NCBI GenBank assembly: GCA_015075305.1
Contig: JABTUS010000011.1
Location: forward strand, 62,001-126,000
Length of the DNA stretch: 64,000 nucleotides
From: Opitutaceae bacterium
Lineage (GTDB): Bacteria > Verrucomicrobiota > Verrucomicrobiia > Opitutales > Opitutaceae
Direction: 5' to 3'
The notes beneath the pieces were generated by a model. The model was not told the DNA's origin, searched no databases, and saw only the letters and a program-made list of their open reading frames with translations. Below, one piece after another: positions 1-64,000 of the stretch (positions are counted from its first letter, which is position 1; the number at the start of each line of letters is the position of its first letter). The position numbers and the translations under genes were made by a program.

Positions 1-819
1 CACCCCAGCTCGATCGCGTCATCAATCGCGGTTGCAGCGGAGAACGGGCGCCAGTTGCGCGACTTCATCAGCCCGGAGGCATGGGTCCTGCTCAGCCGAC
101 TTGCGAACAAGATCAATTCGCTTCAGCAGGGCCATCTGACTCCCGGCAGAAAGCGGAAAAACGCGTCGCAGGCGATGAACCTGGTTCTCACGGATGTGAA
201 CGCGTTCATTGCCACCGCCGAACGCACGATGTTGATGGATGCAGGCTGGGAGTTTTTTCTCATGGGATGCCACCTGGAGCGGGCCATCATGGCCTGCAGC
301 GCGCTGCGCCCGATCCTGGGCAAACTTGACGACCTCGCCGCCGGTCAGGGAACCCCCGAACTTGTCGCGCGAGCCCGGTCCGGCGATGCTCCCGAACTGT
401 CCGCACTTCTTCGCATGCTGGGTTCCCAGGACGCCTACCGGCGCCTCTACCAGTCGGCCAGCCAGCCGGGTTTGGTGACAGCGCTTTTTCTAGTGCAGGA
501 AAACGTACCGCGCAGCCTCATGTACAATCTTCAGCGGATCCGGCGCAGCGTGCGCGTCGTCGCCACGAGCACTCCCCAGGAGCAGGATGAGGCCGTCGTC
601 GCAGCTGTGGACGAGCTGCTCCGGTTTCTGCGCGAACTGCCAATCCAGGACTTTTTTCGGGCGCGAAAGACGCAGGAGAGCTCCGCAGACTCAGCAAGAT
701 CAAGTCTTGGCGAACTGCTCGCGCATCTGCTCGACCGCCTCTTCGATCTCCATCCCCTGCTAAGCGATCACTACTTCAGCCACCAGGCGCGGGCCCTTCA
801 GCGCGCTACAACCGGATAA
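1..819 (+). CDS. alpha-E domain (DUF403) protein, C-terminal part, cut by window edge
   Basis: The reading frame is open from base 1 to the TAA at 817-819, so the true start lies outside the window. The protein is almost wholly alpha-helical and carries the features of the alpha-E (DUF403) family: an N-terminal Ala/Glu-rich helix reading AVAAENGRQLRDFISPE, then the 'ER' pattern (FIATAERTMLMDAGWEFFLMG.HLERA) typical of the family. In other bacteria such genes sit beside circularly permuted ATP-grasp and transglutaminase-like genes, in a presumed peptide-modifying system; those partners would be to the left. The last 14 bases overlap the convergent ABC exporter gene. Biochemical role unknown. 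Confidence 0.85.
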   Translation, partial: HPSSIASSIAVAAENGRQLRDFISPEAWVLLSRLANKINSLQQGHLTPGRKRKNASQAMNLVLTDVNAFIATAERTMLMDAGWEFFLMGCHLERAIMACSALRPILGKLDDLAAGQGTPELVARARSGDAPELSALLRMLGSQDAYRRLYQSASQPGLVTALFLVQENVPRSLMYNLQRIRRSVRVVATSTPQEQDEAVVAAVDELLRFLRELPIQDFFRARKTQESSADSARSSLGELLAHLLDRLFDLHPLLSDHYFSHQARALQRATTG

Positions 820-2860
820 TCTGATCCGCACAATGGCAGAATGCCTGGCGATGACAGGCGACAATTGCAGTGATCCCGGCGCCCACGCGGCGTCGAATCG
901 CCGCCACGACATGCTGTTCCGATTCATCCTCAAGTGCAGACGTGGGCTCATCCAGCAGCAAAAGGGGTCCACTCCGATAGAATGCCCGGGCAAGGGCAAG
1001 CCGCTGCCGCTGACCTCCTGAAAGATTTGCCCCGCCTTCCTGCAGCCAGGTGCCAAACTTGTCGGGGAGCGACTCTATCCAACCGAGCACATTCGCATCG
1101 CGGCATGCCTCCAGGAGGCGGGCGACATCGGGTGGGCCACCGTCGGGAATCAGGTTGTCCATGACCGAGCCCGAAAACAGCTCCACCCGCTGGGGCATCA
1201 CGGCCAGGCCCCTTCGCAATCCATCAAGGGAAAAATGCTCGAGTCCAACACCTCCGATTGAGACCCGGCCTTGAGTGATGTCCTGGCTCGCCTGCAACAC
1301 AGCCAGTATGGTGCTCTTTCCGCAGCCTGATGCCCCAACGAGCACCGTCAGCGTTCCCCTTCGGAACACCGCGGAAAACTCGCGCAGCACAGGCAGCCGG
1401 CCCGGGTGCTGCACCGTGACGCTTTCCCATTCAATGTCTCCCATTGTTTCCGGGTTCAGCATTCTCACTCCCCCTGTCGGTTCCGGCTGAAGATCGACGA
1501 TTTCAAAGAGCCGGTCGGTCGCAACCATGGCCTCCTGCACGGAGGAGTTCAGCGATACCAGCGACGACGCCGGGCCAACAAGATAACCCGCCAGCGTGTA
1601 CGCGCTCATCAGCTCACCCATTGAAAGGTGCTGCTGCAGAACAAGCCATCCTCCGATCCAAAGAGTTCCCAGCGTATAAAGCTGCGTTGAAGCCTGGTTG
1701 AAAACCCCGAGCCAGAGTCCCGCAGTCACAGCCCCGCGATGCGCACGTAGCAGTCTCACAAGCTGCTGCTCTCCCCGCTCCGCTTCCCTATCCTCAAGGT
1801 TCATGGCGCGCACCGTCAGGTGGGTCTGGAGCGACTCGGCCAGATGGCCCTGCCATTCGGCCGCCCGCACCATGAGCAGCCGCTGCGCCCGCCGGTTTAC
1901 CACATTCGCAACGGGATACATCATGCCCTGCAGAACAATCAGTCCTCCAGCCAGCGCGCCGAGGCGCCAGTCGTAGAAAAACAATCCCGTCAACGACGCT
2001 GCTACAATCAGCGGATTGAGAAGCAGACTGACGAGCGTCTGGTTTATGAAGGTGCGTATGCGGGCGGCGTCACCCACGCGCGATAGCATCTCTCCAACAC
2101 GCATGCCGTCATGAAAGGCACGGGGAAGCCTGAGCAGGTGTCGATAATAGCCAAGCATGAGCACAGCATCGATCCTCTGGGCGAGCCTCAAGCCTATGCG
2201 TCCCTGAAGCCAGGTGAGCACTACCCGCGCGGCAATCACTCCCAGCATGCCCGCGCCCAGAAGCACCAGCATGCGGCTGTCCTGATCGGGAAGAACCGAG
2301 TCGAGCAGCTTTTCGACATACAGCGACATCGCCAGCCCCAGAACTGTCGCCAGAGCCGCCCCGAGACCGGCCTGCAGGAGCAGAGACCGGTGAGGATGGA
2401 GAAGTCTGGCAAGACGGCTCCAGGGAGATTCGGCTGCCGCCCCGGGGTCGCCCTTCACAATTTCCCCTGGCTTCGGTGAAACCAGCAGAAAGACTCCACT
2501 GCTCATTCCGGTGAGCTTCTCCCGCGGCCACCGGCAGGAGGAGCCCACCGCCGGATCCATCACCCGAACGTTCCTTCCGTTCACCTTTTCAAGAACAACG
2601 TAGTGATGCAGGTGCGACGGAAGGACGACATGAGCCACGACAGGAAGCGGCAGGTTCCCAAGGTCCGCGGGTGACGTCCGCACTCCTGCGACACTCAGCC
2701 CGGCCTTCTCTCCGGCCTGCACGAGACCGAGGGCCGTTGTACCGGATCTCCCGGTGCCGCTCCATTGGCGGAGCTGTGCAACCGCCTGGGGTCGCCGATA
2801 GCGCCGGCACAGGTAGGCGAGGCAGGTCGGACCACAATCGCTCTGGTCGCGTTGCTTCAA
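806..2860 (-). CDS. C39 peptidase-containing ABC exporter (PCAT, double-glycine peptide export)
   Basis: 684 aa, three modules. Residues 1-135 are a C39 bacteriocin-processing peptidase: Q3 and C9 in QRDQSDCGP (oxyanion Gln six residues before the catalytic Cys), the His in SHLHHYVVL and the Asp of MDPA. Residues 150-430 are an ABC membrane domain. Residues 450-684 are the ATPase, with GASGCGKST (Walker A), LSGGQRQRLALARA (signature), LLLLDEPTSALE (Walker B) and a His-switch ACHRQ. Such enzymes cut leader peptides after Gly-Gly and export the product across the inner membrane. The start is a TTG at 2860; no ATG or GTG precedes Q3 in frame, and the nearest upstream in-frame stop is the TAG that ends the peptide gene (2912-2914). 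Co-oriented with the leader peptide and HlyD genes; ends convergently inside the DUF403 gene. Confidence 0.92.
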   Translation of the reverse strand: MKQRDQSDCGPTCLAYLCRRYRRPQAVAQLRQWSGTGRSGTTALGLVQAGEKAGLSVAGVRTSPADLGNLPLPVVAHVVLPSHLHHYVVLEKVNGRNVRVMDPAVGSSCRWPREKLTGMSSGVFLLVSPKPGEIVKGDPGAAAESPWSRLARLLHPHRSLLLQAGLGAALATVLGLAMSLYVEKLLDSVLPDQDSRMLVLLGAGMLGVIAARVVLTWLQGRIGLRLAQRIDAVLMLGYYRHLLRLPRAFHDGMRVGEMLSRVGDAARIRTFINQTLVSLLLNPLIVAASLTGLFFYDWRLGALAGGLIVLQGMMYPVANVVNRRAQRLLMVRAAEWQGHLAESLQTHLTVRAMNLEDREAERGEQQLVRLLRAHRGAVTAGLWLGVFNQASTQLYTLGTLWIGGWLVLQQHLSMGELMSAYTLAGYLVGPASSLVSLNSSVQEAMVATDRLFEIVDLQPEPTGGVRMLNPETMGDIEWESVTVQHPGRLPVLREFSAVFRRGTLTVLVGASGCGKSTILAVLQASQDITQGRVSIGGVGLEHFSLDGLRRGLAVMPQRVELFSGSVMDNLIPDGGPPDVARLLEACRDANVLGWIESLPDKFGTWLQEGGANLSGGQRQRLALARAFYRSGPLLLLDEPTSALEDESEQHVVAAIRRRVGAGITAIVACHRQAFCHCADQIIRL

Positions 2861-2911
2861 GGAAACGTGGCCAGGTCCAATGATTCGAGAGTCCGCCCTG
2901 CCGCGGTCCGC

Positions 2912-3112
2912 CTAGATGTCTGCCACCAATCCATAGGCTTCAAGAAACTCCCCCATTGAGTATGGCGTGAAGACTTCTCTCACTCCCAAATCAGCCCGAG
3001 GGCTGATGCCGGGAGGGAATAGCTCGTCATTGAGCGGCGCAAATCCGCCATGAATGGCGGCCAGATCTGACATAGGAACAGCTTTCATTTTATTTTGGTC
3101 ATTTGGGTTCAA
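2912..3112 (-). CDS. Small double-glycine leader peptide (putative exported peptide/bacteriocin-like precursor)
   Basis: A 66-codon gene between the HlyD and C39-ABC genes. Residues 14-23 (MSDLAAIHGG) match a double-glycine leader, with hydrophobic residues near -4, -7 and -12 and cleavage expected after G23. The mature part would be 43 residues (FAPLNDELF...), without Cys, acidic (7 Asp/Glu, 2 Arg), aromatic and Pro-rich, and ending in VADI. Three starts are possible: TTG 3112, ATG 3088 (residue 9, giving a 15-residue leader) or ATG 3073; no strong ribosome site separates them. Nothing in the mature peptide resembles a known bacteriocin or modified-peptide family that I can name. The function (toxin, signal or other) is unknown; the export route is inferred from its neighbours. 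Confidence 0.72.
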   Translation of the reverse strand: MNPNDQNKMKAVPMSDLAAIHGGFAPLNDELFPPGISPRADLGVREVFTPYSMGEFLEAYGLVADI

Positions 3113-3131
3113 TCTTCAGTTTCACCCGACC

Positions 3132-4403
3132 TCACAAAGCGTGGGCCGGATTTGAAGAAATGCGTCTGAGTGCCTGGTGGCTGGGCGGTCCTTGGTCGGG
3201 TTGAACCGCATCCCCCGAGATCCAGTCAGCCACATTGCGGCGCAGCAGCGTGAGCAGGCTTGCACGGCCCAGATCGAACCGAACCTCCGCGACAAAGCCC
3301 TTGCGCAATCGGGCGACCCGTCCATCGCGAGTGCGAAGCGCCGATTGCTGCGGTTTGAGCACGATCCGATACGATGGTTCGGAAGTCCCGGGAGAAACGT
3401 CCGGCGCGAGTTCCTCCACCTCGGCGTCCATCAGCCCCCATTCGGTTGCCGGAAGCGCCGTCACGCTCATTCTCGCCCGCTGCCCGGGCTGCACCAAGGC
3501 GCACACTCGCGGCGGCACACGACCTTCAACCCGGAAATCGTCGTCCGTGGAAATTGAGCCGAGCACCTGCGAGGCGACCACGACAGCACCCGGCCGCAGT
3601 GGCGCAAGATCCATCAAAAAACCTCCCACCGGAGCTCGAAGCACAAGAGTCCTCAACTCCTCCTCCACCTGTTTCAACTCCCCCTCCAGGGATCGCCCGC
3701 GTTGCTCCGCATCCCTTCTCTGCGCCGTCGCTGAAGCGGCCTGCCGATGGCGCGCAAGGGAACGAGCGCGTTCATCCGACTCAGCCGCGCTTCTGGCCGC
3801 ATCCCGCTCCCTGTCGCTGACGAGCCCCCGCGCCGCGAGCTTTTCAATCCGTTCCAATTCGCGGGCCGACTGGGCTGCGGACGCGACCAATGCGGCATCA
3901 CTGGCGACCCACTCATCCCAAAGCCGCCTCGCCCAGGAAGTATGAAAGCCCAGGCTTTCGCGCTGGGTATCGCGGTCATTCCCTTCGAGGCCTTCGGAGA
4001 AAGTGATCCATTCCTGGGCCTGAAACCGATACGCATCGCATTCGGCGGTCAGGGCGTCCCGTCGCGCCTTCAATGCGGGATTGGCCAGCTCGACCAGCGG
4101 CTGACCGGCGACAACCCGGTCGCCCGTCCGAACATACACGCTGTCCACGGAGGCGGTGGCCGGACTGCGCAATTCGGCATTCTCCGTACGCGTCCGCACG
4201 ATTCCCCAAGTGCGGACCGTCACATCCACCCGGATTGTCACCAACGCAGCCACTCCCGCCATCAACAGGCCGAGGAATATCCCCACTACCCACGGCCGTT
4301 CCGGCCCCGCCTCCGCTTCCAGCGCCGCCACCGTGTCACTCGCAGCCGACGCAGACAGCCAGCGCTGTGAAGCGGCGGCGGATTGGGACAGCGATGAAGG
4401 CAT
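3132..4403 (-). CDS. HlyD-family periplasmic adaptor (membrane fusion protein)
   Basis: 423 aa from ATG 4403 (a GTG at 4439 would add 12 residues). One transmembrane helix near residues 40-60 (GIFLGLLMAGVAALVTI), then a barrel-sandwich half motif (SPATASVDSVYVRTGDRVVAGQPLVEL), a long Ala/Arg/Glu-rich coiled coil (about residues 120-240), the second lipoyl half (LVLRAPVGGFLMDLAPLRPGAVV) and a beta-barrel region. These proteins link an inner-membrane ABC exporter to an outer-membrane channel. It is the first gene of the cassette, 19 bp upstream of the leader-peptide gene, so the three genes are probably cotranscribed. No TolC-type gene is nearby, so the outer-membrane component would be supplied from elsewhere. 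Confidence 0.88.
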   Translation of the reverse strand: MPSSLSQSAAASQRWLSASAASDTVAALEAEAGPERPWVVGIFLGLLMAGVAALVTIRVDVTVRTWGIVRTRTENAELRSPATASVDSVYVRTGDRVVAGQPLVELANPALKARRDALTAECDAYRFQAQEWITFSEGLEGNDRDTQRESLGFHTSWARRLWDEWVASDAALVASAAQSARELERIEKLAARGLVSDRERDAARSAAESDERARSLARHRQAASATAQRRDAEQRGRSLEGELKQVEEELRTLVLRAPVGGFLMDLAPLRPGAVVVASQVLGSISTDDDFRVEGRVPPRVCALVQPGQRARMSVTALPATEWGLMDAEVEELAPDVSPGTSEPSYRIVLKPQQSALRTRDGRVARLRKGFVAEVRFDLGRASLLTLLRRNVADWISGDAVQPDQGPPSHQALRRISSNPAHAL

Positions 4404-4703
4404 GGAGGCACCGTGGGGCGGGAGAGATGAAATACCCACATCGCAAATGCACGAAACGAGAGGCCACCTGCGCCCCTATTTCGGATGAACCGCCACCCCT
4501 GCGCAGGTGTGCCTGAGGCCCCTGCGCAAGGGTGACAGCACACTTCCTGGAGCACACGAATCCTTGTCTGGAAACAACCTGTCCCTTTTCCGGCTTCGCC
4601 AGGCCCCAGCGTGCAGAAGTCATGGGAACACAGGGGCAGGTTGGGATCGCCGCTCCCTCGATGCTCCTGCCGCCCCCAATCCTTCTGGAATCAGGGGTCT
4701 TGA

Positions 4704-5222
4704 TCAGCCCTTGGGGAGCACGCGATTGATCAACATTCGGTACGGCGGCAGCAGGACGAACGCCATGGCGAGTTTGATGCCCAGATCGCCTGTTGCCAGA
4801 TGCAGCCAGCTGATCGCGGTGCCCGCAAAGGCCAGACTGAAAAAAATCGCGGTATCAATGATCGACGCAGCACATGATCCAAGCAGCGGCGCCTGCCACC
4901 AGGTCCTTTTCCTCAACCGGTTGAAGATCGCAACATCCAGCAACTGCGAGACGATGAACGCCGTGCCCGACGCCACGGCAATCCGAAGGGGTGCAAGCAT
5001 CGCCGAACTGACCAGCCCGGCGGCAAATCCCACCCATGCGATCCGACGCGCCGCCTGCGGACCATGGAGGCGGTTGCAGACATCGGACACAAAGTAAGCG
5101 ACCGGATAGGAAAAGGCGCCCCACGTGAGCCAGGCGTTGAGCGGAAACTGCACCAGCCAGTTCGACAAAAGCACGATGGCGGCCATCGCCACCGCCGGAA
5201 CAAGAAGCTGGCGCGCTGTCAT
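4704..5222 (-). CDS. Queuosine precursor transporter, YhhQ/VUT (DUF165) family
   Basis: 172 aa with about six hydrophobic helices. The family pattern is visible: an N-terminal LVQFPLNAWLTWGAFSYPVAYFVSD segment, then the cytosolic GPQAARRIAWVGF loop, and charged or polar intramembrane residues (SQLLDVAIFNRLR, SIIDTAIFF). YhhQ proteins import queuine or preQ precursors for tRNA modification; this is family knowledge and was not tested here. It lies 264 bp upstream of the HlyD gene on the same strand; that gap has no gene I can support and probably holds the promoter of the export cassette. Confidence 0.82.
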   Translation of the reverse strand: MTARQLLVPAVAMAAIVLLSNWLVQFPLNAWLTWGAFSYPVAYFVSDVCNRLHGPQAARRIAWVGFAAGLVSSAMLAPLRIAVASGTAFIVSQLLDVAIFNRLRKRTWWQAPLLGSCAASIIDTAIFFSLAFAGTAISWLHLATGDLGIKLAMAFVLLPPYRMLINRVLPKG

Positions 5223-5303
5223 GCGTGTGCAGTCGGCTGGTGGACGACCGGGATCACCGGATCACGAGCGCACATGTGCGCTTCAAAACCCTCCCCGCAC
5301 CGC

Positions 5304-5666
5304 TCATCCGAAGAAACATCCGTACTCATCCGCAGAGATGACCGCGAGTGCCGCCTCGATCGACGGGAAGCTTGGCTCCGGAACATAGGGCTCCCATTTT
5401 CCAGAGGCACGCTTCCAATATAGTTTCCAGAACCTCCGGGACTTCACCCACTTCAATTTTGCAAAAGGAAAAGCCCTGACTATTGTGGGATCCTTCCAGT
5501 TCGGTCTCACCTCGGATAATATCACTTCGGATCCGCTGACATCCGCGCGAAAATCAAGCTGATCGCGGATCTCAGGCCTCGGTCGATGGCGTGCAATGAA
5601 CCTGCCAACATTGGCAAGAACATCAGCAGTATGCGCAGGAACAGCATCCATGGAAGAATCGTGCAC
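5304..5666 (-). CDS. DUF3024 family protein
   Basis: 120 aa, no signal peptide or membrane segment. The sequence follows the DUF3024 pattern: PRPEIRDQLDF near residue 30, EVRPNWKDP, a conserved AKLKWV..RRFWKLYWKRASGKWEPY core and the C-terminal DEYGCFFG. Members are small, often solitary proteins of unknown function; the tryptophan/basic core might bind a nucleic acid, but that is only a guess. Start ATG 5666 chosen as the longest form; Met6 (5651) is also possible. An 81-bp gap separates it from the YhhQ gene. Confidence 0.8.
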   Translation of the reverse strand: MHDSSMDAVPAHTADVLANVGRFIARHRPRPEIRDQLDFRADVSGSEVILSEVRPNWKDPTIVRAFPFAKLKWVKSRRFWKLYWKRASGKWEPYVPEPSFPSIEAALAVISADEYGCFFG

Positions 5667-5742
5667 AATCTGGAGTCACCCGTCAAAAGATACGTGGTCC
5701 TCCTCACGTTCTCCCATTCGCTTCCAATCCTACCAATCCGGT

Positions 5743-5763
5743 CACGACGGAGCGTGCCCCTCC
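5743..5763 (+). repeat. Dispersed hairpin repeat, copy 1
   Basis: Core acgacggagcgtgcccctcc. Here it follows ccggtc and has only a shortened left arm; complete copies fold as GGGCACG-N6-CGTGCCC. It lies in the 290-bp gene-free stretch 5667-5956, which also holds copy 2; apart from these repeats I see nothing coding there. Confidence 0.8.
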
Positions 5764-5840
5764 AAACTACACAAAATTCTTCTCCGCGTCCTCCGCGTCT
5801 CCGCGTGAAACTCTTCCGATTTCATCGTACATCCCAAGGT

Positions 5841-5861
5841 CACGACGGAGCGTGCCCCTCC
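5841..5861 (+). repeat. Dispersed hairpin repeat, copy 2
   Basis: Same core as copy 1, 98 bp downstream and in the same orientation. It is followed by a GGCATCCCTCCCCTGG-like tract and a CCCCTCCGCTGGAG segment, the second stem found in the larger composite copies near 33.1 kb and 47.85 kb. Confidence 0.8.
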
Positions 5862-5956
5862 AATATTTGTTGGCATCCCTCCCCTGGTACTGCCCCCTCC
5901 GCTGGAGATGACATGTAGCCGACAGGCGGCTGAAAAGCAGCCAACCTGTCGGCGTT

Positions 5957-7020
5957 ATGAATAATAACATACATAAAATAGATGGTGAGCGTGTCGCTGT
6001 CGAGATGGCGATGACGGTTAAGTTGGGGCTGGATCTGCACGCCAGGGATGTGGTGGTCTGCCGTCAGAATGACGGGCAGCAGCCGAAGCCAGTGTGCAGA
6101 ATGACGCACAAAGAGTTGCTGGATCTGGTTGCGGGGCTGATCGCTGCAGGACACCGTGTGGAGAGTTGCTACGAGGCCGGACCGTGCGGATACGGGTTGC
6201 ATCGCAAGTTGATCCAGATGGGAGCGCGCAATCGGGTGATCGTGCCTCGGAAATGGGACGCGGAAGGCAGGCGTGTGAAAACTGATCGCAGGGATGCCCG
6301 GGATCTCTGTGATGCGCTGGACCGATACCTGCGAGGCAGCACCACTGCCTTTTCGGTGTGTACGTTCCGACGGAGGAACAGGAAGAGACCTCGAGCGTTG
6401 GGTCGGCAGCGGGGAATGCTGGTGAAGGAGCGCCAGCGCTGTGTGGTGCGGGGTCACGGCCTGATGCTGACCGCCGGTGTGCAGGCGGATCCAGACTGGT
6501 GGCATCCCAAGGCCTGGGTGAGCTGGCGAAGACATTGCCGCCGGAGCTGCGCGCACGGATAGAGACCGGCAGCGTCAAGCGCTGCATTTTGAATCCGAGA
6601 TAGAAGCGTGGACCAAGCGGGTTGAGAGTATGGGCGAGAAACAGATTCTGGTGAAAGGACTGGGTCTGCTCACGAACACACCCTGGAATGGAGGTGTGCG
6701 ATTGGGCCCGCTTGGCGGTCGTCGAAAGGTGGAGGGTACAGCGGATTGCGCCGAGTGGAGTACTCGACGGGGACACGTCGCCGTCAGGGCAGCATCCCAA
6801 GCACGGAAACCCTCGAATGCGTCACCTGCTCGTCGAGGCCGCCCGGCGTCTGCTGCGCTGGCAGCCCGACTACCCTCCGCTGAAAAAATCTGCGCCAGGC
6901 GCTCGGCGCCCGCACGCAAACGAGCCGTGGTCGCAGTCGCGCGACGGCTCGCAATCGATTTGATGGCGCATCCACACCGGTCGCTGCACGCCCGAACAGC
7001 TGGGCCTGAAAGTGGGTTGA
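5957..7020 (+). pseudogene. IS110-family transposase, frameshifted (copy A)
   Basis: The N-terminal half is readable from about 6005 as an IS110 DEDD/RuvC-like domain: VKLGLDLHARDVVVC, ESCYEAGPCGYGLHR and TDRRDARDLCDALDRY. Single-base shifts then break the frame: a lost base near 6357 (compare ggtgtgtacg here with ggtggtgtacg in copy B), an extra base near 6391, and others around 6510-6900. The C-terminal transposase_20 part is still recognisable in pieces: GHVAVR, then [20 protein letters not shown], ending at the TGA 7018-7020 after EQLGLKVG. Non-functional as given, unless the indels are sequencing errors. The segment from 6090 onward is repeated in tandem downstream. Confidence 0.85.
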
Positions 7021-7303
7021 GCGCCTAAATGGGACTTTGGTGGCGGGGCGGAGTGTGTTCGTCATGCCCCTTGGTGAACCCCGTCTCCGAGATCGAGCCG
7101 CTTTGTCTCCGCCACTACTCTTCCGCATAAGTCATCTTAACGGCGCACATCACGCGCTTTGGATAGCAGGTTGGACCGTCAGTTGCGCTGACGTGTCAGC
7201 GGCGGAGAACGTCCCCGGCGCCACAATCCCAATTCCCTTTTCAACGCACGTCCACAGCGTGCGAAGGCGCACTTTTCGCTTGATTGCCATTTCGGCTTCA
7301 TAG
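6090..7303 (+). repeat. Tandem direct repeat, unit A (1214 bp)
   Basis: Begins at cagtgtgcagaatgacgcac inside the transposase and runs through its 3' end plus about 280 bp of noncoding DNA to ttcggcttcatag. Unit B follows immediately. The two differ mainly by one- or two-base indels in short homopolymers plus a few substitutions, yet have the same overall length. Confidence 0.88.
7021..7303 (+). ncRNA. Structured noncoding end of the IS110 element; possible bridge RNA region (copy A)
   Basis: This 283-bp gene-free stretch directly follows the transposase stop and is preserved in both repeat units. It contains clear hairpins: GTCAG-TTGCG-CTGAC at 7178-7192, with an overlapping GCTGAC-GT-GTCAGC at 7187-7200, and CGCACG-TCCACAG-CGTGCG at 7245-7263. 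IS1111-type members of the IS110 family carry a guide (bridge) RNA in the right-hand noncoding end; assigning that role here is inference from position and foldability. Confidence 0.35.
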
Positions 7304-8235
7304 CAGTGTGCAGAATGACGCACAAAGAGTTGCTGGATCTGGTTGCGGGGCTGATCGCCGCAGGACACCGTGTGGAGAGTTGCTACGAGGCCGGACCGTG
7401 CGGATACGGGTTGCATCGCAAGTTGATCCAGATGGGAGCGCGCAATCGGGTGATCGTGCCTCGAAATGGGACGCGGAAGGCAGGCGTGTGAAGACTGATC
7501 GCAGGGATGCCCGGGAGATCTGTGATGCGCTGGACCGATACCTGCGAGGCAGCACCACTGCCTTTTCGGTGGTGTACGTTCCGACGGAGGAACAGGAAGA
7601 GACTCGAGCGTTGGGTCGGCAACGGGGAATGCTGGTGAAGGAGCGCCAGCGCTGTGTGGTGCGGGGTCACGGCTTGATGCTGACCGCCGGTGTGCAGGCG
7701 GATCCAGACTGGTGGCATCCCAAGGCACCGGAGTGAGCTGGCGAAGACATTGCCGCCGGAGCTGCGCGCACGGATAGAGACCCGCAGCGTCAAGCGCTGC
7801 ATTTTGAATCCGAGATAGAAGCGTGGACCAAGCGGGTTGAGAGTATGGGCGAGAAACAGATTCTGGTGAAAGGACTGGGTCTGCTCACGAACACACTCCT
7901 GGAATGGAGGTGTGATTGGGCCCGCTTTGGCGGTCGTCGAAGGTGGGAGGGTACAGCGGATTGTGCCCGAGTGAGTACTCGACGGGGACACGTCGCCGTC
8001 AGGGCAGCATCTCCAAGCACGGAAACCCTCGAATGCGTCACCTGCTCGTCGAGGCCGCTCGGCGTCTGCTGCGCTGGCAGCCCGACTACCCTCCGCTGAA
8101 AAACTGCGCCGGGCGCTCGGCGCCCGTGCACGCAAACGAGCCGTGGTCGCAGTCGCGCGACGGCTCGCAATCGATTTATGGCGCATCCACACCGGTCGCT
8201 GCACGCCCGAACAGCTGGGCCTGAAAGTGGGTTGA
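7304..8235 (+). pseudogene. IS110-family transposase, 5'-truncated and frameshifted (copy B)
   Basis: Starts within the transposase at the codons MTHKELLDLVAGL, so it lacks the first DEDD motif present in copy A. It keeps ESCYEAGPCGYGLHR, DRRDAREICDALDRY and, in other frames, [22 protein letters not shown] and EQLGLKVG with a TGA at 8233-8235. Its frameshifts differ from those of copy A: a base is missing near 7463 (cctcgaaatggg against cctcggaaatggg), while the VVYVPTEEQEETRALGRQ stretch that is broken in A is intact here. A consensus of the two copies nearly restores a full frame. Confidence 0.85.
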
Positions 8236-8517
8236 GCGCCTAAATGGGACTTTGGTGGCGGGGCGGAGTGTGTTCGTCATGCCCTTGGTGAACCCTGTCT
8301 TGAGATCGAGCCGCTTTGTCTCCGCCACTACTCTTTCCGCATAAGTCATCTTAACGGCGCACATCACGCGCTTTGATAGCAGGTTGGACCGTCAGTTGCG
8401 CTGACGTGTCAGCGGCGGAGAACGTCCCCGGCGCCACAATCCCAATTCCTTTTTCAACGCACGTCCACAGCGTGCGAAGGGCGTAGCTTTTTTCGCTTGC
8501 CCATTTCGGCTTCATAG
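8236..8517 (+). ncRNA. Structured noncoding end of the IS110 element (copy B)
   Basis: The counterpart of 7021-7303, with the same hairpins: the GTCAG...CTGAC/GCTGAC...GTCAGC cluster near 8391-8413 and CGCACG-TCCACAG-CGTGCG at 8458-8476. Loops and stems are unchanged, whereas nearby homopolymers vary. Interpretation as a guide RNA is tentative. Confidence 0.3.
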
Positions 8518-8519
8518 CA

Positions 8520-8544
8520 GGGGCATGCTTTGTCATGCCCAGGG
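8520..8544. repeat. Dispersed palindrome, GGGCATG-CTTTGT-CATGCCC type
   Basis: A perfect 7-bp stem with a CTTTGT loop. The identical sequence occurs at 47883-47903, where it sits in the same composite element as the GGGCACG-N6-CGTGCCC hairpin. Confidence 0.75.
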
Positions 8545-8689
8545 TTCGGCCACCGCGTCGCCGCGCCGGTTCATTCTGCATTCAATCTCCATCCCAACTT
8601 CACGCTTTCCCTTCCTTTTCCAATCCTCCCAATCCCGGATCGATTTCGGACGTGCTCCTGCAGGGAAAACCGCAATTCTCCCGAGCAGA

Positions 8690-9571
8690 ATGCCTCGCGT
8701 CCGTCGCAACGAATTCGCCTACCTGCCGCTGGCCGGTGCCGATATTCGAAGAGAACTTTATGTCACCGGTTGGGGAGTGGCTGACTACGACCCGGGCGAA
8801 ACCTACCCGCATCCAGGCCACCCGGAGGACTATGATTTTCATTGGGAACGCGGCCGTGTACTGGGGGACTTTGCCGTTGTCCTCATCTCGCGCGGCGAGG
8901 GTGAGTATGAGGATCGGCGGCTGGGCCGGCTTCCCTGGCGTGCGGGAGAGGTGCTGCTGCTTCCGCCGGGGCAGTGGCACCGCTACCGGCCGGGACGCGG
9001 TACCGGGTGGGCGGAGGCATGGTGCACGATCAACGGCGAATACCTGCATCGCCTGCGCGCAAAGGGAATTTTCCCCCGCTCCGCATGCCTGCGCCGCCTG
9101 GGCGATCCGGCGGCCTGCCAGCGCGCGCTGACCCGGCTGCGTGCGACTGCGGAAAGGAACAGCCTGCTCGTGGAAAGCCGGGTGTTTGAGGTGCTGGCCC
9201 ATGCGCTTGAGGACCGTGCCACGAACGACGATCCAGCCGGGCCCGCCGCGACCGGCCAGCCATCGGTGGATCAGGCGCTCGAATTCATCTGGTTGAATTG
9301 TCACCGGCCGATCGACGCCGCAGCTGTCGCACGAGAGACCGGCACCGCCCTGCGAACGCTGGAGCGGCACTTTTCAACCGCCCACGAACGCAGCCCATCG
9401 GCGGAGATTCGCTGGTGCCGCACCCAGCGCGCCATCGTCATGCTCCGCGAAAGCCGGATGAGCGTGAAGGAGGTCGGCTACGCGTGTGGCTTTGGCGGCG
9501 CAAAGGGCCTCACCCGCGCCCTGCGCACACTCCATGCCCGCTCGCCGTCGGACTACCGATCGACGGATTGA
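8690..9571 (+). CDS. AraC-family transcriptional regulator
   Basis: 293 aa from ATG 8690 (the frame is open further upstream through low-complexity, non-protein-like sequence, so the internal ATG is preferred). Residues 30-120 form a cupin-like sensing domain (WRAGEVLLLPPGQWHRYRPG is the typical AraC_binding segment). Residues 190-290 are the double helix-turn-helix: PIDAAAVARETGTALRTLERHF, then MSVKEVGYACGFGGAKGLTRAL. Regulators of this kind usually sense a sugar or oligosaccharide and activate adjacent catabolic genes. The next gene downstream on the same strand encodes a secreted beta-helix protein, a plausible target. Confidence 0.9.
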   Translation: MPRVRRNEFAYLPLAGADIRRELYVTGWGVADYDPGETYPHPGHPEDYDFHWERGRVLGDFAVVLISRGEGEYEDRRLGRLPWRAGEVLLLPPGQWHRYRPGRGTGWAEAWCTINGEYLHRLRAKGIFPRSACLRRLGDPAACQRALTRLRATAERNSLLVESRVFEVLAHALEDRATNDDPAGPAATGQPSVDQALEFIWLNCHRPIDAAAVARETGTALRTLERHFSTAHERSPSAEIRWCRTQRAIVMLRESRMSVKEVGYACGFGGAKGLTRALRTLHARSPSDYRSTD

Positions 9572-9743
9572 TTGAGCTCGCACAGTGGCATCCCACGTGT
9601 TTTCGGGGATGGTTGCGGGGTGGATCGCGAGCTAAAGTGCCGGCGTTTGATGCCAATGCCGAAACGAACCCACCGCGCAACCCGCGTGTGACGTTTCCAA
9701 ATGCAGCTCCGCACCCGCTCCCCGTGACACTCATCCTCTCCCA

Positions 9744-12104
9744 ATGACACCGAGATATTCATCGTTGCTCAGTCGCTCATCCGTGTTGCACGCAATGCCC
9801 GGAAGGCTCCGTTGGTTGATTCAAGGCCTTGCGGCGATCCTTTGCATGCCTGGGGGCGGACTGATCGCGCAGCCCCCATCGCCGCAGGACGCATTCAGAC
9901 GCACGGTCAGCGTTGTCGAGGCGACCGGTCGCCATGTACGGGAACGGGCGGGCAACAAGGAGCTTCTCGCCCTCGGATTGCTGGACGTCACCGCCGCGCC
10001 CTATTCGGCGGATCCCACCGGCCATCGCGATTCGACCGCCGCACTCCAGCAGGCTGTCAAGGATGCGCGCGACGCCCAGCTGATCGCCCATCTCCCGGCG
10101 GGGCGCTATCTCGTCTCAGATACAATAGAGGGCGTTCAAGGCGAGGTGGCCTGGGATTCCTGGCCCTACGAGGGTTTTGCGGATGCCTGGGTGGCAACGG
10201 CGTCGTTTGAGTATCCCTGCGTGCTGCGCGGACCGGCGGAAGGAAGGCGCGCTGTGCTGGTTCTGGCCAATGGGTCCAAGGGATTCTCCAATCCGGAAAA
10301 GCCCAAGCCCTTGGTTCACCTGTGGGCTCGGGCGTGGGATGAGACGTTCAAGGGCAAGCCCCAGCCGAGCATCAATTTCAACCAGATGATCGTCGACGTG
10401 GATTTCGAACTCGGCCGCGGCAATCCAGGCGCTGTGGCCATTCATCATGAAGGCGCGGAGGGCTCCGTGATCGAGGATGTGTCCATAGATGCAACGGGGG
10501 CGTTTGCTGGCATCCAGACCGCGCCGGGATCGGGAGGCGGCATTCACGGGGTAGCCATCCAAGGCGGGCGCTATGGCATGTTTGTTCGCGAGACAAACAC
10601 GGGCATGCGGGCCAGTCAGCCCAGCCCGGTCATGAGTGGATTGCGGCTGAACGGGCAGACGGAGGAGGCCATCCTCTACGATGGACGCGGTCCGCTCACC
10701 GTTGTGGGGGCGACGATTGTGGGCGCGGGCATTCGGGTCGATGTGCCGGTGCCGGAGAGTTCCAACGGCGCAATCAATCTGGTCGATGTCGCGATTGAAC
10801 TCTCGCGGCCTGGGCCGGCGATTCGTGCGAATCGTACGGTTGTGATTTCAAATGTCTGGATCGCCAACGCGGCGGTTGCCGTGGAGGTCCAGAATGCGGT
10901 GAAGCTGCCTGGCCGAGAGCGCGGGTGGCTGCACATCGAGGAACTCGCCGCACCCGCCACCCTGCCGCTGCACTCCCTCGCGGGCAAGGGCATGCACACC
11001 GACGAAGTCTGGATCGATGGCGTCAGGAGTGCGCTGGCGACGAAGGCCCGGCCGCTCGACGAACCGCCCGATCGCGAGGCGCTTTGGCGGCGGCACCTGT
11101 GGTCCCAGCCGTTTCCCTCCCGGACGACGCCTGGTGCGGTGAACGTCATGGCCGCTCCGTTTGGAGCCAGAGGAGACGGCAGGCACGACGACGGCCCCGC
11201 ATTGCAGGCGGCCATCGATGCGCATGAGATCGTTTTTCTCCCGCAGGGCGTCTATGCCGTGTCCAAGCCCCTGCGGTTGCATCCCCGGACGAAGCTGATC
11301 GGCGTGGGCAACATTCAGGCGACCATCACGGCATTGCCTGAATCAGTGGCTTTCGGCGACCCTGACAATCCCGCTCCCCTGGTTGAAACCGATGACGATG
11401 CCTCAGCCGAAACCGTGCTGGCTTTCGTGCGGCTGCTGGTGCCGGTTCGCAATCCCTGCGTCTATGCCCTCCGCTGGCGGGCTGGCCGACGATCGATTGT
11501 CAGAAGCGTCTATCCCATCCGCGAGAAATGGCATCCGCATGCGCCACCAATGAATCACCCCATGGTGCGCATCGAGGGCTCGGGAGGCGGGCGCTGGTTC
11601 ACGACGGTGCTGCTGCATTGGTGGTCCCAGGGGCCCGACTACCGGCACCTGCGCATTGAGGGCACGCGGGAACCCCTGTCATTCTACATGCTGGAAGCCG
11701 AACACGGCCGGGGCACGACATTGATGGAGTACCACGACGCCCGGAACATCGAGGTCTATTCGATGAGGACGGAGGGCGATTTTGGCGTGCTCACGATGAG
11801 GCAGTGCGAGAACATACGCATATTCGGGCTCTCCGGCAATATCATGGCCTCGCGCGGCTATTCCCTGTTCACCATCGAAAACTGCCGCGACTATCTCGTG
11901 AGCAACGTCGACACCTTCTACAAGCGACTCGGCCACTGGGGTGCACTGGGCACCGCACACGCGCCGCAGCTCTGGTACCGGCTTGTCGAACGTCCAGGCG
12001 CAGGGATTCCCGAGACAAGAATTCCAGGCACGGATCAGATCGCGCTCTACCAGCGCGGTCAGCCCACGGGGCAGGGAGAGCGGGCCTCGACGCAGCACCG
12101 CTGA
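9744..12104 (+). CDS. Secreted right-handed beta-helix protein with two Pectate_lyase_3-type modules
   Basis: 786 aa (769 if it starts at ATG 9795, which puts the signal peptide first: MPGRLRWLIQGLAAILCM...GLIAQ). Two modules begin with the GH28/Pectate_lyase_3 signature: YSADPTGHRDSTAALQQAV near residue 90, followed by LPAGRYLVSDTI, and FGARGDGRHDDGPALQAAI near residue 475, followed by LPQGVYAVSKPLRL. Between and after them are many short hydrophobic beta-coil repeats. It is exported and probably acts on a plant or algal polysaccharide; I cannot name the exact substrate or catalytic residues. It follows the AraC regulator by 172 bp. Confidence 0.82.
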   Translation: MTPRYSSLLSRSSVLHAMPGRLRWLIQGLAAILCMPGGGLIAQPPSPQDAFRRTVSVVEATGRHVRERAGNKELLALGLLDVTAAPYSADPTGHRDSTAALQQAVKDARDAQLIAHLPAGRYLVSDTIEGVQGEVAWDSWPYEGFADAWVATASFEYPCVLRGPAEGRRAVLVLANGSKGFSNPEKPKPLVHLWARAWDETFKGKPQPSINFNQMIVDVDFELGRGNPGAVAIHHEGAEGSVIEDVSIDATGAFAGIQTAPGSGGGIHGVAIQGGRYGMFVRETNTGMRASQPSPVMSGLRLNGQTEEAILYDGRGPLTVVGATIVGAGIRVDVPVPESSNGAINLVDVAIELSRPGPAIRANRTVVISNVWIANAAVAVEVQNAVKLPGRERGWLHIEELAAPATLPLHSLAGKGMHTDEVWIDGVRSALATKARPLDEPPDREALWRRHLWSQPFPSRTTPGAVNVMAAPFGARGDGRHDDGPALQAAIDAHEIVFLPQGVYAVSKPLRLHPRTKLIGVGNIQATITALPESVAFGDPDNPAPLVETDDDASAETVLAFVRLLVPVRNPCVYALRWRAGRRSIVRSVYPIREKWHPHAPPMNHPMVRIEGSGGGRWFTTVLLHWWSQGPDYRHLRIEGTREPLSFYMLEAEHGRGTTLMEYHDARNIEVYSMRTEGDFGVLTMRQCENIRIFGLSGNIMASRGYSLFTIENCRDYLVSNVDTFYKRLGHWGALGTAHAPQLWYRLVERPGAGIPETRIPGTDQIALYQRGQPTGQGERASTQHR

Positions 12105-12309
12105 ACCGGGCGAATCCGGATTTCATGGCGGAAATCGCGCGGGCTCCGCATGGCTCGTGCTTATCTGGACATGTATGTCCGAATAGGCGGGCGCCAAAGC
12201 CTGCTACGGGATTGCAGCCCGCATGCAGACTGCAAGGCTGTGCAGGTCGGCCGGTCTGTAACCCGCCGCCACCTCCGGCGTCATATCCCTGAAGATCATC
12301 CAACTTCCC

Positions 12310-13788
12310 ATGCAACCGCCCCTGTCACCCACCCAGGCCTGGGAGCCTCTTCCGAAGTCCCAATGGAATGAAGAAACCGCCCGCCATCTGCTCCGCCGCG
12401 CAGGATGGAGCGCCCACCCGGAGGCGGTCGCGAGGGCGGTGAGCGAGGGGCTCGCGGGCACGCTGGATCGCCTTTTCCCCGCGAAGCCGCCGGCTTTTGA
12501 AAGACCCAGACTGGTCCGGGATGAGCGTGAACGCGCGACTGATTTTCGTGAGCGGGCCAAGGCTGCGCCGACCGAAATGCAGCGGCGCGAGATTGCGCGC
12601 GAACATCGGGAGGTTTCCCGCCTGGCCAACATCGAGCTGTCCCTGGCCTGGCTCCAGCAGGCCGCCACCCCGGCCAACTCCGCGTTTGAGAAGTGGCTCC
12701 TTTTCCTCGGGGATGTCTACGTCGTCGGCGTCGAAAAGGTGAGGGGCGCCAGCCTCATCTTCGACCACTATGACACGCTCCGGCAGGGCGCGCTCGGCCC
12801 GGCGCCCGCGCTGACGAAGGCGGTCTCGCGCTCGGTCGCGATGATCATCTACCTCGACCTCCAGCGCAGCGTCAGGCAGGCGCCAAACGAGAATTTCGCC
12901 CGCGAGCTCATGGAGCTCTTCACCCTCGGCCAGGGCAACTACACCGAAACGGACATCAAGCAGGCTGCGCGGGCCTTCACCGGCTACCGGATGGCCCGCG
13001 AGGAATTCCGATTCGATCGCAAACAGCACGACGACGGACCCAAGACAATTTTCGGCCATACCGGGCGGTTCAATGGCGACGATGTCATCGATCTCATCTA
13101 CGGCCAGCCGGCCGCCGGGACTTTCCTTCCGCGCGAAATGACGCGATTCTACCTCACCGACGAGGTTCCCGACGCGGCGTTTTTTGCTCCGCTCGGCGCC
13201 TGGTGGAAGGAGCGCAAATACAACCTCCGGGATCTCTGCCACCGGTATTTTTCATCGGCCGTTTTTTATCACCCCGCCTACCGGGCCAATTACATCAAGA
13301 GCCCCATCCACTATCAACTGGGGCTGCTGCAGGATCTGCAGCTCGACGTCGCACCAATGGCTCGCACGACGCTGCTTCCGCTGCGGCAGATGGGGCAGCA
13401 GCCGTTCAATCCCCCGAATGTCCGCGGCTGGGTGGGCGGCAAGCTCTGGATCAACTCCTCAACCCTCGCCGCGCGACGGCTGCTCGTGCAGTTTCTGTTC
13501 GCTCCGCTCGACGAGGATCGCATCAATGCCGACGACAAGGCGGCGCTGAAGGCCGCCCGCGCAGCGGGTTATTCGCGCTTCACGGTGGACGAGGATTATC
13601 TGCGCAAATTCGAGGCGCCCGATGTCGATGCCACGGTGAATCGCCTTGCCGCGCGCTTTCTTCCCACGGTGCCGGACAAGGAATACCATGCGGCTCTCCG
13701 GAGTTTCCTCAAGGGTCCGTCCGGTGTCGGTCGCATTCGCGGAGCAACCATTGCGATCCTCGAGACACCGGAATATCAGCTCTGCTGA
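12310..13788 (+). CDS. DUF1800 domain-containing protein
   Basis: 492 aa, helical. It opens with the family start WNEETARHLLRRAGWSAHPE, has the conserved core NENFARELMELFTLGQGNYTETDIKQAARAFTGY (about residues 195-230), a GHTGRFNGDDVIDLI segment and PPNVRGWVGGKLWINSS near residue 375. DUF1800 genes are nearly always followed by a DUF1501 gene, as here (41 bp downstream, same strand). The pair is widespread in Verrucomicrobiota and Planctomycetota; proposed roles (cell-surface or secretion related) remain unproven. No signal peptide is evident. Confidence 0.9.
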   Translation: MQPPLSPTQAWEPLPKSQWNEETARHLLRRAGWSAHPEAVARAVSEGLAGTLDRLFPAKPPAFERPRLVRDERERATDFRERAKAAPTEMQRREIAREHREVSRLANIELSLAWLQQAATPANSAFEKWLLFLGDVYVVGVEKVRGASLIFDHYDTLRQGALGPAPALTKAVSRSVAMIIYLDLQRSVRQAPNENFARELMELFTLGQGNYTETDIKQAARAFTGYRMAREEFRFDRKQHDDGPKTIFGHTGRFNGDDVIDLIYGQPAAGTFLPREMTRFYLTDEVPDAAFFAPLGAWWKERKYNLRDLCHRYFSSAVFYHPAYRANYIKSPIHYQLGLLQDLQLDVAPMARTTLLPLRQMGQQPFNPPNVRGWVGGKLWINSSTLAARRLLVQFLFAPLDEDRINADDKAALKAARAAGYSRFTVDEDYLRKFEAPDVDATVNRLAARFLPTVPDKEYHAALRSFLKGPSGVGRIRGATIAILETPEYQLC

Positions 13789-13829
13789 CAACGCAACCCT
13801 CCCGTCAATCCGGACTATTCCCAACAGTC

Positions 13830-15089
13830 ATGAACAACACGCTTTCCTCAAAACTGCCCGCCACCCGTCGTGAATTTCTCCGCATGGGAGGAAGCGGAAT
13901 CGGCCTGCTCGCGTTCAGCCGCTTTGCGCCGGCATTCCTTGTCCAATCCTCGCTCAACGCCGCGCCCGCACCCGAGAAGGACCGCACCATCCTCGTGCTC
14001 ATTCAGCTCGCCGGCGGAAATGACGGCCTCAACACCGTCGTGCCCTATGAGGACGCCAACTACTACCGGCTGCGCCCCACGCTTGGACTGAAGAAGAAGG
14101 ACGTGCTGCCCATCAACGACCTCCTCGGTTTCCATCCCAGTTGCGCGCCGCTGGGCAAACTTGTGACGGAAGGCAAACTCGGCATCGTCCAGAATGTCGG
14201 CTACCCGAATCCCAACCGCAGCCACTTCCGATCCACCGAAATTTGGGAATCCGCCAGCGATTCCGACAAGAACGACGCCACCGGCTGGATCGGACGCTAC
14301 CTCGACAACACCTGCGCAGGCCGGCCGGATGCCAAGGGAGGCGACCCCGTGGCGGTGAACTCCGGCAATGAAGTGCCGCAGTCCTTCCTTGGCGAGAATC
14401 CTCATCCGACATTCACCCTCTCGGGCAATCTGAGACGCGCCGGCAGACGCGATGGAAACAACCTTTCACTGCTCAAGCGCCTCGCGGAATCCGATCACGC
14501 GGGAATGGAAACGAATGAGGGTTTCCTGCGGGCCACAATGATGGACGCCCTCGTCACCGAACAGCGCATCCAGGCGCTCCTCGGCCGCTACAAAACCGAA
14601 TCCAAGTATCCGGCGTCCCAGTTCGCCCAGTCTCTGAAGAATGTCGCCGCGCTCATCGCCGCAGGCCTTTCCACACGCGTGTATTTCGTGTCGCTTGGCA
14701 GCTTCGACACCCATGCCGGCCAGCAGTCCACCCACGAGCGCCTGCTCACGACGCTGTCCGAGGGAATGGCGGCGTTTCAGCATGACATCGACGCCAAGGG
14801 GCTCGGCCCGCAGGTGCTCACGATGACCTTCTCGGAATTCGGCCGCCGTCCGAGCGAGAACAAGAGCAACGGCACCGATCACGGCACCGCCGCACCTCTT
14901 TTTGTGATGGGTTCGAAAATCAAGGGAAGCCTGCATGGCACATCCCCAAAGCTCGATCTTCCCGTCAACCAAGACCTCACGTTCAGCACCGATTTTCGCC
15001 AGATTTATTCAACCGTTCTCAACCGCTGGCTGGATTGTCCTGCCGACAAGATTCTCGGTCAGAAGTTCGATCCGTTGAATTTCATCTAG
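13830..15089 (+). CDS. DUF1501 domain-containing protein (Tat-exported)
   Basis: 419 aa from ATG 13830 (the frame extends upstream only as a shadow of the preceding gene). The N-terminus has a twin-arginine signal, TRREFLRMGGSGIGLLAF. The mature part shows the sulfatase/alkaline-phosphatase-like DUF1501 pattern: QLAGGNDGLNTVVPYED, a GYPNPNRSHFRSTEIWESA motif, SLGSFDTHAGQ and FSEFGRRPSENKSNGTDHGTAAP. It is the usual partner of the upstream DUF1800 gene. Its TAG stop is formed by the TA target and the first G of the IS630 element that follows. Confidence 0.9.
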   Translation: MNNTLSSKLPATRREFLRMGGSGIGLLAFSRFAPAFLVQSSLNAAPAPEKDRTILVLIQLAGGNDGLNTVVPYEDANYYRLRPTLGLKKKDVLPINDLLGFHPSCAPLGKLVTEGKLGIVQNVGYPNPNRSHFRSTEIWESASDSDKNDATGWIGRYLDNTCAGRPDAKGGDPVAVNSGNEVPQSFLGENPHPTFTLSGNLRRAGRRDGNNLSLLKRLAESDHAGMETNEGFLRATMMDALVTEQRIQALLGRYKTESKYPASQFAQSLKNVAALIAAGLSTRVYFVSLGSFDTHAGQQSTHERLLTTLSEGMAAFQHDIDAKGLGPQVLTMTFSEFGRRPSENKSNGTDHGTAAPLFVMGSKIKGSLHGTSPKLDLPVNQDLTFSTDFRQIYSTVLNRWLDCPADKILGQKFDPLNFI

Positions 15090-16283
15090 TGTTCTGTCGC
15101 GGAAATGACTATACATATATCATGCGGCCTTCTTGCGCGGCTTTCGCCGGGTGCAACCGGGCTGGATGGCCTCGAGCCGGCGACGACAGCGTTCGATCCT
15201 GGCAAGGATGTCCTCCGCCTTGGCGGTCCAAACAAATGGCGTGGGCTCCGGTTCCATTGCTCGATGAAGCGGGTGATCGAGGTTGATCAGATCGGGAACA
15301 CTGGAGAAGCTGCCGCGACGCACCGCCTTGCCGGTGAGTTCGGCAAACCAGCGCTCCACCAGATTGAGCCAGCTCGAACTGGTGGGAATGAAGTGCAGTT
15401 TGAAGCGTGGACGCCGGGCGAGCCAACGCTGCACCCGCTCGTGTTTGTGGGTGCCGTAATTGTCGACGATAAGATGGAGCTCGTCCGCCTCGGCATATTC
15501 CGCGTCGATTTGTCGCAGGAACTTCAGAACTCGATGTGCCGGTGGCGCGGGAAGCAGTGGCCGCTGATCTTGCCGGCGGCCACGTTCAATGCGGCAAACA
15601 GCGTGGTCGTGCCATGGCGCACGTAGTCGCCGTCCGGTGCCGCAGCGACCGCGCTTCAGCGGCAGGTCTGGTTGCGTGCGATCCAGCGCCTGAATCTGGC
15701 TTTTCTCGTCCACGCAGAGCACCACCGCGTTTTGCGGTGGGTTGAGATAAACGCCCACTACATCAGGCAGTTTGGGCACAAACTGTGGATCGCGGGAGAG
15801 TTTGAACGTCTCCCTGTCGGTGCGGCTGCAACCCATGCTCCTGCCAGATACGCGCGACTGTGCTCGCGCACGCCCTGCGCCTTCGCCGTGGTTCGCGCGC
15901 TCCAGTGCGTCCGCCCCGGCGGCTTCGTGTGCAGCGTCGCTTCGACGATCCTTTCGCCAGCCCTCGGCGCGGCTTGCGCCCGCGGCCATTCGCCACGTCC
16001 CACAATCCTTGGACCTGCGGACACAAGCGCTGGCGCCACAGCCGGCAGGTGTGCCGGTTCACCTCCAGCTCCTCCGCAATCGTGGCATCGTCCAGCCCTT
16101 CGGCCTTGCGCAAAATGATCCGGCAGCGCTTCACCACCTGCTGGGGCGTACCGTGCGCGCCCACCCAGCGCTCCAAAACGCCACGTTGGTCTGCCGTGAC
16201 CGTCAGAATCGTCGGTTTCCTGCTCATGCTTGCAGGTTGAACGATAACGACTTTTAAGTCTAGTCATTTCAGCAACAGAACAC
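15089..16283 (-). mobile_element. IS630-family insertion sequence, decayed copy
   Basis: 1195 bp bounded by TA dinucleotides (15087-15088 and 16284-16285), as expected for IS630 target duplication. The ends are inverted repeats: gtgttctgtcgcggaaatga at the left and, read inward on the other strand, gtgttctgttgctgaaatga at the right. It is almost the same as the intact copy at 38102-39304 but in the opposite orientation and 8 bp shorter because of indels. Confidence 0.92.
15120..16227 (-). pseudogene. IS630-family transposase, frameshifted
   Basis: Runs from ATG 16227 (MSRKPTILTVTADQRGVLE) to the end motif GCTRRKPRKKAA at 15120. The helix-turn-helix part (ATIAEELEVNRHTCRLWRQR) and the DDE parts (VVLCVDEKSQIQALD, LHLIVDNYGTHKHERV, FIPTSSSWLNLVERWFAEL) are all present but lie in different frames. 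Breaks are near 16035, 15960, 15890, 15820, 15640 and 15540. Compared with the intact copy these are mostly single-base gains or losses. Not expected to make active transposase. Confidence 0.9.
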
Positions 16284-16465
16284 TAGGGCCATTGCGCTGG
16301 CGGCCAGGAACCCGATCCGGAGTTCTCCTGCCTTTGACGTCCACGGGACGGTGTCCAAGGGAAACCCTGCGGTTCTGCGAGTCGAAGTGTCAGTTTCTTC
16401 GCGTGTGGAGAGGGTGAGGCCATCTCTTCGTTTGACTTCCCGGCGGTGTCCGAAAACAAGCGTTC

Positions 16466-16744
16466 ATGACCACTTTTCGAAAATATGCCGAAACGGCCGC
16501 ACGCATCATCGGCAAGCGCACCCCCGCCAGGATGGCCTATGACAACGAAGTGCTGCGGTGGCGCCAGATCACGGGGGGCGATACGCGTGAGGGCATTCTC
16601 AAGGCGAATCTGAAGTTTCCCTCGCAGGCCCTGTCGACGGACGAGTCCGAAATGGAGGGATTCAACGCCTATTTTGAGTACCTCGCCGTGCACGCTGAGA
16701 TCGTGCGCAACTTGAAGATCAAACTCGCTCATCAGAAGCGATAG
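16466..16744 (+). CDS. Small hypothetical protein
   Basis: 92 aa (MTTFRKYAETAARIIGKR...AHQKR). Hydrophilic, probably mostly helical, no signal peptide, membrane helix or motif that I recognise. Residue use is protein-like, with balanced charges and aromatic positions (FNAYFEYLAVHAEIV). It lies between the decayed IS630 copy and dctA, 79 bp before dctA on the same strand. It may be a lineage-specific protein; no function is proposed. Confidence 0.5.
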   Translation: MTTFRKYAETAARIIGKRTPARMAYDNEVLRWRQITGGDTREGILKANLKFPSQALSTDESEMEGFNAYFEYLAVHAEIVRNLKIKLAHQKR

Positions 16745-16823
16745 TCCGGTTGCTTCAGGCAGGCTGCCAACCAGGGATGCCAGCATGACCGCCACGCCGA
16801 TGGCCCCTTAGTCCGCCGCCTGC

Positions 16824-18104
16824 ATGAAATATTTCAAGCATCTCTATTTCCAAGTACTTCTGGCGATCGGTCTGGGCGTGCTTGTGGGCTGGTTGGATCC
16901 CGGACTGGGGGTGAAATTGAAGCCCTTGGGCGACGGCTTCATCAAGCTGGTGAAGATGCTGATCGCACCAATCATCTTCTGCACGATCGTGTCGGGGATC
17001 GCCGGCATGGGGGACCTCAAGAAAATCGGGCGACTCGGTGGCAAAGCTCTGCTCTATTTCGAAGTCGTTACGACTTTCGCCCTGGCGATCGGCCTGCTGG
17101 TGGCAAACCTCCTGAAGCCCGGTGCAGGCATCAATGCGGACGTGACCACACTCGATGCCAGCGCGGTCTCGAGCTACACCAAGGCGGCCGCATCGCAGAG
17201 CACGGTGGAGTTTCTGCTCCACATCATCCCCGACGCGTTTTTGGGGGCCTTTGCGCATGGCGAGATTCTCCAGGTGCTGCTCATCTCCATCCTTTTCGGC
17301 TTTGGCCTGGCTCACATGGGGCCCGCGGGGGAGGCGGTGACGACGCTGATCAACCATGTGGCGCAGGCGTTTTTTGCCATGGTGGGCATCGTGACCAAGC
17401 TCGCCCCCATCGGCGCATTTGGCGCGATAGGTTTCACGATAGGAAAATACGGCATCGCGACGCTCCTCTCCCTCGGCAAGCTGCTCGCCTGCGTCTACCT
17501 CACGAGTGCGCTTTTTGTCCTTGTTGTCCTCGGCATCATCGCCCATTCGCGCGGATTCAGCCTGTGGCGCATCCTCGTGTACATCCGTGAGGAGCTGCTG
17601 ATCGTGCTGGGCACGTCGTCCTCGGAGTCAGCCCTGCCCGGGCTGATGACCAAGCTGGAAGCGGCGGGCTGTTCGAGGTCGTCGGTGGGGATCGTGATTC
17701 CAGCGGGCTATTCGTTCAATCTCGACGGAACCTCGATCTATCTGACAATGGCCGCGATCTTCATCGCCCAGGCGACGAATACGGATCTTTCCCTCGTCCA
17801 GGAGATCGGGCTGCTGGGCATTCTGTTGCTGACATCAAAAGGCGCGGCGGGCGTCACGGGCAGCGGTTTTGTAACGCTTGCGGCGACCCTTGCGGCGACG
17901 AGGAGCATTCCCGTGGAGGGACTGGCACTGATCCTCGGCGTGGATCGGTTCATGTCGGAATGCCGCGCGATCACCAATTTCATCGGCAACGCGGTCGGCA
18001 TGTTCGTCATCGCCGACTGGGAGCAGGACATCGATTTCAGCAAGGCGGCGCCGTTGCTGACACGGGCGCGGCGAAAGCGGCTGGCAGCGGCTGCGACGGA
18101 TTGA
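16824..18104 (+). CDS. dctA: Dicarboxylate/amino acid:cation symporter (DctA/GltP family)
   Basis: 426 aa, with the topology of the DAACS/SLC1 family: eight membrane helices and two re-entrant hairpins. Diagnostic motifs are the serine-rich hairpin 1 ([11 protein letters not shown], about residue 265), helix 7 [13 protein letters not shown], hairpin 2 ([13 protein letters not shown]) and helix 8 [18 protein letters not shown], which hold the cation and substrate sites. It imports C4-dicarboxylates or acidic amino acids with Na+ or H+; the sequence alone does not settle the substrate, though the helix 8 D..R..TN pattern favours dicarboxylates. Monocistronic; the acetate symporter genes downstream point the other way. 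Confidence 0.9.
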
Positions 18105-18186
18105 GGCAGAAGGCATGGTGCGCCTTGGGCGCACGACTCGAAATTTCAAGATTCGAGAGGTCGGAGTCGAACTCACGATCCCAGGA

Positions 18187-18207
18187 CACGACGGAGCGCG
18201 CCCCTCC
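18187..18207 (+). repeat. Dispersed hairpin repeat, copy 3
   Basis: acgacggagcgcgcccctcc, one base different from the consensus. It lies in the 199-bp space between the convergent dctA and actP genes, after a short CTCGAA...TTCGAG hairpin (18137-18157), so it could also act as a shared terminator. Confidence 0.75.
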
Positions 18208-18303
18208 ATTGAGGTGTTTGGGTTGGCTCCAGTGCGGATTCGGCATGTCCGTCATCCGGCTTGCGTCCGGACCATCCGTGGCCACATGGGACCGCTGCCG
18301 CGA

Positions 18304-20109
18304 TCAGTGGCCCATCCCAGCCTGGTGTTCCTGGATGTACTCCTGCTTGAGACCGAGCTTTTCCGGGGCGTGGAGAACGAGCATCTTCATGCGCACGTCG
18401 GACGGCGCTTCCCTGGCGGTCGCCTTCGAAACGACGATCATCAGCACAATGGCAAGCGGCACGGTCCAGATTGCCGGCTGTTCGCAGAGAATTCGAATCA
18501 GCGGATTGGCTGTCCAGAAAGCGGTCATGCTGACCATCTTCAGATCGCTGAGGTTGATGATGGTCGTGCAGAAAAGCGCGGCGACACCGCCTCCAAGCAT
18601 GCCAACTGCGGCACCCTTCATCGTCATCCCCCGCCACCAGACGCTCATGAAGAGCAGCGGGAAATAGCTGGCCGCGGCGATGGCGAAGGCCTGGCCAACC
18701 ATGAAATTGATCTGGAGCGCCTCGACCTGACATCCGAGCAGGATTGAAATCCCCCCGATCCCGATCGCGGCAAACTTGAACATCCGGAGGCGCTGGGCGG
18801 GCGTCGCCTGCGGTCGCAGGATGCGGCCATAGATGTCGTGGGCGACTGCCCCCGTCATTGAAACGAGCAGTCCGCTGAAGGTGCTCATGAAGGCGGCAAA
18901 GGCTCCCGCGCAGGTGATGCCGCTCAGCACGCTTCCCCAGACACCCCCGCGCTCATTGAGCAGACGCGGCAGTTCCAGGACGATCTTGTCGGTGCCTTTC
19001 GCTCCGGCGCCGGCATAGAGCTCGGGAAGCAGATTCCGCCCCAGCACGCCGAAAATCGGCGGAAACACATAGAAGACGCCGATCAGGATCATGACCCACA
19101 TGGTGGTCCGCTTGGCGGCGGCTCCGTCGGGATTGGTGTAGAAACGGACGAGAATGTGCGGCAGGCCGGCGGTGCCGCACACGAGCGCGATGATCAGCGA
19201 ATAGGTGTAGATCAGCGAGTACGGCCTGGACTCCTCCTGGCTGAGCCCCGCGGCCTTCGCCGCCTTTGTGGTGAGCGGACCAAACGGCGCCAGCCAGCCC
19301 GCGTCCCCAGGCGCTTTTTCAACCAACGGCTTCCGATTCACTTCATGCGCCGCCTGCGCCGTCGCAGCCAGGCTGGAAATCGCCGCGGCTGGCGCGGCCC
19401 CGGGTGTCGAAATGGAATTTGCGCCGAGATGCGTGCCGTAGAAGCCGTAGACCGACATCAGCACGAACACCGGCACGCTTATCGCGAACATCTTCGCCCA
19501 GTACTGGAAGGCCTGCACGATGGTGATGCCCTTCATGCCGCCAAGGGCGACATTGAGCGTGATCACCGCACCCACGAGAATGACCCCGATGGAGTAGTGC
19601 ATTCCGGGAAAAATGTAGGCCAGCGTGGTGCCCGCACCCTTCATCTGCGGCATCGTGTAGAAGAACCCGATAAAAAGGACGAAGCAGACGGCGATCTTGC
19701 GAAAGAGCGGCGAGTCGAACCTGCCCTCCGCGAAGTCCGGAATCGTGTAGGCTCCAAAACGGCGAAGAGGTCCGGCAATGAAAAGCAGCAGAAAGAGGTA
19801 CCCGCAGGCGTAGCACACCGGATACCACAGGGCGTCGTAGCCCGACGACATCACCATGCCGGCAATGCCCATGAACGAGGCGGCTGAAAGGTACTCGCCG
19901 GAAATGGCGGAGGCATTCCAGCCGACCGAAACCGAGCGACCGGCGACAAAGAAGTCGCTGGCGGTCTTGGAGGTTTTCGCCGAGCGAAAGCCCATCCAAA
20001 TCGTCACAACGACGGTGACGAACGAGAACGCAAAGATCCACGGATCGACGCCGCCGAGAAACGCCACGGGGAGTCCACAGCCGCCAGGGGAAAGCATGTG
20101 TGTCGACAT
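18304..20109 (-). CDS. actP: Sodium:solute symporter, acetate permease (ActP) type
   Basis: 601 aa, about 13 membrane helices. SSS-family motifs are visible: ASDFFVAGRSVSVGWNASAI near residue 50, GEYLSAASFMGIAGM (Na+-site helix 1) and the later FAAFMSTFSGLLVSMTGAVAHD. The length and the DUF485 partner immediately upstream match cation/acetate symporters (ActP, also called VC_2705 family). It would take up acetate or similar monocarboxylates with Na+. It starts 3 bp after the stop of the DUF485 gene, so the two are translated as a pair. A periplasmic Ala-rich insert around residues 220-260 is longer than I expect for E. coli ActP. Confidence 0.87.
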   Translation of the reverse strand: MSTHMLSPGGCGLPVAFLGGVDPWIFAFSFVTVVVTIWMGFRSAKTSKTASDFFVAGRSVSVGWNASAISGEYLSAASFMGIAGMVMSSGYDALWYPVCYACGYLFLLLFIAGPLRRFGAYTIPDFAEGRFDSPLFRKIAVCFVLFIGFFYTMPQMKGAGTTLAYIFPGMHYSIGVILVGAVITLNVALGGMKGITIVQAFQYWAKMFAISVPVFVLMSVYGFYGTHLGANSISTPGAAPAAAISSLAATAQAAHEVNRKPLVEKAPGDAGWLAPFGPLTTKAAKAAGLSQEESRPYSLIYTYSLIIALVCGTAGLPHILVRFYTNPDGAAAKRTTMWVMILIGVFYVFPPIFGVLGRNLLPELYAGAGAKGTDKIVLELPRLLNERGGVWGSVLSGITCAGAFAAFMSTFSGLLVSMTGAVAHDIYGRILRPQATPAQRLRMFKFAAIGIGGISILLGCQVEALQINFMVGQAFAIAAASYFPLLFMSVWWRGMTMKGAAVGMLGGGVAALFCTTIINLSDLKMVSMTAFWTANPLIRILCEQPAIWTVPLAIVLMIVVSKATAREAPSDVRMKMLVLHAPEKLGLKQEYIQEHQAGMGH

Positions 20110-20112
20110 GGA

Positions 20113-20430
20113 TCAGCGACGGTTTGAGGTCCTGACAGCCGTCACTTCATCCTCCTCGAGGGCGATCGAGCGTCGGATGAAGACATAGGAGATCACCCAG
20201 ACAAACGGGAAGAACAGCACCCCAAGGATCAGCCAGCTCAGAGTGAATCCCGCGACACGCGTCGCCATCAGGCCCGGAGCAAGGTAATTGGCGAGCGGAA
20301 GTCCGATCAACAGGACAAGAAACGCCGCGGCGCATGCCACGGAGAGCTGGAGTTGCCGGCGCATGAGTGTGCGAAGAAACGAATCGCTGTGCACCGTTTC
20401 GTCTGACGACGGAGGCGTGGGGTTGGACAT
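20113..20430 (-). CDS. DUF485 domain membrane protein, partner of ActP
   Basis: 105 aa from ATG 20430; the longer open frame upstream has no protein-like character. Two membrane helices (LSVACAAAFLVLLIGLPLANYLAP and FTLSWLILGVLFFPFVWVISYVF) with an RRQLQ cytosolic lead, as in YjcH. Genes of this family precede actP in most bacteria; the small protein may assemble with or stabilise the symporter, which is inference from conserved linkage. Confidence 0.87.
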   Translation of the reverse strand: MSNPTPPSSDETVHSDSFLRTLMRRQLQLSVACAAAFLVLLIGLPLANYLAPGLMATRVAGFTLSWLILGVLFFPFVWVISYVFIRRSIALEEDEVTAVRTSNRR

Positions 20431-20563
20431 GAGCGCATCAGCTTGATGCCCCGGAGGATGAGTGCAAGGCCGCGAAAAGGGCCGCATTTTTTGCCGATGA
20501 CGGGCACTTTCAGCCTTGCAGCGGATTGATCTGATAGGGCTTCGTGGGTTCAATCCCGCGTAT

Positions 20564-20815
20564 ATGACCCGCGCCGATTTCCTGCTCGCACGACGCCTGT
20601 TGGGAGGCCTCCACGACGACATTCATGCCGCCGTGACGGCTGCCCGCGCCCGGCAGGCCGCCGGCCTGCGCCGCGTCGTGGAAGGTCCGTCAGGCCGGCC
20701 CCTGAAGTGTCCGCTGGACACAACGTCGCCCGTGGCTTGGATTGGTTACGCCAACCGTGTGCTCGCACGCAAAGTGAGACCCGTGCTGCGGAAGGTGTTG
20801 TCGCAGACGGATTGA
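20564..20815 (+). CDS. Short hypothetical ORF
   Basis: 83 aa from ATG 20564 (MTRADFLLARRLLGGLHDD...). Arg/Ala-rich, no recognised domain; it sits alone, 46 bp before the methyltransferase gene on the same strand. It could be a genuine small basic protein or an accidental frame in GC-rich DNA. Confidence 0.3.
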   Translation: MTRADFLLARRLLGGLHDDIHAAVTAARARQAAGLRRVVEGPSGRPLKCPLDTTSPVAWIGYANRVLARKVRPVLRKVLSQTD

Positions 20816-20861
20816 GGCTGTCGAGCAGGCCAATCTCCGCCGGCACGCATACAGGATTACC

Positions 20862-21983
20862 ATGACACATGAAAAATCGCAGTCACTCGAAGAGTACCGG
20901 GAACACTTCGACACCCTGGCAAAGAAGCACGGTGACGATACAATTTACTCCCAGGCTGTCGGTGGCGAGTTTTCCGCCATCGGCAAGCTCGAGAAGGACC
21001 TCTTGATCAGCCTCGGTTTAAAGGAAGATCATGCGGTCATTGATGTTGGCTGCGGCAGCGGCAGGCTCGCGTTCCAATTGGCGCCGTATCGGGGCATGTC
21101 CTACCTGGGTTGCGACGTCGTGCCTGAATTGCTGGAACATGCCGCGTCGCTCTGCAAGCGACCGGATTGGCGGTTTGAACACACCAACGGCATTGGGATT
21201 CCGGCAGGAGACGCATCGGCGGATTTCGTGTGCTTCTTCTCCGTGTTCACCCACCTCACACACGAGGAAACCTTCAAGTACTTCCTCGAAGCGCGCCGCA
21301 CGCTCCGCAGGGGCGGCATCATGGTGATGTCGTTCCTGGAATTTCGGATACCGTCCCACTGGCATCAGTTTCGCGTTTCAGTGGAGGATATCCGTCCGGA
21401 CAAGCATCTCAATCAATTCGTCTCGCGTGACGGAATAGCCGCCTGGGCGAAGCACGCCGGACTGGGGCTGTTGAAGATATTCGACGGCGACGAGAATTAC
21501 ATTCCCCTGACGAGCGATGTCCGGTTCGAAAACGGCGGAATCGTATCAGGCACCGGCACGCTCGGGCAATCAGTCGCAATCCTGAAGAACACGGGCGACG
21601 ATCCATTCGAGGGGGTTATCGTCGATGCGATTGAACCCGAGAATCACGCCTACATCGACAGCCCCAAGGAGGATGGTGAAGCAAGCTCAAAGGGGGTCAT
21701 AGTTCACGGGTGGATATGGTTCCCGAAGCTGAAGGAGGAGATCAGGAGCGTCCAAATCGTCGCCGACGGCCGGTTGGTTGGTGAGACCGACGTGCTGTAT
21801 GAAAGGTCGGACGTATCGACCGTTCTGGGCATCCCTCAGACCGAGCGCACCGGATTCACCATCCCTGTGAGTGACTTGGGAGTCGCCCGGGGCGAATCGG
21901 CAACCCTTGGACTCGCGCTCTCGCTGAAGAATGGCGTGCAATACCGCACAAAGACGAAACGCAGGTTCCGGATTGTCGCCTGA
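20862..21983 (+). CDS. Class I SAM-dependent methyltransferase with C-terminal beta domain
   Basis: 373 aa. Residues 40-180 are a Rossmann methyltransferase domain: motif I AVIDVGCGSGRLAFQL, an acidic CDVVPELL after strand 2, and the post-motif stretch SADFVCFFSVFTHLTHEETFKYF. Residues 240-373 form a separate domain (VIVHGWIWF...VQIVADGRLVGETDVLYERSDV) that resembles the short beta-rich domains attached to glycosyl- and methyltransferases of surface polysaccharide pathways. The substrate is unknown. It converges with a polytopic membrane protein gene; a cell-surface glycan role for both is possible but only inferred. Confidence 0.8.
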   Translation: MTHEKSQSLEEYREHFDTLAKKHGDDTIYSQAVGGEFSAIGKLEKDLLISLGLKEDHAVIDVGCGSGRLAFQLAPYRGMSYLGCDVVPELLEHAASLCKRPDWRFEHTNGIGIPAGDASADFVCFFSVFTHLTHEETFKYFLEARRTLRRGGIMVMSFLEFRIPSHWHQFRVSVEDIRPDKHLNQFVSRDGIAAWAKHAGLGLLKIFDGDENYIPLTSDVRFENGGIVSGTGTLGQSVAILKNTGDDPFEGVIVDAIEPENHAYIDSPKEDGEASSKGVIVHGWIWFPKLKEEIRSVQIVADGRLVGETDVLYERSDVSTVLGIPQTERTGFTIPVSDLGVARGESATLGLALSLKNGVQYRTKTKRRFRIVA

Positions 21984-22028
21984 GCGCCTCCCGCGGCTCC
22001 ATTGATCAGTGCAGCCATTCCCGTGCAG

Positions 22029-23261
22029 TCACTGACGCTGTGCAGGCCATGAGTGACGTGGAAACATGATTGGGGCCCGCCGTGTGTAGTTGAAGGTCCA
22101 GTCCGGATTGATGGTAACGGACACTTCCTTGAATTGCCTGATGTCCTTGCATGCTTCGTACCATCCATCGTTCCGATACGGAGCGAAACGGAAGTTGCCG
22201 ATGTTGAGGAGGAGTCCCGTGGAAATCAGCGCCATGCTGGGCAGATAGACCCAGGGTTGGGATCCTCGGGCGATGATGCCGATCATGATCCACACCATGA
22301 CCACCTTTGGGATGAAAAAGTAGCGGTCTCCGTTTTGGGTGTCCATGAGGTCCCAGACATCGAATCGTTTCGTGAATCCGGACGCCAGGACGATGGCCAT
22401 CATGGTGGCCAATAGGAGAAAATACACCGTGCGTCCGCTCCGCATCCTGTGGATTGAGACCATCAGGTAGGCCAGCATGGCAGCCCCGGCGAGAATCGCG
22501 GCATGTTCATTCATGCCGGCGGACGCCGGACCCAGCAGCGTGCAGGCGAAAAGTCGCTTCGAAACCACGGCAAACACCTTGAGCGCGTCAACCGTCTGCG
22601 GTCCCTCTGATCTCGCCAGGGTGGAGTAGAGAAACCAGATCTGGGCCAGGGAGACCATGATCCCGAGTCCGAGCAGGACATGTGAACGCAGCGTGCGGCG
22701 CGCAATGGAACGAAACACCAGCAGAGGCACGACGAAAAGGATGAATGGGCCGGTGAGCCCAACGATCACCACAAAGAATACATCCGACACCCATTGCATG
22801 ATTGTGCAGGGGTCGTCTTTTACCGCAGTGACCAGCAGGCCCAGTGCGGTGATCCATTGCAGATTGGTTGGATTGAGAGGAACCTCCCCGGTGTGAGGTA
22901 TGACTGCAATCACCAGTGGCAGGAGGTATCTGCACGCCATTGGATTACGTTCCGACAGGCAGGTGTTCCCGACCACCGCGGTGATCATGAGGCAGGCGGC
23001 AAGATACCAGCCTGGCTGCATTGCCGGATCGAGGTAGACACCCAGGAAGGCAATGGCGCGGGGAAGCAGATGCAGGTATCCAGCCATCGGCTGCAGAAAG
23101 CTGGCGAACAGGTTTGTTTCCGCCTCCTGCAGGAACATGAAATCCTCCGCCCAGAACTGAGGATTGGTGAAGGCATCCGGACGACGAAGCGCCCAAACGC
23201 CGGCAAAAAGTAGAAGCAGCGCCGGGAAAACGGCGGCTCTGGTGGATGCCCGCAGGGTCAC
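22029..23261 (-). CDS. Polytopic membrane protein of unknown function
   Basis: About 410 aa with roughly 10-11 hydrophobic helices, from the first (AAVFPALLLLFAGVWAL) to PWVYLPSMALISTGLLLNI. The segment FTNPQFWAEDFMFLQEAE after helix 1 resembles the periplasmic acidic loop of GT-C type glycosyltransferases and related lipid-linked sugar enzymes, but no catalytic motif can be confirmed. The frame stays open far upstream as the shadow of araB, so the start is inferred: a GTG at 23261 just before helix 1. Probably a cell-envelope protein. Confidence 0.68.
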   Translation of the reverse strand: MTLRASTRAAVFPALLLLFAGVWALRRPDAFTNPQFWAEDFMFLQEAETNLFASFLQPMAGYLHLLPRAIAFLGVYLDPAMQPGWYLAACLMITAVVGNTCLSERNPMACRYLLPLVIAVIPHTGEVPLNPTNLQWITALGLLVTAVKDDPCTIMQWVSDVFFVVIVGLTGPFILFVVPLLVFRSIARRTLRSHVLLGLGIMVSLAQIWFLYSTLARSEGPQTVDALKVFAVVSKRLFACTLLGPASAGMNEHAAILAGAAMLAYLMVSIHRMRSGRTVYFLLLATMMAIVLASGFTKRFDVWDLMDTQNGDRYFFIPKVVMVWIMIGIIARGSQPWVYLPSMALISTGLLLNIGNFRFAPYRNDGWYEACKDIRQFKEVSVTINPDWTFNYTRRAPIMFPRHSWPAQRQ

Positions 23262-23462
23262 GGATCCAGAGACGGAAAACTCGGTGGCACCGCAAGCGGC
23301 AATTTGGCAACGCAGAAACGTTGAACCGCGGTGATGCGCAAAAAAACATGCATGAGTCCTGCAATGATCCCATGAACAAGACGTGAGGGGCTGCAGCTTG
23401 AAGCCAGTCGTGATTAGCGGTTGCGCCGGGAACGCGGCGGGATTGGTCTGGCGGCTCGAACT

Positions 23463-25142
23463 ATGGCATACTCCCTTGGCATTGACTATGGAACGAACTC
23501 GGTTCGCGCCCTGATTGTGCGGTGTTCCGACGGCGCCGAATTTGGCGTGGAGGTTGTCAACTACCCGAGCGGAACTCAGGGCGTCCTGCTGGATCCGAGA
23601 AACCACCATCTGGCGCGCCAGAATCCGGCTGACTATATTTACGGTCTGGAGAAATGCGTGCGCGGTGCACTGGCGCAGGCGAAACGGAGGAAGGGTTTCG
23701 ATGCCGACAAGGTCGTTGGCATCGGTGTCGACACCACGGGTTCGAGCCCGATGCCGGTCGATGAGCGAAACGTGCCGCTCGCCTTCAGTTCCCGCTGGAA
23801 GCGGAATCCCAATGCGCAGTGCTGGCTCTGGAAGGATCACACCGGCCACCGCGAGGCGGCGGAAATCACACGGCTCGCCGCGGAGATGCGGCCGCAGTAC
23901 ATCGCCAAATGCGGCAACACCTACTCGTCGGAATGGTTCTGGTCGAAGATTCTGCACTGTCTGCGCGAGGACCCCGCGGTGTTTCGCGCGGCATATTCGT
24001 GGGTGGAGCTGGCTGACTGGATCCCGTCGATCCTCGCCGGGATTTCGGATCCGCGGGAGATCCAGCGCGGCGTGTGCTGTGCCGGACACAAGGCGCTCTA
24101 CGCGGATGACTGGGGCGGGCTGCCCGACAAGGAGTTTCTTGCACGGCTCGACCCAGCGCTCGCGGACCTGCGGGACCGGCTTTACGAACAGGCCTGGGAT
24201 GCGAGCCGCGCCGCTGGAGGGCTGTGCCAGGAATGGGCGCGCCGCCTGGGCCTGAAGCCCGGCATTCCCATCGCCATCGGAGAAATGGACGTGCACTACG
24301 GCGCGATCGGCAGCGGCGTGGCGGAGGGCACGGTCGTCAAAGTCATCGGCACATCGGCGTGCGACTGCGCCGTCGTTCGCGCTGACAGGACCGTGCCCGA
24401 CATCCCGGGAATCTGCGGCATCGTCAAGGGAGCGATCCTCCCGGGGCACTACGGGATTGAGGCGGGGCAGTCCGCGGTGGGCGACATCTTCAAATGGTTC
24501 GTGGAAGGCGTGCTGGGGGATGTCAGGCTTCATGCGTCGCTGACAAAAGAGGCGTCACGTTTGAAGCCGGGGGAGAGCGGGCTGCTCGCGCTCGACTGGA
24601 ACAATGGAAACCGCACGGTCCTGGTCGACCAGCTTCTCACCGGCCTCCTCGTCGGCCAGACACTGTACAGCACAAAGGCCGAAATCTATCGTGCGCTCAT
24701 CGAGGGCACAGCCTTTGGCGCCCGTGCGATCATCGAACGGATCCGCGAGTACGGCGTGCGCATTGACCGCATCGTCTGCGCCGGAGGCATTGCGGAGAAA
24801 AATCCGCTGCTCATGCAGATCTACGCCGACGTCACCGGCTGCACCATGCTGCTCGCCGGATCGAGCCAGGCCTGCGCGCTCGGGGCCGCGATTTCCGCAG
24901 CCGTGCTGGCCGGAGCGCATCCGGATTTTTCGTCGGCGCAAAGGCGCATGACATCCTTGAAGAAGGTTTCCCACCGGCCGAAGCCACCGGCAAAAAAGGT
25001 CTACGATCAGTTGTACGAACAGTATCGCGTGCTCCACGATGGCTTCGGAGGCGTGAACCGTGCGGCGGATTTTTCCGGCGTGATGAAGCGGCTGCTGGAA
25101 ATCAAGGACACGGCCCAGAGTCGGGTTGCCCGCAGCAAATAG
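23463..25142 (+). CDS. araB: Ribulokinase (L-arabinose pathway)
   Basis: 559 aa from ATG 23463. FGGY kinase fold: N-terminal phosphate-1 motif [16 protein letters not shown], the sugar-side [16 protein letters not shown], the catalytic-base region [14 protein letters not shown] and the ADP-site motifs [20 protein letters not shown]. The very long insertions relative to glycerol or xylulose kinases ([17 protein letters not shown]) are typical of ribulokinase. It phosphorylates L-ribulose to L-ribulose 5-phosphate. First gene of araBAD; araA follows after 10 bp. The 201-bp space upstream, shared with the divergent membrane-protein gene, should hold the promoter. Confidence 0.93.
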
Positions 25143-25152
25143 GGCGATTCCC

Positions 25153-26661
25153 ATGAAAGCGCTCACGACTCCCCGCATCTGGTTTGTTTGTGGATCGCAG
25201 CACCTCTATGGCGAAGGGCCGCTTCGGCAGGTTGCGGCCAACGCAGCGGCGGTTGTCGACGGACTCACGGTTTCCCGGAGACTGCCCCTGCCGCTGGAGT
25301 ACAAGGCGCTGCTGACAACGCCGGATGAGATCACACAGCTTTGCATCGATGCCAACTCCTCTTCGGACTGCGCCGGGCTGGTGGTGTGGATGCACACGTT
25401 CTCGCCATCAAAGATGTGGATCAGGGGGCTCACGCTGCTGAAGAAGCCCTTCCTGCACCTGCACACGCAGTTCAACCGCGACCTGCCCTGGGGATCCATC
25501 GACATGGATTTCATGAACCTCAACCAGGCGGCGCACGGGGATCGTGAGGCCGGTTTCATCCACACGCGTCTGCGACTCGGACGCAAGGTGGTGGTGGGAC
25601 ACTGGAGCGACGCGGAGGTCCAGGCGCGAATCGCGGCGTGGATGCGCGCGGCGCATGCCTGGCATGACATGCAGGGCGCGCGTTTTGTGCGGTTTGGCGA
25701 CAACATGCGCGAGGTGGCGGTGACGGAGGGCGACAAGGTTTCCGCGGAGATGCGGTTTGGTTTTTCGGTGAACACACATGGCGTCGGCGATCTCGCGGCC
25801 AGGGTGAACGCCGTCGCTTCAGCGGATGCTTCGGCGCTCTGCGCGGAATATGAGCGTGCGTACAGGGTCGCCCCGGCACTCAGAAAGCGCGGATCGCGCC
25901 ACGACGCTCTGCTTTACGGAGCGCGGCTTGAACTGGGGATCCGTGCGTTTCTGGAGGAAGGCGGCTTCAAGGGATTCACAACGACTTTCGAGGATCTTCA
26001 CGGACTGAGACAGTTGCCGGGCCTCGCGCCGCAGCGCCTGATGGCGGATGGGTACGGATTCGCCGGCGAAGGCGACTGGAAAACAGCGGTGCTGGTGCGC
26101 GCGATGAAGGTGATGGCGCATGGGTTGAAGGGCGGCACTTCCTTCATGGAGGACTACACGTATCATCTTTCGCCGAAGGGTCACCAGGTGCTCGGCGCGC
26201 ACATGCTTGAAATCTGCAGCACGATCGCCGCGGGAAAGCCATCGCTGGAAATCCATCCGCTGGGAATCGGAGGGAAGGAGGATCCCGTGCGACTCGTCTT
26301 CGACGGAGCGGCCGGTCCGGCGCTGAATGCCTCGCTGGTGGATCTGGGCCATCGTTTCCGATTGATTGTCAATGAAGTCACTGCAATCAGACCGCCGCGC
26401 CTGCCTCGGCTGCCGGTGGCGCGCGCGGTGTGGGAGTGCAAACCGGATTTCAAGACCGCGTGCGCCGCATGGATACTGGCGGGAGGCGCCCACCACACGG
26501 GATACAGCCAGGCGGTGACAACGGAAATGCTCGAAGACTTTGCGACGATTGCGGGTGTCGAGCTCGTGACGATCGATGCGACAACGCGACTGGCTGACTT
26601 CAAGCAGACATTGCGCAACAACGAAGTGTATTGCCACCTGGCGCAGGGTTTTCGGGCCTAG
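25153..26661 (+). CDS. araA: L-arabinose isomerase
   Basis: 502 aa from ATG 25153, close to the usual 500. Starts with [14 protein letters not shown] and has the N-terminal [10 protein letters not shown] and [10 protein letters not shown] motifs that mark the family. The metal/active-site region [13 protein letters not shown] (about residue 330) and [12 protein letters not shown] carry the conserved Glu and His residues. It interconverts L-arabinose and L-ribulose in the cytosol with a divalent metal. It lies between araB (10 bp) and araD (55 bp) in one operon. Confidence 0.95.
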
Positions 26662-26716
26662 GATCTTCAGTCGTGCATCATCACAATACTGGCCCAAACG
26701 CACCGTCCTCCCCGAC

Positions 26717-27430
26717 ATGGCCTCATCCTATCACTCCCTGAAGCACGAAGCCTTCGAGGCGAATCGCCAGCTTCCGCGGAAAGGGCTGATCAATCTGACG
26801 TTTGGAAACGCAAGTGCGGTCGATCGAAGCCGCGGTGTGTTCGCGATCAAGCCCAGTGGAGTTGCCTACGACGACCTGCGGGCGGAGGACATGGTGGTTG
26901 TCGATCTCGATGGGAGAGTTGTCGAGGGAGTGCTGCGTCCGTCGTCGGACACACCCACGCACCGCCGGCTCTACCTGGGTTTTTCGAACATTGGAGGTGT
27001 GGTGCATACGCACTCAACGCATGCCACGGCCTTCGCGCAGGCGGGCAGGTCCATTCCCATTCTGGGAACGACGCACGCCGACTATTTTTCGTGCGACATC
27101 CCCGTCACGCGGCACATGACGCCGGGGGAGATTGCGGGCGACTACGAGTGGAACACCGGCGCGGTGATGCTCGAATGCCTTGAGCGATTGACGCTGAAGC
27201 CGCTGGCCTGCCCTGGCGCGCTGGTGATTCGGCACGGACCCTTTGCCTGGGCGGAGAACGTGATGACGGCGGTCGAGGTGGCGGTTGCCATGGAATGCGT
27301 GGCGCACCTTGCGTGGGTCAGCCTGCAACTGGCGCCCGGACTCACGCCGATCGAACCGGAGCTGCTGCGGAAGCATTTCACCCGAAAGCACGGGGCGGGC
27401 GCCTATTATGGACAAACCGCCCGCGGGTGA
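26717..27430 (+). CDS. araD: L-ribulose-5-phosphate 4-epimerase
   Basis: 237 aa from ATG 26717. Class II aldolase/epimerase fold with LTFGNASAVDR near residue 28, KPSGVAYDDL, the acidic RPSSDTPTH and the zinc-binding pair H97/H99 in VVHTHSTHAT; the third His is in the later GALVIRHGPFAW. It converts L-ribulose 5-phosphate to D-xylulose 5-phosphate and completes the entry of arabinose into the pentose-phosphate pathway. Arabinose is a main side-chain sugar of pectin, which fits the pectinase genes elsewhere in the window. No AraC-like regulator or transporter is adjacent. Confidence 0.93.
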   Translation: MASSYHSLKHEAFEANRQLPRKGLINLTFGNASAVDRSRGVFAIKPSGVAYDDLRAEDMVVVDLDGRVVEGVLRPSSDTPTHRRLYLGFSNIGGVVHTHSTHATAFAQAGRSIPILGTTHADYFSCDIPVTRHMTPGEIAGDYEWNTGAVMLECLERLTLKPLACPGALVIRHGPFAWAENVMTAVEVAVAMECVAHLAWVSLQLAPGLTPIEPELLRKHFTRKHGAGAYYGQTARG

Positions 27431-27473
27431 AAGCGGGTCGCAGGTCTGCGTGTGGGGCGGGATGCCGGCGAAA

Positions 27474-27938
27474 TCAGGGTTTGGTCTGCTCGACGGAGGT
27501 GACGCGCCCGTTGAGGAACTCCACACGAATCCGCTCCTCGGACCGCTGGCGATAGACGTCGGTCTGCACCGGCTCGAGATAGACGAAATAGCGCTTGGAC
27601 TGCGGATCGTAGATGACGATGCGACGATATCCCGTATGAACGGTGCCGGCGTATTCCTGCCAGTAGACGTTGTAGATCCACGTCAGCTTTTCGCCCGCCT
27701 TCGTGGTTGAACTCTTGCGCTCGTCGGGATTTCCGAGGGCGATGTAGACCAGGTCGGCGGTGTCACCCAGCGCAATCTCGCCCTTCTTGAGACGCTGCTG
27801 GGTGTGGGAATCGAGCGCGTTGAAGACCTCGGACTTTTCCTTGGATCTGCTGTCGAACGTGCTGCAACCCGCAGCCAGGAGGATGAGAGAAGTGACCGCG
27901 GCAAGGGCCGCGAGACGGGTAGTAAAAGAAGCATGCAT
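27474..27938 (-). CDS. Small lipoprotein
   Basis: 154 aa from ATG 27938 (MHASFTTRLAALAAVTSLILLAAGCS), the start that puts a clean signal peptide and lipobox LLAAGC at the N-terminus; longer starts exist. The mature part has one compact region with LGDTADLVYIALGNPDE, loosely like the beta-alpha unit of SmpA/BamE lipoproteins, then a Tyr-rich beta segment (YDPQSKRYFVYLEPVQTDVYRQ). Probably an outer-membrane-anchored periplasmic protein. Convergent with araD. Confidence 0.7.
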   Translation of the reverse strand: MHASFTTRLAALAAVTSLILLAAGCSTFDSRSKEKSEVFNALDSHTQQRLKKGEIALGDTADLVYIALGNPDERKSSTTKAGEKLTWIYNVYWQEYAGTVHTGYRRIVIYDPQSKRYFVYLEPVQTDVYRQRSEERIRVEFLNGRVTSVEQTKP

Positions 27939-28301
27939 GACAATAAGCTGGGACATCAAGGGTTGCCGCATGTTGCGTAATCGTGCGCGGAAGATCCTCC
28001 CGAGACGTGGATGATCTGTAAATCTCAATGATCAAGGCATTTGCCGCTTTCATTTAGTGACTCTTGCCAGCCATCAATCACGCAAATCGCGAAAGATCGA
28101 TCTGCTGCCCGGAAGGCCTGCCGGCACCCGCCCGCCATTCCCGCCAAACCGGCGCATGCATTTACGCCACTCGACTCTTTCCCCGATTCCCGCCGATCGG
28201 CAAAGATGCCACCCACAGCCCCGAACAGTCTGTCCCCACAACCGAATCGCGCCCATTCCCCCGGTCAAAGCCCAACTTGGATAAAACCCAAAAACTCCAA
28301 T

Positions 28302-28328
28302 CCCCAAGCCAAAGGGGTCAAACCTCAC
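28302..28328 (+). repeat. Left inverted repeat of the RAYT element
   Basis: ccccaagccaaaggggtc followed by aaacctcac; pairs with 29347-29373. Confidence 0.85.
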
Positions 28329-28372
28329 TTTTCACATTGACCTGGCTATGCTCCCTGCGGAAGCGTGCTGGG

Positions 28373-29344
28373 ATGGCAAGGAAGCTGAGACTGGAGTACG
28401 CAGGGGCGATGTATCACGTTTTCAATCGTGGAAACTACAGGGGGGACATCTTTGAGGAGGACGGGGCGAAGGATGCGTTCGAGGGGTGCCTGTTCGAGGC
28501 GGCGGCGAAGGCCGCGTGGCGGGTGCATGCGTTCATCATCATGAGGAACCACTACCATCTGGCGCTGGAAACGCCCGATGCGAATCTTGTGGCTGGAATG
28601 AAGTGGCTGCAGTCGACGTACGCCAATCGGTTCAACAGGTTCAGGGGAGAGCGGGGGCATGTGTTCCAAGGGCGCTACCAGGCGCTGCTGCTGGAGGACA
28701 TGCCGGTGCTTGGAGCGGTTGGACATTACATCCACTTGAATCCGGTGCGGGCGAAATTCCTGACGATGGAGACGCTTGCGAGCTATCGTCACAGCAGCTA
28801 CTGGTACCTGACGAAGAAGACGAAGCGCCCGGCAAGTCTTTCGTTCGAGGCGATTCTAAGTGCGGCTGGCACCCTGCCCGACAAACCCGAGGGATGGAGA
28901 AGCTATCACAATTACCTGGCTTGGCTGTCCGAAGAGGAAACTGCGCAAAAGGGCCTGGCTTTCGACAAGATGTGCAAGGGGTGGGCTCTCGGAGGCGCTG
29001 AGTTCAAGCAAGGGCTGCTGGACGACCACAGGAAGCTGGGAAAAGAGATTCAGGCGGAGACCGATGCGTCGGAATTCAGGCAGATGGGTTGGAACAGATC
29101 GCTTGGGCGCGCTCTGGCGGCACTGGGTCGCAGGGAGCGGGAGGCTCCGAAAGCGGCCAAGGCGGCGAACTGGAAGGTGGCGATCGCCGCCCATCTGCGG
29201 CGAACGACCACGGCATCAAATCCGTGGCTTGCGCAGGCTCTGGCGATGGGAGCGCCAAACGCCTTGTCGCGCTATGTCGCGGAATGCCACAGGGGCCTGC
29301 GCCCCGATGCCGCAAAACTGCTGCGCAGACTGGAAAAGTTGTAA
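28373..29344 (+). CDS. REP-associated tyrosine transposase (RAYT, IS200/IS605-like Y1)
   Basis: 323 aa from ATG 28373. The Y1 transposase core is intact: N-terminal MARKLRLEYAGAMYHVFNRG, the HUH metal-binding pair in IIMRNHYHLALETP, WLQSTYANRFNRF, the GHVFQGRYQALLLE segment, and the domain closes with YIHLNPVRAKF, SYRHSSYWYL. The extra C-terminal 150 residues are typical of the longer RAYT group. These are single-copy 'domesticated' transposases thought to move or maintain REP hairpins. The dispersed hairpins in this window have a different sequence from its own flanks. Confidence 0.9.
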   Translation: MARKLRLEYAGAMYHVFNRGNYRGDIFEEDGAKDAFEGCLFEAAAKAAWRVHAFIIMRNHYHLALETPDANLVAGMKWLQSTYANRFNRFRGERGHVFQGRYQALLLEDMPVLGAVGHYIHLNPVRAKFLTMETLASYRHSSYWYLTKKTKRPASLSFEAILSAAGTLPDKPEGWRSYHNYLAWLSEEETAQKGLAFDKMCKGWALGGAEFKQGLLDDHRKLGKEIQAETDASEFRQMGWNRSLGRALAALGRREREAPKAAKAANWKVAIAAHLRRTTTASNPWLAQALAMGAPNALSRYVAECHRGLRPDAAKLLRRLEKL

Positions 29345-29346
29345 TA

Positions 29347-29373
29347 GTGAGGTTTGACCCCTTTTGATTGGGG
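29347..29373 (-). repeat. Right inverted repeat of the RAYT element
   Basis: gtgaggtttgaccccttttg then attgggg; reverse complement of the left repeat with three mismatches. It starts two bases after the transposase stop codon and ends 25 bp before the next gene. Confidence 0.85.
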
Positions 29374-29398
29374 AAGGGGAAATCGGTGCGAACTGCTG

Positions 29399-30814
29399 AT
29401 GACGATGATCATTCCAGACTCCGAGGCGGTTCCCCATCCGCTTTCGCGCAGCGATGACTTTGGAACGGTTTTTCGCTGGCGGGGGCGGTTCCTGCGCGAG
29501 TTGAACAGGTCGATTCAGCGGGAGTTTGAGGATTTCTGGGCCAGCGGGCTGTGGCAGGGCCTTGTCGAGAAGGGATGGGCCCCCGCCACGCGGATCACCA
29601 GCCTGCAGACCGCCCGCGGGGGCACGGTTCTCGAGCACGACGAGATTCCTTTCGCAACCTATCCCGTCGAATGGTCGTTCTCCATGATCAAGGACGCGGG
29701 GCTTCATGTGCTGAAGGTGGCCGAACACGCTTCCGACCATGGGTACGAACTCAAGGATGCCCACGGATACAACATTGTGTTCTCGGGCTGCACGCCGGTG
29801 TTTGTCGACATTGGCAGCTTCGTCAGGAGATCGCCGGACTCCGTCGGCTGGGTGGCTGAACGTGAGTTCAGGAATTTTTTCCTGACCACACTGCGGATTT
29901 GGAGAAGTCAGGGCGCCTTTCTTGCGCGGCGGCTGATCCTGGGGGGAGAAGTGATCAGTGATGACGCCGCCCTGCGTCTCAGATTCCCGGTGCTTCGATT
30001 CCCGCCAAAGAGGGCTTCAAGAATGCTGGCACGAATCCTGGGGATGTATGTCTTCGCCCAGCAAGCCTCAGAAAAGGAAATGGTGGAGAAGCATGGTCGA
30101 GCCCTGGGCGGAGCATTCAACTGGATGCGAAGGGCAAGGATTCCGCCATTCAAGTCCACCCGGGTGCAGCAGTTGCGGAGAGCCATTGAATTGATTGAAC
30201 CGGAGAGGCGGCACGCTGCCCGATGCAGCCGTGACCGGGCGGATCACAATGTTCAGTCCGCCGCTCGCGCAGGGAAGATTCTGGACCTGGTCGGTTCCCT
30301 GCGGGTCAGGACCGTCATGAACATTGGCGGCAGTGAAAATGAATTTTCCCTGTTGCTCTCGAAGCTGCCCGCTGTGGACAGGGTGCTGTCGCTTGATGCG
30401 GACCACCGTGCACTGGATCTTGCCTATCGAAGGCTGCGGAGCGGGCATCCAAAGATTCACACCATCTCCAGCGATTTCATGGCCCCACTGCCATCAGTGC
30501 TGGGTATTCCACAGGCGGACCGACTGCGGGTCGATGCAGTGGTTGTCCTGGGGCAATCGCATCTCCTCCTGCTGGACCAGAAGTACAATGTCCATGCTGT
30601 CCTGGATCAGCTCACAGCGCTATCCTCGGGTTTTCTGCTTTTTGAATTCATGCCATCCGAACTTTGGGCCGAACATGGAGCCTCTCCCTTGCCGGAATGG
30701 CACACACGAGGCTGGTTTCGCGAGGCGTTTGCCCGTCATTGCAAAGAAATTCAGGAATTTGAAATGGAGGAGAATCGGATCCTATTCCTTGGGCGCACAA
30801 TTGATTCTCAATGA
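29399..30814 (+). CDS. NoeA-like protein with methyltransferase fold
   Basis: 471 aa from ATG 29399. The N-terminal half carries the segment TYPVEWSFSMIKDAGLHVL followed by GYELKDAHGYNIVF and GCTPVFVDIGSF, which I associate with NoeA-type proteins. The C-terminal half (from about residue 305) has a Rossmann-like methyltransferase outline: VRTVMNIGGSENEFSLLLS as motif I and VLSLDADHRALDLAY as motif II, though motif I lacks the usual GxGxG. NoeA was described as a host-specific nodulation factor and putative methyltransferase; outside rhizobia the role is unknown. The RAYT right repeat lies only 25 bp upstream and may have changed the promoter. Confidence 0.72.
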   Translation: MTMIIPDSEAVPHPLSRSDDFGTVFRWRGRFLRELNRSIQREFEDFWASGLWQGLVEKGWAPATRITSLQTARGGTVLEHDEIPFATYPVEWSFSMIKDAGLHVLKVAEHASDHGYELKDAHGYNIVFSGCTPVFVDIGSFVRRSPDSVGWVAEREFRNFFLTTLRIWRSQGAFLARRLILGGEVISDDAALRLRFPVLRFPPKRASRMLARILGMYVFAQQASEKEMVEKHGRALGGAFNWMRRARIPPFKSTRVQQLRRAIELIEPERRHAARCSRDRADHNVQSAARAGKILDLVGSLRVRTVMNIGGSENEFSLLLSKLPAVDRVLSLDADHRALDLAYRRLRSGHPKIHTISSDFMAPLPSVLGIPQADRLRVDAVVVLGQSHLLLLDQKYNVHAVLDQLTALSSGFLLFEFMPSELWAEHGASPLPEWHTRGWFREAFARHCKEIQEFEMEENRILFLGRTIDSQ

Positions 30815-31117
30815 TGCTCCGGTCAGCACCAGCATGGCAGGTGGAAGTTTGTGTCGGCCGGCATCGAATTTCCAACCTTGCGCCTCACTTTGATCTCTCA
30901 CTGGGTCCTGCGCCGCATTCTTGCTCACACTCACATGCAGGTTTGTCTGGAAGAAGCCCTGGATGGATTCAGGAAGTGTCCTGAAGAGGGTTCAACACGT
31001 TGCCGCCGAATTCTGCCACCGCCATAAGTGGCCACGCATGTTTTGCCGAGTACTCAATACAAATCCACTGCCAGGCCTGGTGATTGCTCAATCGATCTCG
31101 AAACAGCTCAACCACTC

Positions 31118-31840
31118 ATGAGTACCGTCCAATTGTCTGACTCGGAATGGGTGGAATTCCGCCACAGCCTGTCTCTTGCGGGCGGCGGTGTCCGGGAGTG
31201 CTTTCAGTTGTTGTCAGCCCGCTGCCTCGCCCGTTATGTGCGCTCCAACGCCGGGATCGAGCTGGATCCCGAGCCGCTTCGCCAGTGCTGCGGGGCAATA
31301 TGGAACATCGTCGACGCCCATGGCTGGCCCCAGCCGCTGAGTCGCGGCGCGGAGCGTGAAGCGACAGACACGGAATTGCCGGAATTGCCAGATTGGACCG
31401 AGCGCGTCCTGAGATCGTTTGCCGGCACCGATCCTGACAAGGGAAAGTCTGCGACTGATGCGACGGGGCAGGCTGTTGGCGGCGGCAAGTCACAGGCAAT
31501 GACTTTGCTGAAGGTGGCGGTCGGACAGCTCTTCAAGGCCTGCGTCTACCCGGAAATCACTGTCTGCCGGAATTCTTATCGCCAGCAAACAGCGGATGGC
31601 CGCTGCAAACGCCAGAACCCCACGGCGGCACGGGCACGCTTAAGTGGCTCCCCGTGTGTAGATTGCCCATGGACGGTGCGTTTGTCAGCGGAAGAACACG
31701 CTCGTCTGCTCACAGCATCCTGGGCACCTGCCAATTCAATTCCCTTTGATTCCGATCCGATGTGCTTTCTGCCTGAAGACTTCCGCAGTTTGCGCCGATT
31801 CCTTTGGCTACATGCGCGTACTCGAACAAATGCCCCATGA
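31118..31840 (+). CDS. Hypothetical protein with Cys-containing C-terminal segment
   Basis: 240 aa from ATG 31118 (MSTVQLSDSEWVEFRHSLSL...); an upstream ATG at 31028 is also in frame. Hydrophilic, no signal or membrane helix. Cysteines cluster in the second half (CVYPEITVC, GRC, SPCVDC), possibly a metal site. The last 30-40 residues run close to the following response-regulator gene. The preceding 303 bp (30815-31117) show no gene. Coding status uncertain; composition is protein-like at least to residue 180. Confidence 0.42.
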   Translation: MSTVQLSDSEWVEFRHSLSLAGGGVRECFQLLSARCLARYVRSNAGIELDPEPLRQCCGAIWNIVDAHGWPQPLSRGAEREATDTELPELPDWTERVLRSFAGTDPDKGKSATDATGQAVGGGKSQAMTLLKVAVGQLFKACVYPEITVCRNSYRQQTADGRCKRQNPTAARARLSGSPCVDCPWTVRLSAEEHARLLTASWAPANSIPFDSDPMCFLPEDFRSLRRFLWLHARTRTNAP

Positions 31841-31889
31841 GCGAAAGCTTTACTCTGGGCAGGGGAGTAGTTCTACTTACCCGGATCCC

Positions 31890-32534
31890 ATGAACAAGCA
31901 CCGGATTGTGATCATCGAAGACGAAACCGTCTTTCGCGAATTGATGACAATGGCATTTCGCCAAATGCCGAAGGTGACGGTGGTGGGAGATTTCTTCGAC
32001 GGAAGGGATGGGCTTGAAGCCTGTCTTCGGGACAAGCCTGATTTGCTGGTGGTTGACCTCTTCCTGCCGAGCATGCATGGCATCGACATCGCGAAGGAAG
32101 TGCGATCGAAGCTTCCCGGCACACGCATCCTCGTGCTGACGAGTCACGCCGAAGAACGTTTGCCTGCGCAGCTGATTGAGATGGGCGTGCACGGATTTGT
32201 GGCTAAAACCGAACCGCTCAAGGTGGTCTTGGAGGCGGTTGAAAAAGTACTGGCGGGCGGGATGTTCTTCTCCTCGAGCACTCCGGCCAAACCTCCCCTG
32301 TCCCCCCTGCCGGCAGTCGCCCCGGTACCACTGAAAAATCCTCTGACACCGCGCGAACTGGAGGTCGCCATCGGCGTAGCCTCGGGTCTTTCCTCCAAGG
32401 AGCTCGCGTCCAAGCTCAATCTGTCCGTACGCACAGTCGAAAAGCATCGCGCCAACATTATGGACAAGGTGGAGGTCCGCGAGGTCGCCAGCCTTGTTCG
32501 CTGGTGTGTTCAGCAGGGACTGATCAAGGTCTGA
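31890..32534 (+). CDS. NarL/FixJ-family response regulator
   Basis: 214 aa from ATG 31890. Receiver domain residues 1-125: IIEDE acidic pair, phospho-acceptor Asp in LLVVDLFLPSMHG, Thr in VLTSH and Lys in VAKTEP. A Pro-rich linker leads to a LuxR-type helix-turn-helix at 150-214 (LTPRELEVAIGVASGLSSKELASKLNLSVRTVEKHRANIM). DNA-binding output protein of a phosphorelay. It converges with a free Hpt gene and lies near the giant hybrid kinase; together they form a plausible complete relay. Confidence 0.93.
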   Translation: MNKHRIVIIEDETVFRELMTMAFRQMPKVTVVGDFFDGRDGLEACLRDKPDLLVVDLFLPSMHGIDIAKEVRSKLPGTRILVLTSHAEERLPAQLIEMGVHGFVAKTEPLKVVLEAVEKVLAGGMFFSSSTPAKPPLSPLPAVAPVPLKNPLTPRELEVAIGVASGLSSKELASKLNLSVRTVEKHRANIMDKVEVREVASLVRWCVQQGLIKV

Positions 32535-32607
32535 CCGCCGCGCCATCGGTCTGGCGCGTTTTCCTGGAATGGCTGCGGGACGGTGAGGTTCGGCCGGTAC
32601 CGTGCAA

Positions 32608-32955
32608 TCATGGGTCCTGCGGGTTGGTTTCCCGCAGCCACACGCGGAACGACTCGCCGGCCGTTGAGAACTCCTGTTGCAGAGCTTCCAACTCAACGCT
32701 GGTCAAGGCCTGGCGGGTGTCGCGAAGCTGCATCTCCATGGCGCGGCATTGGGCGGCAAATACCTTTGCGCCGAGTTGGGAGGAACTGCCTTTGATCGCA
32801 TGCACGGTCATGATTTGCTTGTCGACCGGAAGAGCAGCGAGCCGCTGGAGTTCCGCGGCCGTGTGATCGAGGTACAATTCGACCAAGGATCGCACCTCAG
32901 TCAATCCGAGCACATCAACGAGCTGTGCGAGAGTCGATTGAGCATGCATGGTCAT
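32608..32955 (-). CDS. Histidine phosphotransfer (Hpt) protein
   Basis: 115 aa from ATG 32955 (Met3 also possible). A single four-helix Hpt domain; the phosphorylated His is in VHAIKGSSSQLGA, matching the H.IKGSS consensus, and the C-terminal helix reads LEALQQEFSTAGESFRVWL. Free Hpt proteins carry phosphate from the receiver of a hybrid kinase to a separate response regulator. Both partners flank it: the NarL-type regulator (convergent) and the hybrid kinase (divergent, 323 bp away). Confidence 0.9.
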   Translation of the reverse strand: MTMHAQSTLAQLVDVLGLTEVRSLVELYLDHTAAELQRLAALPVDKQIMTVHAIKGSSSQLGAKVFAAQCRAMEMQLRDTRQALTSVELEALQQEFSTAGESFRVWLRETNPQDP

Positions 32956-33057
32956 TGCCGGGGTTGCGTGAGGATTCACGAGGCTGAAGAATTCCCATTG
33001 AATAAGACACGGGTTGAATTCTGAAAATTCGCCTGGGGGTGGCGAAGTCGAACCGGG

Positions 33058-33135
33058 CACGACGAAGCGTGCCCCTCCAGTGTTGCCTGCGTCCCCCCTC
33101 CAGCGGCGGGAACACCCAAACAACATCTGCTGGAG
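33058..33135. repeat. Composite dispersed hairpin repeat, copy 4
   Basis: Contains GGGCACG-ACGAAG-CGTGCCC (33056-33075) followed by a CCCCCCTCCAGCGG tract and a return CTGGAGGGG (33130-33138). It sits in the 323-bp gene-free space between the divergent Hpt and hybrid kinase genes, so it lies within their promoter region. I see no other feature there. Confidence 0.75.
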
Positions 33136-33278
33136 GGGTGGCCATGGCTCACTTTGGGGTAACCCGAAGCTTTTGCCAACGTTAAAGCCAGGTGAAAATG
33201 ACATCTGGGGATATTCCCGGAGGATCGATTCGCTCGACAAATGCGGGTGAGGCCCGTTGCGTAAAAAGACGTCTTCCG

Positions 33279-36200
33279 ATGAGTCCACGGTTTTTGCCCC
33301 GGTTACTGCGCTGGACTTGCCTGTATCTTTCGCTCCTCCTGCTGGTCGAAGCACAGGCACGCCTCCGCGCGGATTCATCCAAGCCACCCGCCGCCCAATC
33401 CATCGTTGTCAGCCTGCCCGATGCCCACGGCTTTCGATTCGCAGGCTATTATGCGGCGCAGGCAAAAGGATACTTTCGTGAAGCCGGCCTCGAGGTCCGC
33501 CTCGATCCTGCGCGCCCGGGATCATCTCCGGTCTCTGACGTCGTTTCCGGCCGGGCAGTCTATGGCATAGCGGGCTCCGAGGTTCTCCTTGAACGCTTGA
33601 ACGGAAGGCCTGTGGTTCTGGTCTCCGCCATTTTCCAGCATTCCGCACTCGGAATCGCCATCGCGGGCAGCTCACCGATCCGGACGCCCAGCGACCTTTC
33701 GGCGCGACGGGTGGCGATTGCCGCCCTGCCGCGCGACATTGAGCTGTGGACAATGATGCTGCTGGAAGGCGTGCGTCGCGACGGTATTGAGGTGGTTCCG
33801 ACCTATCCCGGCACAAACGAGATTCGCGATGGCGATGCGGATGCCATGGCGATCTATTTCGCAAATCGCCCCCAGTTGCAGCTGGACGATGCGGACTACC
33901 GCGTTCTGCAACCGGCCGCGTATGGGGTCGATTTTTACGGGGATGGCCTGTTCACGAGTGAACAGGAGGCGGCGCGCAACCCGGACCGTGTGGCACGGAT
34001 GCGCTCCGCAGTGAACAGGGGCTGGGCATATGCGATGGCAGACCCCAATTTCATAATCGACTACATCATCGCCAATGCGCCCGGGCCCCAGCCCGGCCAA
34101 ACCAGGGCGCGGCTCGCGGAGGAGGCATCCGCCGTCCGCGAACTTGTCGTGCCAGGCCTGGTTGAGATCGGCCACGTCAACACGGAACGCTGGGACGAAA
34201 TCGCCCGCCAATTTGTCGCGCTTGGTCTGACCAGGAACACAAAACGCCTGGAGGGATTCGTCTTCTCGCCTCCTGCAAAGTTCAATGTGACGGGCGCCGT
34301 GCTCCAGTGGGCGGCGATCGGACTCGGCGTGCTCGGATTGATCGGTGCGGGAATAGTCATCTGGAACATCCGCCTCCAGCGGCTCGTTGAGCAGCACACC
34401 ACGGCGTTCAGGCGTTCGGAGAACAGATTTCGCGAGGTTTTCCAGAACCTCCCCGTTGCAACCGTTGAGCTGGATTTCACCGGCGTGCTCCACCGTCTGC
34501 ACGCCTGCAAGGCGTCGGGCGTGATCGAGCTGGCGGCCCACCTCAACGAAAATCCCGGTCTGGTGGGCGAGTGCATCTCCCTGGTCAAGGTCACGGGATG
34601 CAACGAACGCGCCTTGAGATTCATGGGCGTGCCCGATGTCGGTGCGCTGGCAAAGTTCTTTCCGACGCTGACCGCTCCAGGCCTGCAGCAGGCGATGCGA
34701 CGGATATTCGAGAGCATCTGGGCCAACCGGCGATCAATGTCCTGCGATCTCGAGTTGACGGATGCCCAGGGTGTGACCCGCCAGAGCCTCATGCAATGGA
34801 CGGTGATAGTGTCTCCAGACGGTCATCCGGACTGGGCGCGCACGGTGGCGACGATATCCGACCTCACGGAGCAGAGGCGCGCCGAGGCGAGGCTGAGGCA
34901 GAGTGAGGACCGCTGGGAGCTTGCGGTGCGCGGGCTCAATGTCGGGTTGTGGGAGTATGATTTCGAAACCGACCGTGCATTCTTCTCCGATCGCTGGAAG
35001 GAAATGCTCGGCTTCAGATCGGGAGAACTGACCGCCAGCCGTGAGGAATTCTGGTCCCGCCTGCATCCTGACGACAGGGACCGCGCGCTCGCGGCGATGC
35101 GCGCGCATGTCGAGCATGTCGTTCCCTACTACAGCGCCGAGGTGCGCGTGCGCTGCAAGGACGGGAGCTACCTGTGGGTGATGTCGCGCGGCCAGGCATT
35201 GTTCGATGACGACGGCCGTCCGAGGCGGATCGTGGGTGCGCACACGGACATTTCGGAGCAGAAGGAGGCCGAGCAGGCGCTGCGGGAGAGCGAGGCGCGC
35301 TACCGTCTGCTCTTTGAATCGAATCCGTCGCCGATGTGGCTCTACGACCTCATCACGCTGCGATTCCTTGAGGTGAACACGGCTGCTCAGAAGACCTATG
35401 GGTACACGCGCGCGGAGTTCCTGCAGATGTCCATCATGGACATCCGTCCGCCCGATGAGCAGGAACGCCTCAAGCAGGCTCTTGAAACCCGGGGAGTCGA
35501 TGAGAACATCCAGACGCTCGCCGGCGTCTGGCGGCATCTCCGCAAGGATGGCTCGATGCTGTACATGAGCATCAATCTGCACCGGTACCAGTTCTCGCAG
35601 GCGCCCGCCGTCGTGGTGCTCGCCCAGGATGTCACGGAGCGCCATCTCACCGAGGAACGCCTTCGAGTCAGCGAGGCGCGATTCCGGACGCTTTTTGAAA
35701 GCGCGGTGGAGGGCGTCTACGAGTGCACGGCCGACGGCACCTACCGGGCGGTCAACCCCGCCCTCGCGCGCATGCTGGGTCACGCGAGCCCGGCGGAGAT
35801 GATTGAGACAGTCGGCAACGGCCGGGGCGTCTACCGTCACAGGGGACGGCGCCGCGAGTTTCTGGAGGCGCTGGGGACGAGCGACGTCGTTGCGGACTTT
35901 CAGTCGGAGGCCGTCTGCGCGGACGGGTCAACCAAATGGATTTCTGAAAACGTGAGGGCTGTGCGCGACGGCAAGGGGGAGCTGATGTACCTCCAGGGAT
36001 TTGTCTCCGACATAACGGAGCGGCGCAGCGCGGAGTCGGCGCTGCGCGCGAGCGAGGAGCGCTACCGGGTGCTGTTCGAGCATTCGCCGGTGGCCATTGT
36101 GGAGTACGACTACCGGTCCGTGGGCGCCTGGATCAACGACCTGCGCGCCGCGGGAGTCGAGGATCTCGAGAAGCACATGGCGGAGAATCCCGCGGCGCTG

Positions 36201-38048
36201 TCGAATTCGCTGCATCAGATCGTGCCCGCGGGGATGAACGAGGCGGTGGTGAAACTCGTTGGCGGGCGCTCCAAGCAGGAGGTGGCGGACCGCATTGACT
36301 GGATTTTCGCGGAGGACGCCTACCTCGCGCGGCAGCGCGCGTTTGTGGCGATCTGGAAGGGGGTCAACCAGATCGAGGGCGAGTTCACCCTGCGCGCAAT
36401 CGACGGCACGCCGCGTCTTGTCTACTATCGCTGGTGGCTGCCCGTCCGCGGAGGCAAGCTCGACTTCGAATGGACGCAGTTGATGCTCGTCGACCTGACG
36501 GGCACCAAGCGGGCCGAGGCGGCTCTCGCAACCGAGCGCGAGCGCCTGAGTGTCACCCTGCGGGCGATGGCCGAGGGGGTGGTGACCGCCGATACAGACG
36601 GAAGGATCCAGTTCATCAATCATGCCGCCGAGGAGCTCGTGGGCTGGAGATTCGGCAGCGCGATCGGCCAGCGAATCGAGGATGTCGCCATGATGCGCCA
36701 TCAGAACACCCTGGCCGCCGTCGGCGTGCCCCACCGCGAGGCATTGCTCGAGCACAAGGTGGTGGACCTTCCCCAGCACACGACGCTGCTGGACCGGCAG
36801 GGGGCGGCGCGGCTCGTGGAGGGCCGGTGCGCGCCGATGTTCGATGACAAGGACGAGCCCATGGGCGTGGTGCTGGTGGTGCGGGACATCGGTGAGCGGG
36901 CGCGCCTGGAGAACGAGATCCTGCGCGCCTCCAAGCTGGAGTCGGTCGGCATTCTGGCCGGCGGGATCGCCCATGATTTCAACAACATCCTCACGGTGGT
37001 CATGGGCAACCTGACCCTTGCGCAGCTCGACACCGCTCCGAACAGCAAGACCGGACGATGGCTGGCCGAGGCGGAGAAGGGCGCGTTGCGCGCGCGCGAC
37101 CTCACGCAGCAGCTGCTCACCTTTGCGAAGGGCGGCGACCCCGTCAGGAGTGCGGTGCTGCTCCCCGAAGTCGTCCGGGATTCCGCGGCGTTTGCGCTGC
37201 ATGGCTCGAAGGTGAGCTGCGAGGTCGATGTCACGCCGGATCTCTGGCCGGCCGACATCGACAAGGGCCAGATCGGCCAGGTGGTTCAAAATCTCGTGAT
37301 CAACGCGGTGCAGGCGATGCCGGATGGCGGCAGGATCCATGCGCGCCTGAGAAACCACAAGGGACCGGTGGGCCCCAACGGCGACGCGCCGCTCCATGAC
37401 GGCCGGTTCATTTGTATCAGCATTTCCGATACGGGCACGGGCATTCCTCCGGAGCACCTGGGGCGGATCTTCGATCCCTACTTTTCCACAAAGAAGAACG
37501 GCAGCGGCCTGGGGCTTGCGACGGTGTATTCGATCATCCGCAAGCATCAGGGGCACATCGAGGTGGCGTCCGAGCCTGGCAGGGGCACGACGTTCCAGTT
37601 CTGGCTGCCGGCCGCAACGAGCGCTCCGGCGCCCACGCCCGCCGGAGGCGCGCTGCCGGAGAAGCTCGCCGGCCGCGTGCTCTTCATGGACGACGAGGAA
37701 ACCATACGCCACATGGCGCAGGCCCTGCTGGTTCGCCTCGGGTTCGAGGTGGTGACGGTTTCCGATGGCGCGGCGGCGGTGAGCTCCTACGCGGAGGCGC
37801 TGGCGAATGGACAGCCGTTCCGTGTGGTGGTGATGGATCTGACGGTGCCGGGCGGCATGGGAGGCCGACAGGCGATGGAGGAACTGCTCAAGATCGACTC
37901 CGATGTGCGGGCGGTTGTTTCCAGCGGCTATTCCAGCGATCCCGTGCTGGCAAACCACCGGGCGCACGGATTCAAGGGCGTTGTTGCCAAGCCGTATCGC
38001 ATAGCCGACCTCGCCCGCGTGCTGCGGACGGTGATCGAGCAGGAATAG
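33279..38048 (+). CDS. Hybrid histidine kinase with NMT1/THI5-type periplasmic sensor and six PAS domains
   Basis: 1589 aa from ATG 33279. Residues 1-35 are a signal peptide/first membrane segment. About 40-290 is an NMT1/THI5-like substrate-binding domain (FAGYYAAQAKGYFREAGLEVRL, a hallmark of SsuA/TauA/ThiY proteins). A membrane helix at 337-363 (LQWAAIGLGVLGLIGAGIVIW) is followed by six PAS modules, each introduced by an SE.R(F/Y) linker helix, near 379, 542, 668, 795, 920 and 1087. HisKA has H1232 in GGIAHDFNN; the ATPase has QNLVINAVQAM, SDTGTGIPP and GSGLGLATV; a receiver (1466-1589) has D1520 in VVVMDLTVPGG. It would bind a small solute outside the membrane and start a His-Asp-His-Asp relay through the adjacent Hpt and NarL proteins. 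Confidence 0.93.
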   Translation: MSPRFLPRLLRWTCLYLSLLLLVEAQARLRADSSKPPAAQSIVVSLPDAHGFRFAGYYAAQAKGYFREAGLEVRLDPARPGSSPVSDVVSGRAVYGIAGSEVLLERLNGRPVVLVSAIFQHSALGIAIAGSSPIRTPSDLSARRVAIAALPRDIELWTMMLLEGVRRDGIEVVPTYPGTNEIRDGDADAMAIYFANRPQLQLDDADYRVLQPAAYGVDFYGDGLFTSEQEAARNPDRVARMRSAVNRGWAYAMADPNFIIDYIIANAPGPQPGQTRARLAEEASAVRELVVPGLVEIGHVNTERWDEIARQFVALGLTRNTKRLEGFVFSPPAKFNVTGAVLQWAAIGLGVLGLIGAGIVIWNIRLQRLVEQHTTAFRRSENRFREVFQNLPVATVELDFTGVLHRLHACKASGVIELAAHLNENPGLVGECISLVKVTGCNERALRFMGVPDVGALAKFFPTLTAPGLQQAMRRIFESIWANRRSMSCDLELTDAQGVTRQSLMQWTVIVSPDGHPDWARTVATISDLTEQRRAEARLRQSEDRWELAVRGLNVGLWEYDFETDRAFFSDRWKEMLGFRSGELTASREEFWSRLHPDDRDRALAAMRAHVEHVVPYYSAEVRVRCKDGSYLWVMSRGQALFDDDGRPRRIVGAHTDISEQKEAEQALRESEARYRLLFESNPSPMWLYDLITLRFLEVNTAAQKTYGYTRAEFLQMSIMDIRPPDEQERLKQALETRGVDENIQTLAGVWRHLRKDGSMLYMSINLHRYQFSQAPAVVVLAQDVTERHLTEERLRVSEARFRTLFESAVEGVYECTADGTYRAVNPALARMLGHASPAEMIETVGNGRGVYRHRGRRREFLEALGTSDVVADFQSEAVCADGSTKWISENVRAVRDGKGELMYLQGFVSDITERRSAESALRASEERYRVLFEHSPVAIVEYDYRSVGAWINDLRAAGVEDLEKHMAENPAALSNSLHQIVPAGMNEAVVKLVGGRSKQEVADRIDWIFAEDAYLARQRAFVAIWKGVNQIEGEFTLRAIDGTPRLVYYRWWLPVRGGKLDFEWTQLMLVDLTGTKRAEAALATERERLSVTLRAMAEGVVTADTDGRIQFINHAAEELVGWRFGSAIGQRIEDVAMMRHQNTLAAVGVPHREALLEHKVVDLPQHTTLLDRQGAARLVEGRCAPMFDDKDEPMGVVLVVRDIGERARLENEILRASKLESVGILAGGIAHDFNNILTVVMGNLTLAQLDTAPNSKTGRWLAEAEKGALRARDLTQQLLTFAKGGDPVRSAVLLPEVVRDSAAFALHGSKVSCEVDVTPDLWPADIDKGQIGQVVQNLVINAVQAMPDGGRIHARLRNHKGPVGPNGDAPLHDGRFICISISDTGTGIPPEHLGRIFDPYFSTKKNGSGLGLATVYSIIRKHQGHIEVASEPGRGTTFQFWLPAATSAPAPTPAGGALPEKLAGRVLFMDDEETIRHMAQALLVRLGFEVVTVSDGAAAVSSYAEALANGQPFRVVVMDLTVPGGMGGRQAMEELLKIDSDVRAVVSSGYSSDPVLANHRAHGFKGVVAKPYRIADLARVLRTVIEQE

Positions 38049-38101
38049 GGGCGGAGGACAATTTCTTCTCGCCGCCGGCCACGCATCCGCGTTTAGGCCT
38101 A

Positions 38102-39304
38102 GTGTTCTGTTGCTGAAATGACTAGACTTAAAAGTCGTTATCGTTCAACCTGCAAGCATGAGCAGGAAACCGACGATTCTGACGGTCACGGCAGACCAAC
38201 GTGGCGTTTTGGAGCGCTGGGTGGGCGCGCACGGTACGCCCCAGCAGGTGGTGAAGCGCTGCCGGATCATTTTGCGCAAGGCCGAAGGGCTGGACGATGC
38301 CACGATTGCGGAGGAGCTGGAGGTGAACCGGCACACCTGCCGGCTGTGGCGCCAGCGCTTTGTGTCCGCAGGTCCGCAAGGATTGTGGGACGTGGCGAAT
38401 GGCCGCGGGCGCAAGCCGCGCCGAGGGCTGGCGAAAAGGATCGTCGAAGCGACGCTGCACACGAAGCCGCCGGGGCGGACGCACTGGAGCGCGCGAACCC
38501 TGGCGAAGGCGCAGGGCGTGCATGCGAGCACAGTCGCGCGTATCTGGCAGGAGCATGGGTTGCAGCCGCACCGACAGGAGACGTTCAAACTCTCCCGCGA
38601 TCCACAGTTTGTGCCCAAACTGCTCGATGTGGTGGGCGTTTACCTCAACCCACCGCAAAACGCGGTGGTGCTCTGCGTGGACGAGAAAAGCCAGATTCAG
38701 GCGCTGGATCGCACGCAACCAGGCCTGCCGCTGAAGCGCGGTCGCTGCGGCACCTGGACGCACGACTACGTGCGCCATGGCACGACCACGCTGTTTGCCG
38801 CATTGAACGTGGCCGCCGGCAAGATCAGCGGCCACTGCTTCCCGCGCCACCGGCACATCGAGTTCCTGAAGTTCCTGCGACAAATCGACGCGGAATATGC
38901 CGAGGCGGACGAGCTCCATCTTATCGTCGACAATTACGGCACCCACAAACACGAGCGGGTGCAGCGCTGGCTCGCCCGGCGTCCACGCTTCAAACTGCAC
39001 TTCATTCCCACCAGTTCGAGCTGGCTCAATCTGGTGGAGCGCTGGTTTGCCGAACTCACCGGCAAGGCGGTGCGTCGCGGCAGCTTCTCCAGTGTTCCCG
39101 ATCTGATCAACTCGATCACCCGCTTCATCGAGCAATGGAACCAGGAGCCCACGCCATTTGTTTGGACCGCCAAGGCGGAGGACATCCTTGCCAGGATCGA
39201 ACGCTGTCGTCGCCGGCTCGAGGCCATCCAGCCCGGTTGCACCCGGCGAAAGCCGCGCAAGAAGGCCGCATGATATATGTATAGTCATTTCCGCGACAGA
39301 ACAC
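38102..39304 (+). mobile_element. IS630-family insertion sequence, intact copy
   Basis: 1203 bp with TA duplications (38100-38101 and 39305-39306). The terminal inverted repeats begin gtgttctgt at both ends and match at about 23 of 27 positions including the TA. It carries one uninterrupted transposase gene. The same element, decayed and inverted, is at 15089-16283. Confidence 0.95.
38158..39273 (+). CDS. IS630-family transposase
   Basis: 371 aa, complete. Residues 25-100 are a homeodomain-like/helix-turn-helix region (LDDATIAEELEVNRHTCRLW), then a winged HTH_29/Homeodo part (LAKRIVEATLHTKPPGRTHWS). The DDE domain holds Asp in VVLCVDEKSQIQALD, the second Asp in LIVDNYGTHKHERV and the catalytic Glu in SSSWLNLVERWFAEL. 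It cuts and pastes the element into TA sites. The gene ends 31 bp before the right end of the element and points toward prmA. Confidence 0.95.
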   Translation: MSRKPTILTVTADQRGVLERWVGAHGTPQQVVKRCRIILRKAEGLDDATIAEELEVNRHTCRLWRQRFVSAGPQGLWDVANGRGRKPRRGLAKRIVEATLHTKPPGRTHWSARTLAKAQGVHASTVARIWQEHGLQPHRQETFKLSRDPQFVPKLLDVVGVYLNPPQNAVVLCVDEKSQIQALDRTQPGLPLKRGRCGTWTHDYVRHGTTTLFAALNVAAGKISGHCFPRHRHIEFLKFLRQIDAEYAEADELHLIVDNYGTHKHERVQRWLARRPRFKLHFIPTSSSWLNLVERWFAELTGKAVRRGSFSSVPDLINSITRFIEQWNQEPTPFVWTAKAEDILARIERCRRRLEAIQPGCTRRKPRKKAA

Positions 39305-39311
39305 TAGCCTC

Positions 39312-40208
39312 ATGCCGCTGTTTGAGCTCAAGCTGGAAGTCGGATCCGATGTCGCAGGCGAAGTTGAGGAAACGATCGCCATCCTGGAGGACGGGCGATT
39401 GATGCTGCTTGAAGACAAGCCGTCCTCCCGCGCCTGGGTTGCGGGCTATTTTGAGAATCGTGATGAGATGGCGGCGGGACTTTCCCGTCTGAACGAGATC
39501 CTGCCTTCCGAATGGAAACGAGGAGAGGCGCAGACACGGGAGCTTGCTGATCAGGACTGGCGCGACAGCTACAAGACGCACTTCAAGGCCTGGACATTCG
39601 GTCGCCTGCACTGGGTGCCGGTCTGGGAGCGCGACACCTTTGTCCCGCCACCCGGACATGCGGTCATCTGGCTGGATCCGGGCCTTGCCTTTGGAACGGG
39701 GAATCATGAGACGACGCGGCTCTGCTGTGAGCGGCTCGCGGCCTTCGCGCTATCCCGTGCCCGGACGGAGCGCGGCGGCCGGCCGGAGGTGGTCATCGAT
39801 GCCGGCTGCGGTTCGGGAATCCTGGCATTGTCGGCGGCCAGGCTGGGATTCTCCCGGGTCTCCGGTTTTGACAACGATCCGGAGGCGGTGCGCGTGAGCG
39901 GGGAGAACGCGGAGCTCAACGACATGGCGGGCCTGGTCGAGTTTTCCACGGCCGATCTCGTCTCGGGTCTGGCGGGAAGACGCGCGGACCTCGTGCTGGC
40001 CAATATCCAGGCCGATGTCCTGATGGCGTTCGCAGGCAGCCTGGTTCAGGCGGTGGCACCCGGCGGCCAGCTCGTTCTCAGCGGCATTCTGGCCTCTGAA
40101 AACGCCGAGGTGCGGACAGTGTTTTCAACCACCGCACCCGGCTGGCGGATCGACAGTCGCGTGATGGGAGAATGGAGTGACCTGCTCCTTGAGCGACCGC
40201 AGGATTGA
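39312..40208 (+). CDS. prmA: Ribosomal protein L11 methyltransferase
   Basis: 298 aa. Typical PrmA layout: an N-terminal substrate-recognition domain (residues 1-90), the linker WRDSYKTHFKAWTFG, the family signature LDPGLAFGTGNHETT, motif I VVIDAGCGSGILAL, and DLVLANIQADVLM (the NPPY-equivalent N-I/L-pocket). It trimethylates ribosomal protein L11 in the cytosol; not essential in E. coli. The start ATG lies 7 bp after the IS630 element, so the native promoter and possibly the ribosome site have been displaced; transcription may now depend on the IS or its transposase promoter. Confidence 0.92.
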   Translation: MPLFELKLEVGSDVAGEVEETIAILEDGRLMLLEDKPSSRAWVAGYFENRDEMAAGLSRLNEILPSEWKRGEAQTRELADQDWRDSYKTHFKAWTFGRLHWVPVWERDTFVPPPGHAVIWLDPGLAFGTGNHETTRLCCERLAAFALSRARTERGGRPEVVIDAGCGSGILALSAARLGFSRVSGFDNDPEAVRVSGENAELNDMAGLVEFSTADLVSGLAGRRADLVLANIQADVLMAFAGSLVQAVAPGGQLVLSGILASENAEVRTVFSTTAPGWRIDSRVMGEWSDLLLERPQD

Positions 40209-40294
40209 GCCTGCCAAGATGCGCACGAAAACGACTTTCCTCGATTATAGCGTAACCTCGGTGCCCCAATTCGTGTATTGAGCCTGTTCCACAC

Positions 40295-41221
40295 ATGGCT
40301 GCAATCATCGAAACCAAGGGCCTGAGCAAGCGCTTCGGCAGTCATCAGGCATTGGATGGGATCGATCTGCACATTGAGCCAGGCACCATCGGACTGCTCG
40401 GCCCCAATGGAGCGGGCAAGTCTACCTTGATCCGGTGTCTGCTGCAGCTTGATGGGAAGGATGCGGGAAAAGCGTCGCTGCTGGAGCAGGACATCGACGT
40501 GCACGGTCGCGAGGTTCGGAAGCGGGTGGGCTATGCGCCGGAGCAGGACTGCCACATTCCCGGCATGGCTGGATGCGAGTATGTCACGTACTGCGCGCAG
40601 TTGTCCGGCCTGCCGTTTGCGGCGGCGCGCCAGCGGGCGCACGAGATGCTGGATTTTGTGGGAATGGGGCAGGAGCGATACCGCCTGGTGGACACCTACT
40701 CGACGGGCATGAAGCAGCGCATCAAGATCGCCCAGGCGATCGTGCACGATCCGGAGCTGGTGTTTCTGGATGAACCGACGAACGGCCTCGATCCGGAGGG
40801 CCAGGCGCACATCCTCGATCTGATCGCACGCATCTGGAAGGAGTCGGGCATCAGCGTGGTGCTGTCCTCGCACCTGCTTCCGGACGTCGACCGCATCTGC
40901 GAGCAGATTGTCATCGTGGCGCGCGGGCGGATCGTGGTTCACGATCACCTCCAGGAGCTGAAGCGCCGCCGCAAGCCCGTCGCCGAGCTCGCGGTCCAGG
41001 CGGGAGCGCGGGAACTGACCGAGGCATTTTCGCGAAACGGCTGGCCGAGCGAGCTGCTGGGAAATGGCCGCATTCGCGTTTCACACGGCATGGATTCGCT
41101 CAATCCGATGATCGCGTTTCTGCGCGAGCGGCGCGTGGCTCCGCTTGAAATCAAGGCCAGCCCCAACGCACTGCAGGAGTTCTTCCTTCAGGCGCTGCGG
41201 AACCAAGGCGCTGCACCATGA
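40295..41221 (+). CDS. ABC transporter ATP-binding protein (ABC-2 type, first ATPase)
   Basis: 308 aa. Walker A GPNGAGKST, Q-loop APEQD, signature YSTGMKQRIKIAQAI, Walker B LVFLDEPTNGLDP and switch His in LSSHLL. The C-terminal 70 residues extend past the nucleotide-binding domain, as in drug or lipid exporters of the ABC-2 group. First gene of a four-gene operon in which every junction is an ATGA overlap; it pairs with the permease at 41218. Substrate unknown. Confidence 0.92.
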   Translation: MAAIIETKGLSKRFGSHQALDGIDLHIEPGTIGLLGPNGAGKSTLIRCLLQLDGKDAGKASLLEQDIDVHGREVRKRVGYAPEQDCHIPGMAGCEYVTYCAQLSGLPFAAARQRAHEMLDFVGMGQERYRLVDTYSTGMKQRIKIAQAIVHDPELVFLDEPTNGLDPEGQAHILDLIARIWKESGISVVLSSHLLPDVDRICEQIVIVARGRIVVHDHLQELKRRRKPVAELAVQAGARELTEAFSRNGWPSELLGNGRIRVSHGMDSLNPMIAFLRERRVAPLEIKASPNALQEFFLQALRNQGAAP

Positions 41222-42222
41222 ACAACCGGAAATCCGGCTACGAGCACTGGCGGGGGGCCTCGACGTCCATCTGGAGGCGCCGGTGGACCATCACGCAATA
41301 CGGCCTGCGGCTGTGCTGGCGGTCGCGGCTGCTCCGCACTCTGTTCGCGATCGCGTGGGTGAGCGCGCTCGGGGTGATCACCCTTCACTTCCTGATCGGG
41401 CAGCTGCTTTCCCCGGACAGCGCCTTCGCGATGTTCGTTGCACAGAACTTCGGGCGAAAGGCCAAGGCGCTGCTCGACGGCATGACAGCCTGGATCCTCC
41501 TCTATCCGGAAATCACGGTCGACGGCCTGTTCCGCTTCACGCTGCTGTTCATGTCGCTCTTCTGCGGAACGCTTTCCTGCATCGCCGTGGCGCTGTTCGT
41601 GCCGCGGCTCATCTCGCAGGACCTTTCCAGCCGGGCCATTCTGATCTACAATTCGAAGGCGCTGACGCGCGCCGACTATCTGGCGGGAAAGTTTGGGATC
41701 GCCTTGGTGCTGCTGGCCGGACTCCTGCTTGCTCCGCTGGCCTGCATCTGGTTCGTGTCGAATGTATTCTCCCCGGACTGGTCCTTCTTCTGGCACGGAT
41801 TCCCGGCGCTGCTGCGAACCCTCGCCGCGGCCGCAATCACCGTGGTTTCGCTGAGTGTCTTCGCGCTCGCCGTGTCTTCGCTCGTCAAGAGGTCCGGCGC
41901 GGCGACGGCCCTTTGGATCGTGCTCTGGCTTGTGTCCGGATTCGTGGCCGAGGCGGCGAGCCACGTGTTCCCGTGGGGTCGCTACCTGAGCCCGATGAAC
42001 TGCCTGCGGGAGATTACGCGCCGGCTCCTTGACACGCCTGGAGTGATCGCCGAGGCGAGGGATTCACTGCCGTTTTTTGAGTCTGCGTTCAAGACGCTGC
42101 CGCGCGGCGCCGCGAACGCCCTGACGATGTTTTCCGGAGAAATCTGGATTCCATTGGCGTTCCTGATCGGATTCTGCGGACTCTCTGTTCTAGCGGTCGG
42201 CAAACGCGTCAAATCAGAATGA
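41218..42222 (+). CDS. ABC-2 type permease
   Basis: 334 aa with about six membrane helices: first near residues 45-65 (LFAIAWVSALGVITLHFLIG), then LFRFTLLFMSLFCGTLSCIAV, IALVLLAGLLLAPLACIWF, TLAAAAITVVSLSVFALAV, ALWIVLWLVSGFVAEAA and IPLAFLIGFCGLSVLAV. The long cytosolic lead (GYEHWRGASTSIWRRRW) is basic. ABC-2 type permeases form a channel with the neighbouring ATPase. ATGA overlaps at both ends. Confidence 0.82.
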   Translation: MNNRKSGYEHWRGASTSIWRRRWTITQYGLRLCWRSRLLRTLFAIAWVSALGVITLHFLIGQLLSPDSAFAMFVAQNFGRKAKALLDGMTAWILLYPEITVDGLFRFTLLFMSLFCGTLSCIAVALFVPRLISQDLSSRAILIYNSKALTRADYLAGKFGIALVLLAGLLLAPLACIWFVSNVFSPDWSFFWHGFPALLRTLAAAAITVVSLSVFALAVSSLVKRSGAATALWIVLWLVSGFVAEAASHVFPWGRYLSPMNCLREITRRLLDTPGVIAEARDSLPFFESAFKTLPRGAANALTMFSGEIWIPLAFLIGFCGLSVLAVGKRVKSE

Positions 42223-43139
42223 GTGCCGTCATCCAGGCCGGTGAATTGAGCTGCTTCTACGGCCTCGTGCTGGGGTTGAACAATGTCTCGTTCACGATCG
42301 GGCCGGGCATCACGGGCCTTGTCGGACCCAATGGCGCGGGCAAGAGCACGCTGATAAAGCTGGTCACGGGACAGCTTCGCCCCTCGTCCGGGCGGCTCAC
42401 GGTTTTTGGCGAGGAGCCATGGAACAATCCGCGCGTTCTCGGGCGCATTGGGTACTGCCCCGAGCACGAGCATGTGCACCAGGAGCTGAGACCGGCCGAC
42501 TGGCTCCGTTCGCTGGCGATGCTCTCCGGTGTGCCGCGCGCGGAGGCGCTGCGAAGAAGCGAGCTGGCACTGACCGCCGTTGGGCTCTCGCGGGAGCACT
42601 GGAACAAGCGCATCGGGACCTATTCCAAGGGCATGCGCCAGCGGGTGAAACTGGCCCAGGCGATACTCCACAAGCCCGCGCTGGTGATTCTTGACGAACC
42701 GATGAACGGTCTCGACCCCATGGGCCGTCATGAGATCGGTGAAATCCTCCGCGGGCTGCAGCGCGGTGGCGTGCACATTCTCATATCGAGCCACATTCTG
42801 GACGAACTCGAGGCGCTGTGCGGCGGATTCCTCATGCTGAACTGGGGTCGGGTGATTGTCGGCGGATCGCAGCATGAGGCTCACCCGAACTCGACCAGCC
42901 TGCCCGGCCAGATCGTCATTCGCACCGACCAGCCTGAGGCTGTCGTCGAGCGCCTGAGGACGTCCGGACACCTGCGGGGATACTGCCTTGAGAATGACCG
43001 GGTCGTCGTCTGGCTTCGGCAGCCGGAAAGGTTTTTCAATGAGTGGACGGAGCTGCTGGCGGATTGTCCCGCGCGGATCCACGAGCTGCAGAGCAGAACC
43101 TCATCGCTCCAGAATGCCTTCGAAAGGACCTCCCCATGA
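42219..43139 (+). CDS. ABC transporter ATP-binding protein (ABC-2 type, second ATPase)
   Basis: 306 aa. GPNGAGKST, CPEHEHV (Q-loop with Glu in place of Gln), YSKGMRQRVKLAQAI, LVILDEPMNGLDP and ISSHIL. The sequence is clearly different from the first ATPase of the operon, so this is not a recent duplication. It probably powers the permease encoded immediately downstream, or the two ATPases form a heterodimer with both permeases. Confidence 0.92.
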   Translation: MSAVIQAGELSCFYGLVLGLNNVSFTIGPGITGLVGPNGAGKSTLIKLVTGQLRPSSGRLTVFGEEPWNNPRVLGRIGYCPEHEHVHQELRPADWLRSLAMLSGVPRAEALRRSELALTAVGLSREHWNKRIGTYSKGMRQRVKLAQAILHKPALVILDEPMNGLDPMGRHEIGEILRGLQRGGVHILISSHILDELEALCGGFLMLNWGRVIVGGSQHEAHPNSTSLPGQIVIRTDQPEAVVERLRTSGHLRGYCLENDRVVVWLRQPERFFNEWTELLADCPARIHELQSRTSSLQNAFERTSP

Positions 43140-43969
43140 GCGACTCCACTTTGCCGCCGCCACTTCCCGCAAACCCTGTGACCATTGTGGACGCCTTCAC
43201 CGCGCCACCAGCCGGTGCAACACCCCTCGGTTCCGTCATCCTTGCATTTCTGTCGCTTGAGCTGAACTCCTGGAAGCGTCCGCGATTCTGGCTGAAACTG
43301 GTCCTTGTGGGGATCGGGCTGGTCGTGCTGACGAAGCTTTCGGTTGCGCGGGCGAATTCCGCGCAGTTCGAACGATGGATGATCGATGTCGTGGCGCTGA
43401 AGCTTGTCCCTCTGTTGTGTCTCGTCGTGGGAGGCGGCATGCTGCGCAATCCCATCCGCTCCTTCACGATCGAGTACCTCTGGACCAGGCCGGCGAAGAA
43501 ACATCACCTGGTTGTCGCAGCATGGTTGACGACGGTGGTGATTGTGACGGCGCAGGCGATTCTGGCGACTGTGGTCGTGCACGCGACCTGTGGGTTTTTC
43601 GGACTCCGCGGCGTCTGGGATCATCTGGCGATGACGTGCGCGGTGGAGTTTGCGATGATCCTGCCATTCTCCGCGATCGCAGTCGCACTTGGCGTCACCA
43701 CTGGGAAATACATGGTGATGGGGCTCTTCTATGCGTTTGTGGTGGAGAACGGCATCGGCCGGCTGCCGACCAATCTCAACCAACTCGCGGTTACGCGACA
43801 TGCGAAGTTCTTGCTTAAAGAGGCACGACAGGCAACCGATGGCCTTGCGTCCTGGCCGCTGTTTCAATCGACCGGCGTTCTGTTGATCCTGGCAGTGCTC
43901 GCGGTGGTTGTCGCATGCATCGTATTTTCCAACAAGCAGTACAGCATTGGCTCAGAGAAGGAATCCTGA
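43136..43969 (+). CDS. ABC permease-like membrane protein
   Basis: 277 aa from ATG 43136 (ATGA overlap with the second ATPase). Helices include FWLKLVLVGIGLVVLT, LVPLLCLVVGGGML, VAAWLTTVVIVTAQAILATVVV, MILPFSAIAVALGVT, MGLFYAFVVENGI and VLLILAVLAVVVACIVF. A Pro-rich cytosolic N-terminus (TLPPPLPANP) precedes the first helix. The pattern PIRSFTIEYLWTRPAKKHHLVVA is like the cytosolic coupling segment of ABC-2 permeases. Last gene of the operon. Confidence 0.78.
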   Translation: MSDSTLPPPLPANPVTIVDAFTAPPAGATPLGSVILAFLSLELNSWKRPRFWLKLVLVGIGLVVLTKLSVARANSAQFERWMIDVVALKLVPLLCLVVGGGMLRNPIRSFTIEYLWTRPAKKHHLVVAAWLTTVVIVTAQAILATVVVHATCGFFGLRGVWDHLAMTCAVEFAMILPFSAIAVALGVTTGKYMVMGLFYAFVVENGIGRLPTNLNQLAVTRHAKFLLKEARQATDGLASWPLFQSTGVLLILAVLAVVVACIVFSNKQYSIGSEKES

Positions 43970-43995
43970 GGTAACCAGACAAATTGCAGGCAGGG

Positions 43996-44023
43996 TGTAA
44001 CCTTTGCGTTCAGCCGCGGGTTA
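43996..44023 (+). promoter_or_regulatory. Possible ECF-sigma-type promoter
   Basis: TGTAACC at 43996-44002, 14 bases, then CGGGTTA at 44017-44023, placed 24 bp before the exported protein gene. TGTAAC -35 boxes occur with some ECF sigma factors and such a factor is encoded just downstream. Spacing is a little short and the -10 is uncertain. Confidence 0.22.
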
Positions 44024-44046
44024 ACAGGGCATACGGAAATCATCCC

Positions 44047-45045
44047 ATGAAAATCATCCCCAGTCTGCTTGCAGGAATACTTGTCACTGGAACCTTTCTG
44101 AACGCGGCGCCCTTCGATCCCGCGCAGGTGGCGAAGGACACCAAATGGCTCGCCCATGTTGATCTCGACGGGTTGAAAGCCTCGAAAATCGGCGGCTTTG
44201 TCATCGACCGCATCAAGACCGAGATCGCCAAAAAGGAGCAGTCAAGGCAGTCGAATATCTCCATCGACGTCGATGGAATCATCCAGCAGATCCACTCGCT
44301 CACAGCGTATGGAAACTCGTTTGAGAACAATCCGCAGAATCATGCGGTGCTCCTCGTGCAGGCGGGTCCCAAAGTGCAGACGATCGTGGAGGGTTTTCTT
44401 GCGGGGCAGGAGCTTTCCCATGACGGCAAGGTGCCCTTCAAGACCGTCGTGGGTAAGTCATTCCCGACCTACCTCTTTGCGAATGAAGTCTACCTGACCT
44501 TTCCACGCCGTGATCTCATCCTGATCAGCAAGCAGTTTGATCAGGTTGAACAGGCGCTTTCGGTGATCGACGGCAGGATCGCTCCGATTGAACGGAGCGA
44601 CCCGCTCCTGGCCTCGGCAAACAGCAGGGGATTCTTTTTCATCGCATCGGCCAATGGATTCGACCGGCTCAAGGAAATGCCCGCCCAGGCGCGGCTCCTT
44701 CAGAAGGCGACCGGTGTACAGGTGGCGCTTGGGGAAATGGGTGCAAATCTGGCGGCTCGCGTGACACTGCTCACAGCCAACGCCGAGGTGTCGACAAACA
44801 TGAGCAAGATTGTCCAAGGCATCATAGCTATGGCCTCGTTTGTCCAGGTCCAGGACCAGAACATCAATCGCCTGGCGCAGAGCATAACCGTTGACCAGTC
44901 GGAACACTCCGTCTCCGTAGGACTCACCTTTCCATCTGAGGATGCCATCAAGCTCCTGACATCGCTGGCCGCGGAGAAGCGCACGCCACATCCCGCGCCC
45001 CCGGCCCCCCCCGCGCCTCCCGTCGCCGCCACCCCGGCTCCCTAG
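44047..45045 (+). CDS. Exported protein of unknown function (DUF3352-like profile uncertain)
   Basis: 332 aa from ATG 44047, signal peptide MKIIPSLLAGILVTGTFLNA. The mature part is a single soluble domain: DTKWLAHVDLDGLKASKIGGFVIDRI, a central LFANEVYLTFPRRDLILISKQFDQVEQAL and SNSRGFFFIASANGFDRL. It ends in a Pro/Ala tail (APPAPPAPPVAATPAP) that may be disordered or span the wall. The 'W-hVD...L..T.iG..' opening is common in verrucomicrobial and planctomycete periplasmic proteins that sit next to ECF sigma genes. Possibly the target or sensor of the following sigma/anti-sigma pair; that is inference. Confidence 0.72.
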   Translation: MKIIPSLLAGILVTGTFLNAAPFDPAQVAKDTKWLAHVDLDGLKASKIGGFVIDRIKTEIAKKEQSRQSNISIDVDGIIQQIHSLTAYGNSFENNPQNHAVLLVQAGPKVQTIVEGFLAGQELSHDGKVPFKTVVGKSFPTYLFANEVYLTFPRRDLILISKQFDQVEQALSVIDGRIAPIERSDPLLASANSRGFFFIASANGFDRLKEMPAQARLLQKATGVQVALGEMGANLAARVTLLTANAEVSTNMSKIVQGIIAMASFVQVQDQNINRLAQSITVDQSEHSVSVGLTFPSEDAIKLLTSLAAEKRTPHPAPPAPPAPPVAATPAP

Positions 45046-45069
45046 CCTTCGTATCTGACATGTGAATAC

Positions 45070-45651
45070 ATGCATGCCGCAGGTGAGACTGAAACCATGA
45101 TGCCCCCGGGATCCGCACATGAGGCGGCCGGTGGCGCGGCGCCGGACTTTGCGGGGGATCCGGAGGCCTTTGCGCGGCTTGTCGTGGAGCATCAGGACAG
45201 ACTCTGCAATTTCCTCCATCGCTACACGCGCAACCGTCAGGATGCGGAGGACCTGGCCCAGGACACCTTCGTCAAGGCATACAGGAACCTGCACCGCTAC
45301 GAGCACCGGACCAGTTTCTCCGCGTGGCTCTACACCATTGCGCGGCGCACGGTGTACAATCATCATCGAGACACCCGAAGGACCGAGGAGCTTGATTTTG
45401 ATGTCGCCTGCACCGAGGACACACCCGCCGCGTCCGCCGAGCAGGCGGAACAGACCGACACGGTCTGGCACTATGTCCGCCAGCTCAAGTCTCCGTACCA
45501 GGAGGTCGTTGTCCTCAAGTATCTCGAGGAAATGTCCATCCAGGATATCGCCCGGGTGCTCAATCGCACCCAGGCGGGCGTGAAGATCCTGCTCTTTCGC
45601 GCCCGCCACCAGCTTCGCAAACTTCAGCCTCCCAGCCCGTCACAGCCATGA
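45070..45651 (+). CDS. RNA polymerase ECF sigma factor (sigma-70 family)
   Basis: 193 aa from ATG 45070 (Met10/11 also possible). Region 2: FARLVVEHQDRLCNFLHRYTRN then DAEDLAQDTFVKAYRNLHRY and FSAWLYTIARRTVYNHHRD (the -10-binding helix). Region 4: LKSPYQEVVVLKYLEEMSIQDIARVLNRTQAGVKILLFRAR, a complete helix-turn-helix for the -35 element. It directs RNA polymerase to a stress or envelope regulon. Its stop overlaps the start of the next gene (ATGA), the normal arrangement for a sigma factor and its regulator. Confidence 0.92.
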   Translation: MHAAGETETMMPPGSAHEAAGGAAPDFAGDPEAFARLVVEHQDRLCNFLHRYTRNRQDAEDLAQDTFVKAYRNLHRYEHRTSFSAWLYTIARRTVYNHHRDTRRTEELDFDVACTEDTPAASAEQAEQTDTVWHYVRQLKSPYQEVVVLKYLEEMSIQDIARVLNRTQAGVKILLFRARHQLRKLQPPSPSQP

Positions 45652-46211
45652 ATGCCCATTTGAAAAAACTTCTGATCCGCTGGTACAATGTCTCCGAAAG
45701 GCCCCTGCCCGCCTGGCTTGCGCGGGCCTGCGATTGCGATCCGGCGCTTGCACGGGAGCGGGACGCAGAAGCGGCGCTCACGCGACGATTCCGCCAGGAT
45801 GCCCGGCCGGCGCAGCGCGAGGTCTCGCCCTTCTTTGTCGCGCGAGTGTCGCGCGCAATGCAGGAAAACCCCAGGGCACGAACCTCCTGGTTTCGTCGAG
45901 GAGCTCCCGGGCTCGTGCTGGCTGGCGCAGCCTGTTTGGTGGCGCTTGTGCTCGTGCGTCGCACTTTTCCGACGGGAGCCGGTCTGCAGCCCGCTGACGA
46001 TCCGGCTCAGATTGCGGTGTCGATTTCGCAACCTTCCTCGTCCGCAGTGGTCACGCCATCAGGTCTCTCCGGCGAGCGTGGTTCGGGATGGATCAATCCA
46101 CTCGACCGGGAGGTCGAGCATGTGATTTCCGACGCGCGCGGAGCCCTGCACTTTCTCGCGACCAGTTTTCTGCCCGCAGGGACGATCACAGGATCCGGGG
46201 AATCGGGCTGA
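45648..46211 (+). CDS. Probable anti-sigma factor (single-pass membrane protein)
   Basis: 187 aa. Cytosolic N-terminal 80 residues rich in Arg/Ala (LARACDCDPALARERDAEAAL), one membrane helix near residues 90-108 (GLVLAGAACLVALVLV) and a 75-residue periplasmic tail. No HXXXCXXC zinc motif is seen. The identification rests on topology, size and ATGA coupling to the sigma gene. It would hold the sigma factor at the membrane until a signal arrives. Confidence 0.68.
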   Translation: MNAHLKKLLIRWYNVSERPLPAWLARACDCDPALARERDAEAALTRRFRQDARPAQREVSPFFVARVSRAMQENPRARTSWFRRGAPGLVLAGAACLVALVLVRRTFPTGAGLQPADDPAQIAVSISQPSSSAVVTPSGLSGERGSGWINPLDREVEHVISDARGALHFLATSFLPAGTITGSGESG

Positions 46212-46228
46212 TCCCGCCCGCCGATCTT

Positions 46229-47737
46229 CTAAAACTTGGCCGATGCCACTGGCTTCAGCTTCCAGTACTCGTTGTCGACGTGGGCGGTGACGAAGAGCTC
46301 TTTTGCGCGCTTCACGATATCCGGATGATCCGCAGCGACATCCTTGGTTTCAGTCACATCAGATTTCAGATCGTAGAGATGAATGGGTGACTGCGTCGTC
46401 TTGAGGCGAATGGCCTTCCAGCGGCCGTTGAGCAGCACAGCCTGATTGACCCCCTGCTCGTAGAATTCCCAGTACAGGTAGTCATGATCGGCCTGTTTGC
46501 CCTTTCCAGTGAGCGTTGGAACAATGCTTATGCCATCATGGGGAGTTGTCACGGCGATGCCGGCAAATTCGGCCCAGGTGACGAGCAGGTCTCCAAAGTA
46601 GCCGACGTGATCCGACACGGTGTCCGCGGCAATCATCCCGGGCCAGCGGGCTATGAATGGAATGCGGATGCCGCCGTCGGTGAGGCTGCGCTTGAGTCCG
46701 CTGAACGGACCGCTCACGCGGAAAAACGCCGTGTCGTAGTGTGTCCCGCCCTCCTTGTGGGCGCCATTGTCGCTGGAGAACATGACGAGCGTGCGATCGT
46801 CGAGTCCGAGTTTCTTGAGGTGCTCGAAAATTGCACCAACATCGCGATCCATGCGCGTGACCATGGCCGCGTGATTGCGGTTGGAGTCGGTCCAGGGTTC
46901 GGAGGCATAGATGCCCTGGTCGGGCACTTCATTGCCATCGCCCAGTTCGTGCTTGCGTTCGCCATTGGCGTGAGGGGTCACCATCGCCAGGAACAGGAAG
47001 AAGGGCTGCTTCTGGTTGCGCGTGATGAAGTCGAGTGATTCCTGGGCAAAGACGTCGTCGATGTAGACCTTGCGCTCGACGGAGTAGCCGGTGCCCTCGG
47101 CATTGCCGACCTTGACGAGATCGTTGGGAAGTTCGACGCGCTTTCCGTTCCGCCAGACATGATCCGGGTAATGGTTATGGGCGTGCGTTTGATTGATGAA
47201 TCCGAACTGGTAGTCGAATCCCTGACGTGAGGGCTCGCCGGTGCTGCCGAGTTCACCGAGTCCCCACTTGCCGATCAAGCCGGTGGCATAGCCCGCCTTC
47301 CGGAGGATGCTCGCGATCGTGACATCGTCCGCCTGCAGCGTCTGCGGGGCGAAGTTGCCATAACCGGCGTTGCCGCGCACCCGCGTGTGGCCGAGATGCT
47401 GTCCCGTCATGAGCACGCTGCGCGACGGTGCGCAAACTGTGCTTCCGGCATAAAACTGGGTGAAACGCATTCCTTCGGTGGCCATGCGATCGAGATTCGG
47501 GGTCTTGATCTTGGACTGGCCGTAGCATCCCAACTCGCCGTAACCGAGGTCGTCCGCCAGAATGAAGATGATGTTTGGTTGCTGATGATGCCTGGGCTGG
47601 GGAGCGGCGGCATGGACGATGGGTGGAGAAATGAACGCGAGCGCGAGGCTGCACACAATCGGAAGTGCGAGCCAGGCAGTCATCCGCATGGGACGGTTCA
47701 ACAAGCAGGGGTTCAGGGTCGGGACGGCTGGTTTCAT
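46229..47737 (-). CDS. Secreted sulfatase (arylsulfatase A family)
   Basis: 502 aa; Met17 (47689) would place the signal peptide MRMTAWLALPIVCSLALAF first. Metal-binding ADDLGYGELGCYG (D62, D63), the maturation motif C102-A-P-S-R106 that is oxidised to formylglycine, SSDNGAHKEGG for the second metal Asp-Asn, and a C-terminal subdomain. Type I sulfatases hydrolyse sulfate esters, often of algal or host polysaccharides; the exact substrate cannot be read. An anaerobic (anSME) or aerobic FGE maturase must be encoded elsewhere. Solitary on the minus strand, convergent with the anti-sigma gene. Confidence 0.92.
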   Translation of the reverse strand: MKPAVPTLNPCLLNRPMRMTAWLALPIVCSLALAFISPPIVHAAAPQPRHHQQPNIIFILADDLGYGELGCYGQSKIKTPNLDRMATEGMRFTQFYAGSTVCAPSRSVLMTGQHLGHTRVRGNAGYGNFAPQTLQADDVTIASILRKAGYATGLIGKWGLGELGSTGEPSRQGFDYQFGFINQTHAHNHYPDHVWRNGKRVELPNDLVKVGNAEGTGYSVERKVYIDDVFAQESLDFITRNQKQPFFLFLAMVTPHANGERKHELGDGNEVPDQGIYASEPWTDSNRNHAAMVTRMDRDVGAIFEHLKKLGLDDRTLVMFSSDNGAHKEGGTHYDTAFFRVSGPFSGLKRSLTDGGIRIPFIARWPGMIAADTVSDHVGYFGDLLVTWAEFAGIAVTTPHDGISIVPTLTGKGKQADHDYLYWEFYEQGVNQAVLLNGRWKAIRLKTTQSPIHLYDLKSDVTETKDVAADHPDIVKRAKELFVTAHVDNEYWKLKPVASAKF

Positions 47738-47832
47738 GACGGAGGGTCAGCGTGAAACCGCGCGCCACCGATGTCGATTGCCGACCGCGCCGAATCTTGC
47801 AGACGTTAAGCAGCGTTCGAGCTCGAACTGGT

Positions 47833-47906
47833 CACGACGGAGCGTGCCCCTCCATCAGTCCTTGCATCCCCCCTCCGTTGGAGGGGCATGCTTTGTCATG
47901 CCCAGG
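47833..47906. repeat. Composite dispersed hairpin repeat, copy 5
   Basis: The most complete copy: acgacggagcgtgcccctcc, then CCCCCCTCC-GTT-GGAGGGG (second hairpin), then GGGCATG-CTTTGT-CATGCCC (third hairpin). It lies in the 529-bp gene-free space 47738-48266 between the divergent sulfatase and catabolic operon. A shorter copy follows at 48032. The rest of that space shows no gene. Confidence 0.82.
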
Positions 47907-48031
47907 GAACGCCCCCCCGCTCCACACCGCCGGTTCAATTTCACACCGACCGCTTCCACTCCCTCTCTTTCGCGTCCTCATGCCTTCGCGTCTAACCTTC
48001 CGGCGAAGTTTCACCACGCGCGTCCCCAGGG

Positions 48032-48050
48032 CACGACGGAGCGTGCCCCT
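48032..48050 (+). repeat. Dispersed hairpin repeat, copy 6
   Basis: GGGCACG-ACGGAG-CGTGCCC, preceded by cgtccccag as in the copy at 62.85 kb; it lacks the following CTCC tract. Confidence 0.8.
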
Positions 48051-48266
48051 GATTCGTAGGGATACCTCTGAAGCGGTCTCCACGATAAACGACACAGACG
48101 TCCGCTAAACTCAACTGGAGCAATAGGATGATAAATCCTTCGGGGGTGTCTCGAATCGATTCCATGGCGGATTCGGGACTCACAATGGCGTGATCTGACC
48201 TCTTCCGAGGCTCGCGATTGGGCAGTTTTCCCGCATCCTGCGTCCAAAAGAAAGGATGGACTGCCC

Positions 48267-49034
48267 ATGACACCCTTTGGAAAACGCGCCTTCATCACCG
48301 GTGGCTCACGCGGTCTCGGACTCGCTGGCGCGGAAGCCCTGCTCGAGGCCGGCTGCTCAGTCGCCATCAACCATTTTCGCGACTCCGCCAAGGCGGAGGC
48401 CGAGGTCAGGCGCCTCGGTGAACAGTTTCCCGGACGCGCCATCCACGCCATCGATGCGGATGTCGGCGAACCAACCGCTGCACGTGGCGCGGTGCAGGCC
48501 GCCGCGGCCCTGCTTGGCGGACTTGACATTGTCATGAGCAACGCGGGCATCTGTCGTTTCGCCCCGTTTCTCGATCTCACCGACGAGGACTGGCAACGGC
48601 ATCGCGCGATCAATTTCGACGGAGGATTCTACGTGGGCCAGGAGGCCGCGCATGTCATGAAAGACCAGGGAAGCGGCGGCCGCATCGTGTTCACGACCAG
48701 TGTCGGTGCCTTTCGCTCCAACTCCACCCAGACCCACTACTGCGCCACCAAGGGCGGACTCCAGTTGCTCGCCCTAGGCATGTCGCTCGAACTCGCCCGC
48801 TACGGCATCACGGTGAACTGCATCGCCCCCGGCTGGATGCACACGGACATCAACGACGCCGCTTCGCGCGATCGCAAGTCCGTCGATCCATGGCTGCAGG
48901 CCCACTGCCCTGTCGGGCGGCTCGGCGCGCCAGGCGACATCAAATCCGCCGTGCGTTTCCTGACTGCCGTGGAATCAGGCTACGTCAATGGAGCCACGAT
49001 CTCGGTCGATGGTGGTTGGAACGCACAACTCTGA
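48267..49034 (+). CDS. SDR-family oxidoreductase (first SDR of catabolic operon)
   Basis: 255 aa. Classical SDR: cofactor loop TGGSRGLGLAG, NAG motif in VMSNAGIC, catalytic Ser in TTSVGAF, Tyr-x-x-x-Lys in HYCATKGGL and the C-terminal YVNGATISVDGGW. An Arg/His after strand 2 (NHFRDS) suggests NADP use. First gene of a compact five-gene plus-strand operon; in context it may oxidise a sugar to its lactone, or act as a 3-oxo reductase. Confidence 0.88.
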   Translation: MTPFGKRAFITGGSRGLGLAGAEALLEAGCSVAINHFRDSAKAEAEVRRLGEQFPGRAIHAIDADVGEPTAARGAVQAAAALLGGLDIVMSNAGICRFAPFLDLTDEDWQRHRAINFDGGFYVGQEAAHVMKDQGSGGRIVFTTSVGAFRSNSTQTHYCATKGGLQLLALGMSLELARYGITVNCIAPGWMHTDINDAASRDRKSVDPWLQAHCPVGRLGAPGDIKSAVRFLTAVESGYVNGATISVDGGWNAQL

Positions 49035-49046
49035 CCCCCTGTCCTC

Positions 49047-49856
49047 ATGAACACCTCACCCACCTATCGGATCACCGCCCTCGCCATGGGCGAGACACAC
49101 GTTCCCGCCGCCGAGGTTCTCTGGATGACCCAACTGACCGGCTGGCTGCCGCTCACATTCTGGGCGTTTCTCATCGAGGGAAACGGACGTCGCGCACTCC
49201 TCAACACCGGCTTTCCAACGGGAACTTCATTCCAGCGCCTGCATGATCACTGGACCACCTGGGCCAAGGCGGCGACCGGCGAAATTGGGCACGTCCCCGT
49301 CGTGGCCGCAGAGCAGCGCATTGTACCAGCCTTGCGGGCGCATGGTGTGGCGGCGGGCGACATCACCGATGTGCTCGTGACACCCCTCACCGCCTACGCA
49401 ACCGGCGGGCTCGATCAGTTTCCCAGGGCCAGAATCCATCTTTCGCGCCGCGGCTGGATCGATTTCCACGCCCCCGATCCTGAAGTGCCCCAGCTTCCGC
49501 GCGACATCATTTTCCCTCCGGACGTTCTCAACCACCTGCTCTTTGATGCCGCGTCCCGGATTTCACTCCTGCCGGACGAGACCAGCGAGCCGCTGCCCGG
49601 AGTGCGCACCTGGTTCTGCGGCGCGCATCACCGTTCGAGCATGTGTTTTGTCGTGCCAACCCCGGCCGGACGCGTCGCCCTCACGGACGCGATCTTCCAC
49701 TACCGCAACTACGAGGAACGCATCCCGCTCGGACTTTCCGAGTCCATCGAGGAGCACCATCGCCTCTACGCCCGCATCTCGCGCGAAAGCGATCTTGTCC
49801 TGCCTCTCTACGATCCAGCCCTCGCCCAGCGGCACCCGTCGCTCGTCATTGGCTGA
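49047..49856 (+). CDS. MBL-fold protein lacking the metal-binding motif
   Basis: 269 aa. The fold outline matches metallo-beta-lactamase/quorum-lactonase proteins: WAFLIEGNGRRALLNTGF (usually ...L.DTG), RIVPALRAHGVAAGDITDVLVT, GGLDQFP, and a late GAHHRSSMCFVVPTPAGRVALTDAI. The zinc motif HxHxDH is replaced at all four positions: residues 113, 115, 117 and 118 are P, T, Y and A (TPLTAYATGG). So it probably does not hydrolyse by the usual binuclear-zinc route. It is 12 bp after the first SDR and 11 bp before the second, clearly part of the operon. Confidence 0.82.
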   Translation: MNTSPTYRITALAMGETHVPAAEVLWMTQLTGWLPLTFWAFLIEGNGRRALLNTGFPTGTSFQRLHDHWTTWAKAATGEIGHVPVVAAEQRIVPALRAHGVAAGDITDVLVTPLTAYATGGLDQFPRARIHLSRRGWIDFHAPDPEVPQLPRDIIFPPDVLNHLLFDAASRISLLPDETSEPLPGVRTWFCGAHHRSSMCFVVPTPAGRVALTDAIFHYRNYEERIPLGLSESIEEHHRLYARISRESDLVLPLYDPALAQRHPSLVIG

Positions 49857-49867
49857 CACATTCCTCC

Positions 49868-50674
49868 ATGGCTTCGCCCACTCCCTACGATTTCACCGGC
49901 CGCACGGTCGTCATCACCGGTGCCGGCAGCGGCTTCGGTCTCGCCTCGGCGCAGCAGTTTGCCGCCGGCGGCGCGAGCGTCATCGGCATCGACCGCAACG
50001 CCGGCAGCCTCGCCGCCGTCATCGCATCGCTGCCGCCTTCCCCGTCCGGCGCGCCGGCGCATCGCGCGATTGTTGCCGATCTTCGTCCCGCCGAGGCAGC
50101 TGAACGCGTGATAGCCGAAGCCGCTTCCCACTCGGCCTATCTCGATGTGCTGGTGAACTCCGCTGGCGTCTGCCATTTCAACAGGCCAGCCACCATCACC
50201 GCGGAGGAGTGGGACGAGGTGCTCGAGATTGATCTGCGCGCGCTCTTTTTTCTGGGGACCGCGTTCGCGGAACGCGTCGATGCGAAGCGCGGCGCGCGAA
50301 TCATCAATCTCGGCTCCAACGCCGGGCGCAAGGGCCGCGCGCTTTCCGCCCACTACGCGGCTGCCAAGGCCGCGGTCGCCAGCGTGTCCGAGTCCCTCGC
50401 CCTGGCCTACGGTCCGCGCAATGTCACCTGCAACACGGTCTGTCCGGCCGTCGTGCTGACGCCGCTGTGGGAGGAGAGCTTCCGTGAGCTCGGAAATTTG
50501 ACGGGCAAGTCGTCCGCCGATCTCGTCGCCGGCTGGACCCAGGCAACCCCGCTGCGACGCCTGGGCACGCCCGAGGATGTCGCCGATCTCATCACATTCC
50601 TCGCCAGCGACCGGGGTGGTTTCATCACCGGGCAAACCATCAACGTCTGCGGCGGTTTCCAGCACACCTGCTGA
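49868..50674 (+). CDS. SDR-family oxidoreductase (second SDR of catabolic operon)
   Basis: 268 aa from ATG 49868 (the frame is open upstream only as a shadow). TGAGSGFGLAS cofactor loop, Asp after strand 2 (GIDRNAG) favouring NAD, NSAGVC, catalytic Ser in NLGSNAG, Tyr-x-x-x-Lys in HYAAAKAAV and FITGQTINVCGG. Unlike the first SDR in cofactor region, so the two probably catalyse different steps. Confidence 0.9.
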   Translation: MASPTPYDFTGRTVVITGAGSGFGLASAQQFAAGGASVIGIDRNAGSLAAVIASLPPSPSGAPAHRAIVADLRPAEAAERVIAEAASHSAYLDVLVNSAGVCHFNRPATITAEEWDEVLEIDLRALFFLGTAFAERVDAKRGARIINLGSNAGRKGRALSAHYAAAKAAVASVSESLALAYGPRNVTCNTVCPAVVLTPLWEESFRELGNLTGKSSADLVAGWTQATPLRRLGTPEDVADLITFLASDRGGFITGQTINVCGGFQHTC

Positions 50675-50682
50675 CATTTCCC

Positions 50683-51807
50683 GTGAAAATCACCTCCGTC
50701 CGTCCCTTCACTGTTCGCTACCCCGAGCCTCACGATCACAACCGGCCGCGTCTGCTGACACTCGTGCGAATCGAGACAGACAGCGGTCATGTCGGCTGGG
50801 GCGAGGCCATCACGATGTTCCTCGGTGCCTGTCGCGCGACGGAGGCCGTGGTGACCGAGGACTTTGCACCGCTTCTCATCGGACAGGATCCGCTGAATGT
50901 CCTGGGTCTGCATGACCGCCTCCGACGTCACGTCTGGTGGTATGGACCCCAGGGCATCGCCGCTCTGGCGCTCAGCGCGGTCGACATCGCCCTGTGGGAT
51001 CTCAAGGGCCGCATCCTCGGCCAGCCGGTGTGGTCGCTTCTCGGTGGAAAAGTGCGCGACGCTGTCGTGCCGTGCGCGTGCATTCACTTCGATCTCGATC
51101 GCTTCGAGTGGAACCTCGATGAATTCCGTGCCTTCGCCGCCGAGGGTTATCGTTACGTCAAGGGCGGATGGGGATCGCGTCCCGAGAATGTCTTCGGCCA
51201 GGACCGCGAGCGCGACATTGCCCTGGTCTCCGCGTGCCGCGCGGCCATCGGCGACAAGGTCGATCTCGTTGTCGACGCCCTGGCCGCGCGCACCCGTTGG
51301 GATGTGAAGACCGCGGTGCAGCGTTGCCGCGACCTTGCCCCGTTCCGTTTGCGCTGGATCGAGGAACCACTGCCACCGACCGATCTCGAAGGTCACGTGG
51401 CGCTTCGCGCGCAAGTCGATCAGCACATCGGAACCGGTGAGCAGGAATGGAACCTTGAGGGTTACCGCCGCCTTCTGCGCTACGGTGCGGTCGACATCGT
51501 GCAGATGGATCCGGCGCGTTGCCAGGGCATCACCGGCACGCTTGCGATCGCCCGCCTGCTCGAATCGGAGAACAAACCCTACACCCTCCACACTTGGAGC
51601 AGCGCCCTCTGCACCGCCGCCGGCATCGCCGTGCAGGCCGCGACCAGCAACGGACTGACCTTCGATCACAAGCCCCGCCCGAATCCGATGCAGCACGAAC
51701 TCGTCGAGGACTCCTGGCAGGTTGTCAACGGCACCATCGCCGTGCGTGACACCGCCGGACTGGGTGTCACCGTGCGTGAATCGGTCGTTGAACGTTATCG
51801 CATCTAG
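50683..51807 (+). CDS. Enolase-superfamily sugar-acid dehydratase (mandelate racemase/MLE type)
   Basis: 374 aa from GTG 50683, 8 bp after the second SDR. N-terminal cap (residues 1-120) then a TIM barrel. Likely acid/base Lys K160 in YVKGGWG; metal ligands D198 (VVDALA), E227 (WIEEPLPP) and E253 (GTGEQEW); H303 in LHTWSS as the second acid/base. This residue set fits acid-sugar dehydratases of the mandelate-racemase subgroup, which turn aldonates into 2-keto-3-deoxy sugars. Placed between an SDR and an ADC-family protein. Confidence 0.9.
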   Translation: MKITSVRPFTVRYPEPHDHNRPRLLTLVRIETDSGHVGWGEAITMFLGACRATEAVVTEDFAPLLIGQDPLNVLGLHDRLRRHVWWYGPQGIAALALSAVDIALWDLKGRILGQPVWSLLGGKVRDAVVPCACIHFDLDRFEWNLDEFRAFAAEGYRYVKGGWGSRPENVFGQDRERDIALVSACRAAIGDKVDLVVDALAARTRWDVKTAVQRCRDLAPFRLRWIEEPLPPTDLEGHVALRAQVDQHIGTGEQEWNLEGYRRLLRYGAVDIVQMDPARCQGITGTLAIARLLESENKPYTLHTWSSALCTAAGIAVQAATSNGLTFDHKPRPNPMQHELVEDSWQVVNGTIAVRDTAGLGVTVRESVVERYRI

Positions 51808-51812
51808 CCACC

Positions 51813-52592
51813 ATGTCCGAATCTTCATTTCTCCCCGGATACCTCAAGGACCCGCTCCACGCCTGGAGCACGCCGCTGGCCGCGCCGCTGTCGGCCTCGT
51901 TTCCCTTCACGTTTCGTGACGTCACGGTGCTCACGCTGGCGTACCGCTCGACACCCGCCGCCATCCGGCGGCTCATGCCGGAGCCGCTCAAGCCGATCAG
52001 CGACTGGGTGCTCGTGCACCTCTACAACATGGGCGACGTCGAGTGGCTCGGCCGCTATGGCGAGTGCAATGTCATGGTCGGCGCCGAGCTTCCCGGGCGC
52101 GCACGCGGAGGCTTCTCGCCGTTTCTCTTCCTGAACTCCGACGGCGGACTCGCCCAGGGACGCGAGGTTCACGGCCAGCCGAAGAAGTGGGCGAACCCGC
52201 GTGTCGAGGCGCGCGGCGACCTTGTGGTCGGCGCGCTGGAGCGCAATGGCATCGACGTGCTCACGGGGACGATGGTGTACAAGCAGAACCGCGGGGATCT
52301 CGCGGATCTCAAGCGCCTCACCTTCGATTTCGCCCTCAACCTGAATTACAAGGTCGTGCACCACATCGACGAGCGCCCCGCGATCCGCCAGATCACGAGC
52401 CGCCGCCTCTCGGACGTGAAGATCACGGAGTGCTGGGCGGATCCTTGTTCCGTCGAAATCCGCCCGAACATGCAGGCGCCGCTTCACCTGCTGCCCGTTG
52501 TGGAAACGGGACCGGGCTACTTCTGGAAGGGGGAGTTCACGCTGGTGCCGGGTGAGGTCCTTCACGACTACCTGGCAGCTCCGGCGGGTTGA
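51813..52592 (+). CDS. Acetoacetate decarboxylase-family protein
   Basis: 259 aa, 5 bp after the dehydratase gene. The family active-site segment GREVHGQPKKWANP carries E118 and the Lys pair K124/K125, as in clostridial acetoacetate decarboxylase (Schiff-base Lys followed by Lys). The rest of the double beta-barrel pattern is present (VLVHLYNMGDVEWLGRYGECNVMVGAEL, VETGPGYFWKGEF). ADC-superfamily members include decarboxylases and aldol/dehydratase-like enzymes acting through Schiff bases on 2-keto acids. In this operon it is a good candidate for the last step on a keto-deoxy or diketo acid. Confidence 0.88.
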   Translation: MSESSFLPGYLKDPLHAWSTPLAAPLSASFPFTFRDVTVLTLAYRSTPAAIRRLMPEPLKPISDWVLVHLYNMGDVEWLGRYGECNVMVGAELPGRARGGFSPFLFLNSDGGLAQGREVHGQPKKWANPRVEARGDLVVGALERNGIDVLTGTMVYKQNRGDLADLKRLTFDFALNLNYKVVHHIDERPAIRQITSRRLSDVKITECWADPCSVEIRPNMQAPLHLLPVVETGPGYFWKGEFTLVPGEVLHDYLAAPAG

Positions 52593-52624
52593 GAGCCACA
52601 TGAGGCGAATGACAGTCTTCAGGC

Positions 52625-53347
52625 ATGTGCGGGCGATACACGATCACCAATCCCGAGGCGCTTCGCGGCCTGGTCCAGTGGATCTGCGAAGGCGAGGATG
52701 TCTGGCAGGAGACCGCGCCCCGCTGGAACATTCACCCGGAGGACACGATGGCGATCGTGCACCGCAGTGTGGATGCCGGATGCCAGGTGAAGCCCATGCG
52801 TTGGGGATTGGTTCCCTTCTGGGAAAAGTCATCGAAGCCCAAACTCGCCCCCATCAATGCGCGCAGCGGTGAAGCTTTTGCCAAGCCGTTCTTCCGCCAG
52901 GCCATCCAGAAACGCCGCTGCCTGGTGCCGGCGGACGGCTTCTACGAATGGCCAAAGCAGGAAAGAACCGGCAGGGCGCCGCGCCACCCGAACTACTATA
53001 CACTGACCGACCACCGTCCGTTCTTCTTTGCGGGCATTTTCGAAACCGCCGTGGAAGGCCTGCGTCCTGACACCTTCACGCTTTTCACCACCGCGCCCAA
53101 CTCCCTGCTCCTCGCGCTGCCCCATGAGCGCATGCCGGTTATCCTCGAATCGGAGCGCGCAAAGGAATGGATCCGCCCCGGGCCCATTTCCGAACCGGGA
53201 TTTCTCGATCTCTGCCGCACGTTTCCCGCGGACCAAATGACCACCTGGCGCGTGAGCACGCTCGTGAACAAGCCAGGCAACGAAGGCCCCGAGTGTGCGG
53301 CTCCGCTCGACGCCGGGGGTTCGGACCAGGCGTCATTCGGGTTCTGA
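52625..53347 (+). CDS. SRAP-family protein (YedK/HMCES-like abasic-site DNA-protein crosslinker)
   Basis: 240 aa. Catalytic Cys2 at the N-terminus (MCGRYTI), INARSG (active-site Asn), GFYEW (Glu) and HERMPVIL (His), the set needed to form a thiazolidine link with abasic sites in single-stranded DNA. The end TTWRVSTLVNKPGNEGPECA... continues to QASFGF. The last 108 bases of the gene region are duplicated at 54377-54484. Independent of the catabolic operon, 32 bp after it. Confidence 0.92.
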   Translation: MCGRYTITNPEALRGLVQWICEGEDVWQETAPRWNIHPEDTMAIVHRSVDAGCQVKPMRWGLVPFWEKSSKPKLAPINARSGEAFAKPFFRQAIQKRRCLVPADGFYEWPKQERTGRAPRHPNYYTLTDHRPFFFAGIFETAVEGLRPDTFTLFTTAPNSLLLALPHERMPVILESERAKEWIRPGPISEPGFLDLCRTFPADQMTTWRVSTLVNKPGNEGPECAAPLDAGGSDQASFGF

Positions 53348-53350
53348 TTC
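53243..53350 (+). repeat. Direct repeat, left copy (SRAP gene 3' end)
   Basis: 108 bp, acctggcgcgtgagcac through tctgattc; repeated at 54377-54484 with about four differences. Confidence 0.88.
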
Positions 53351-53488
53351 CCGCATCGCAAGGGGTGCATTCGCGTTCCCTCTGGTAGTGACGGATGGAC
53401 TGACCCTCTATGAGTCACTCGCTGTGCCCCCGGATTGGAACTACACTCTCCTGCCAAACGAAAGTGGGAATTAAATTTTGCACACGCC

Positions 53489-53815
53489 CTAACCCCTCGC
53501 CGGACGCGAGCCACGCTCACTCAAGGTTCCCTCAATGCGCTGCGGCGAAAACCGAGCGTAGAGCACGCCGACAATCACCGCCCGCGAGCCGTGCAGACGG
53601 TAATAGAGATTGTAAGGAAAACGGCCGATGAAGACCCGGTGATAGTGCTCGAAGATCCGATGGTGCGTGACGAGTCCCGCCGCGACTTCCGCCTCAGCCC
53701 GGGCGAACGCCTCCTCGAAATGCAGCGCCGCCTACGGCGAGAGCGCTTCGTAGTAGGAAACCGCCTCCACGAAATCACGGCCTACCTCGGGCAGGTAGGC
53801 CAGCTCCCGGCTCAT
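53489..53815 (-). pseudogene. RelE/ParE-type toxin, interrupted by an in-frame TAG
   Basis: Reading from ATG 53815: MSRELAYLPEVGRDFVEAVSYYEALSP, then TAG at codon 28 (53732-53734), then the frame continues with AALHFEEAF, GLVTHHRIFEHYHRVFIGRF and PYNLYYRLHGSRAVIVGVLYARF to a stop at 53489. Both halves match the RelE/ParE toxin fold, so a single nonsense change has inactivated it. The ATG overlaps the antitoxin stop (ATGA). No frameshift is needed. Confidence 0.83.
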
Positions 53816-54033
53816 TTCCTCAGCGCGGCGACCTGGGCACGGAATTGCTCGCGGGAAAGCGCGATGCCCGGATTCGCCTCATAGCCGGCCCAGCGTCGGT
53901 CCAATTCGACGCGGTGCGCCAGCGGCGTCGGCAGCGTATCGGAGTGCCGCAGCGACCCTAGGATTTCGTCGGCGAGGGCCACTCGCTCTTCGTCTGAAAG
54001 TTGGTCGAAGTTAGGAATCTCGGTCGCGCGCAT
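53812..54033 (-). CDS. Addiction module antitoxin (TIGR02574-like)
   Basis: 73 aa from ATG 54033 (upstream Met codons at 54045 and 54075 would lengthen it). N-terminal LSDEERVALADEILGSL and C-terminal HRVELDRRWAGYEANPGIALSREQFRAQV match the short addiction-module antitoxins that precede RelE/ParE toxins. Its toxin partner is broken, so the antitoxin may now be a free remnant. Confidence 0.8.
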   Translation of the reverse strand: MRATEIPNFDQLSDEERVALADEILGSLRHSDTLPTPLAHRVELDRRWAGYEANPGIALSREQFRAQVAALRK

Positions 54034-54172
54034 ATTCGGAAGCATAGCCGGTTGCGGCCGGCAGGCAAGTCCCATGCCTGTCGGCTACCGTGCCTTAGAC
54101 CGACTTCGCCAACTGGAGGGTTTTGAGTCTGTAAGTCGTTGATTCATCGGTCGGGGGTCCGAAAAGTCGGGC

Positions 54173-54376
54173 CTACAAGGCGCTTTTCTGAAGGAGGGGT
54201 GAGCGGATCCTGGGAGGAGGCTGAACGGGAAGCGCCAGACCGAGCTGATGGAGGAAAATCGCGACGTCGCTGGCTGGTTCGGTGCGGCGGAACAGAAGCA
54301 GTTTGCGCCCGTCCGTGGTAGTGTCCCGCCCACTCCGTTGCGGACTGCTTCAAGTTCCGGAATAAGATCGGCCTCG
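54173..54376 (-). pseudogene. Degenerate transposase C-terminal fragment (IS1634-like)
   Basis: On the minus strand EADLIPELEAVRNGVGGTL is followed, after one frameshift, by TDGRKLLLFRRTEPASDV and AIFLHQLGLALPVQPPP, stop 54173-54175. The pattern LIPEL...DGR.LL.R..EP....LL..L.L.LP resembles the C-terminus of IS1634-type transposases. Its 5' end coincides exactly with the start of the right 108-bp repeat. The whole gap 54076-54588 otherwise holds only that repeat. Confidence 0.4.
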
Positions 54377-54484
54377 ACCTGGCGCGTGAGCACTCTTGTG
54401 AACAAGCCAGGCAACGAAGGCCCCGAGTGTGCGGCTCCGCTCGACGCCGGGGGTTCGGACCAGGCGTCATTCGGTTTCTGATTC
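54377..54484 (+). repeat. Direct repeat, right copy (SRAP gene 3' end fragment)
   Basis: Encodes TWRVSTLVNKPGNEGPECA and the rest of the SRAP tail but has no gene in front of it; joined on its left to transposase-like sequence. Only the repeat and this remnant fill the 513-bp gap here. Confidence 0.88.
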
Positions 54485-54588
54485 TGACCCTTTACGAACT
54501 TTCGCTGATCAAACTTCCGGTTTTTTCAGACAAGGGGAACGGACGGCGCACGCGATTCTGTCTGCGCGGTTCAGAACGAGCGCGAAAG

Positions 54589-55017
54589 TCAGTTGACCGA
54601 GAGGCCGGCGGCGCTTGCGAGTGCGTGTTGTCGCTTGTCGAACGTGTAAAAGTGTGTGGCGCGGACGCTGCGGGCCGCGACGACGTGCAGCAGGTCCAGC
54701 GTGCGGACGCCGATGGCGGTCGTGTGAGCCCGGGACAGCCGTTCGGCTTCCTGCCAGAGCGTGTAGGCGGGCAGATGGCGGGGAACGATGTCGCCAGCAG
54801 AGACAGATGCGCGCATGCTGTTTTCAACCGCGCGAACATCGGCGAGGGCGAGCAACCCGCGGGCCACGAGGGTGCGGATCGCGTTTCCGAACTCAAGCTT
54901 TTGCCAGGGGGTCCACACGATCCCGCGCGCCGATCGCATGAGGGCGGCGGCGGCCGGAAAGTGGACGTCGCGCAGATGCAGCGAAAGCATCACCGATGTG
55001 TCAAGGTAGGGACTCAT
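54589..55017 (-). CDS. PIN-domain toxin (VapC-like)
   Basis: 142 aa. PIN nuclease acidic residues: D6 in PYLDTSVML, Glu in PWQKLEFGNAI, Asp in VRTLDLLHVVAA and FYTFDKRQ. VapC toxins cleave tRNA or rRNA. The gene starts inside the antitoxin stop (ATGA, 55014-55017), so the pair is translationally coupled. All acidic positions are retained, so it is probably active. Confidence 0.87.
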   Translation of the reverse strand: MSPYLDTSVMLSLHLRDVHFPAAAALMRSARGIVWTPWQKLEFGNAIRTLVARGLLALADVRAVENSMRASVSAGDIVPRHLPAYTLWQEAERLSRAHTTAIGVRTLDLLHVVAARSVRATHFYTFDKRQHALASAAGLSVN

Positions 55018-55241
55018 TCGCGGCCGGGAATCAACCGCCAGAGTTCCTCCCCGTCGAAACGACCCGCCATGCGCTCCGTAAGCTTTTCATAGTCAACCCG
55101 CCCCTGACGGCTCACATCGCCGCCGGCGACTTTGCCGAGCAGGTAGGCATTGAGGCTTTTTCCTGCCCGTCGGGCATCGGATTGCATGCGGCGCTTTTCC
55201 GCGAGTGAAACTTTGAGCGTTATGGTGGCAGATGCAGGCAT
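55014..55241 (-). CDS. Antitoxin of VapBC-like module
   Basis: 75 aa from ATG 55241. N-terminal half ATITLKVSLAEKRRMQSDARRAGKSLNAYLL resembles a ribbon-helix-helix DNA-binding unit; the C-terminal part (VDYEKLTERMAGRFDGEEL) would wrap the toxin. Such antitoxins neutralise the partner and repress their own promoter. Confidence 0.75.
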   Translation of the reverse strand: MPASATITLKVSLAEKRRMQSDARRAGKSLNAYLLGKVAGGDVSRQGRVDYEKLTERMAGRFDGEELWRLIPGRE

Positions 55242-55412
55242 GGTGTTACCTTTGGTCACACCTCCGGTCTGGTCAAGCATGCAGCCTGGAGCCCGCGCTC
55301 ATCCGATGAAGCCACGGGGATTGGTCCCAACGTTTGAGCGCGGCGGAGGAGTTGGAGTCGGTGGTGCCGGCCAACTCAAAACGCGCATGACTGGCCCCGT
55401 GGAAATCCTCTG

Positions 55413-55808
55413 CTACCCGATGCACAGGGAATTTGGAATTCCTCGGTCGAGTGTGACAAGCTGCATTGAATTTCTCTTTGCCAGCTCACACAGGTGGCCA
55501 TCAGTAATCGACCGCACCTTCTTCACAAAGCTCGGCAACTGACTGGCACCCAGATCATCCGAAATGAGTTCGAACCTGACTTGGGATGATGACTTGAGTT
55601 CATCGAGAGCTTGCCTGGCGGATTCAATGTCTGACTGAAGACCTGTGACGACCGAGATCCTGACAAATCCCAACTCAGTGATCGAACACGTGTGAAATCC
55701 CGTCGCCGATTTTGCGACCATGGCATACCAAGCGATGGCCTTGGGATGAAGCGTGTGTCCGGTGTGCGCCAGTGCCAGCAGCACATTTACATCGAGCAGG
55801 TACCTCAC
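55413..55808 (-). CDS. PIN-domain toxin (VapC family)
   Basis: 131 aa. Acidic residues D6 (YLLDVNVLLAL), Glu in CSITELGFVRI, Asp in ITDGHLCELA and LDRG at the end; the order and spacing match VapC. Starts within the stop codon of the AbrB-type antitoxin (55805-55808). A 171-bp gene-free gap separates it from the previous module. Confidence 0.88.
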   Translation of the reverse strand: MRYLLDVNVLLALAHTGHTLHPKAIAWYAMVAKSATGFHTCSITELGFVRISVVTGLQSDIESARQALDELKSSSQVRFELISDDLGASQLPSFVKKVRSITDGHLCELAKRNSMQLVTLDRGIPNSLCIG

Positions 55809-56059
55809 GGGAAATCGAGCATTGCTGCACGCACGTCTTCGCTCGAGACCCTGATCTGTTCGGGCGACTTCGTGATTCGCAAGCCTGTCTTCGGTTCAGT
55901 GACAAACTTTGGACGCTCCAGCGCCGCGCTCTCCGGCGTCAGCACAATCGAACCACCTTTCACCGTGCACAGCAATGTGGCTCCAGGACGCAAATGAAGG
56001 CGGCTTCGCACTTTCTTGGGCAGTACAATCTGTCCCTTGCTCGACAACTTCGAAGTCAT
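55805..56059 (-). CDS. AbrB/MazE-type antitoxin
   Basis: 84 aa. SpoVT/AbrB swapped-hairpin domain at the N-terminus (TSKLSSKGQIVLPKKVRSRL, LRPGATL), which binds the operator, and a C-terminal toxin-binding tail. It forms a VapBC pair with the following PIN gene. Confidence 0.87.
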   Translation of the reverse strand: MTSKLSSKGQIVLPKKVRSRLHLRPGATLLCTVKGGSIVLTPESAALERPKFVTEPKTGLRITKSPEQIRVSSEDVRAAMLDFP

Positions 56060-56438
56060 GGCTTACCGTCTTACCGGCCGTTGCGTAAGTCAAGGAGCTG
56101 CGCATCTTGCCGAATGTCAAAGATGAGCCACGACAGAAGCTGCCGCGCTGTCTCCATGGACGCGATATGGCGCGGGTTCTCTGTGTCAGGTGGGCCTATT
56201 CGAAGGTCAACCAAGCCTGCAGCCACATCATTTTGCAGACCGAGATGCCAAAGGATCACCGCCTCTCGACAGACACTGTTGTCCGGCAGCGATGCCGATT
56301 CGGTTTATATGCCTCCTGTGCCAGGATCCCAAGGCGCTGACAATGGCATCGTTGATGGCATGATCGGAGGCCTGGAAGCGAGGCGAAGACCAACTGCGAG
56401 AGGGGCAGCAGGGGACGCCCTGTCACCTGATGATACCT
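56060..56438. other. Gene-poor gap before the pectin locus
   Basis: 379 bp. A 62-codon minus-strand frame (56071-56259, ending LLDLRNGR) directly precedes the AbrB gene but has no recognisable domain; it could be a gene remnant. Otherwise nothing supported. Confidence 0.4.
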
Positions 56439-58691
56439 TCAGGAAAACACCAAGACTTCCCATTCATCCAGTCGATCGATCTTCACGACCACGTCGTTCT
56501 TGTTCCTGGTGGCTCGCGCAATCCGGTTCGACGGCTGCAGGCGAACCTCCTTTCCGGCCAGATCGCTTCTGACGCGGACTTCGACATCGTGCACGGGAAT
56601 CGTCTCGTGAATCAGCGGGCCGACGAGACCCTGCGCCGGGCCGGCTGCGGTGCGATTGAGGACATGCACGATCGTCTCACCCGTGGCCTTGTCGCGCCAG
56701 GGCACGATTTCCACAGTTCCGGGCGCTTTGCCCGTGACGGGCGGAGGGCCGCCGGCGGTCCAGGTGACTGCGTTGGTGATCAGCGTGCGAGTGTCGGGAT
56801 GATTGTACTCCAGATAGATTCCGCCCAGTGGCGCAGCCGCGTAAACCACGCGTCCCTTCCCCACAGTACGCGCCACAAGCGCAGGAGAGTCCGTGCGGTT
56901 CAACGGCGGATAACCCATGTGGAAGCCTGGCATGGGATCGACAATCACGCCCAGCACGTCGCCCGGATTCCTGGTGCGGGCCTTCACCTGTAGCGTCTTG
57001 TAGACACTCACAGGGAAACCCAATTCCAATCCCTTTGTAACCGGATGCTCCACCTCGGGCTGCACGAAGGTGTAGTACGTCCTCGTGTAGCCTGCAAAAT
57101 TCACCCCCAGCAGATCGGCCAATCCAAAATCCTTGCGCGGATCTCCATTTCCGTCGCTCAACGAAGTCGACCCGGTCACGACCAGCCCCCCGCCCTGATG
57201 GACAAACTTTTCGAGTGACCGGATGGTCTCATCGGCCAGGCATTCGGCCTCCGCAATGATCAGCGTGCGAATGCCGCGCCATTTTTCCGCGATCGCATCC
57301 CGCTCGGTGATGACGCACACGGGCAGGTGCGCCTCAATCATGGCATTGTGCACCCCCTCCATGCCAAGCGGCGCGAGTTTTGACTTGTCCGAAGGCATCA
57401 ACTGCTGCGATGCCTTGGACCAGAGAATTCCCGCATACTCAATGGGCTGACCGCGCCCCGTCCATGCCTCGCGTTGCCTGATTGACTCAAAACAAGGCTT
57501 CAACCGCTCGAGGCTGCGCCGCTCCAAGGTGCCATCCCAGCGCACCTGGTCGTAGTACTGCGGGAAACCGCCATGGGCCTTGACCGCGGCCATTTCGGCA
57601 AGCAGCGCCGGCACCGGGCGCACCTGATAGCCACGACTGCTGGCGCGCTCACCCCCAAGGCGATTGGCAAAACGCCAGACTTCGATTTCGAAGGGAACAT
57701 TGGGTTTGCTGGCCCAGTTGCGGCGACACTTGAGCGAAAGGTTTTCCAGTCCCTCGTTGAAATGGTACTCGCGACAAACGTAGTCATCGGCGTCCACAAA
57801 CGCCCAGTCCATCGATGGAAAATCCGCCGCGCCGTTGTGAGTGACCGTCAGCCGGGGATTGATCGTGCGAACGTGGCCGATGACGTCGTCGATGATTCGA
57901 TTGTTGAGAGACCACCGCCAGCGCAGGTAGTCGCGCCCGGCGCGCTTGTTGGCCAGACCAGCCCTCGATGGAAGATCCCTCCCGGTCTCCTTGCGATAGG
58001 TGCCGCGGCAAGCGTCACAGTAGCACACCGGAAGATTTCCCCACCAGGAGAAGCAGTCGAGCCACAGGCCGTCGAAATCATAGCCGCCCGCCAGTTCCCC
58101 GACGATGGCCTTGATGTAATCCCGGTGGGGACCGTTCATGCAGACGACGGGTCTTTCCTCGCGCGAAGGGAGCAGCGGGTCGGTTTCCTCACGAATGAAC
58201 GGCTCACCGTTCTCCAGCCGGGCCTGGCGCTCCGCATGCAGAAATGACCGGCGTTCCCGGGAGAGCTGGACGTAGTAAATGATCTCAAGCCCCAGTTTGC
58301 GGCCATGTCCGGAGAATTCGGCCATCAGATCCCGATCGCCCAGGCTCGAGTGCTTGTGGCACACCTTGGAGTTGTAATAGGCATTTCCCTGGTTGCATTT
58401 GGCATGGACCACCATCGCTGTCACGCCCGCGGCCGCCAGTTGCTCGCAGACCGACTTCGTATCGAGGTTCTGAAGCAGTCTTGTCGGCATCCCAGGCACA
58501 CCCTGGTCGGTCGGATCCGGCATTTGGAAATCGAGCAGATAGACGCGCGGGTTTCGGCGAAACCAGTCGCCCCGAACACCCGACTGCCCTGTCGCCGCTG
58601 TGCCACGAATCGAGGGAAGCAAACAGACCGCTGCACCTGCCGCCATCGTCCCCTTGAGGAAGTCACGCCTTACCATTGGCTCCTTGATCAT
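56439..58691 (-). CDS. Tat-exported glycoside hydrolase-like protein (GHL6-type barrel plus beta-galactosidase trimerisation-like domain)
   Basis: 750 aa. Twin-arginine signal VRRDFLKGTMAAGAAVCLL. Residues 70-400 look like a TIM barrel of the 'hypothetical glycosyl hydrolase 6' type: AAGVTAMVVHAKCNQGNAYYNSKV, LGLEIIYYVQLS, GYDFDGLWLDCFSWWG followed by a CYCDAC pair (possible structural metal site), RLTVTHNG. Residues 420-640 resemble the GATase-like trimerisation domain of GH42 enzymes (IRTLIIAEAECLADETIRSLEKFV), and the tail is a beta domain. Related families include alpha-L-fucosidases and galactosidases; I cannot assign the substrate. Last gene of the pectin locus. Confidence 0.75.
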   Translation of the reverse strand: MIKEPMVRRDFLKGTMAAGAAVCLLPSIRGTAATGQSGVRGDWFRRNPRVYLLDFQMPDPTDQGVPGMPTRLLQNLDTKSVCEQLAAAGVTAMVVHAKCNQGNAYYNSKVCHKHSSLGDRDLMAEFSGHGRKLGLEIIYYVQLSRERRSFLHAERQARLENGEPFIREETDPLLPSREERPVVCMNGPHRDYIKAIVGELAGGYDFDGLWLDCFSWWGNLPVCYCDACRGTYRKETGRDLPSRAGLANKRAGRDYLRWRWSLNNRIIDDVIGHVRTINPRLTVTHNGAADFPSMDWAFVDADDYVCREYHFNEGLENLSLKCRRNWASKPNVPFEIEVWRFANRLGGERASSRGYQVRPVPALLAEMAAVKAHGGFPQYYDQVRWDGTLERRSLERLKPCFESIRQREAWTGRGQPIEYAGILWSKASQQLMPSDKSKLAPLGMEGVHNAMIEAHLPVCVITERDAIAEKWRGIRTLIIAEAECLADETIRSLEKFVHQGGGLVVTGSTSLSDGNGDPRKDFGLADLLGVNFAGYTRTYYTFVQPEVEHPVTKGLELGFPVSVYKTLQVKARTRNPGDVLGVIVDPMPGFHMGYPPLNRTDSPALVARTVGKGRVVYAAAPLGGIYLEYNHPDTRTLITNAVTWTAGGPPPVTGKAPGTVEIVPWRDKATGETIVHVLNRTAAGPAQGLVGPLIHETIPVHDVEVRVRSDLAGKEVRLQPSNRIARATRNKNDVVVKIDRLDEWEVLVFS

Positions 58692-58789
58692 GATGTTCTT
58701 GCTCCTTTTCCCAGCAATCCGTCGCCTTCAAGAATTGCCCTCGATTCATTTCCGCCGTCAATCCCCACTTTGCGAACAAAACATTCCTA

Positions 58790-59878
58790 TTAGTTGGCGG
58801 CCTTTCCGCCCCGCCATTCGGGGAGATCCTTCTCCAGCAGTTTCGCGGGTGAAGTGACGTACCAGGCGTAGCCAATGCGGCGTTCGTGTTCGATTTCTGA
58901 CACCGCAAAGTGAACGACACCGTCGCGGCCGATGAAGATGGGGCGGTTCGCATGCAGCTCATAGAATCGCGCCCATAGGGGCGGCGCAGCCGGATCCGGG
59001 ACAACCACCGCATCGATTCCTTCCGGCAGTCCCGGCGCCTTGATGCGCTGCCAGCGCAAGCCGGCGATTCTAACTTTCTCCAGCCAGGCCACGCCTGCTT
59101 CGACCGCGGCAATCAGCTCCGGCGTCTGCGCCGGTTCCTGCATCAGGAAGCGCAGGATATCGACGCTTTCCGCGCTCGCGAGGCAGGCGGGCTCGAAGGC
59201 GCGCGCCGGTGCCGGCGCAAAGGTGTTCTCATCATGCTGGGCGCACCAGGCGGACTTCACCCCGTCAATTGTCACCTGGCATCGCAGGATGCAGGCAACC
59301 CCGCGTGCAACGGCATCACGGGCCCGTTCCCGGCGCGCCGCATCGATCCAGTCGAATTCGTTCCTGCCAGCAGCGACGTCGCGCAGGATCTCCATCGCAT
59401 GCACCATGGCGCCATCGTTAAACGTAATGTGGGAGTAGTAACCCTTTCTCAGAGGAAAAAACTGCGGCCAGCCGCCGGACGCGTATTGGGCGGCAAGCAG
59501 GTAGTCGATGCCCCGCTCGACCGCCTCGCGAAATGCCGGCACCTTCTCTTGCGCGGAATGGATGCGTGCCAGCAGGCGGATCGGGATTGTCGTGCCGCCG
59601 TTGTCGATCGTGGGAGCGCGCTCGGATTCCTTGAGCGCGCGAAAGGCATCGGACAGCGGATGCGTCATGTCCCAGTTCTTCGGCCAGCCTCCGGAGGGCG
59701 TTTGATAGCTGAGAACCGCCTCGCCGACAGAGGCCGCCTCCGGCGTCGAATACCAGGCGGCCGGCTGACGCAGCACCTGTTTCCATGTCACGGATGCAGC
59801 GCTGCCCGTGGAGCAGCCTGCGACGACCGCCATTGCAATCGCAGCGCCGATCATGGGGACGAGCATCCGAAGGTTCAT
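58790..59878 (-). CDS. pelA: Pectate lyase, PL10 family, lipoprotein
   Basis: 362 aa from ATG 59878, the start that yields a lipoprotein signal (AIAMAVVAGCS). The alpha/alpha-toroid PL10 pattern is clear: YQTPSGGWPKNWDM, TIDNGGTTIPIRLLARI, YASGGWPQFFPLRKGYYSHITFNDGAMVHAM (Ca2+/catalytic region) and SAWCAQHDENTFAPAPARAFEP with the catalytic Arg region. It cleaves polygalacturonate by beta-elimination, at the cell surface or in the periplasm. A longer frame (ATG 59941) overlaps the MFS gene end and is less likely. Sits between the GHL6-like gene and the MFS transporter. Confidence 0.9.
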   Translation of the reverse strand: MNLRMLVPMIGAAIAMAVVAGCSTGSAASVTWKQVLRQPAAWYSTPEAASVGEAVLSYQTPSGGWPKNWDMTHPLSDAFRALKESERAPTIDNGGTTIPIRLLARIHSAQEKVPAFREAVERGIDYLLAAQYASGGWPQFFPLRKGYYSHITFNDGAMVHAMEILRDVAAGRNEFDWIDAARRERARDAVARGVACILRCQVTIDGVKSAWCAQHDENTFAPAPARAFEPACLASAESVDILRFLMQEPAQTPELIAAVEAGVAWLEKVRIAGLRWQRIKAPGLPEGIDAVVVPDPAAPPLWARFYELHANRPIFIGRDGVVHFAVSEIEHERRIGYAWYVTSPAKLLEKDLPEWRGGKAAN

Positions 59879-59927
59879 GATTGTCCGCCCACGCTGCCAG
59901 GCCGGCCATGCGATGTCGCAGCCGACC

Positions 59928-61295
59928 TCAGGCGGATTCAAGTCTGGCAGGCTCCAGTTTTGGAGAGAGAATGTGAATGATCAAGAGCGCCACGAGATAG
60001 GCCGAGGCGGCCATGATCCACAGGATGCGGTAGCTGCCGGTGCGCTGAAGGACTTCGCCGACGATCAGCGCGAGCACCATGCCGCCCACGGCGCCTGTCA
60101 TGCCGCCAAAGCCCACAACCGACCCCACCGCGCGTTTGGGAAACATGTCGGAAGTCAGCGTGAAAATGTTGGCGGACCACCCCTGATGGGCCGCGGCGGC
60201 GATGCCGACAAGGATCACCGAAACCCACAGATTGGCGGCGCGCGTCGCAAACACGATGGGCACGACGCAGAGGGCGCAGATCAGCATCGCCAGCTTGCGC
60301 GCGCCGTTGGGCGTCCACCCCTTCTTCAGCAGGCGCGAGGATATCCAGCCACCGCCGACGCTCCCAACGTCGGCCATCAGATAGATGACGACCAAAGGCA
60401 GACCGATCGTCTTGAGATCGAGTCCGTAAACGCGATGCAGGAAATCGGGGATCCAAAAGAGGTAGAGCCACCAGATGGGATCCGTCAGAAACTTGCCGAT
60501 CGCAAACGCCCAAGTCTGCCGGAATCCAAGCAGGCGAGTCCACGCGACCCTGGTTTGGGGAGGCTCTGGGGCATCGCTTCGAATGTAGCTCAATTCCCCG
60601 GCTGAAACCGATCGATGCTCATCAGGCGAGCGATAGTACCACCACCACCAGACGAGCCACAGGAAGCCTGCGGCACCGGTGAAAATAAAGGCCCATTCCC
60701 AGCCCCAGTGGATCGTGATCCAAGGCACCAGCAGGGGAGTCAGAAGCGCGCCGATGTTCGTGCCTGAATTGAAGATTCCAGTGGCAAGCGCGCGCTCCCG
60801 TTTGGGAAACCATTCCGCCACGGTCTTGATGGCCGCTGGAAAGTTTCCCGCTTCGCCCAGACCCAGCAGAAAACGCATGAGCGCAAAGCCGGCGGCCGCG
60901 CCCGAGAGCGTGAGAAACGCGAGTCCCAGCTTGGGATCGATGATCAGCGCCGGCAGAGTGAAATCCGGCAGCTTGTGCGCGAAGGCGTGCCCCACGGCGG
61001 CGAGGCTCCAGATGAAGATCGCAATCGTGAATCCCCGCCGCAGGCCGATGCGATCGATGATCGGGCCGGCCATGAGCATGCCGATCGCGTACGCGAGCTG
61101 GAAGCTGAAGACGATGGCCGCATAGATCCGCTCATCGCTCCACCCAAACTCCGCGCTGAGCGTGGGTTTGAGGATGCCGATGACCTGCCGGTCGACGTAA
61201 TTGATCGTCGCCGCAAACAGCAGCAGGGCGCAGATGACCCAGCGTGCATGCGCGGAACGAAACGGGGGAGTGGGTGCGGGCAGCGGGGAACTCAT
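59928..61295 (-). CDS. MFS transporter, hexuronate/anion:cation symporter (ExuT-like)
   Basis: 455 aa, twelve helices. ACS-family motifs: TINYVDRQVIGILKPTLSAEFGW in helix 1, IDRIGLRRGFTIAI (MFS motif A), FLLGLGEAGNFPAAIKTVAEWFPKRERALATGIFNSG (the family hallmark) and GSVGGGWISSRL in the second half. It probably imports galacturonate or other hexuronates released from pectin, with H+. Its start overlaps the stop of the GH28 gene (ATGA, 61292-61295). Confidence 0.88.
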   Translation of the reverse strand: MSSPLPAPTPPFRSAHARWVICALLLFAATINYVDRQVIGILKPTLSAEFGWSDERIYAAIVFSFQLAYAIGMLMAGPIIDRIGLRRGFTIAIFIWSLAAVGHAFAHKLPDFTLPALIIDPKLGLAFLTLSGAAAGFALMRFLLGLGEAGNFPAAIKTVAEWFPKRERALATGIFNSGTNIGALLTPLLVPWITIHWGWEWAFIFTGAAGFLWLVWWWWYYRSPDEHRSVSAGELSYIRSDAPEPPQTRVAWTRLLGFRQTWAFAIGKFLTDPIWWLYLFWIPDFLHRVYGLDLKTIGLPLVVIYLMADVGSVGGGWISSRLLKKGWTPNGARKLAMLICALCVVPIVFATRAANLWVSVILVGIAAAAHQGWSANIFTLTSDMFPKRAVGSVVGFGGMTGAVGGMVLALIVGEVLQRTGSYRILWIMAASAYLVALLIIHILSPKLEPARLESA

Positions 61296-62695
61296 GGCGT
61301 CGTGGGAACCGGCACGGAGTTGAGTCCCTTGACCGGCTTTGCTGGCAGGATGGCGACGTTGCGAAGCGTGACAACACCAACGTGCTCGACAACCTCGGAT
61401 TCGGTGATGCCGGTGAACGTTGAATCACTGATGTGCAGGCCGTCGATGACCGCTCCCTCGAACCCACGCACATACATGACGCGCGGGCTGTGCGTGCTCG
61501 TGACGTTGTCCAGGTGAACATTGCGCACGACCGGCTTGAACGGACCCTTGGCACCCTCCTCGTACAATAGGTCGATGGTCAGCACCGCCTCCGCCACCCT
61601 GCCAATCCTCACGTTGCGCATGAACACATTCTCCAGCACGCCGCCGCGCACCGCATTGTTCTTGAAGCGAAGCGCCCGGTCGAGATGCGGGCTGTCCATT
61701 TCGCAGTTCTCGACAAACACATTGCGTATCCCGCCGGTGCACTCGCTCCCGAGAACCACGCCGCCGTGCCCGTCCTTCATCACACAGTTGCGCACAATGA
61801 CATTCTCCGTCGGCACCGCCACCCGCCGTCCGTCGCCATTGCGTCCGGACTTGATCGCAATGCAGTCGTCGCCGGTGTCGAAAACGCAGTTTTCGATCAG
61901 CACATTGCGACACGATTCCGGATCACAGCCGTCGTTGTTGGTTCCATGCGAGTGGATGGCCAGTCCGCGGACAGTGACATTTTCGCAGAGCACCGGGTGC
62001 ACCTCCCACATGGGGGAGCGGAGGATCGTCACGCCCTCGATCAGCACGTTCTTGCAGCGGTAGGGCTGTATGAAATTCGGCCGGAGCCACGAGCCCGGGC
62101 CAAAGACGCGCTGCTCAACCGGCACATTCGCCTCGCCCATGGCGATGAGTTTGTCGCGCGCGGCCCGCTGGAGCGGAGGCTTCCCGTCGCTCTTGCGGTT
62201 CCATCCCCACCAAGTCTCCAGAGTTGCGCCTCCATCGAGCATTCCCTCACCGGTGACAGCGATGTTCTCCTGCTCGAAGGCGTAGATGAACGGCGAATAG
62301 TTCATGCACTCCACGCCCTCCCATCGCGTGAACACGAGTGGATACCGGGCAAGGTCGAAGGAAAACAGGAGCGTGGCCCCGCGACTGATGTGCAGGTTGA
62401 CATTGCTGCGGAGATGGATCGCTCCGGTATTCCAGGTGCCGGGTGGAACCACCACGCGACCTCCGCCCGCGAGGTGGCAGGCCTCAATGGTCTTCTGAAT
62501 GGCGGTGGTGGCGTCGCTGCCTGGAACAGCTCCGTACGAAGCTATGGAAAAGTCGCGCTTGGGAAACGTGGGGGCGACGATCGTCGCTTCGATCCGTCTG
62601 GCATCCTCCCAGCCAGGTGCGGTTTCCGCCGGCATTCGGATGGGAAAAGATGTCGCCCCGAGCAGCGACAGGATAAGTATGAGGCATTTGCGCAT
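61292..62695 (-). CDS. GH28 polygalacturonase-type glycoside hydrolase
   Basis: 467 aa from ATG 62695 with signal peptide MRKCLILILSLLGATSFP. Right-handed beta-helix with the GH28 catalytic residues: D255 in NNDGCDPE, D276/D277 in TGDDCIAIKSG, H310 in DGHGGVVLGSE and the RFK motif (RxK) in RALRFKNN. The SDATTAIQKTIEACHLAGGG opening is also typical. It hydrolyses polygalacturonan or oligogalacturonides, probably exo, in the periplasm. First gene of the minus-strand operon GH28-MFS-PL10(-GHL6). Confidence 0.93.
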   Translation of the reverse strand: MRKCLILILSLLGATSFPIRMPAETAPGWEDARRIEATIVAPTFPKRDFSIASYGAVPGSDATTAIQKTIEACHLAGGGRVVVPPGTWNTGAIHLRSNVNLHISRGATLLFSFDLARYPLVFTRWEGVECMNYSPFIYAFEQENIAVTGEGMLDGGATLETWWGWNRKSDGKPPLQRAARDKLIAMGEANVPVEQRVFGPGSWLRPNFIQPYRCKNVLIEGVTILRSPMWEVHPVLCENVTVRGLAIHSHGTNNDGCDPESCRNVLIENCVFDTGDDCIAIKSGRNGDGRRVAVPTENVIVRNCVMKDGHGGVVLGSECTGGIRNVFVENCEMDSPHLDRALRFKNNAVRGGVLENVFMRNVRIGRVAEAVLTIDLLYEEGAKGPFKPVVRNVHLDNVTSTHSPRVMYVRGFEGAVIDGLHISDSTFTGITESEVVEHVGVVTLRNVAILPAKPVKGLNSVPVPTTP

Positions 62696-62848
62696 GGGGA
62701 TCGGGCCGTCGACCGACGGCAACCATCGCGGCCAGGTGAGGCTGCGGGATGGTCGGAAAAACGGCAAGGGTATTGGGGGTGGCTGGCGGTGTGCCGGTGG
62801 TCCGAGTGAAACTTTTCCGGCGCTGTTTCGCGACGTGCGTCCCCAGGT

Positions 62849-62869
62849 CACGACGGAGCGTGCCCCTCC
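62849..62869 (+). repeat. Dispersed hairpin repeat, copy 7
   Basis: acgacggagcgtgcccctcc preceded by cgtccccag, in the 265-bp space between the TonB receptor stop and the GH28 start. It is followed by three loosely repeated CCGGGAA(C/T)G motifs (62910-62950); no gene is seen there. Confidence 0.8.
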
Positions 62870-62960
62870 AACGGAAGCGGAAATTCAAGCGGAACGGAAT
62901 TTTTCCGGGAACGGAAGTCCTTGCACCGGGAATGAAATTCCGTGCGCAGGGAATGGCTCG

Positions 62961-64000
62961 CTAGAATCGCCCCTTGATGCCGACGCTGTAATTCACGCCA
63001 AACTCCTCGAGGCGGTAGCCGCGCGCATAGGCTGCGGATGCCTCGCTGTAGCGCTGGATCACCTGCTCTTTGTTCAGGATGTTGCGGGCGCTGGCGAACA
63101 GGCTGAAGTTCTTGCTGAATTTGTACTCACCGCTCAGGTCAATGTTGTAGCGTGGCTCATAGTATTCGAAGAAATTGTTCGCCACACCACCATACTGCGC
63201 GCCGATCTGGGCGGCGGGGTTGGTGATCGTGGTGCCCTTCTGGCGTCCCCGGTAGTTGAAGTTCACATTGAAGACCCAGGGGCTCTTGTTGAAGCTCACG
63301 CTGAGGTTTCCGGCCTTCGAGATGAATGCGCGGAAATCGGGCGTGTTGTCGCCGGTGAGGTGGAGCAGCGTGCCATTGGCCTTGATGGTGAAATACCTTC
63401 CGAGGCCCGGCAGGAAGCTCAGCGGCTGGATCAGGTTGAATTCAGCCCCGGAAATGCGGGCGTCACCGCTGTTGGTGAGCGTGCTGACACCCCACCCGAC
63501 ATAGCGGGCATCCAATCCGAGCTGCGCCGCCAGTTCGGGCGTGACAATCGCACCCGCCGCCGTGGCCGTCCAGAAATCGGTGATGTCCTTTTGAAATCCT
63601 CCCACTGAATACACCGTTCCCTTGTCGCCGTAGTATTCAAGCGAGAGGTCCCAGTTGTCGGCCTCCCATGGACGAAGCGCCGTGTTGCGGATGGTGATCA
63701 GACCGGCCGCCTCGGGGTCGGTGTCGTCCTCATTGATGTCGGTTCTCGGAATGATGTTGGCGTAGTCCGGGCGGCCGATGGTCTTCGCATAGGCGAAACG
63801 AACGAGGAAGCGCTGGGTGAGATCGTAGGTGACATGCAGGCTGGGATAATAGCCGTCGTACTGACGCCGGGCCTTGTAGGCGCGCTCCTTCAGGACCAGG
63901 CGAAGCTCCTCCATCGATCCGGCGGCGCCGGCATCCGCACGACGAACGCGCTGGACTCCCGGGGTCGTGGGGCTTCCATCAATGTAGTTGCCGCTCGCAT
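62961..64000 (-). CDS. TonB-dependent receptor, C-terminal part, cut by window edge
   Basis: 346 codons visible; the frame is open to base 64000, so the plug and N-terminus lie outside. The sequence is a series of amphipathic barrel strands (YYPSLHVTYDLTQRFLVRFAYAKT, WDLSLEYYGDKGTVYSVGGF, SVSFNKSPWVFNVNFNYRG, NIDLSGEYKFSKNFSLFASARNIL) and ends in GVNYSVGIKGRF, with the terminal Phe required for outer-membrane insertion. TonB receptors of this length class import oligosaccharides; the neighbours suggest pectin fragments. Same strand as the pectinase operon, upstream of it. Confidence 0.92.
   Translation of the reverse strand, partial: ASGNYIDGSPTTPGVQRVRRADAGAAGSMEELRLVLKERAYKARRQYDGYYPSLHVTYDLTQRFLVRFAYAKTIGRPDYANIIPRTDINEDDTDPEAAGLITIRNTALRPWEADNWDLSLEYYGDKGTVYSVGGFQKDITDFWTATAAGAIVTPELAAQLGLDARYVGWGVSTLTNSGDARISGAEFNLIQPLSFLPGLGRYFTIKANGTLLHLTGDNTPDFRAFISKAGNLSVSFNKSPWVFNVNFNYRGRQKGTTITNPAAQIGAQYGGVANNFFEYYEPRYNIDLSGEYKFSKNFSLFASARNILNKEQVIQRYSEASAAYARGYRLEEFGVNYSVGIKGRF

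Follow-up and report, generated by a model that had tools for sequence, protein, structure and literature searches.

What does a small export cassette in a member of the Verrucomicrobiota secrete, and does it do so for its own product only? The window analysed here (a whole stretch of 64,000 nucleotides from an Opitutaceae bacterium) holds a short frame flanked by the genes of a HlyD adaptor and a C39-peptidase ABC exporter, and a preliminary description had read these three genes as a self-contained cassette for an uncharacterised double-glycine peptide. We call gamma the double-glycine peptide encoded between HlyD and exporter in the window. Translation of the window gives the frame at 2912-3112 on the minus strand as described, and the sequence and Pfam domains confirm both the position of the 66-codon frame between the two export genes and the acidic, Cys-free character of the 43-residue core. 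The features of the cassette and its upstream neighbour are as follows.

806..2860, minus strand: C39-peptidase ABC exporter (PCAT), with PF03412, PF00664 and PF00005

2912..3088, minus strand: probable gamma precursor, 58 codons from the ATG at 3088, placed by homologue alignment and conservation

2915..3043, minus strand: predicted gamma core FAPLNDELFPPGISPRADLGVREVFTPYSMGEFLEAYGLVADI, 43 residues, net charge -5, four of its five prolines in the first half

3044..3088, minus strand: predicted gamma leader MKAVPMSDLAAIHGG, 15 residues, hydrophobic at -4, -7 and -12, Asp at -8

3132..4403, minus strand: HlyD-type membrane fusion protein, with PF16576 and PF13437 (TIGR01843 below cut-off)

4704-5222, upstream of the cassette: queuosine-precursor-transporter-like gene (PF02592)

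The frame and the core of the preliminary description stand, but not its 66-codon start at TTG 3112. The ATG at 3088 (58 codons, 15-residue leader) is the likely start, because it is there, at an ATG-Lys, that the alignment of the three closest homologues begins, and the precursor is probably MKAVPMSDLAAIHGG/FAPLNDELFPPGISPRADLGVREVFTPYSMGEFLEAYGLVADI. In G055 and G082 the ATG matching 3088 is the earliest start codon of the gamma frame; in G169 the frame stays open further upstream. The leader was compared with the double-glycine consensus M(R/K)ELX3E(I/L)X2(I/V)XG(G/A), as given in an excerpt of PMC3140520. The core has seven Asp/Glu, two Arg and no Cys. This acidity had been called unlike most class II bacteriocins, which holds, but it is not unusual beside the microcins, a group with mostly neutral or anionic members in the available part of PMC10233263. 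No Pfam or NCBIfam model matches the window gamma, and an AlphaFold model of it, of low confidence (mean pLDDT 61), is mostly unordered with a short C-terminal helix only.

The HlyD, gamma and exporter genes follow one another on the minus strand with intergenic gaps of 43 and 51 bases. The exporter (806-2860) has the Cys, His and Asp motifs of C39 peptidases together with the Walker A/B motifs and the LSGGQ signature. Assignment to the NHLP/NHLM export system (TIGR03796/TIGR03794) was rejected, at 336.1 versus 853.3 bits for the exporter and 25.3 versus 156.2 for the adaptor. An Alpha-E protein is encoded downstream of the cassette in convergent orientation; neither it nor the queuosine-precursor-transporter-like gene has the look of an immunity or modification gene. 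As had been described, no immunity or modification gene was recognised by Pfam among the scanned cassette neighbours; nor, in a scan that was not exhaustive, were modification enzymes recognised among the scanned neighbours of the gamma locus and of the alpha/beta locus introduced below. On the cassette's upstream side lie two similar broken IS110-type transposase frames in tandem (5957-6562 and 7284-7736, plus strand; PF01548 at 24.3 and 27.3 bits, cut-off 29), where a repeat search found no ungapped direct repeat of at least 200 bases. Beyond them an AraC-type regulator (8525-9571, plus strand) precedes a pectate-lyase-like (rhamnogalacturonase) protein (9744-12104, plus strand), perhaps a pectin-use pair.

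Homologous short frames at the same place in related cassettes were looked for and found. A single-sequence search with gamma at E <= 1 gave some match in 56 of 200 sampled family genomes. Judged by score, only three of these are convincing besides the window genome's own, namely G055, G082 and G169 (same place; E 3.9e-17, 2.5e-15 and 9.6e-14). Weak matches in G183, G123, G105, G140 and G155 also lie at the same place, adjoining the exporter or an exporter remnant; most other weak matches look like chance. A profile search finds a gamma homologue in all ten genomes of the genus, although the profile was built from nine gammas, those of nine of the ten genomes, so that only G155 (E 4.2e-18, no row given to the profile) is an independent find. 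Over the whole family the profile reaches 19 of 252 genomes at E <= 0.05, the ten of the genus and nine weak ones; among the latter, G060 and G142 (E ~0.03) have GGFAPL peptides preceding a related exporter.

The gamma dN/dS is 0.09–0.31 in all six pairs of the four nearest genomes, which confirms, by sequence comparison, a real gene under purifying selection. Across the same genomes dN/dS is 0.00–0.10 for alpha and 0.00–0.17 for beta, the two peptides of the second locus, with the zeros being pairs of infinite dS (two for alpha, one for beta). A conserved leader joined to a hypervariable core, as anticipated in the preliminary description, was rejected: among the four nearest genomes nonsynonymous differences are 0.11–0.24 in the leader and 0.02–0.34 in the core, about equal conservation. 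F(A/E)PL opens the core and (A/V)D precedes its last residue in all seven genus members of the gamma alignment; the cores of G007, G140 and G155 begin FLP- and have different endings. The earlier suggestion of a new secreted peptide of the Verrucomicrobiota is borne out to the extent that gamma represents a new, conserved and probably secreted peptide family of this phylum.

PF03412 occurs exactly once in nine of the ten genus genomes, including that of the window, and not at all in G155. There the exporter gene is absent after about 19 codons, with conserved flanks and open gamma, alpha and beta frames, which reflects either a recent loss or an assembly fault; at the site where the exporter belongs (L162, about 6155-6162) 2.3 kb are missing relative to G007. 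No HlyD gene stands directly upstream of gamma in G007, G140 or G155, and in G007 the gene there encodes a PLP-dependent decarboxylase of lysA type (PF02784/PF00278).

Weak gamma-profile matches in G140 and G007 pointed to a second locus with two more double-glycine peptides; in the window genome (G000) a profile search places these peptides at the following positions.

C1:270838-271008: alpha, double-glycine peptide

C1:270669-270821: beta, double-glycine peptide

Alpha is found in nine of the ten genus genomes and beta adjoins it in the same nine, by profiles whose rows came from G007, G140 and G155, with none from the other six. The pair lies ~271 kb into contig C1, which is 1.05 Mb long, and C11, of 207 kb, carries the exporter; provided that the contigs are correct, the distance between the two loci is some 300 kb or more. 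In the window genome gamma, alpha and beta all have double-glycine leaders; the predicted alpha core begins EPFSLS, the beta core GGEPVY or EPVY. The C-terminal end of alpha in the genus is about DIYxHWGEFKxAVADGWNN, and beta has the motif DxGQF(V/I/L)G. The exception is G123, which keeps gamma and PCAT but has no alpha at E <= 0.05; its beta match (E 0.029), within a 420-residue frame, is weak and not credible. Outside the genus alpha is rare, with matches at E <= 1e-4 in three of 337 sampled genomes of the phylum, all of the same family, and one of these (G040) is partial, inside a 193-residue frame.

Two further genes accompany the pair. A delta-like frame of 37–59 residues, which contains W-x-x-(I/L)-K and a single hydrophobic stretch, lies 3' of beta in 8/8 loci examined, by a search pattern written after several deltas had been seen; its position, size and single hydrophobic stretch make delta a candidate immunity protein. 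Beyond delta, again in 8/8 loci, is a GerE/LuxR-type regulator (GerE 22.5–27.7 bits, seven of eight over the cut-off of 23.5), whose receiver-like domain falls below the Pfam cut-off in all eight genus members. At what is presumably the phospho-Asp position of the receiver, seven of the eight genus regulators (L151 3458-4405, minus strand, and its orthologues) have Ser and one has Gly; the regulator of G060 has Asp. A POT-family transporter adjoins the locus divergently in all four cases tested.

In their features alpha and beta appear class-IIb-bacteriocin-like. The alpha model has a 22-residue helix followed by a 13-residue helix (mean pLDDT 76). The best 17-residue mean hydropathy is 1.54–2.42 in nine alphas and 0.84–1.80 in nine betas, versus 0.24–0.75 in four gammas; neither GxxxG nor, in the four checked for hydropathy, a strongly hydrophobic stretch was found in gamma. 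A strict GxxxG is present in eight of nine betas and five of nine alphas checked, but is missing from four of five genus alphas, that of the window genome among them. The window-genome alpha and beta have cores of 42 and 45 residues with net charges of -3 and -4, and 16 gamma or gamma-like cores range from 0 to -6 with at most one Cys. Against NCBIfam at E <= 1, six of 13 alphas touch the class IIb model TIGR03949 (best E 1.3e-5) and two of 13 touch NF038034 (lactococcin G-beta), with per-member scores for the first only; two of seven genus betas touch the partner family NF038035 (lactococcin G-alpha), the window beta at E 0.011 with 15.8 bits against a cut-off of 37. The G096 alpha passes the TIGR03949 cut-off (22.9 vs 21.5), the G060 alpha does not (13.4), and the G096 beta reaches 21.0 of 37 for NF038035 (E 2.6e-4) and 19.2 of 27.1 for PF10439. 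The window-genome alpha has no NCBIfam match, and the genus alpha and beta scanned have none in Pfam. Some alphas and betas touch matching partner models of the lactococcin G and cerein 7B families (NF038034, NF038035, TIGR03949), but mostly below cut-off, with the window alpha unmatched and with cores that are net negative.

In other genera of the family the peptide genes adjoin those for export. In five genomes of two sister genera (G060, G142, G086, G016 and G184) a single row holds HlyD (tested with Pfam), a gamma-type double-glycine peptide, alpha, beta and PCAT. The gamma-like peptides of G060, G142 and G086 are GGFAPL peptides; those of G016 and G184 are called gamma-like by place, proline and mostly charge, not by homology. 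A receiver-LuxR gene stands directly upstream of HlyD in G060 and G086, and in G060 a delta-like 41-residue frame precedes PCAT and an OEP gene is near the row. Elsewhere the arrangement varies: G177 has HlyD, alpha and beta in a row (a partial locus), and G096 has alpha and beta before PCAT and an acidic, proline-containing double-glycine peptide after it. A further acidic, Trp-rich double-glycine peptide lies downstream of the G096 exporter (L167, 7793-7960). Of 22 exporter relatives (L031-L052), 19 are preceded within 1.5 kb by a double-glycine peptide, while a pattern search found none upstream in G022 (contig start), G085 and G153. The peptides of G161, G040, G113 and G015 are different and mostly hydrophobic, that of G015 lying beside a gamma-like one. 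At E <= 1e-110, exporter relatives were found in nine of 372 sampled genomes of the order, and the one outside the family (G258) has no convincing double-glycine peptide beside it.

The two loci of the genus may also share a control element. A palindrome like CCCTAATNNGGG occurs upstream of alpha in 8/8 loci, 124–249 bases before the start, at sites chosen by eye, and the window has a similar one.

4474..4485, no strand assigned: palindrome-like CCCTATTTCGGA, some 70 bases before the ATG of HlyD, a match to the symmetrised matrix

With a symmetrised matrix made from the alpha-upstream sites of other genomes, 4474-4485 ranks first of 63989 window positions; with the first, unsymmetrised matrix the site was only joint 4th–5th. 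Within its own locus the HlyD-upstream site ranks first in the window genome, G082, G183 and G123 (shuffle p 0.020, 0.045, 0.002 and 0.002), second in G055 (0.070) and third in G169 (0.037), these six genomes being related and the matches in G055, G082 and G169 being weak and at differing places. The comparison covers genomes with a HlyD inside the contig, leaving out G105, G007, G140 and G155 (contig end or no HlyD), and the symmetrised matrix found no palindrome upstream of the G060 and G086 operons. An exact pattern, set after two known sites had been seen, matches three times in the genome versus four for its backward control, and so carries no weight as a test. The third exact site (G000:C1:188530, L179) is about 20 bases before a 380-residue frame that looks secreted by eye, and no double-glycine peptide was noticed there. 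The shared palindrome suggests that the exporter operon and the alpha locus could be co-regulated.

We consider it reasonably probable, on the strength of gene content and arrangement, that the HlyD, gamma and PCAT genes of the window are the export operon of a genomically split multi-peptide double-glycine system with a shared exporter. The PCAT of the window genome would probably also ship the remote alpha and beta, because the genome has a single C39 domain yet encodes two unlinked double-glycine peptides besides gamma. The self-contained unit of the preliminary description is not supported: the only C39 exporter of the genome probably also serves an unlinked alpha and beta, which come with a candidate immunity protein and a regulator. 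In the scheme we propose, the C39 domain would cleave each of the three precursors, gamma, alpha and beta, behind the GG of its leader. Export of all three peptides would run through the ABC/HlyD complex and an outer-membrane channel whose gene would lie elsewhere. Alpha and beta would act together on competitor membranes, like a class IIb or Cdz pair, as their hydrophobic helix, glycine spacing and the Trp near the alpha C end suggest, and delta, a one-helix protein, would give the producer immunity. Gamma, lacking a membrane-inserting stretch, would be a soluble accessory peptide, an inducer or a helper, and not a stand-alone toxin. Both operons would be activated by the remote LuxR-type regulator, acting on the palindrome that they share. 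The parts can be separable, or else the G123 and G155 assemblies are faulty, since G123 lacks alpha and beta and G155 lacks PCAT.

Several other readings concern what gamma does, and the likelihoods we give them overlap with that of shared export. It is possible, if only tentatively so, that gamma is an inducing pheromone which, like BIP (BlpC) with BlpAB in pneumococcus, is made and exported with its own exporter operon, and which is sensed at the surface and raises alpha/beta expression. The regulator at the alpha/beta locus and the palindrome common to both operons agree with this, as does the greater divergence of gamma when the window genome is compared with its three closest relatives (pN 0.27–0.32 versus 0.12–0.13 for alpha and 0.17–0.20 for beta). 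At 43 residues, though, gamma is long for a pheromone, and the absence of the usual phospho-Asp from the receiver in 8/8 genus regulators makes a classic kinase relay unlikely. In pneumococcus, as described in part of PMC7595303, BIP is likewise encoded with the exporter and the BIR genes lie apart, with a separate set of bacteriocin peptides, accompanied by immunity proteins, that use the same exporter; the Blp system differs in its membrane histidine kinase BlpH, no histidine kinase having been recognised among the scanned neighbours of our two loci, where the receiver is degenerate. Blp also belongs to a Gram-positive host and has no HlyD, unlike the window cassette. A more specific version, in which gamma shares the PCAT with a two-peptide bacteriocin and activates both operons via a phosphorylation-independent LuxR-type regulator, seems to us quite unlikely; if true, it would be a double-glycine peptide quorum system of the Verrucomicrobiota, in a Gram-negative-type bacterium.

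Slightly less likely is that gamma belongs to a three-peptide toxin, as a third subunit without which alpha and beta would not kill. A gamma-like peptide, alpha and beta do occur together in the five genomes of two other genera, all three window-genome peptides combine a double-glycine leader with a net negative core, and 5% of Cdz-like systems are predicted to have three potential toxins in the portion of PMC5380434 available. Against this, gamma lacks GxxxG and has a hydropathy well below that of the nine alphas, and its place in the genus is beside the exporter, away from alpha and beta. We regard it as unlikely that the peptides are social or surface peptides like EbfG1-4 of Synechococcus elongatus, several double-glycine peptides that need one C39 peptidase transporter, PteB, and enable biofilm formation (PMC4997328, in excerpt). 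This precedent resembles gamma, alpha and beta by arrangement, and the retention of gamma in all ten genus genomes under purifying selection is not the patchiness expected of weapons; delta, which resembles an immunity protein in place and size, and the several alphas and two betas that touch two-peptide bacteriocin families point the other way. That the cassette serves gamma alone, with alpha and beta leaving by another route, is very unlikely: in the genus no convincing double-glycine peptide other than gamma lies in the 1.5 kb upstream of the exporter, and G123 has gamma and exporter without alpha and beta, but a PF03412 search found no second C39 domain in the genome, and other genera place alpha and beta between related adaptors and exporters.

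The split multi-peptide system that we favour has a close described parallel in Cdz of Caulobacter crescentus (CdzAB, CdzC/CdzD and CdzI; this comparison follows the accessible part of PMC5380434). The likeness is by description: a type I exporter pair, two small peptides and a small membrane immunity protein (a candidate in our case), with exporter and peptide genes in two operons and no outer-membrane channel gene in the cluster. Cdz-family peptides have leaders ending in G[G/A/S] and GxxxG motifs. The Cdz operons are neighbours, whereas the loci of the window genome are unlinked; CdzC and CdzD have 86 and 84 residues with the leader, against alpha and beta cores of 42 and 45 with weaker glycine zippers; and an acidic, proline-rich third peptide, present here as gamma, is not described in that part of the paper. 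Class II microcins of the MccV type likewise combine a double-glycine precursor, a C39 PCAT and a membrane fusion protein (PMC9746304, in part), and here gamma, alpha and beta have such leaders and the PCAT, with its C39 catalytic residues, is accompanied by a membrane fusion protein. Microcins, in the sources as far as available, have a cognate immunity protein near the peptide; beside gamma none was recognised, and there is instead the remote two-peptide locus. Two adjacent double-glycine peptides, as in class IIb, are found in nine of the ten genus genomes, and a phosphorylatable response regulator as in Blp is not, the receiver Asp being absent in 8/8. Two things appear to be new, the division of the system over unlinked loci and the presence in its exporter operon of a conserved third peptide that is acidic and rich in proline. 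Among the papers listed in a literature search, covered mostly by titles and the beginnings of abstracts, none showed such a system in the Verrucomicrobiota or a measured activity of it.

These results bear on how such systems are found. The survey of Cdz-like systems considered small proteins encoded no more than about 10 kb from the exporter, according to the available text of PMC5380434. A neighbourhood search of that kind would see gamma alone and call the cassette self-contained, because hundreds of kilobases separate the exporter from the bacteriocin-like pair. The GGFAPL peptides form a conserved family that has no model in Pfam or NCBIfam, and the three peptides point to a three-peptide weapon or signalling system. 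The window offers a testable case, from the little-studied Verrucomicrobiota, in which a split locus is probably served by a single C39 exporter.
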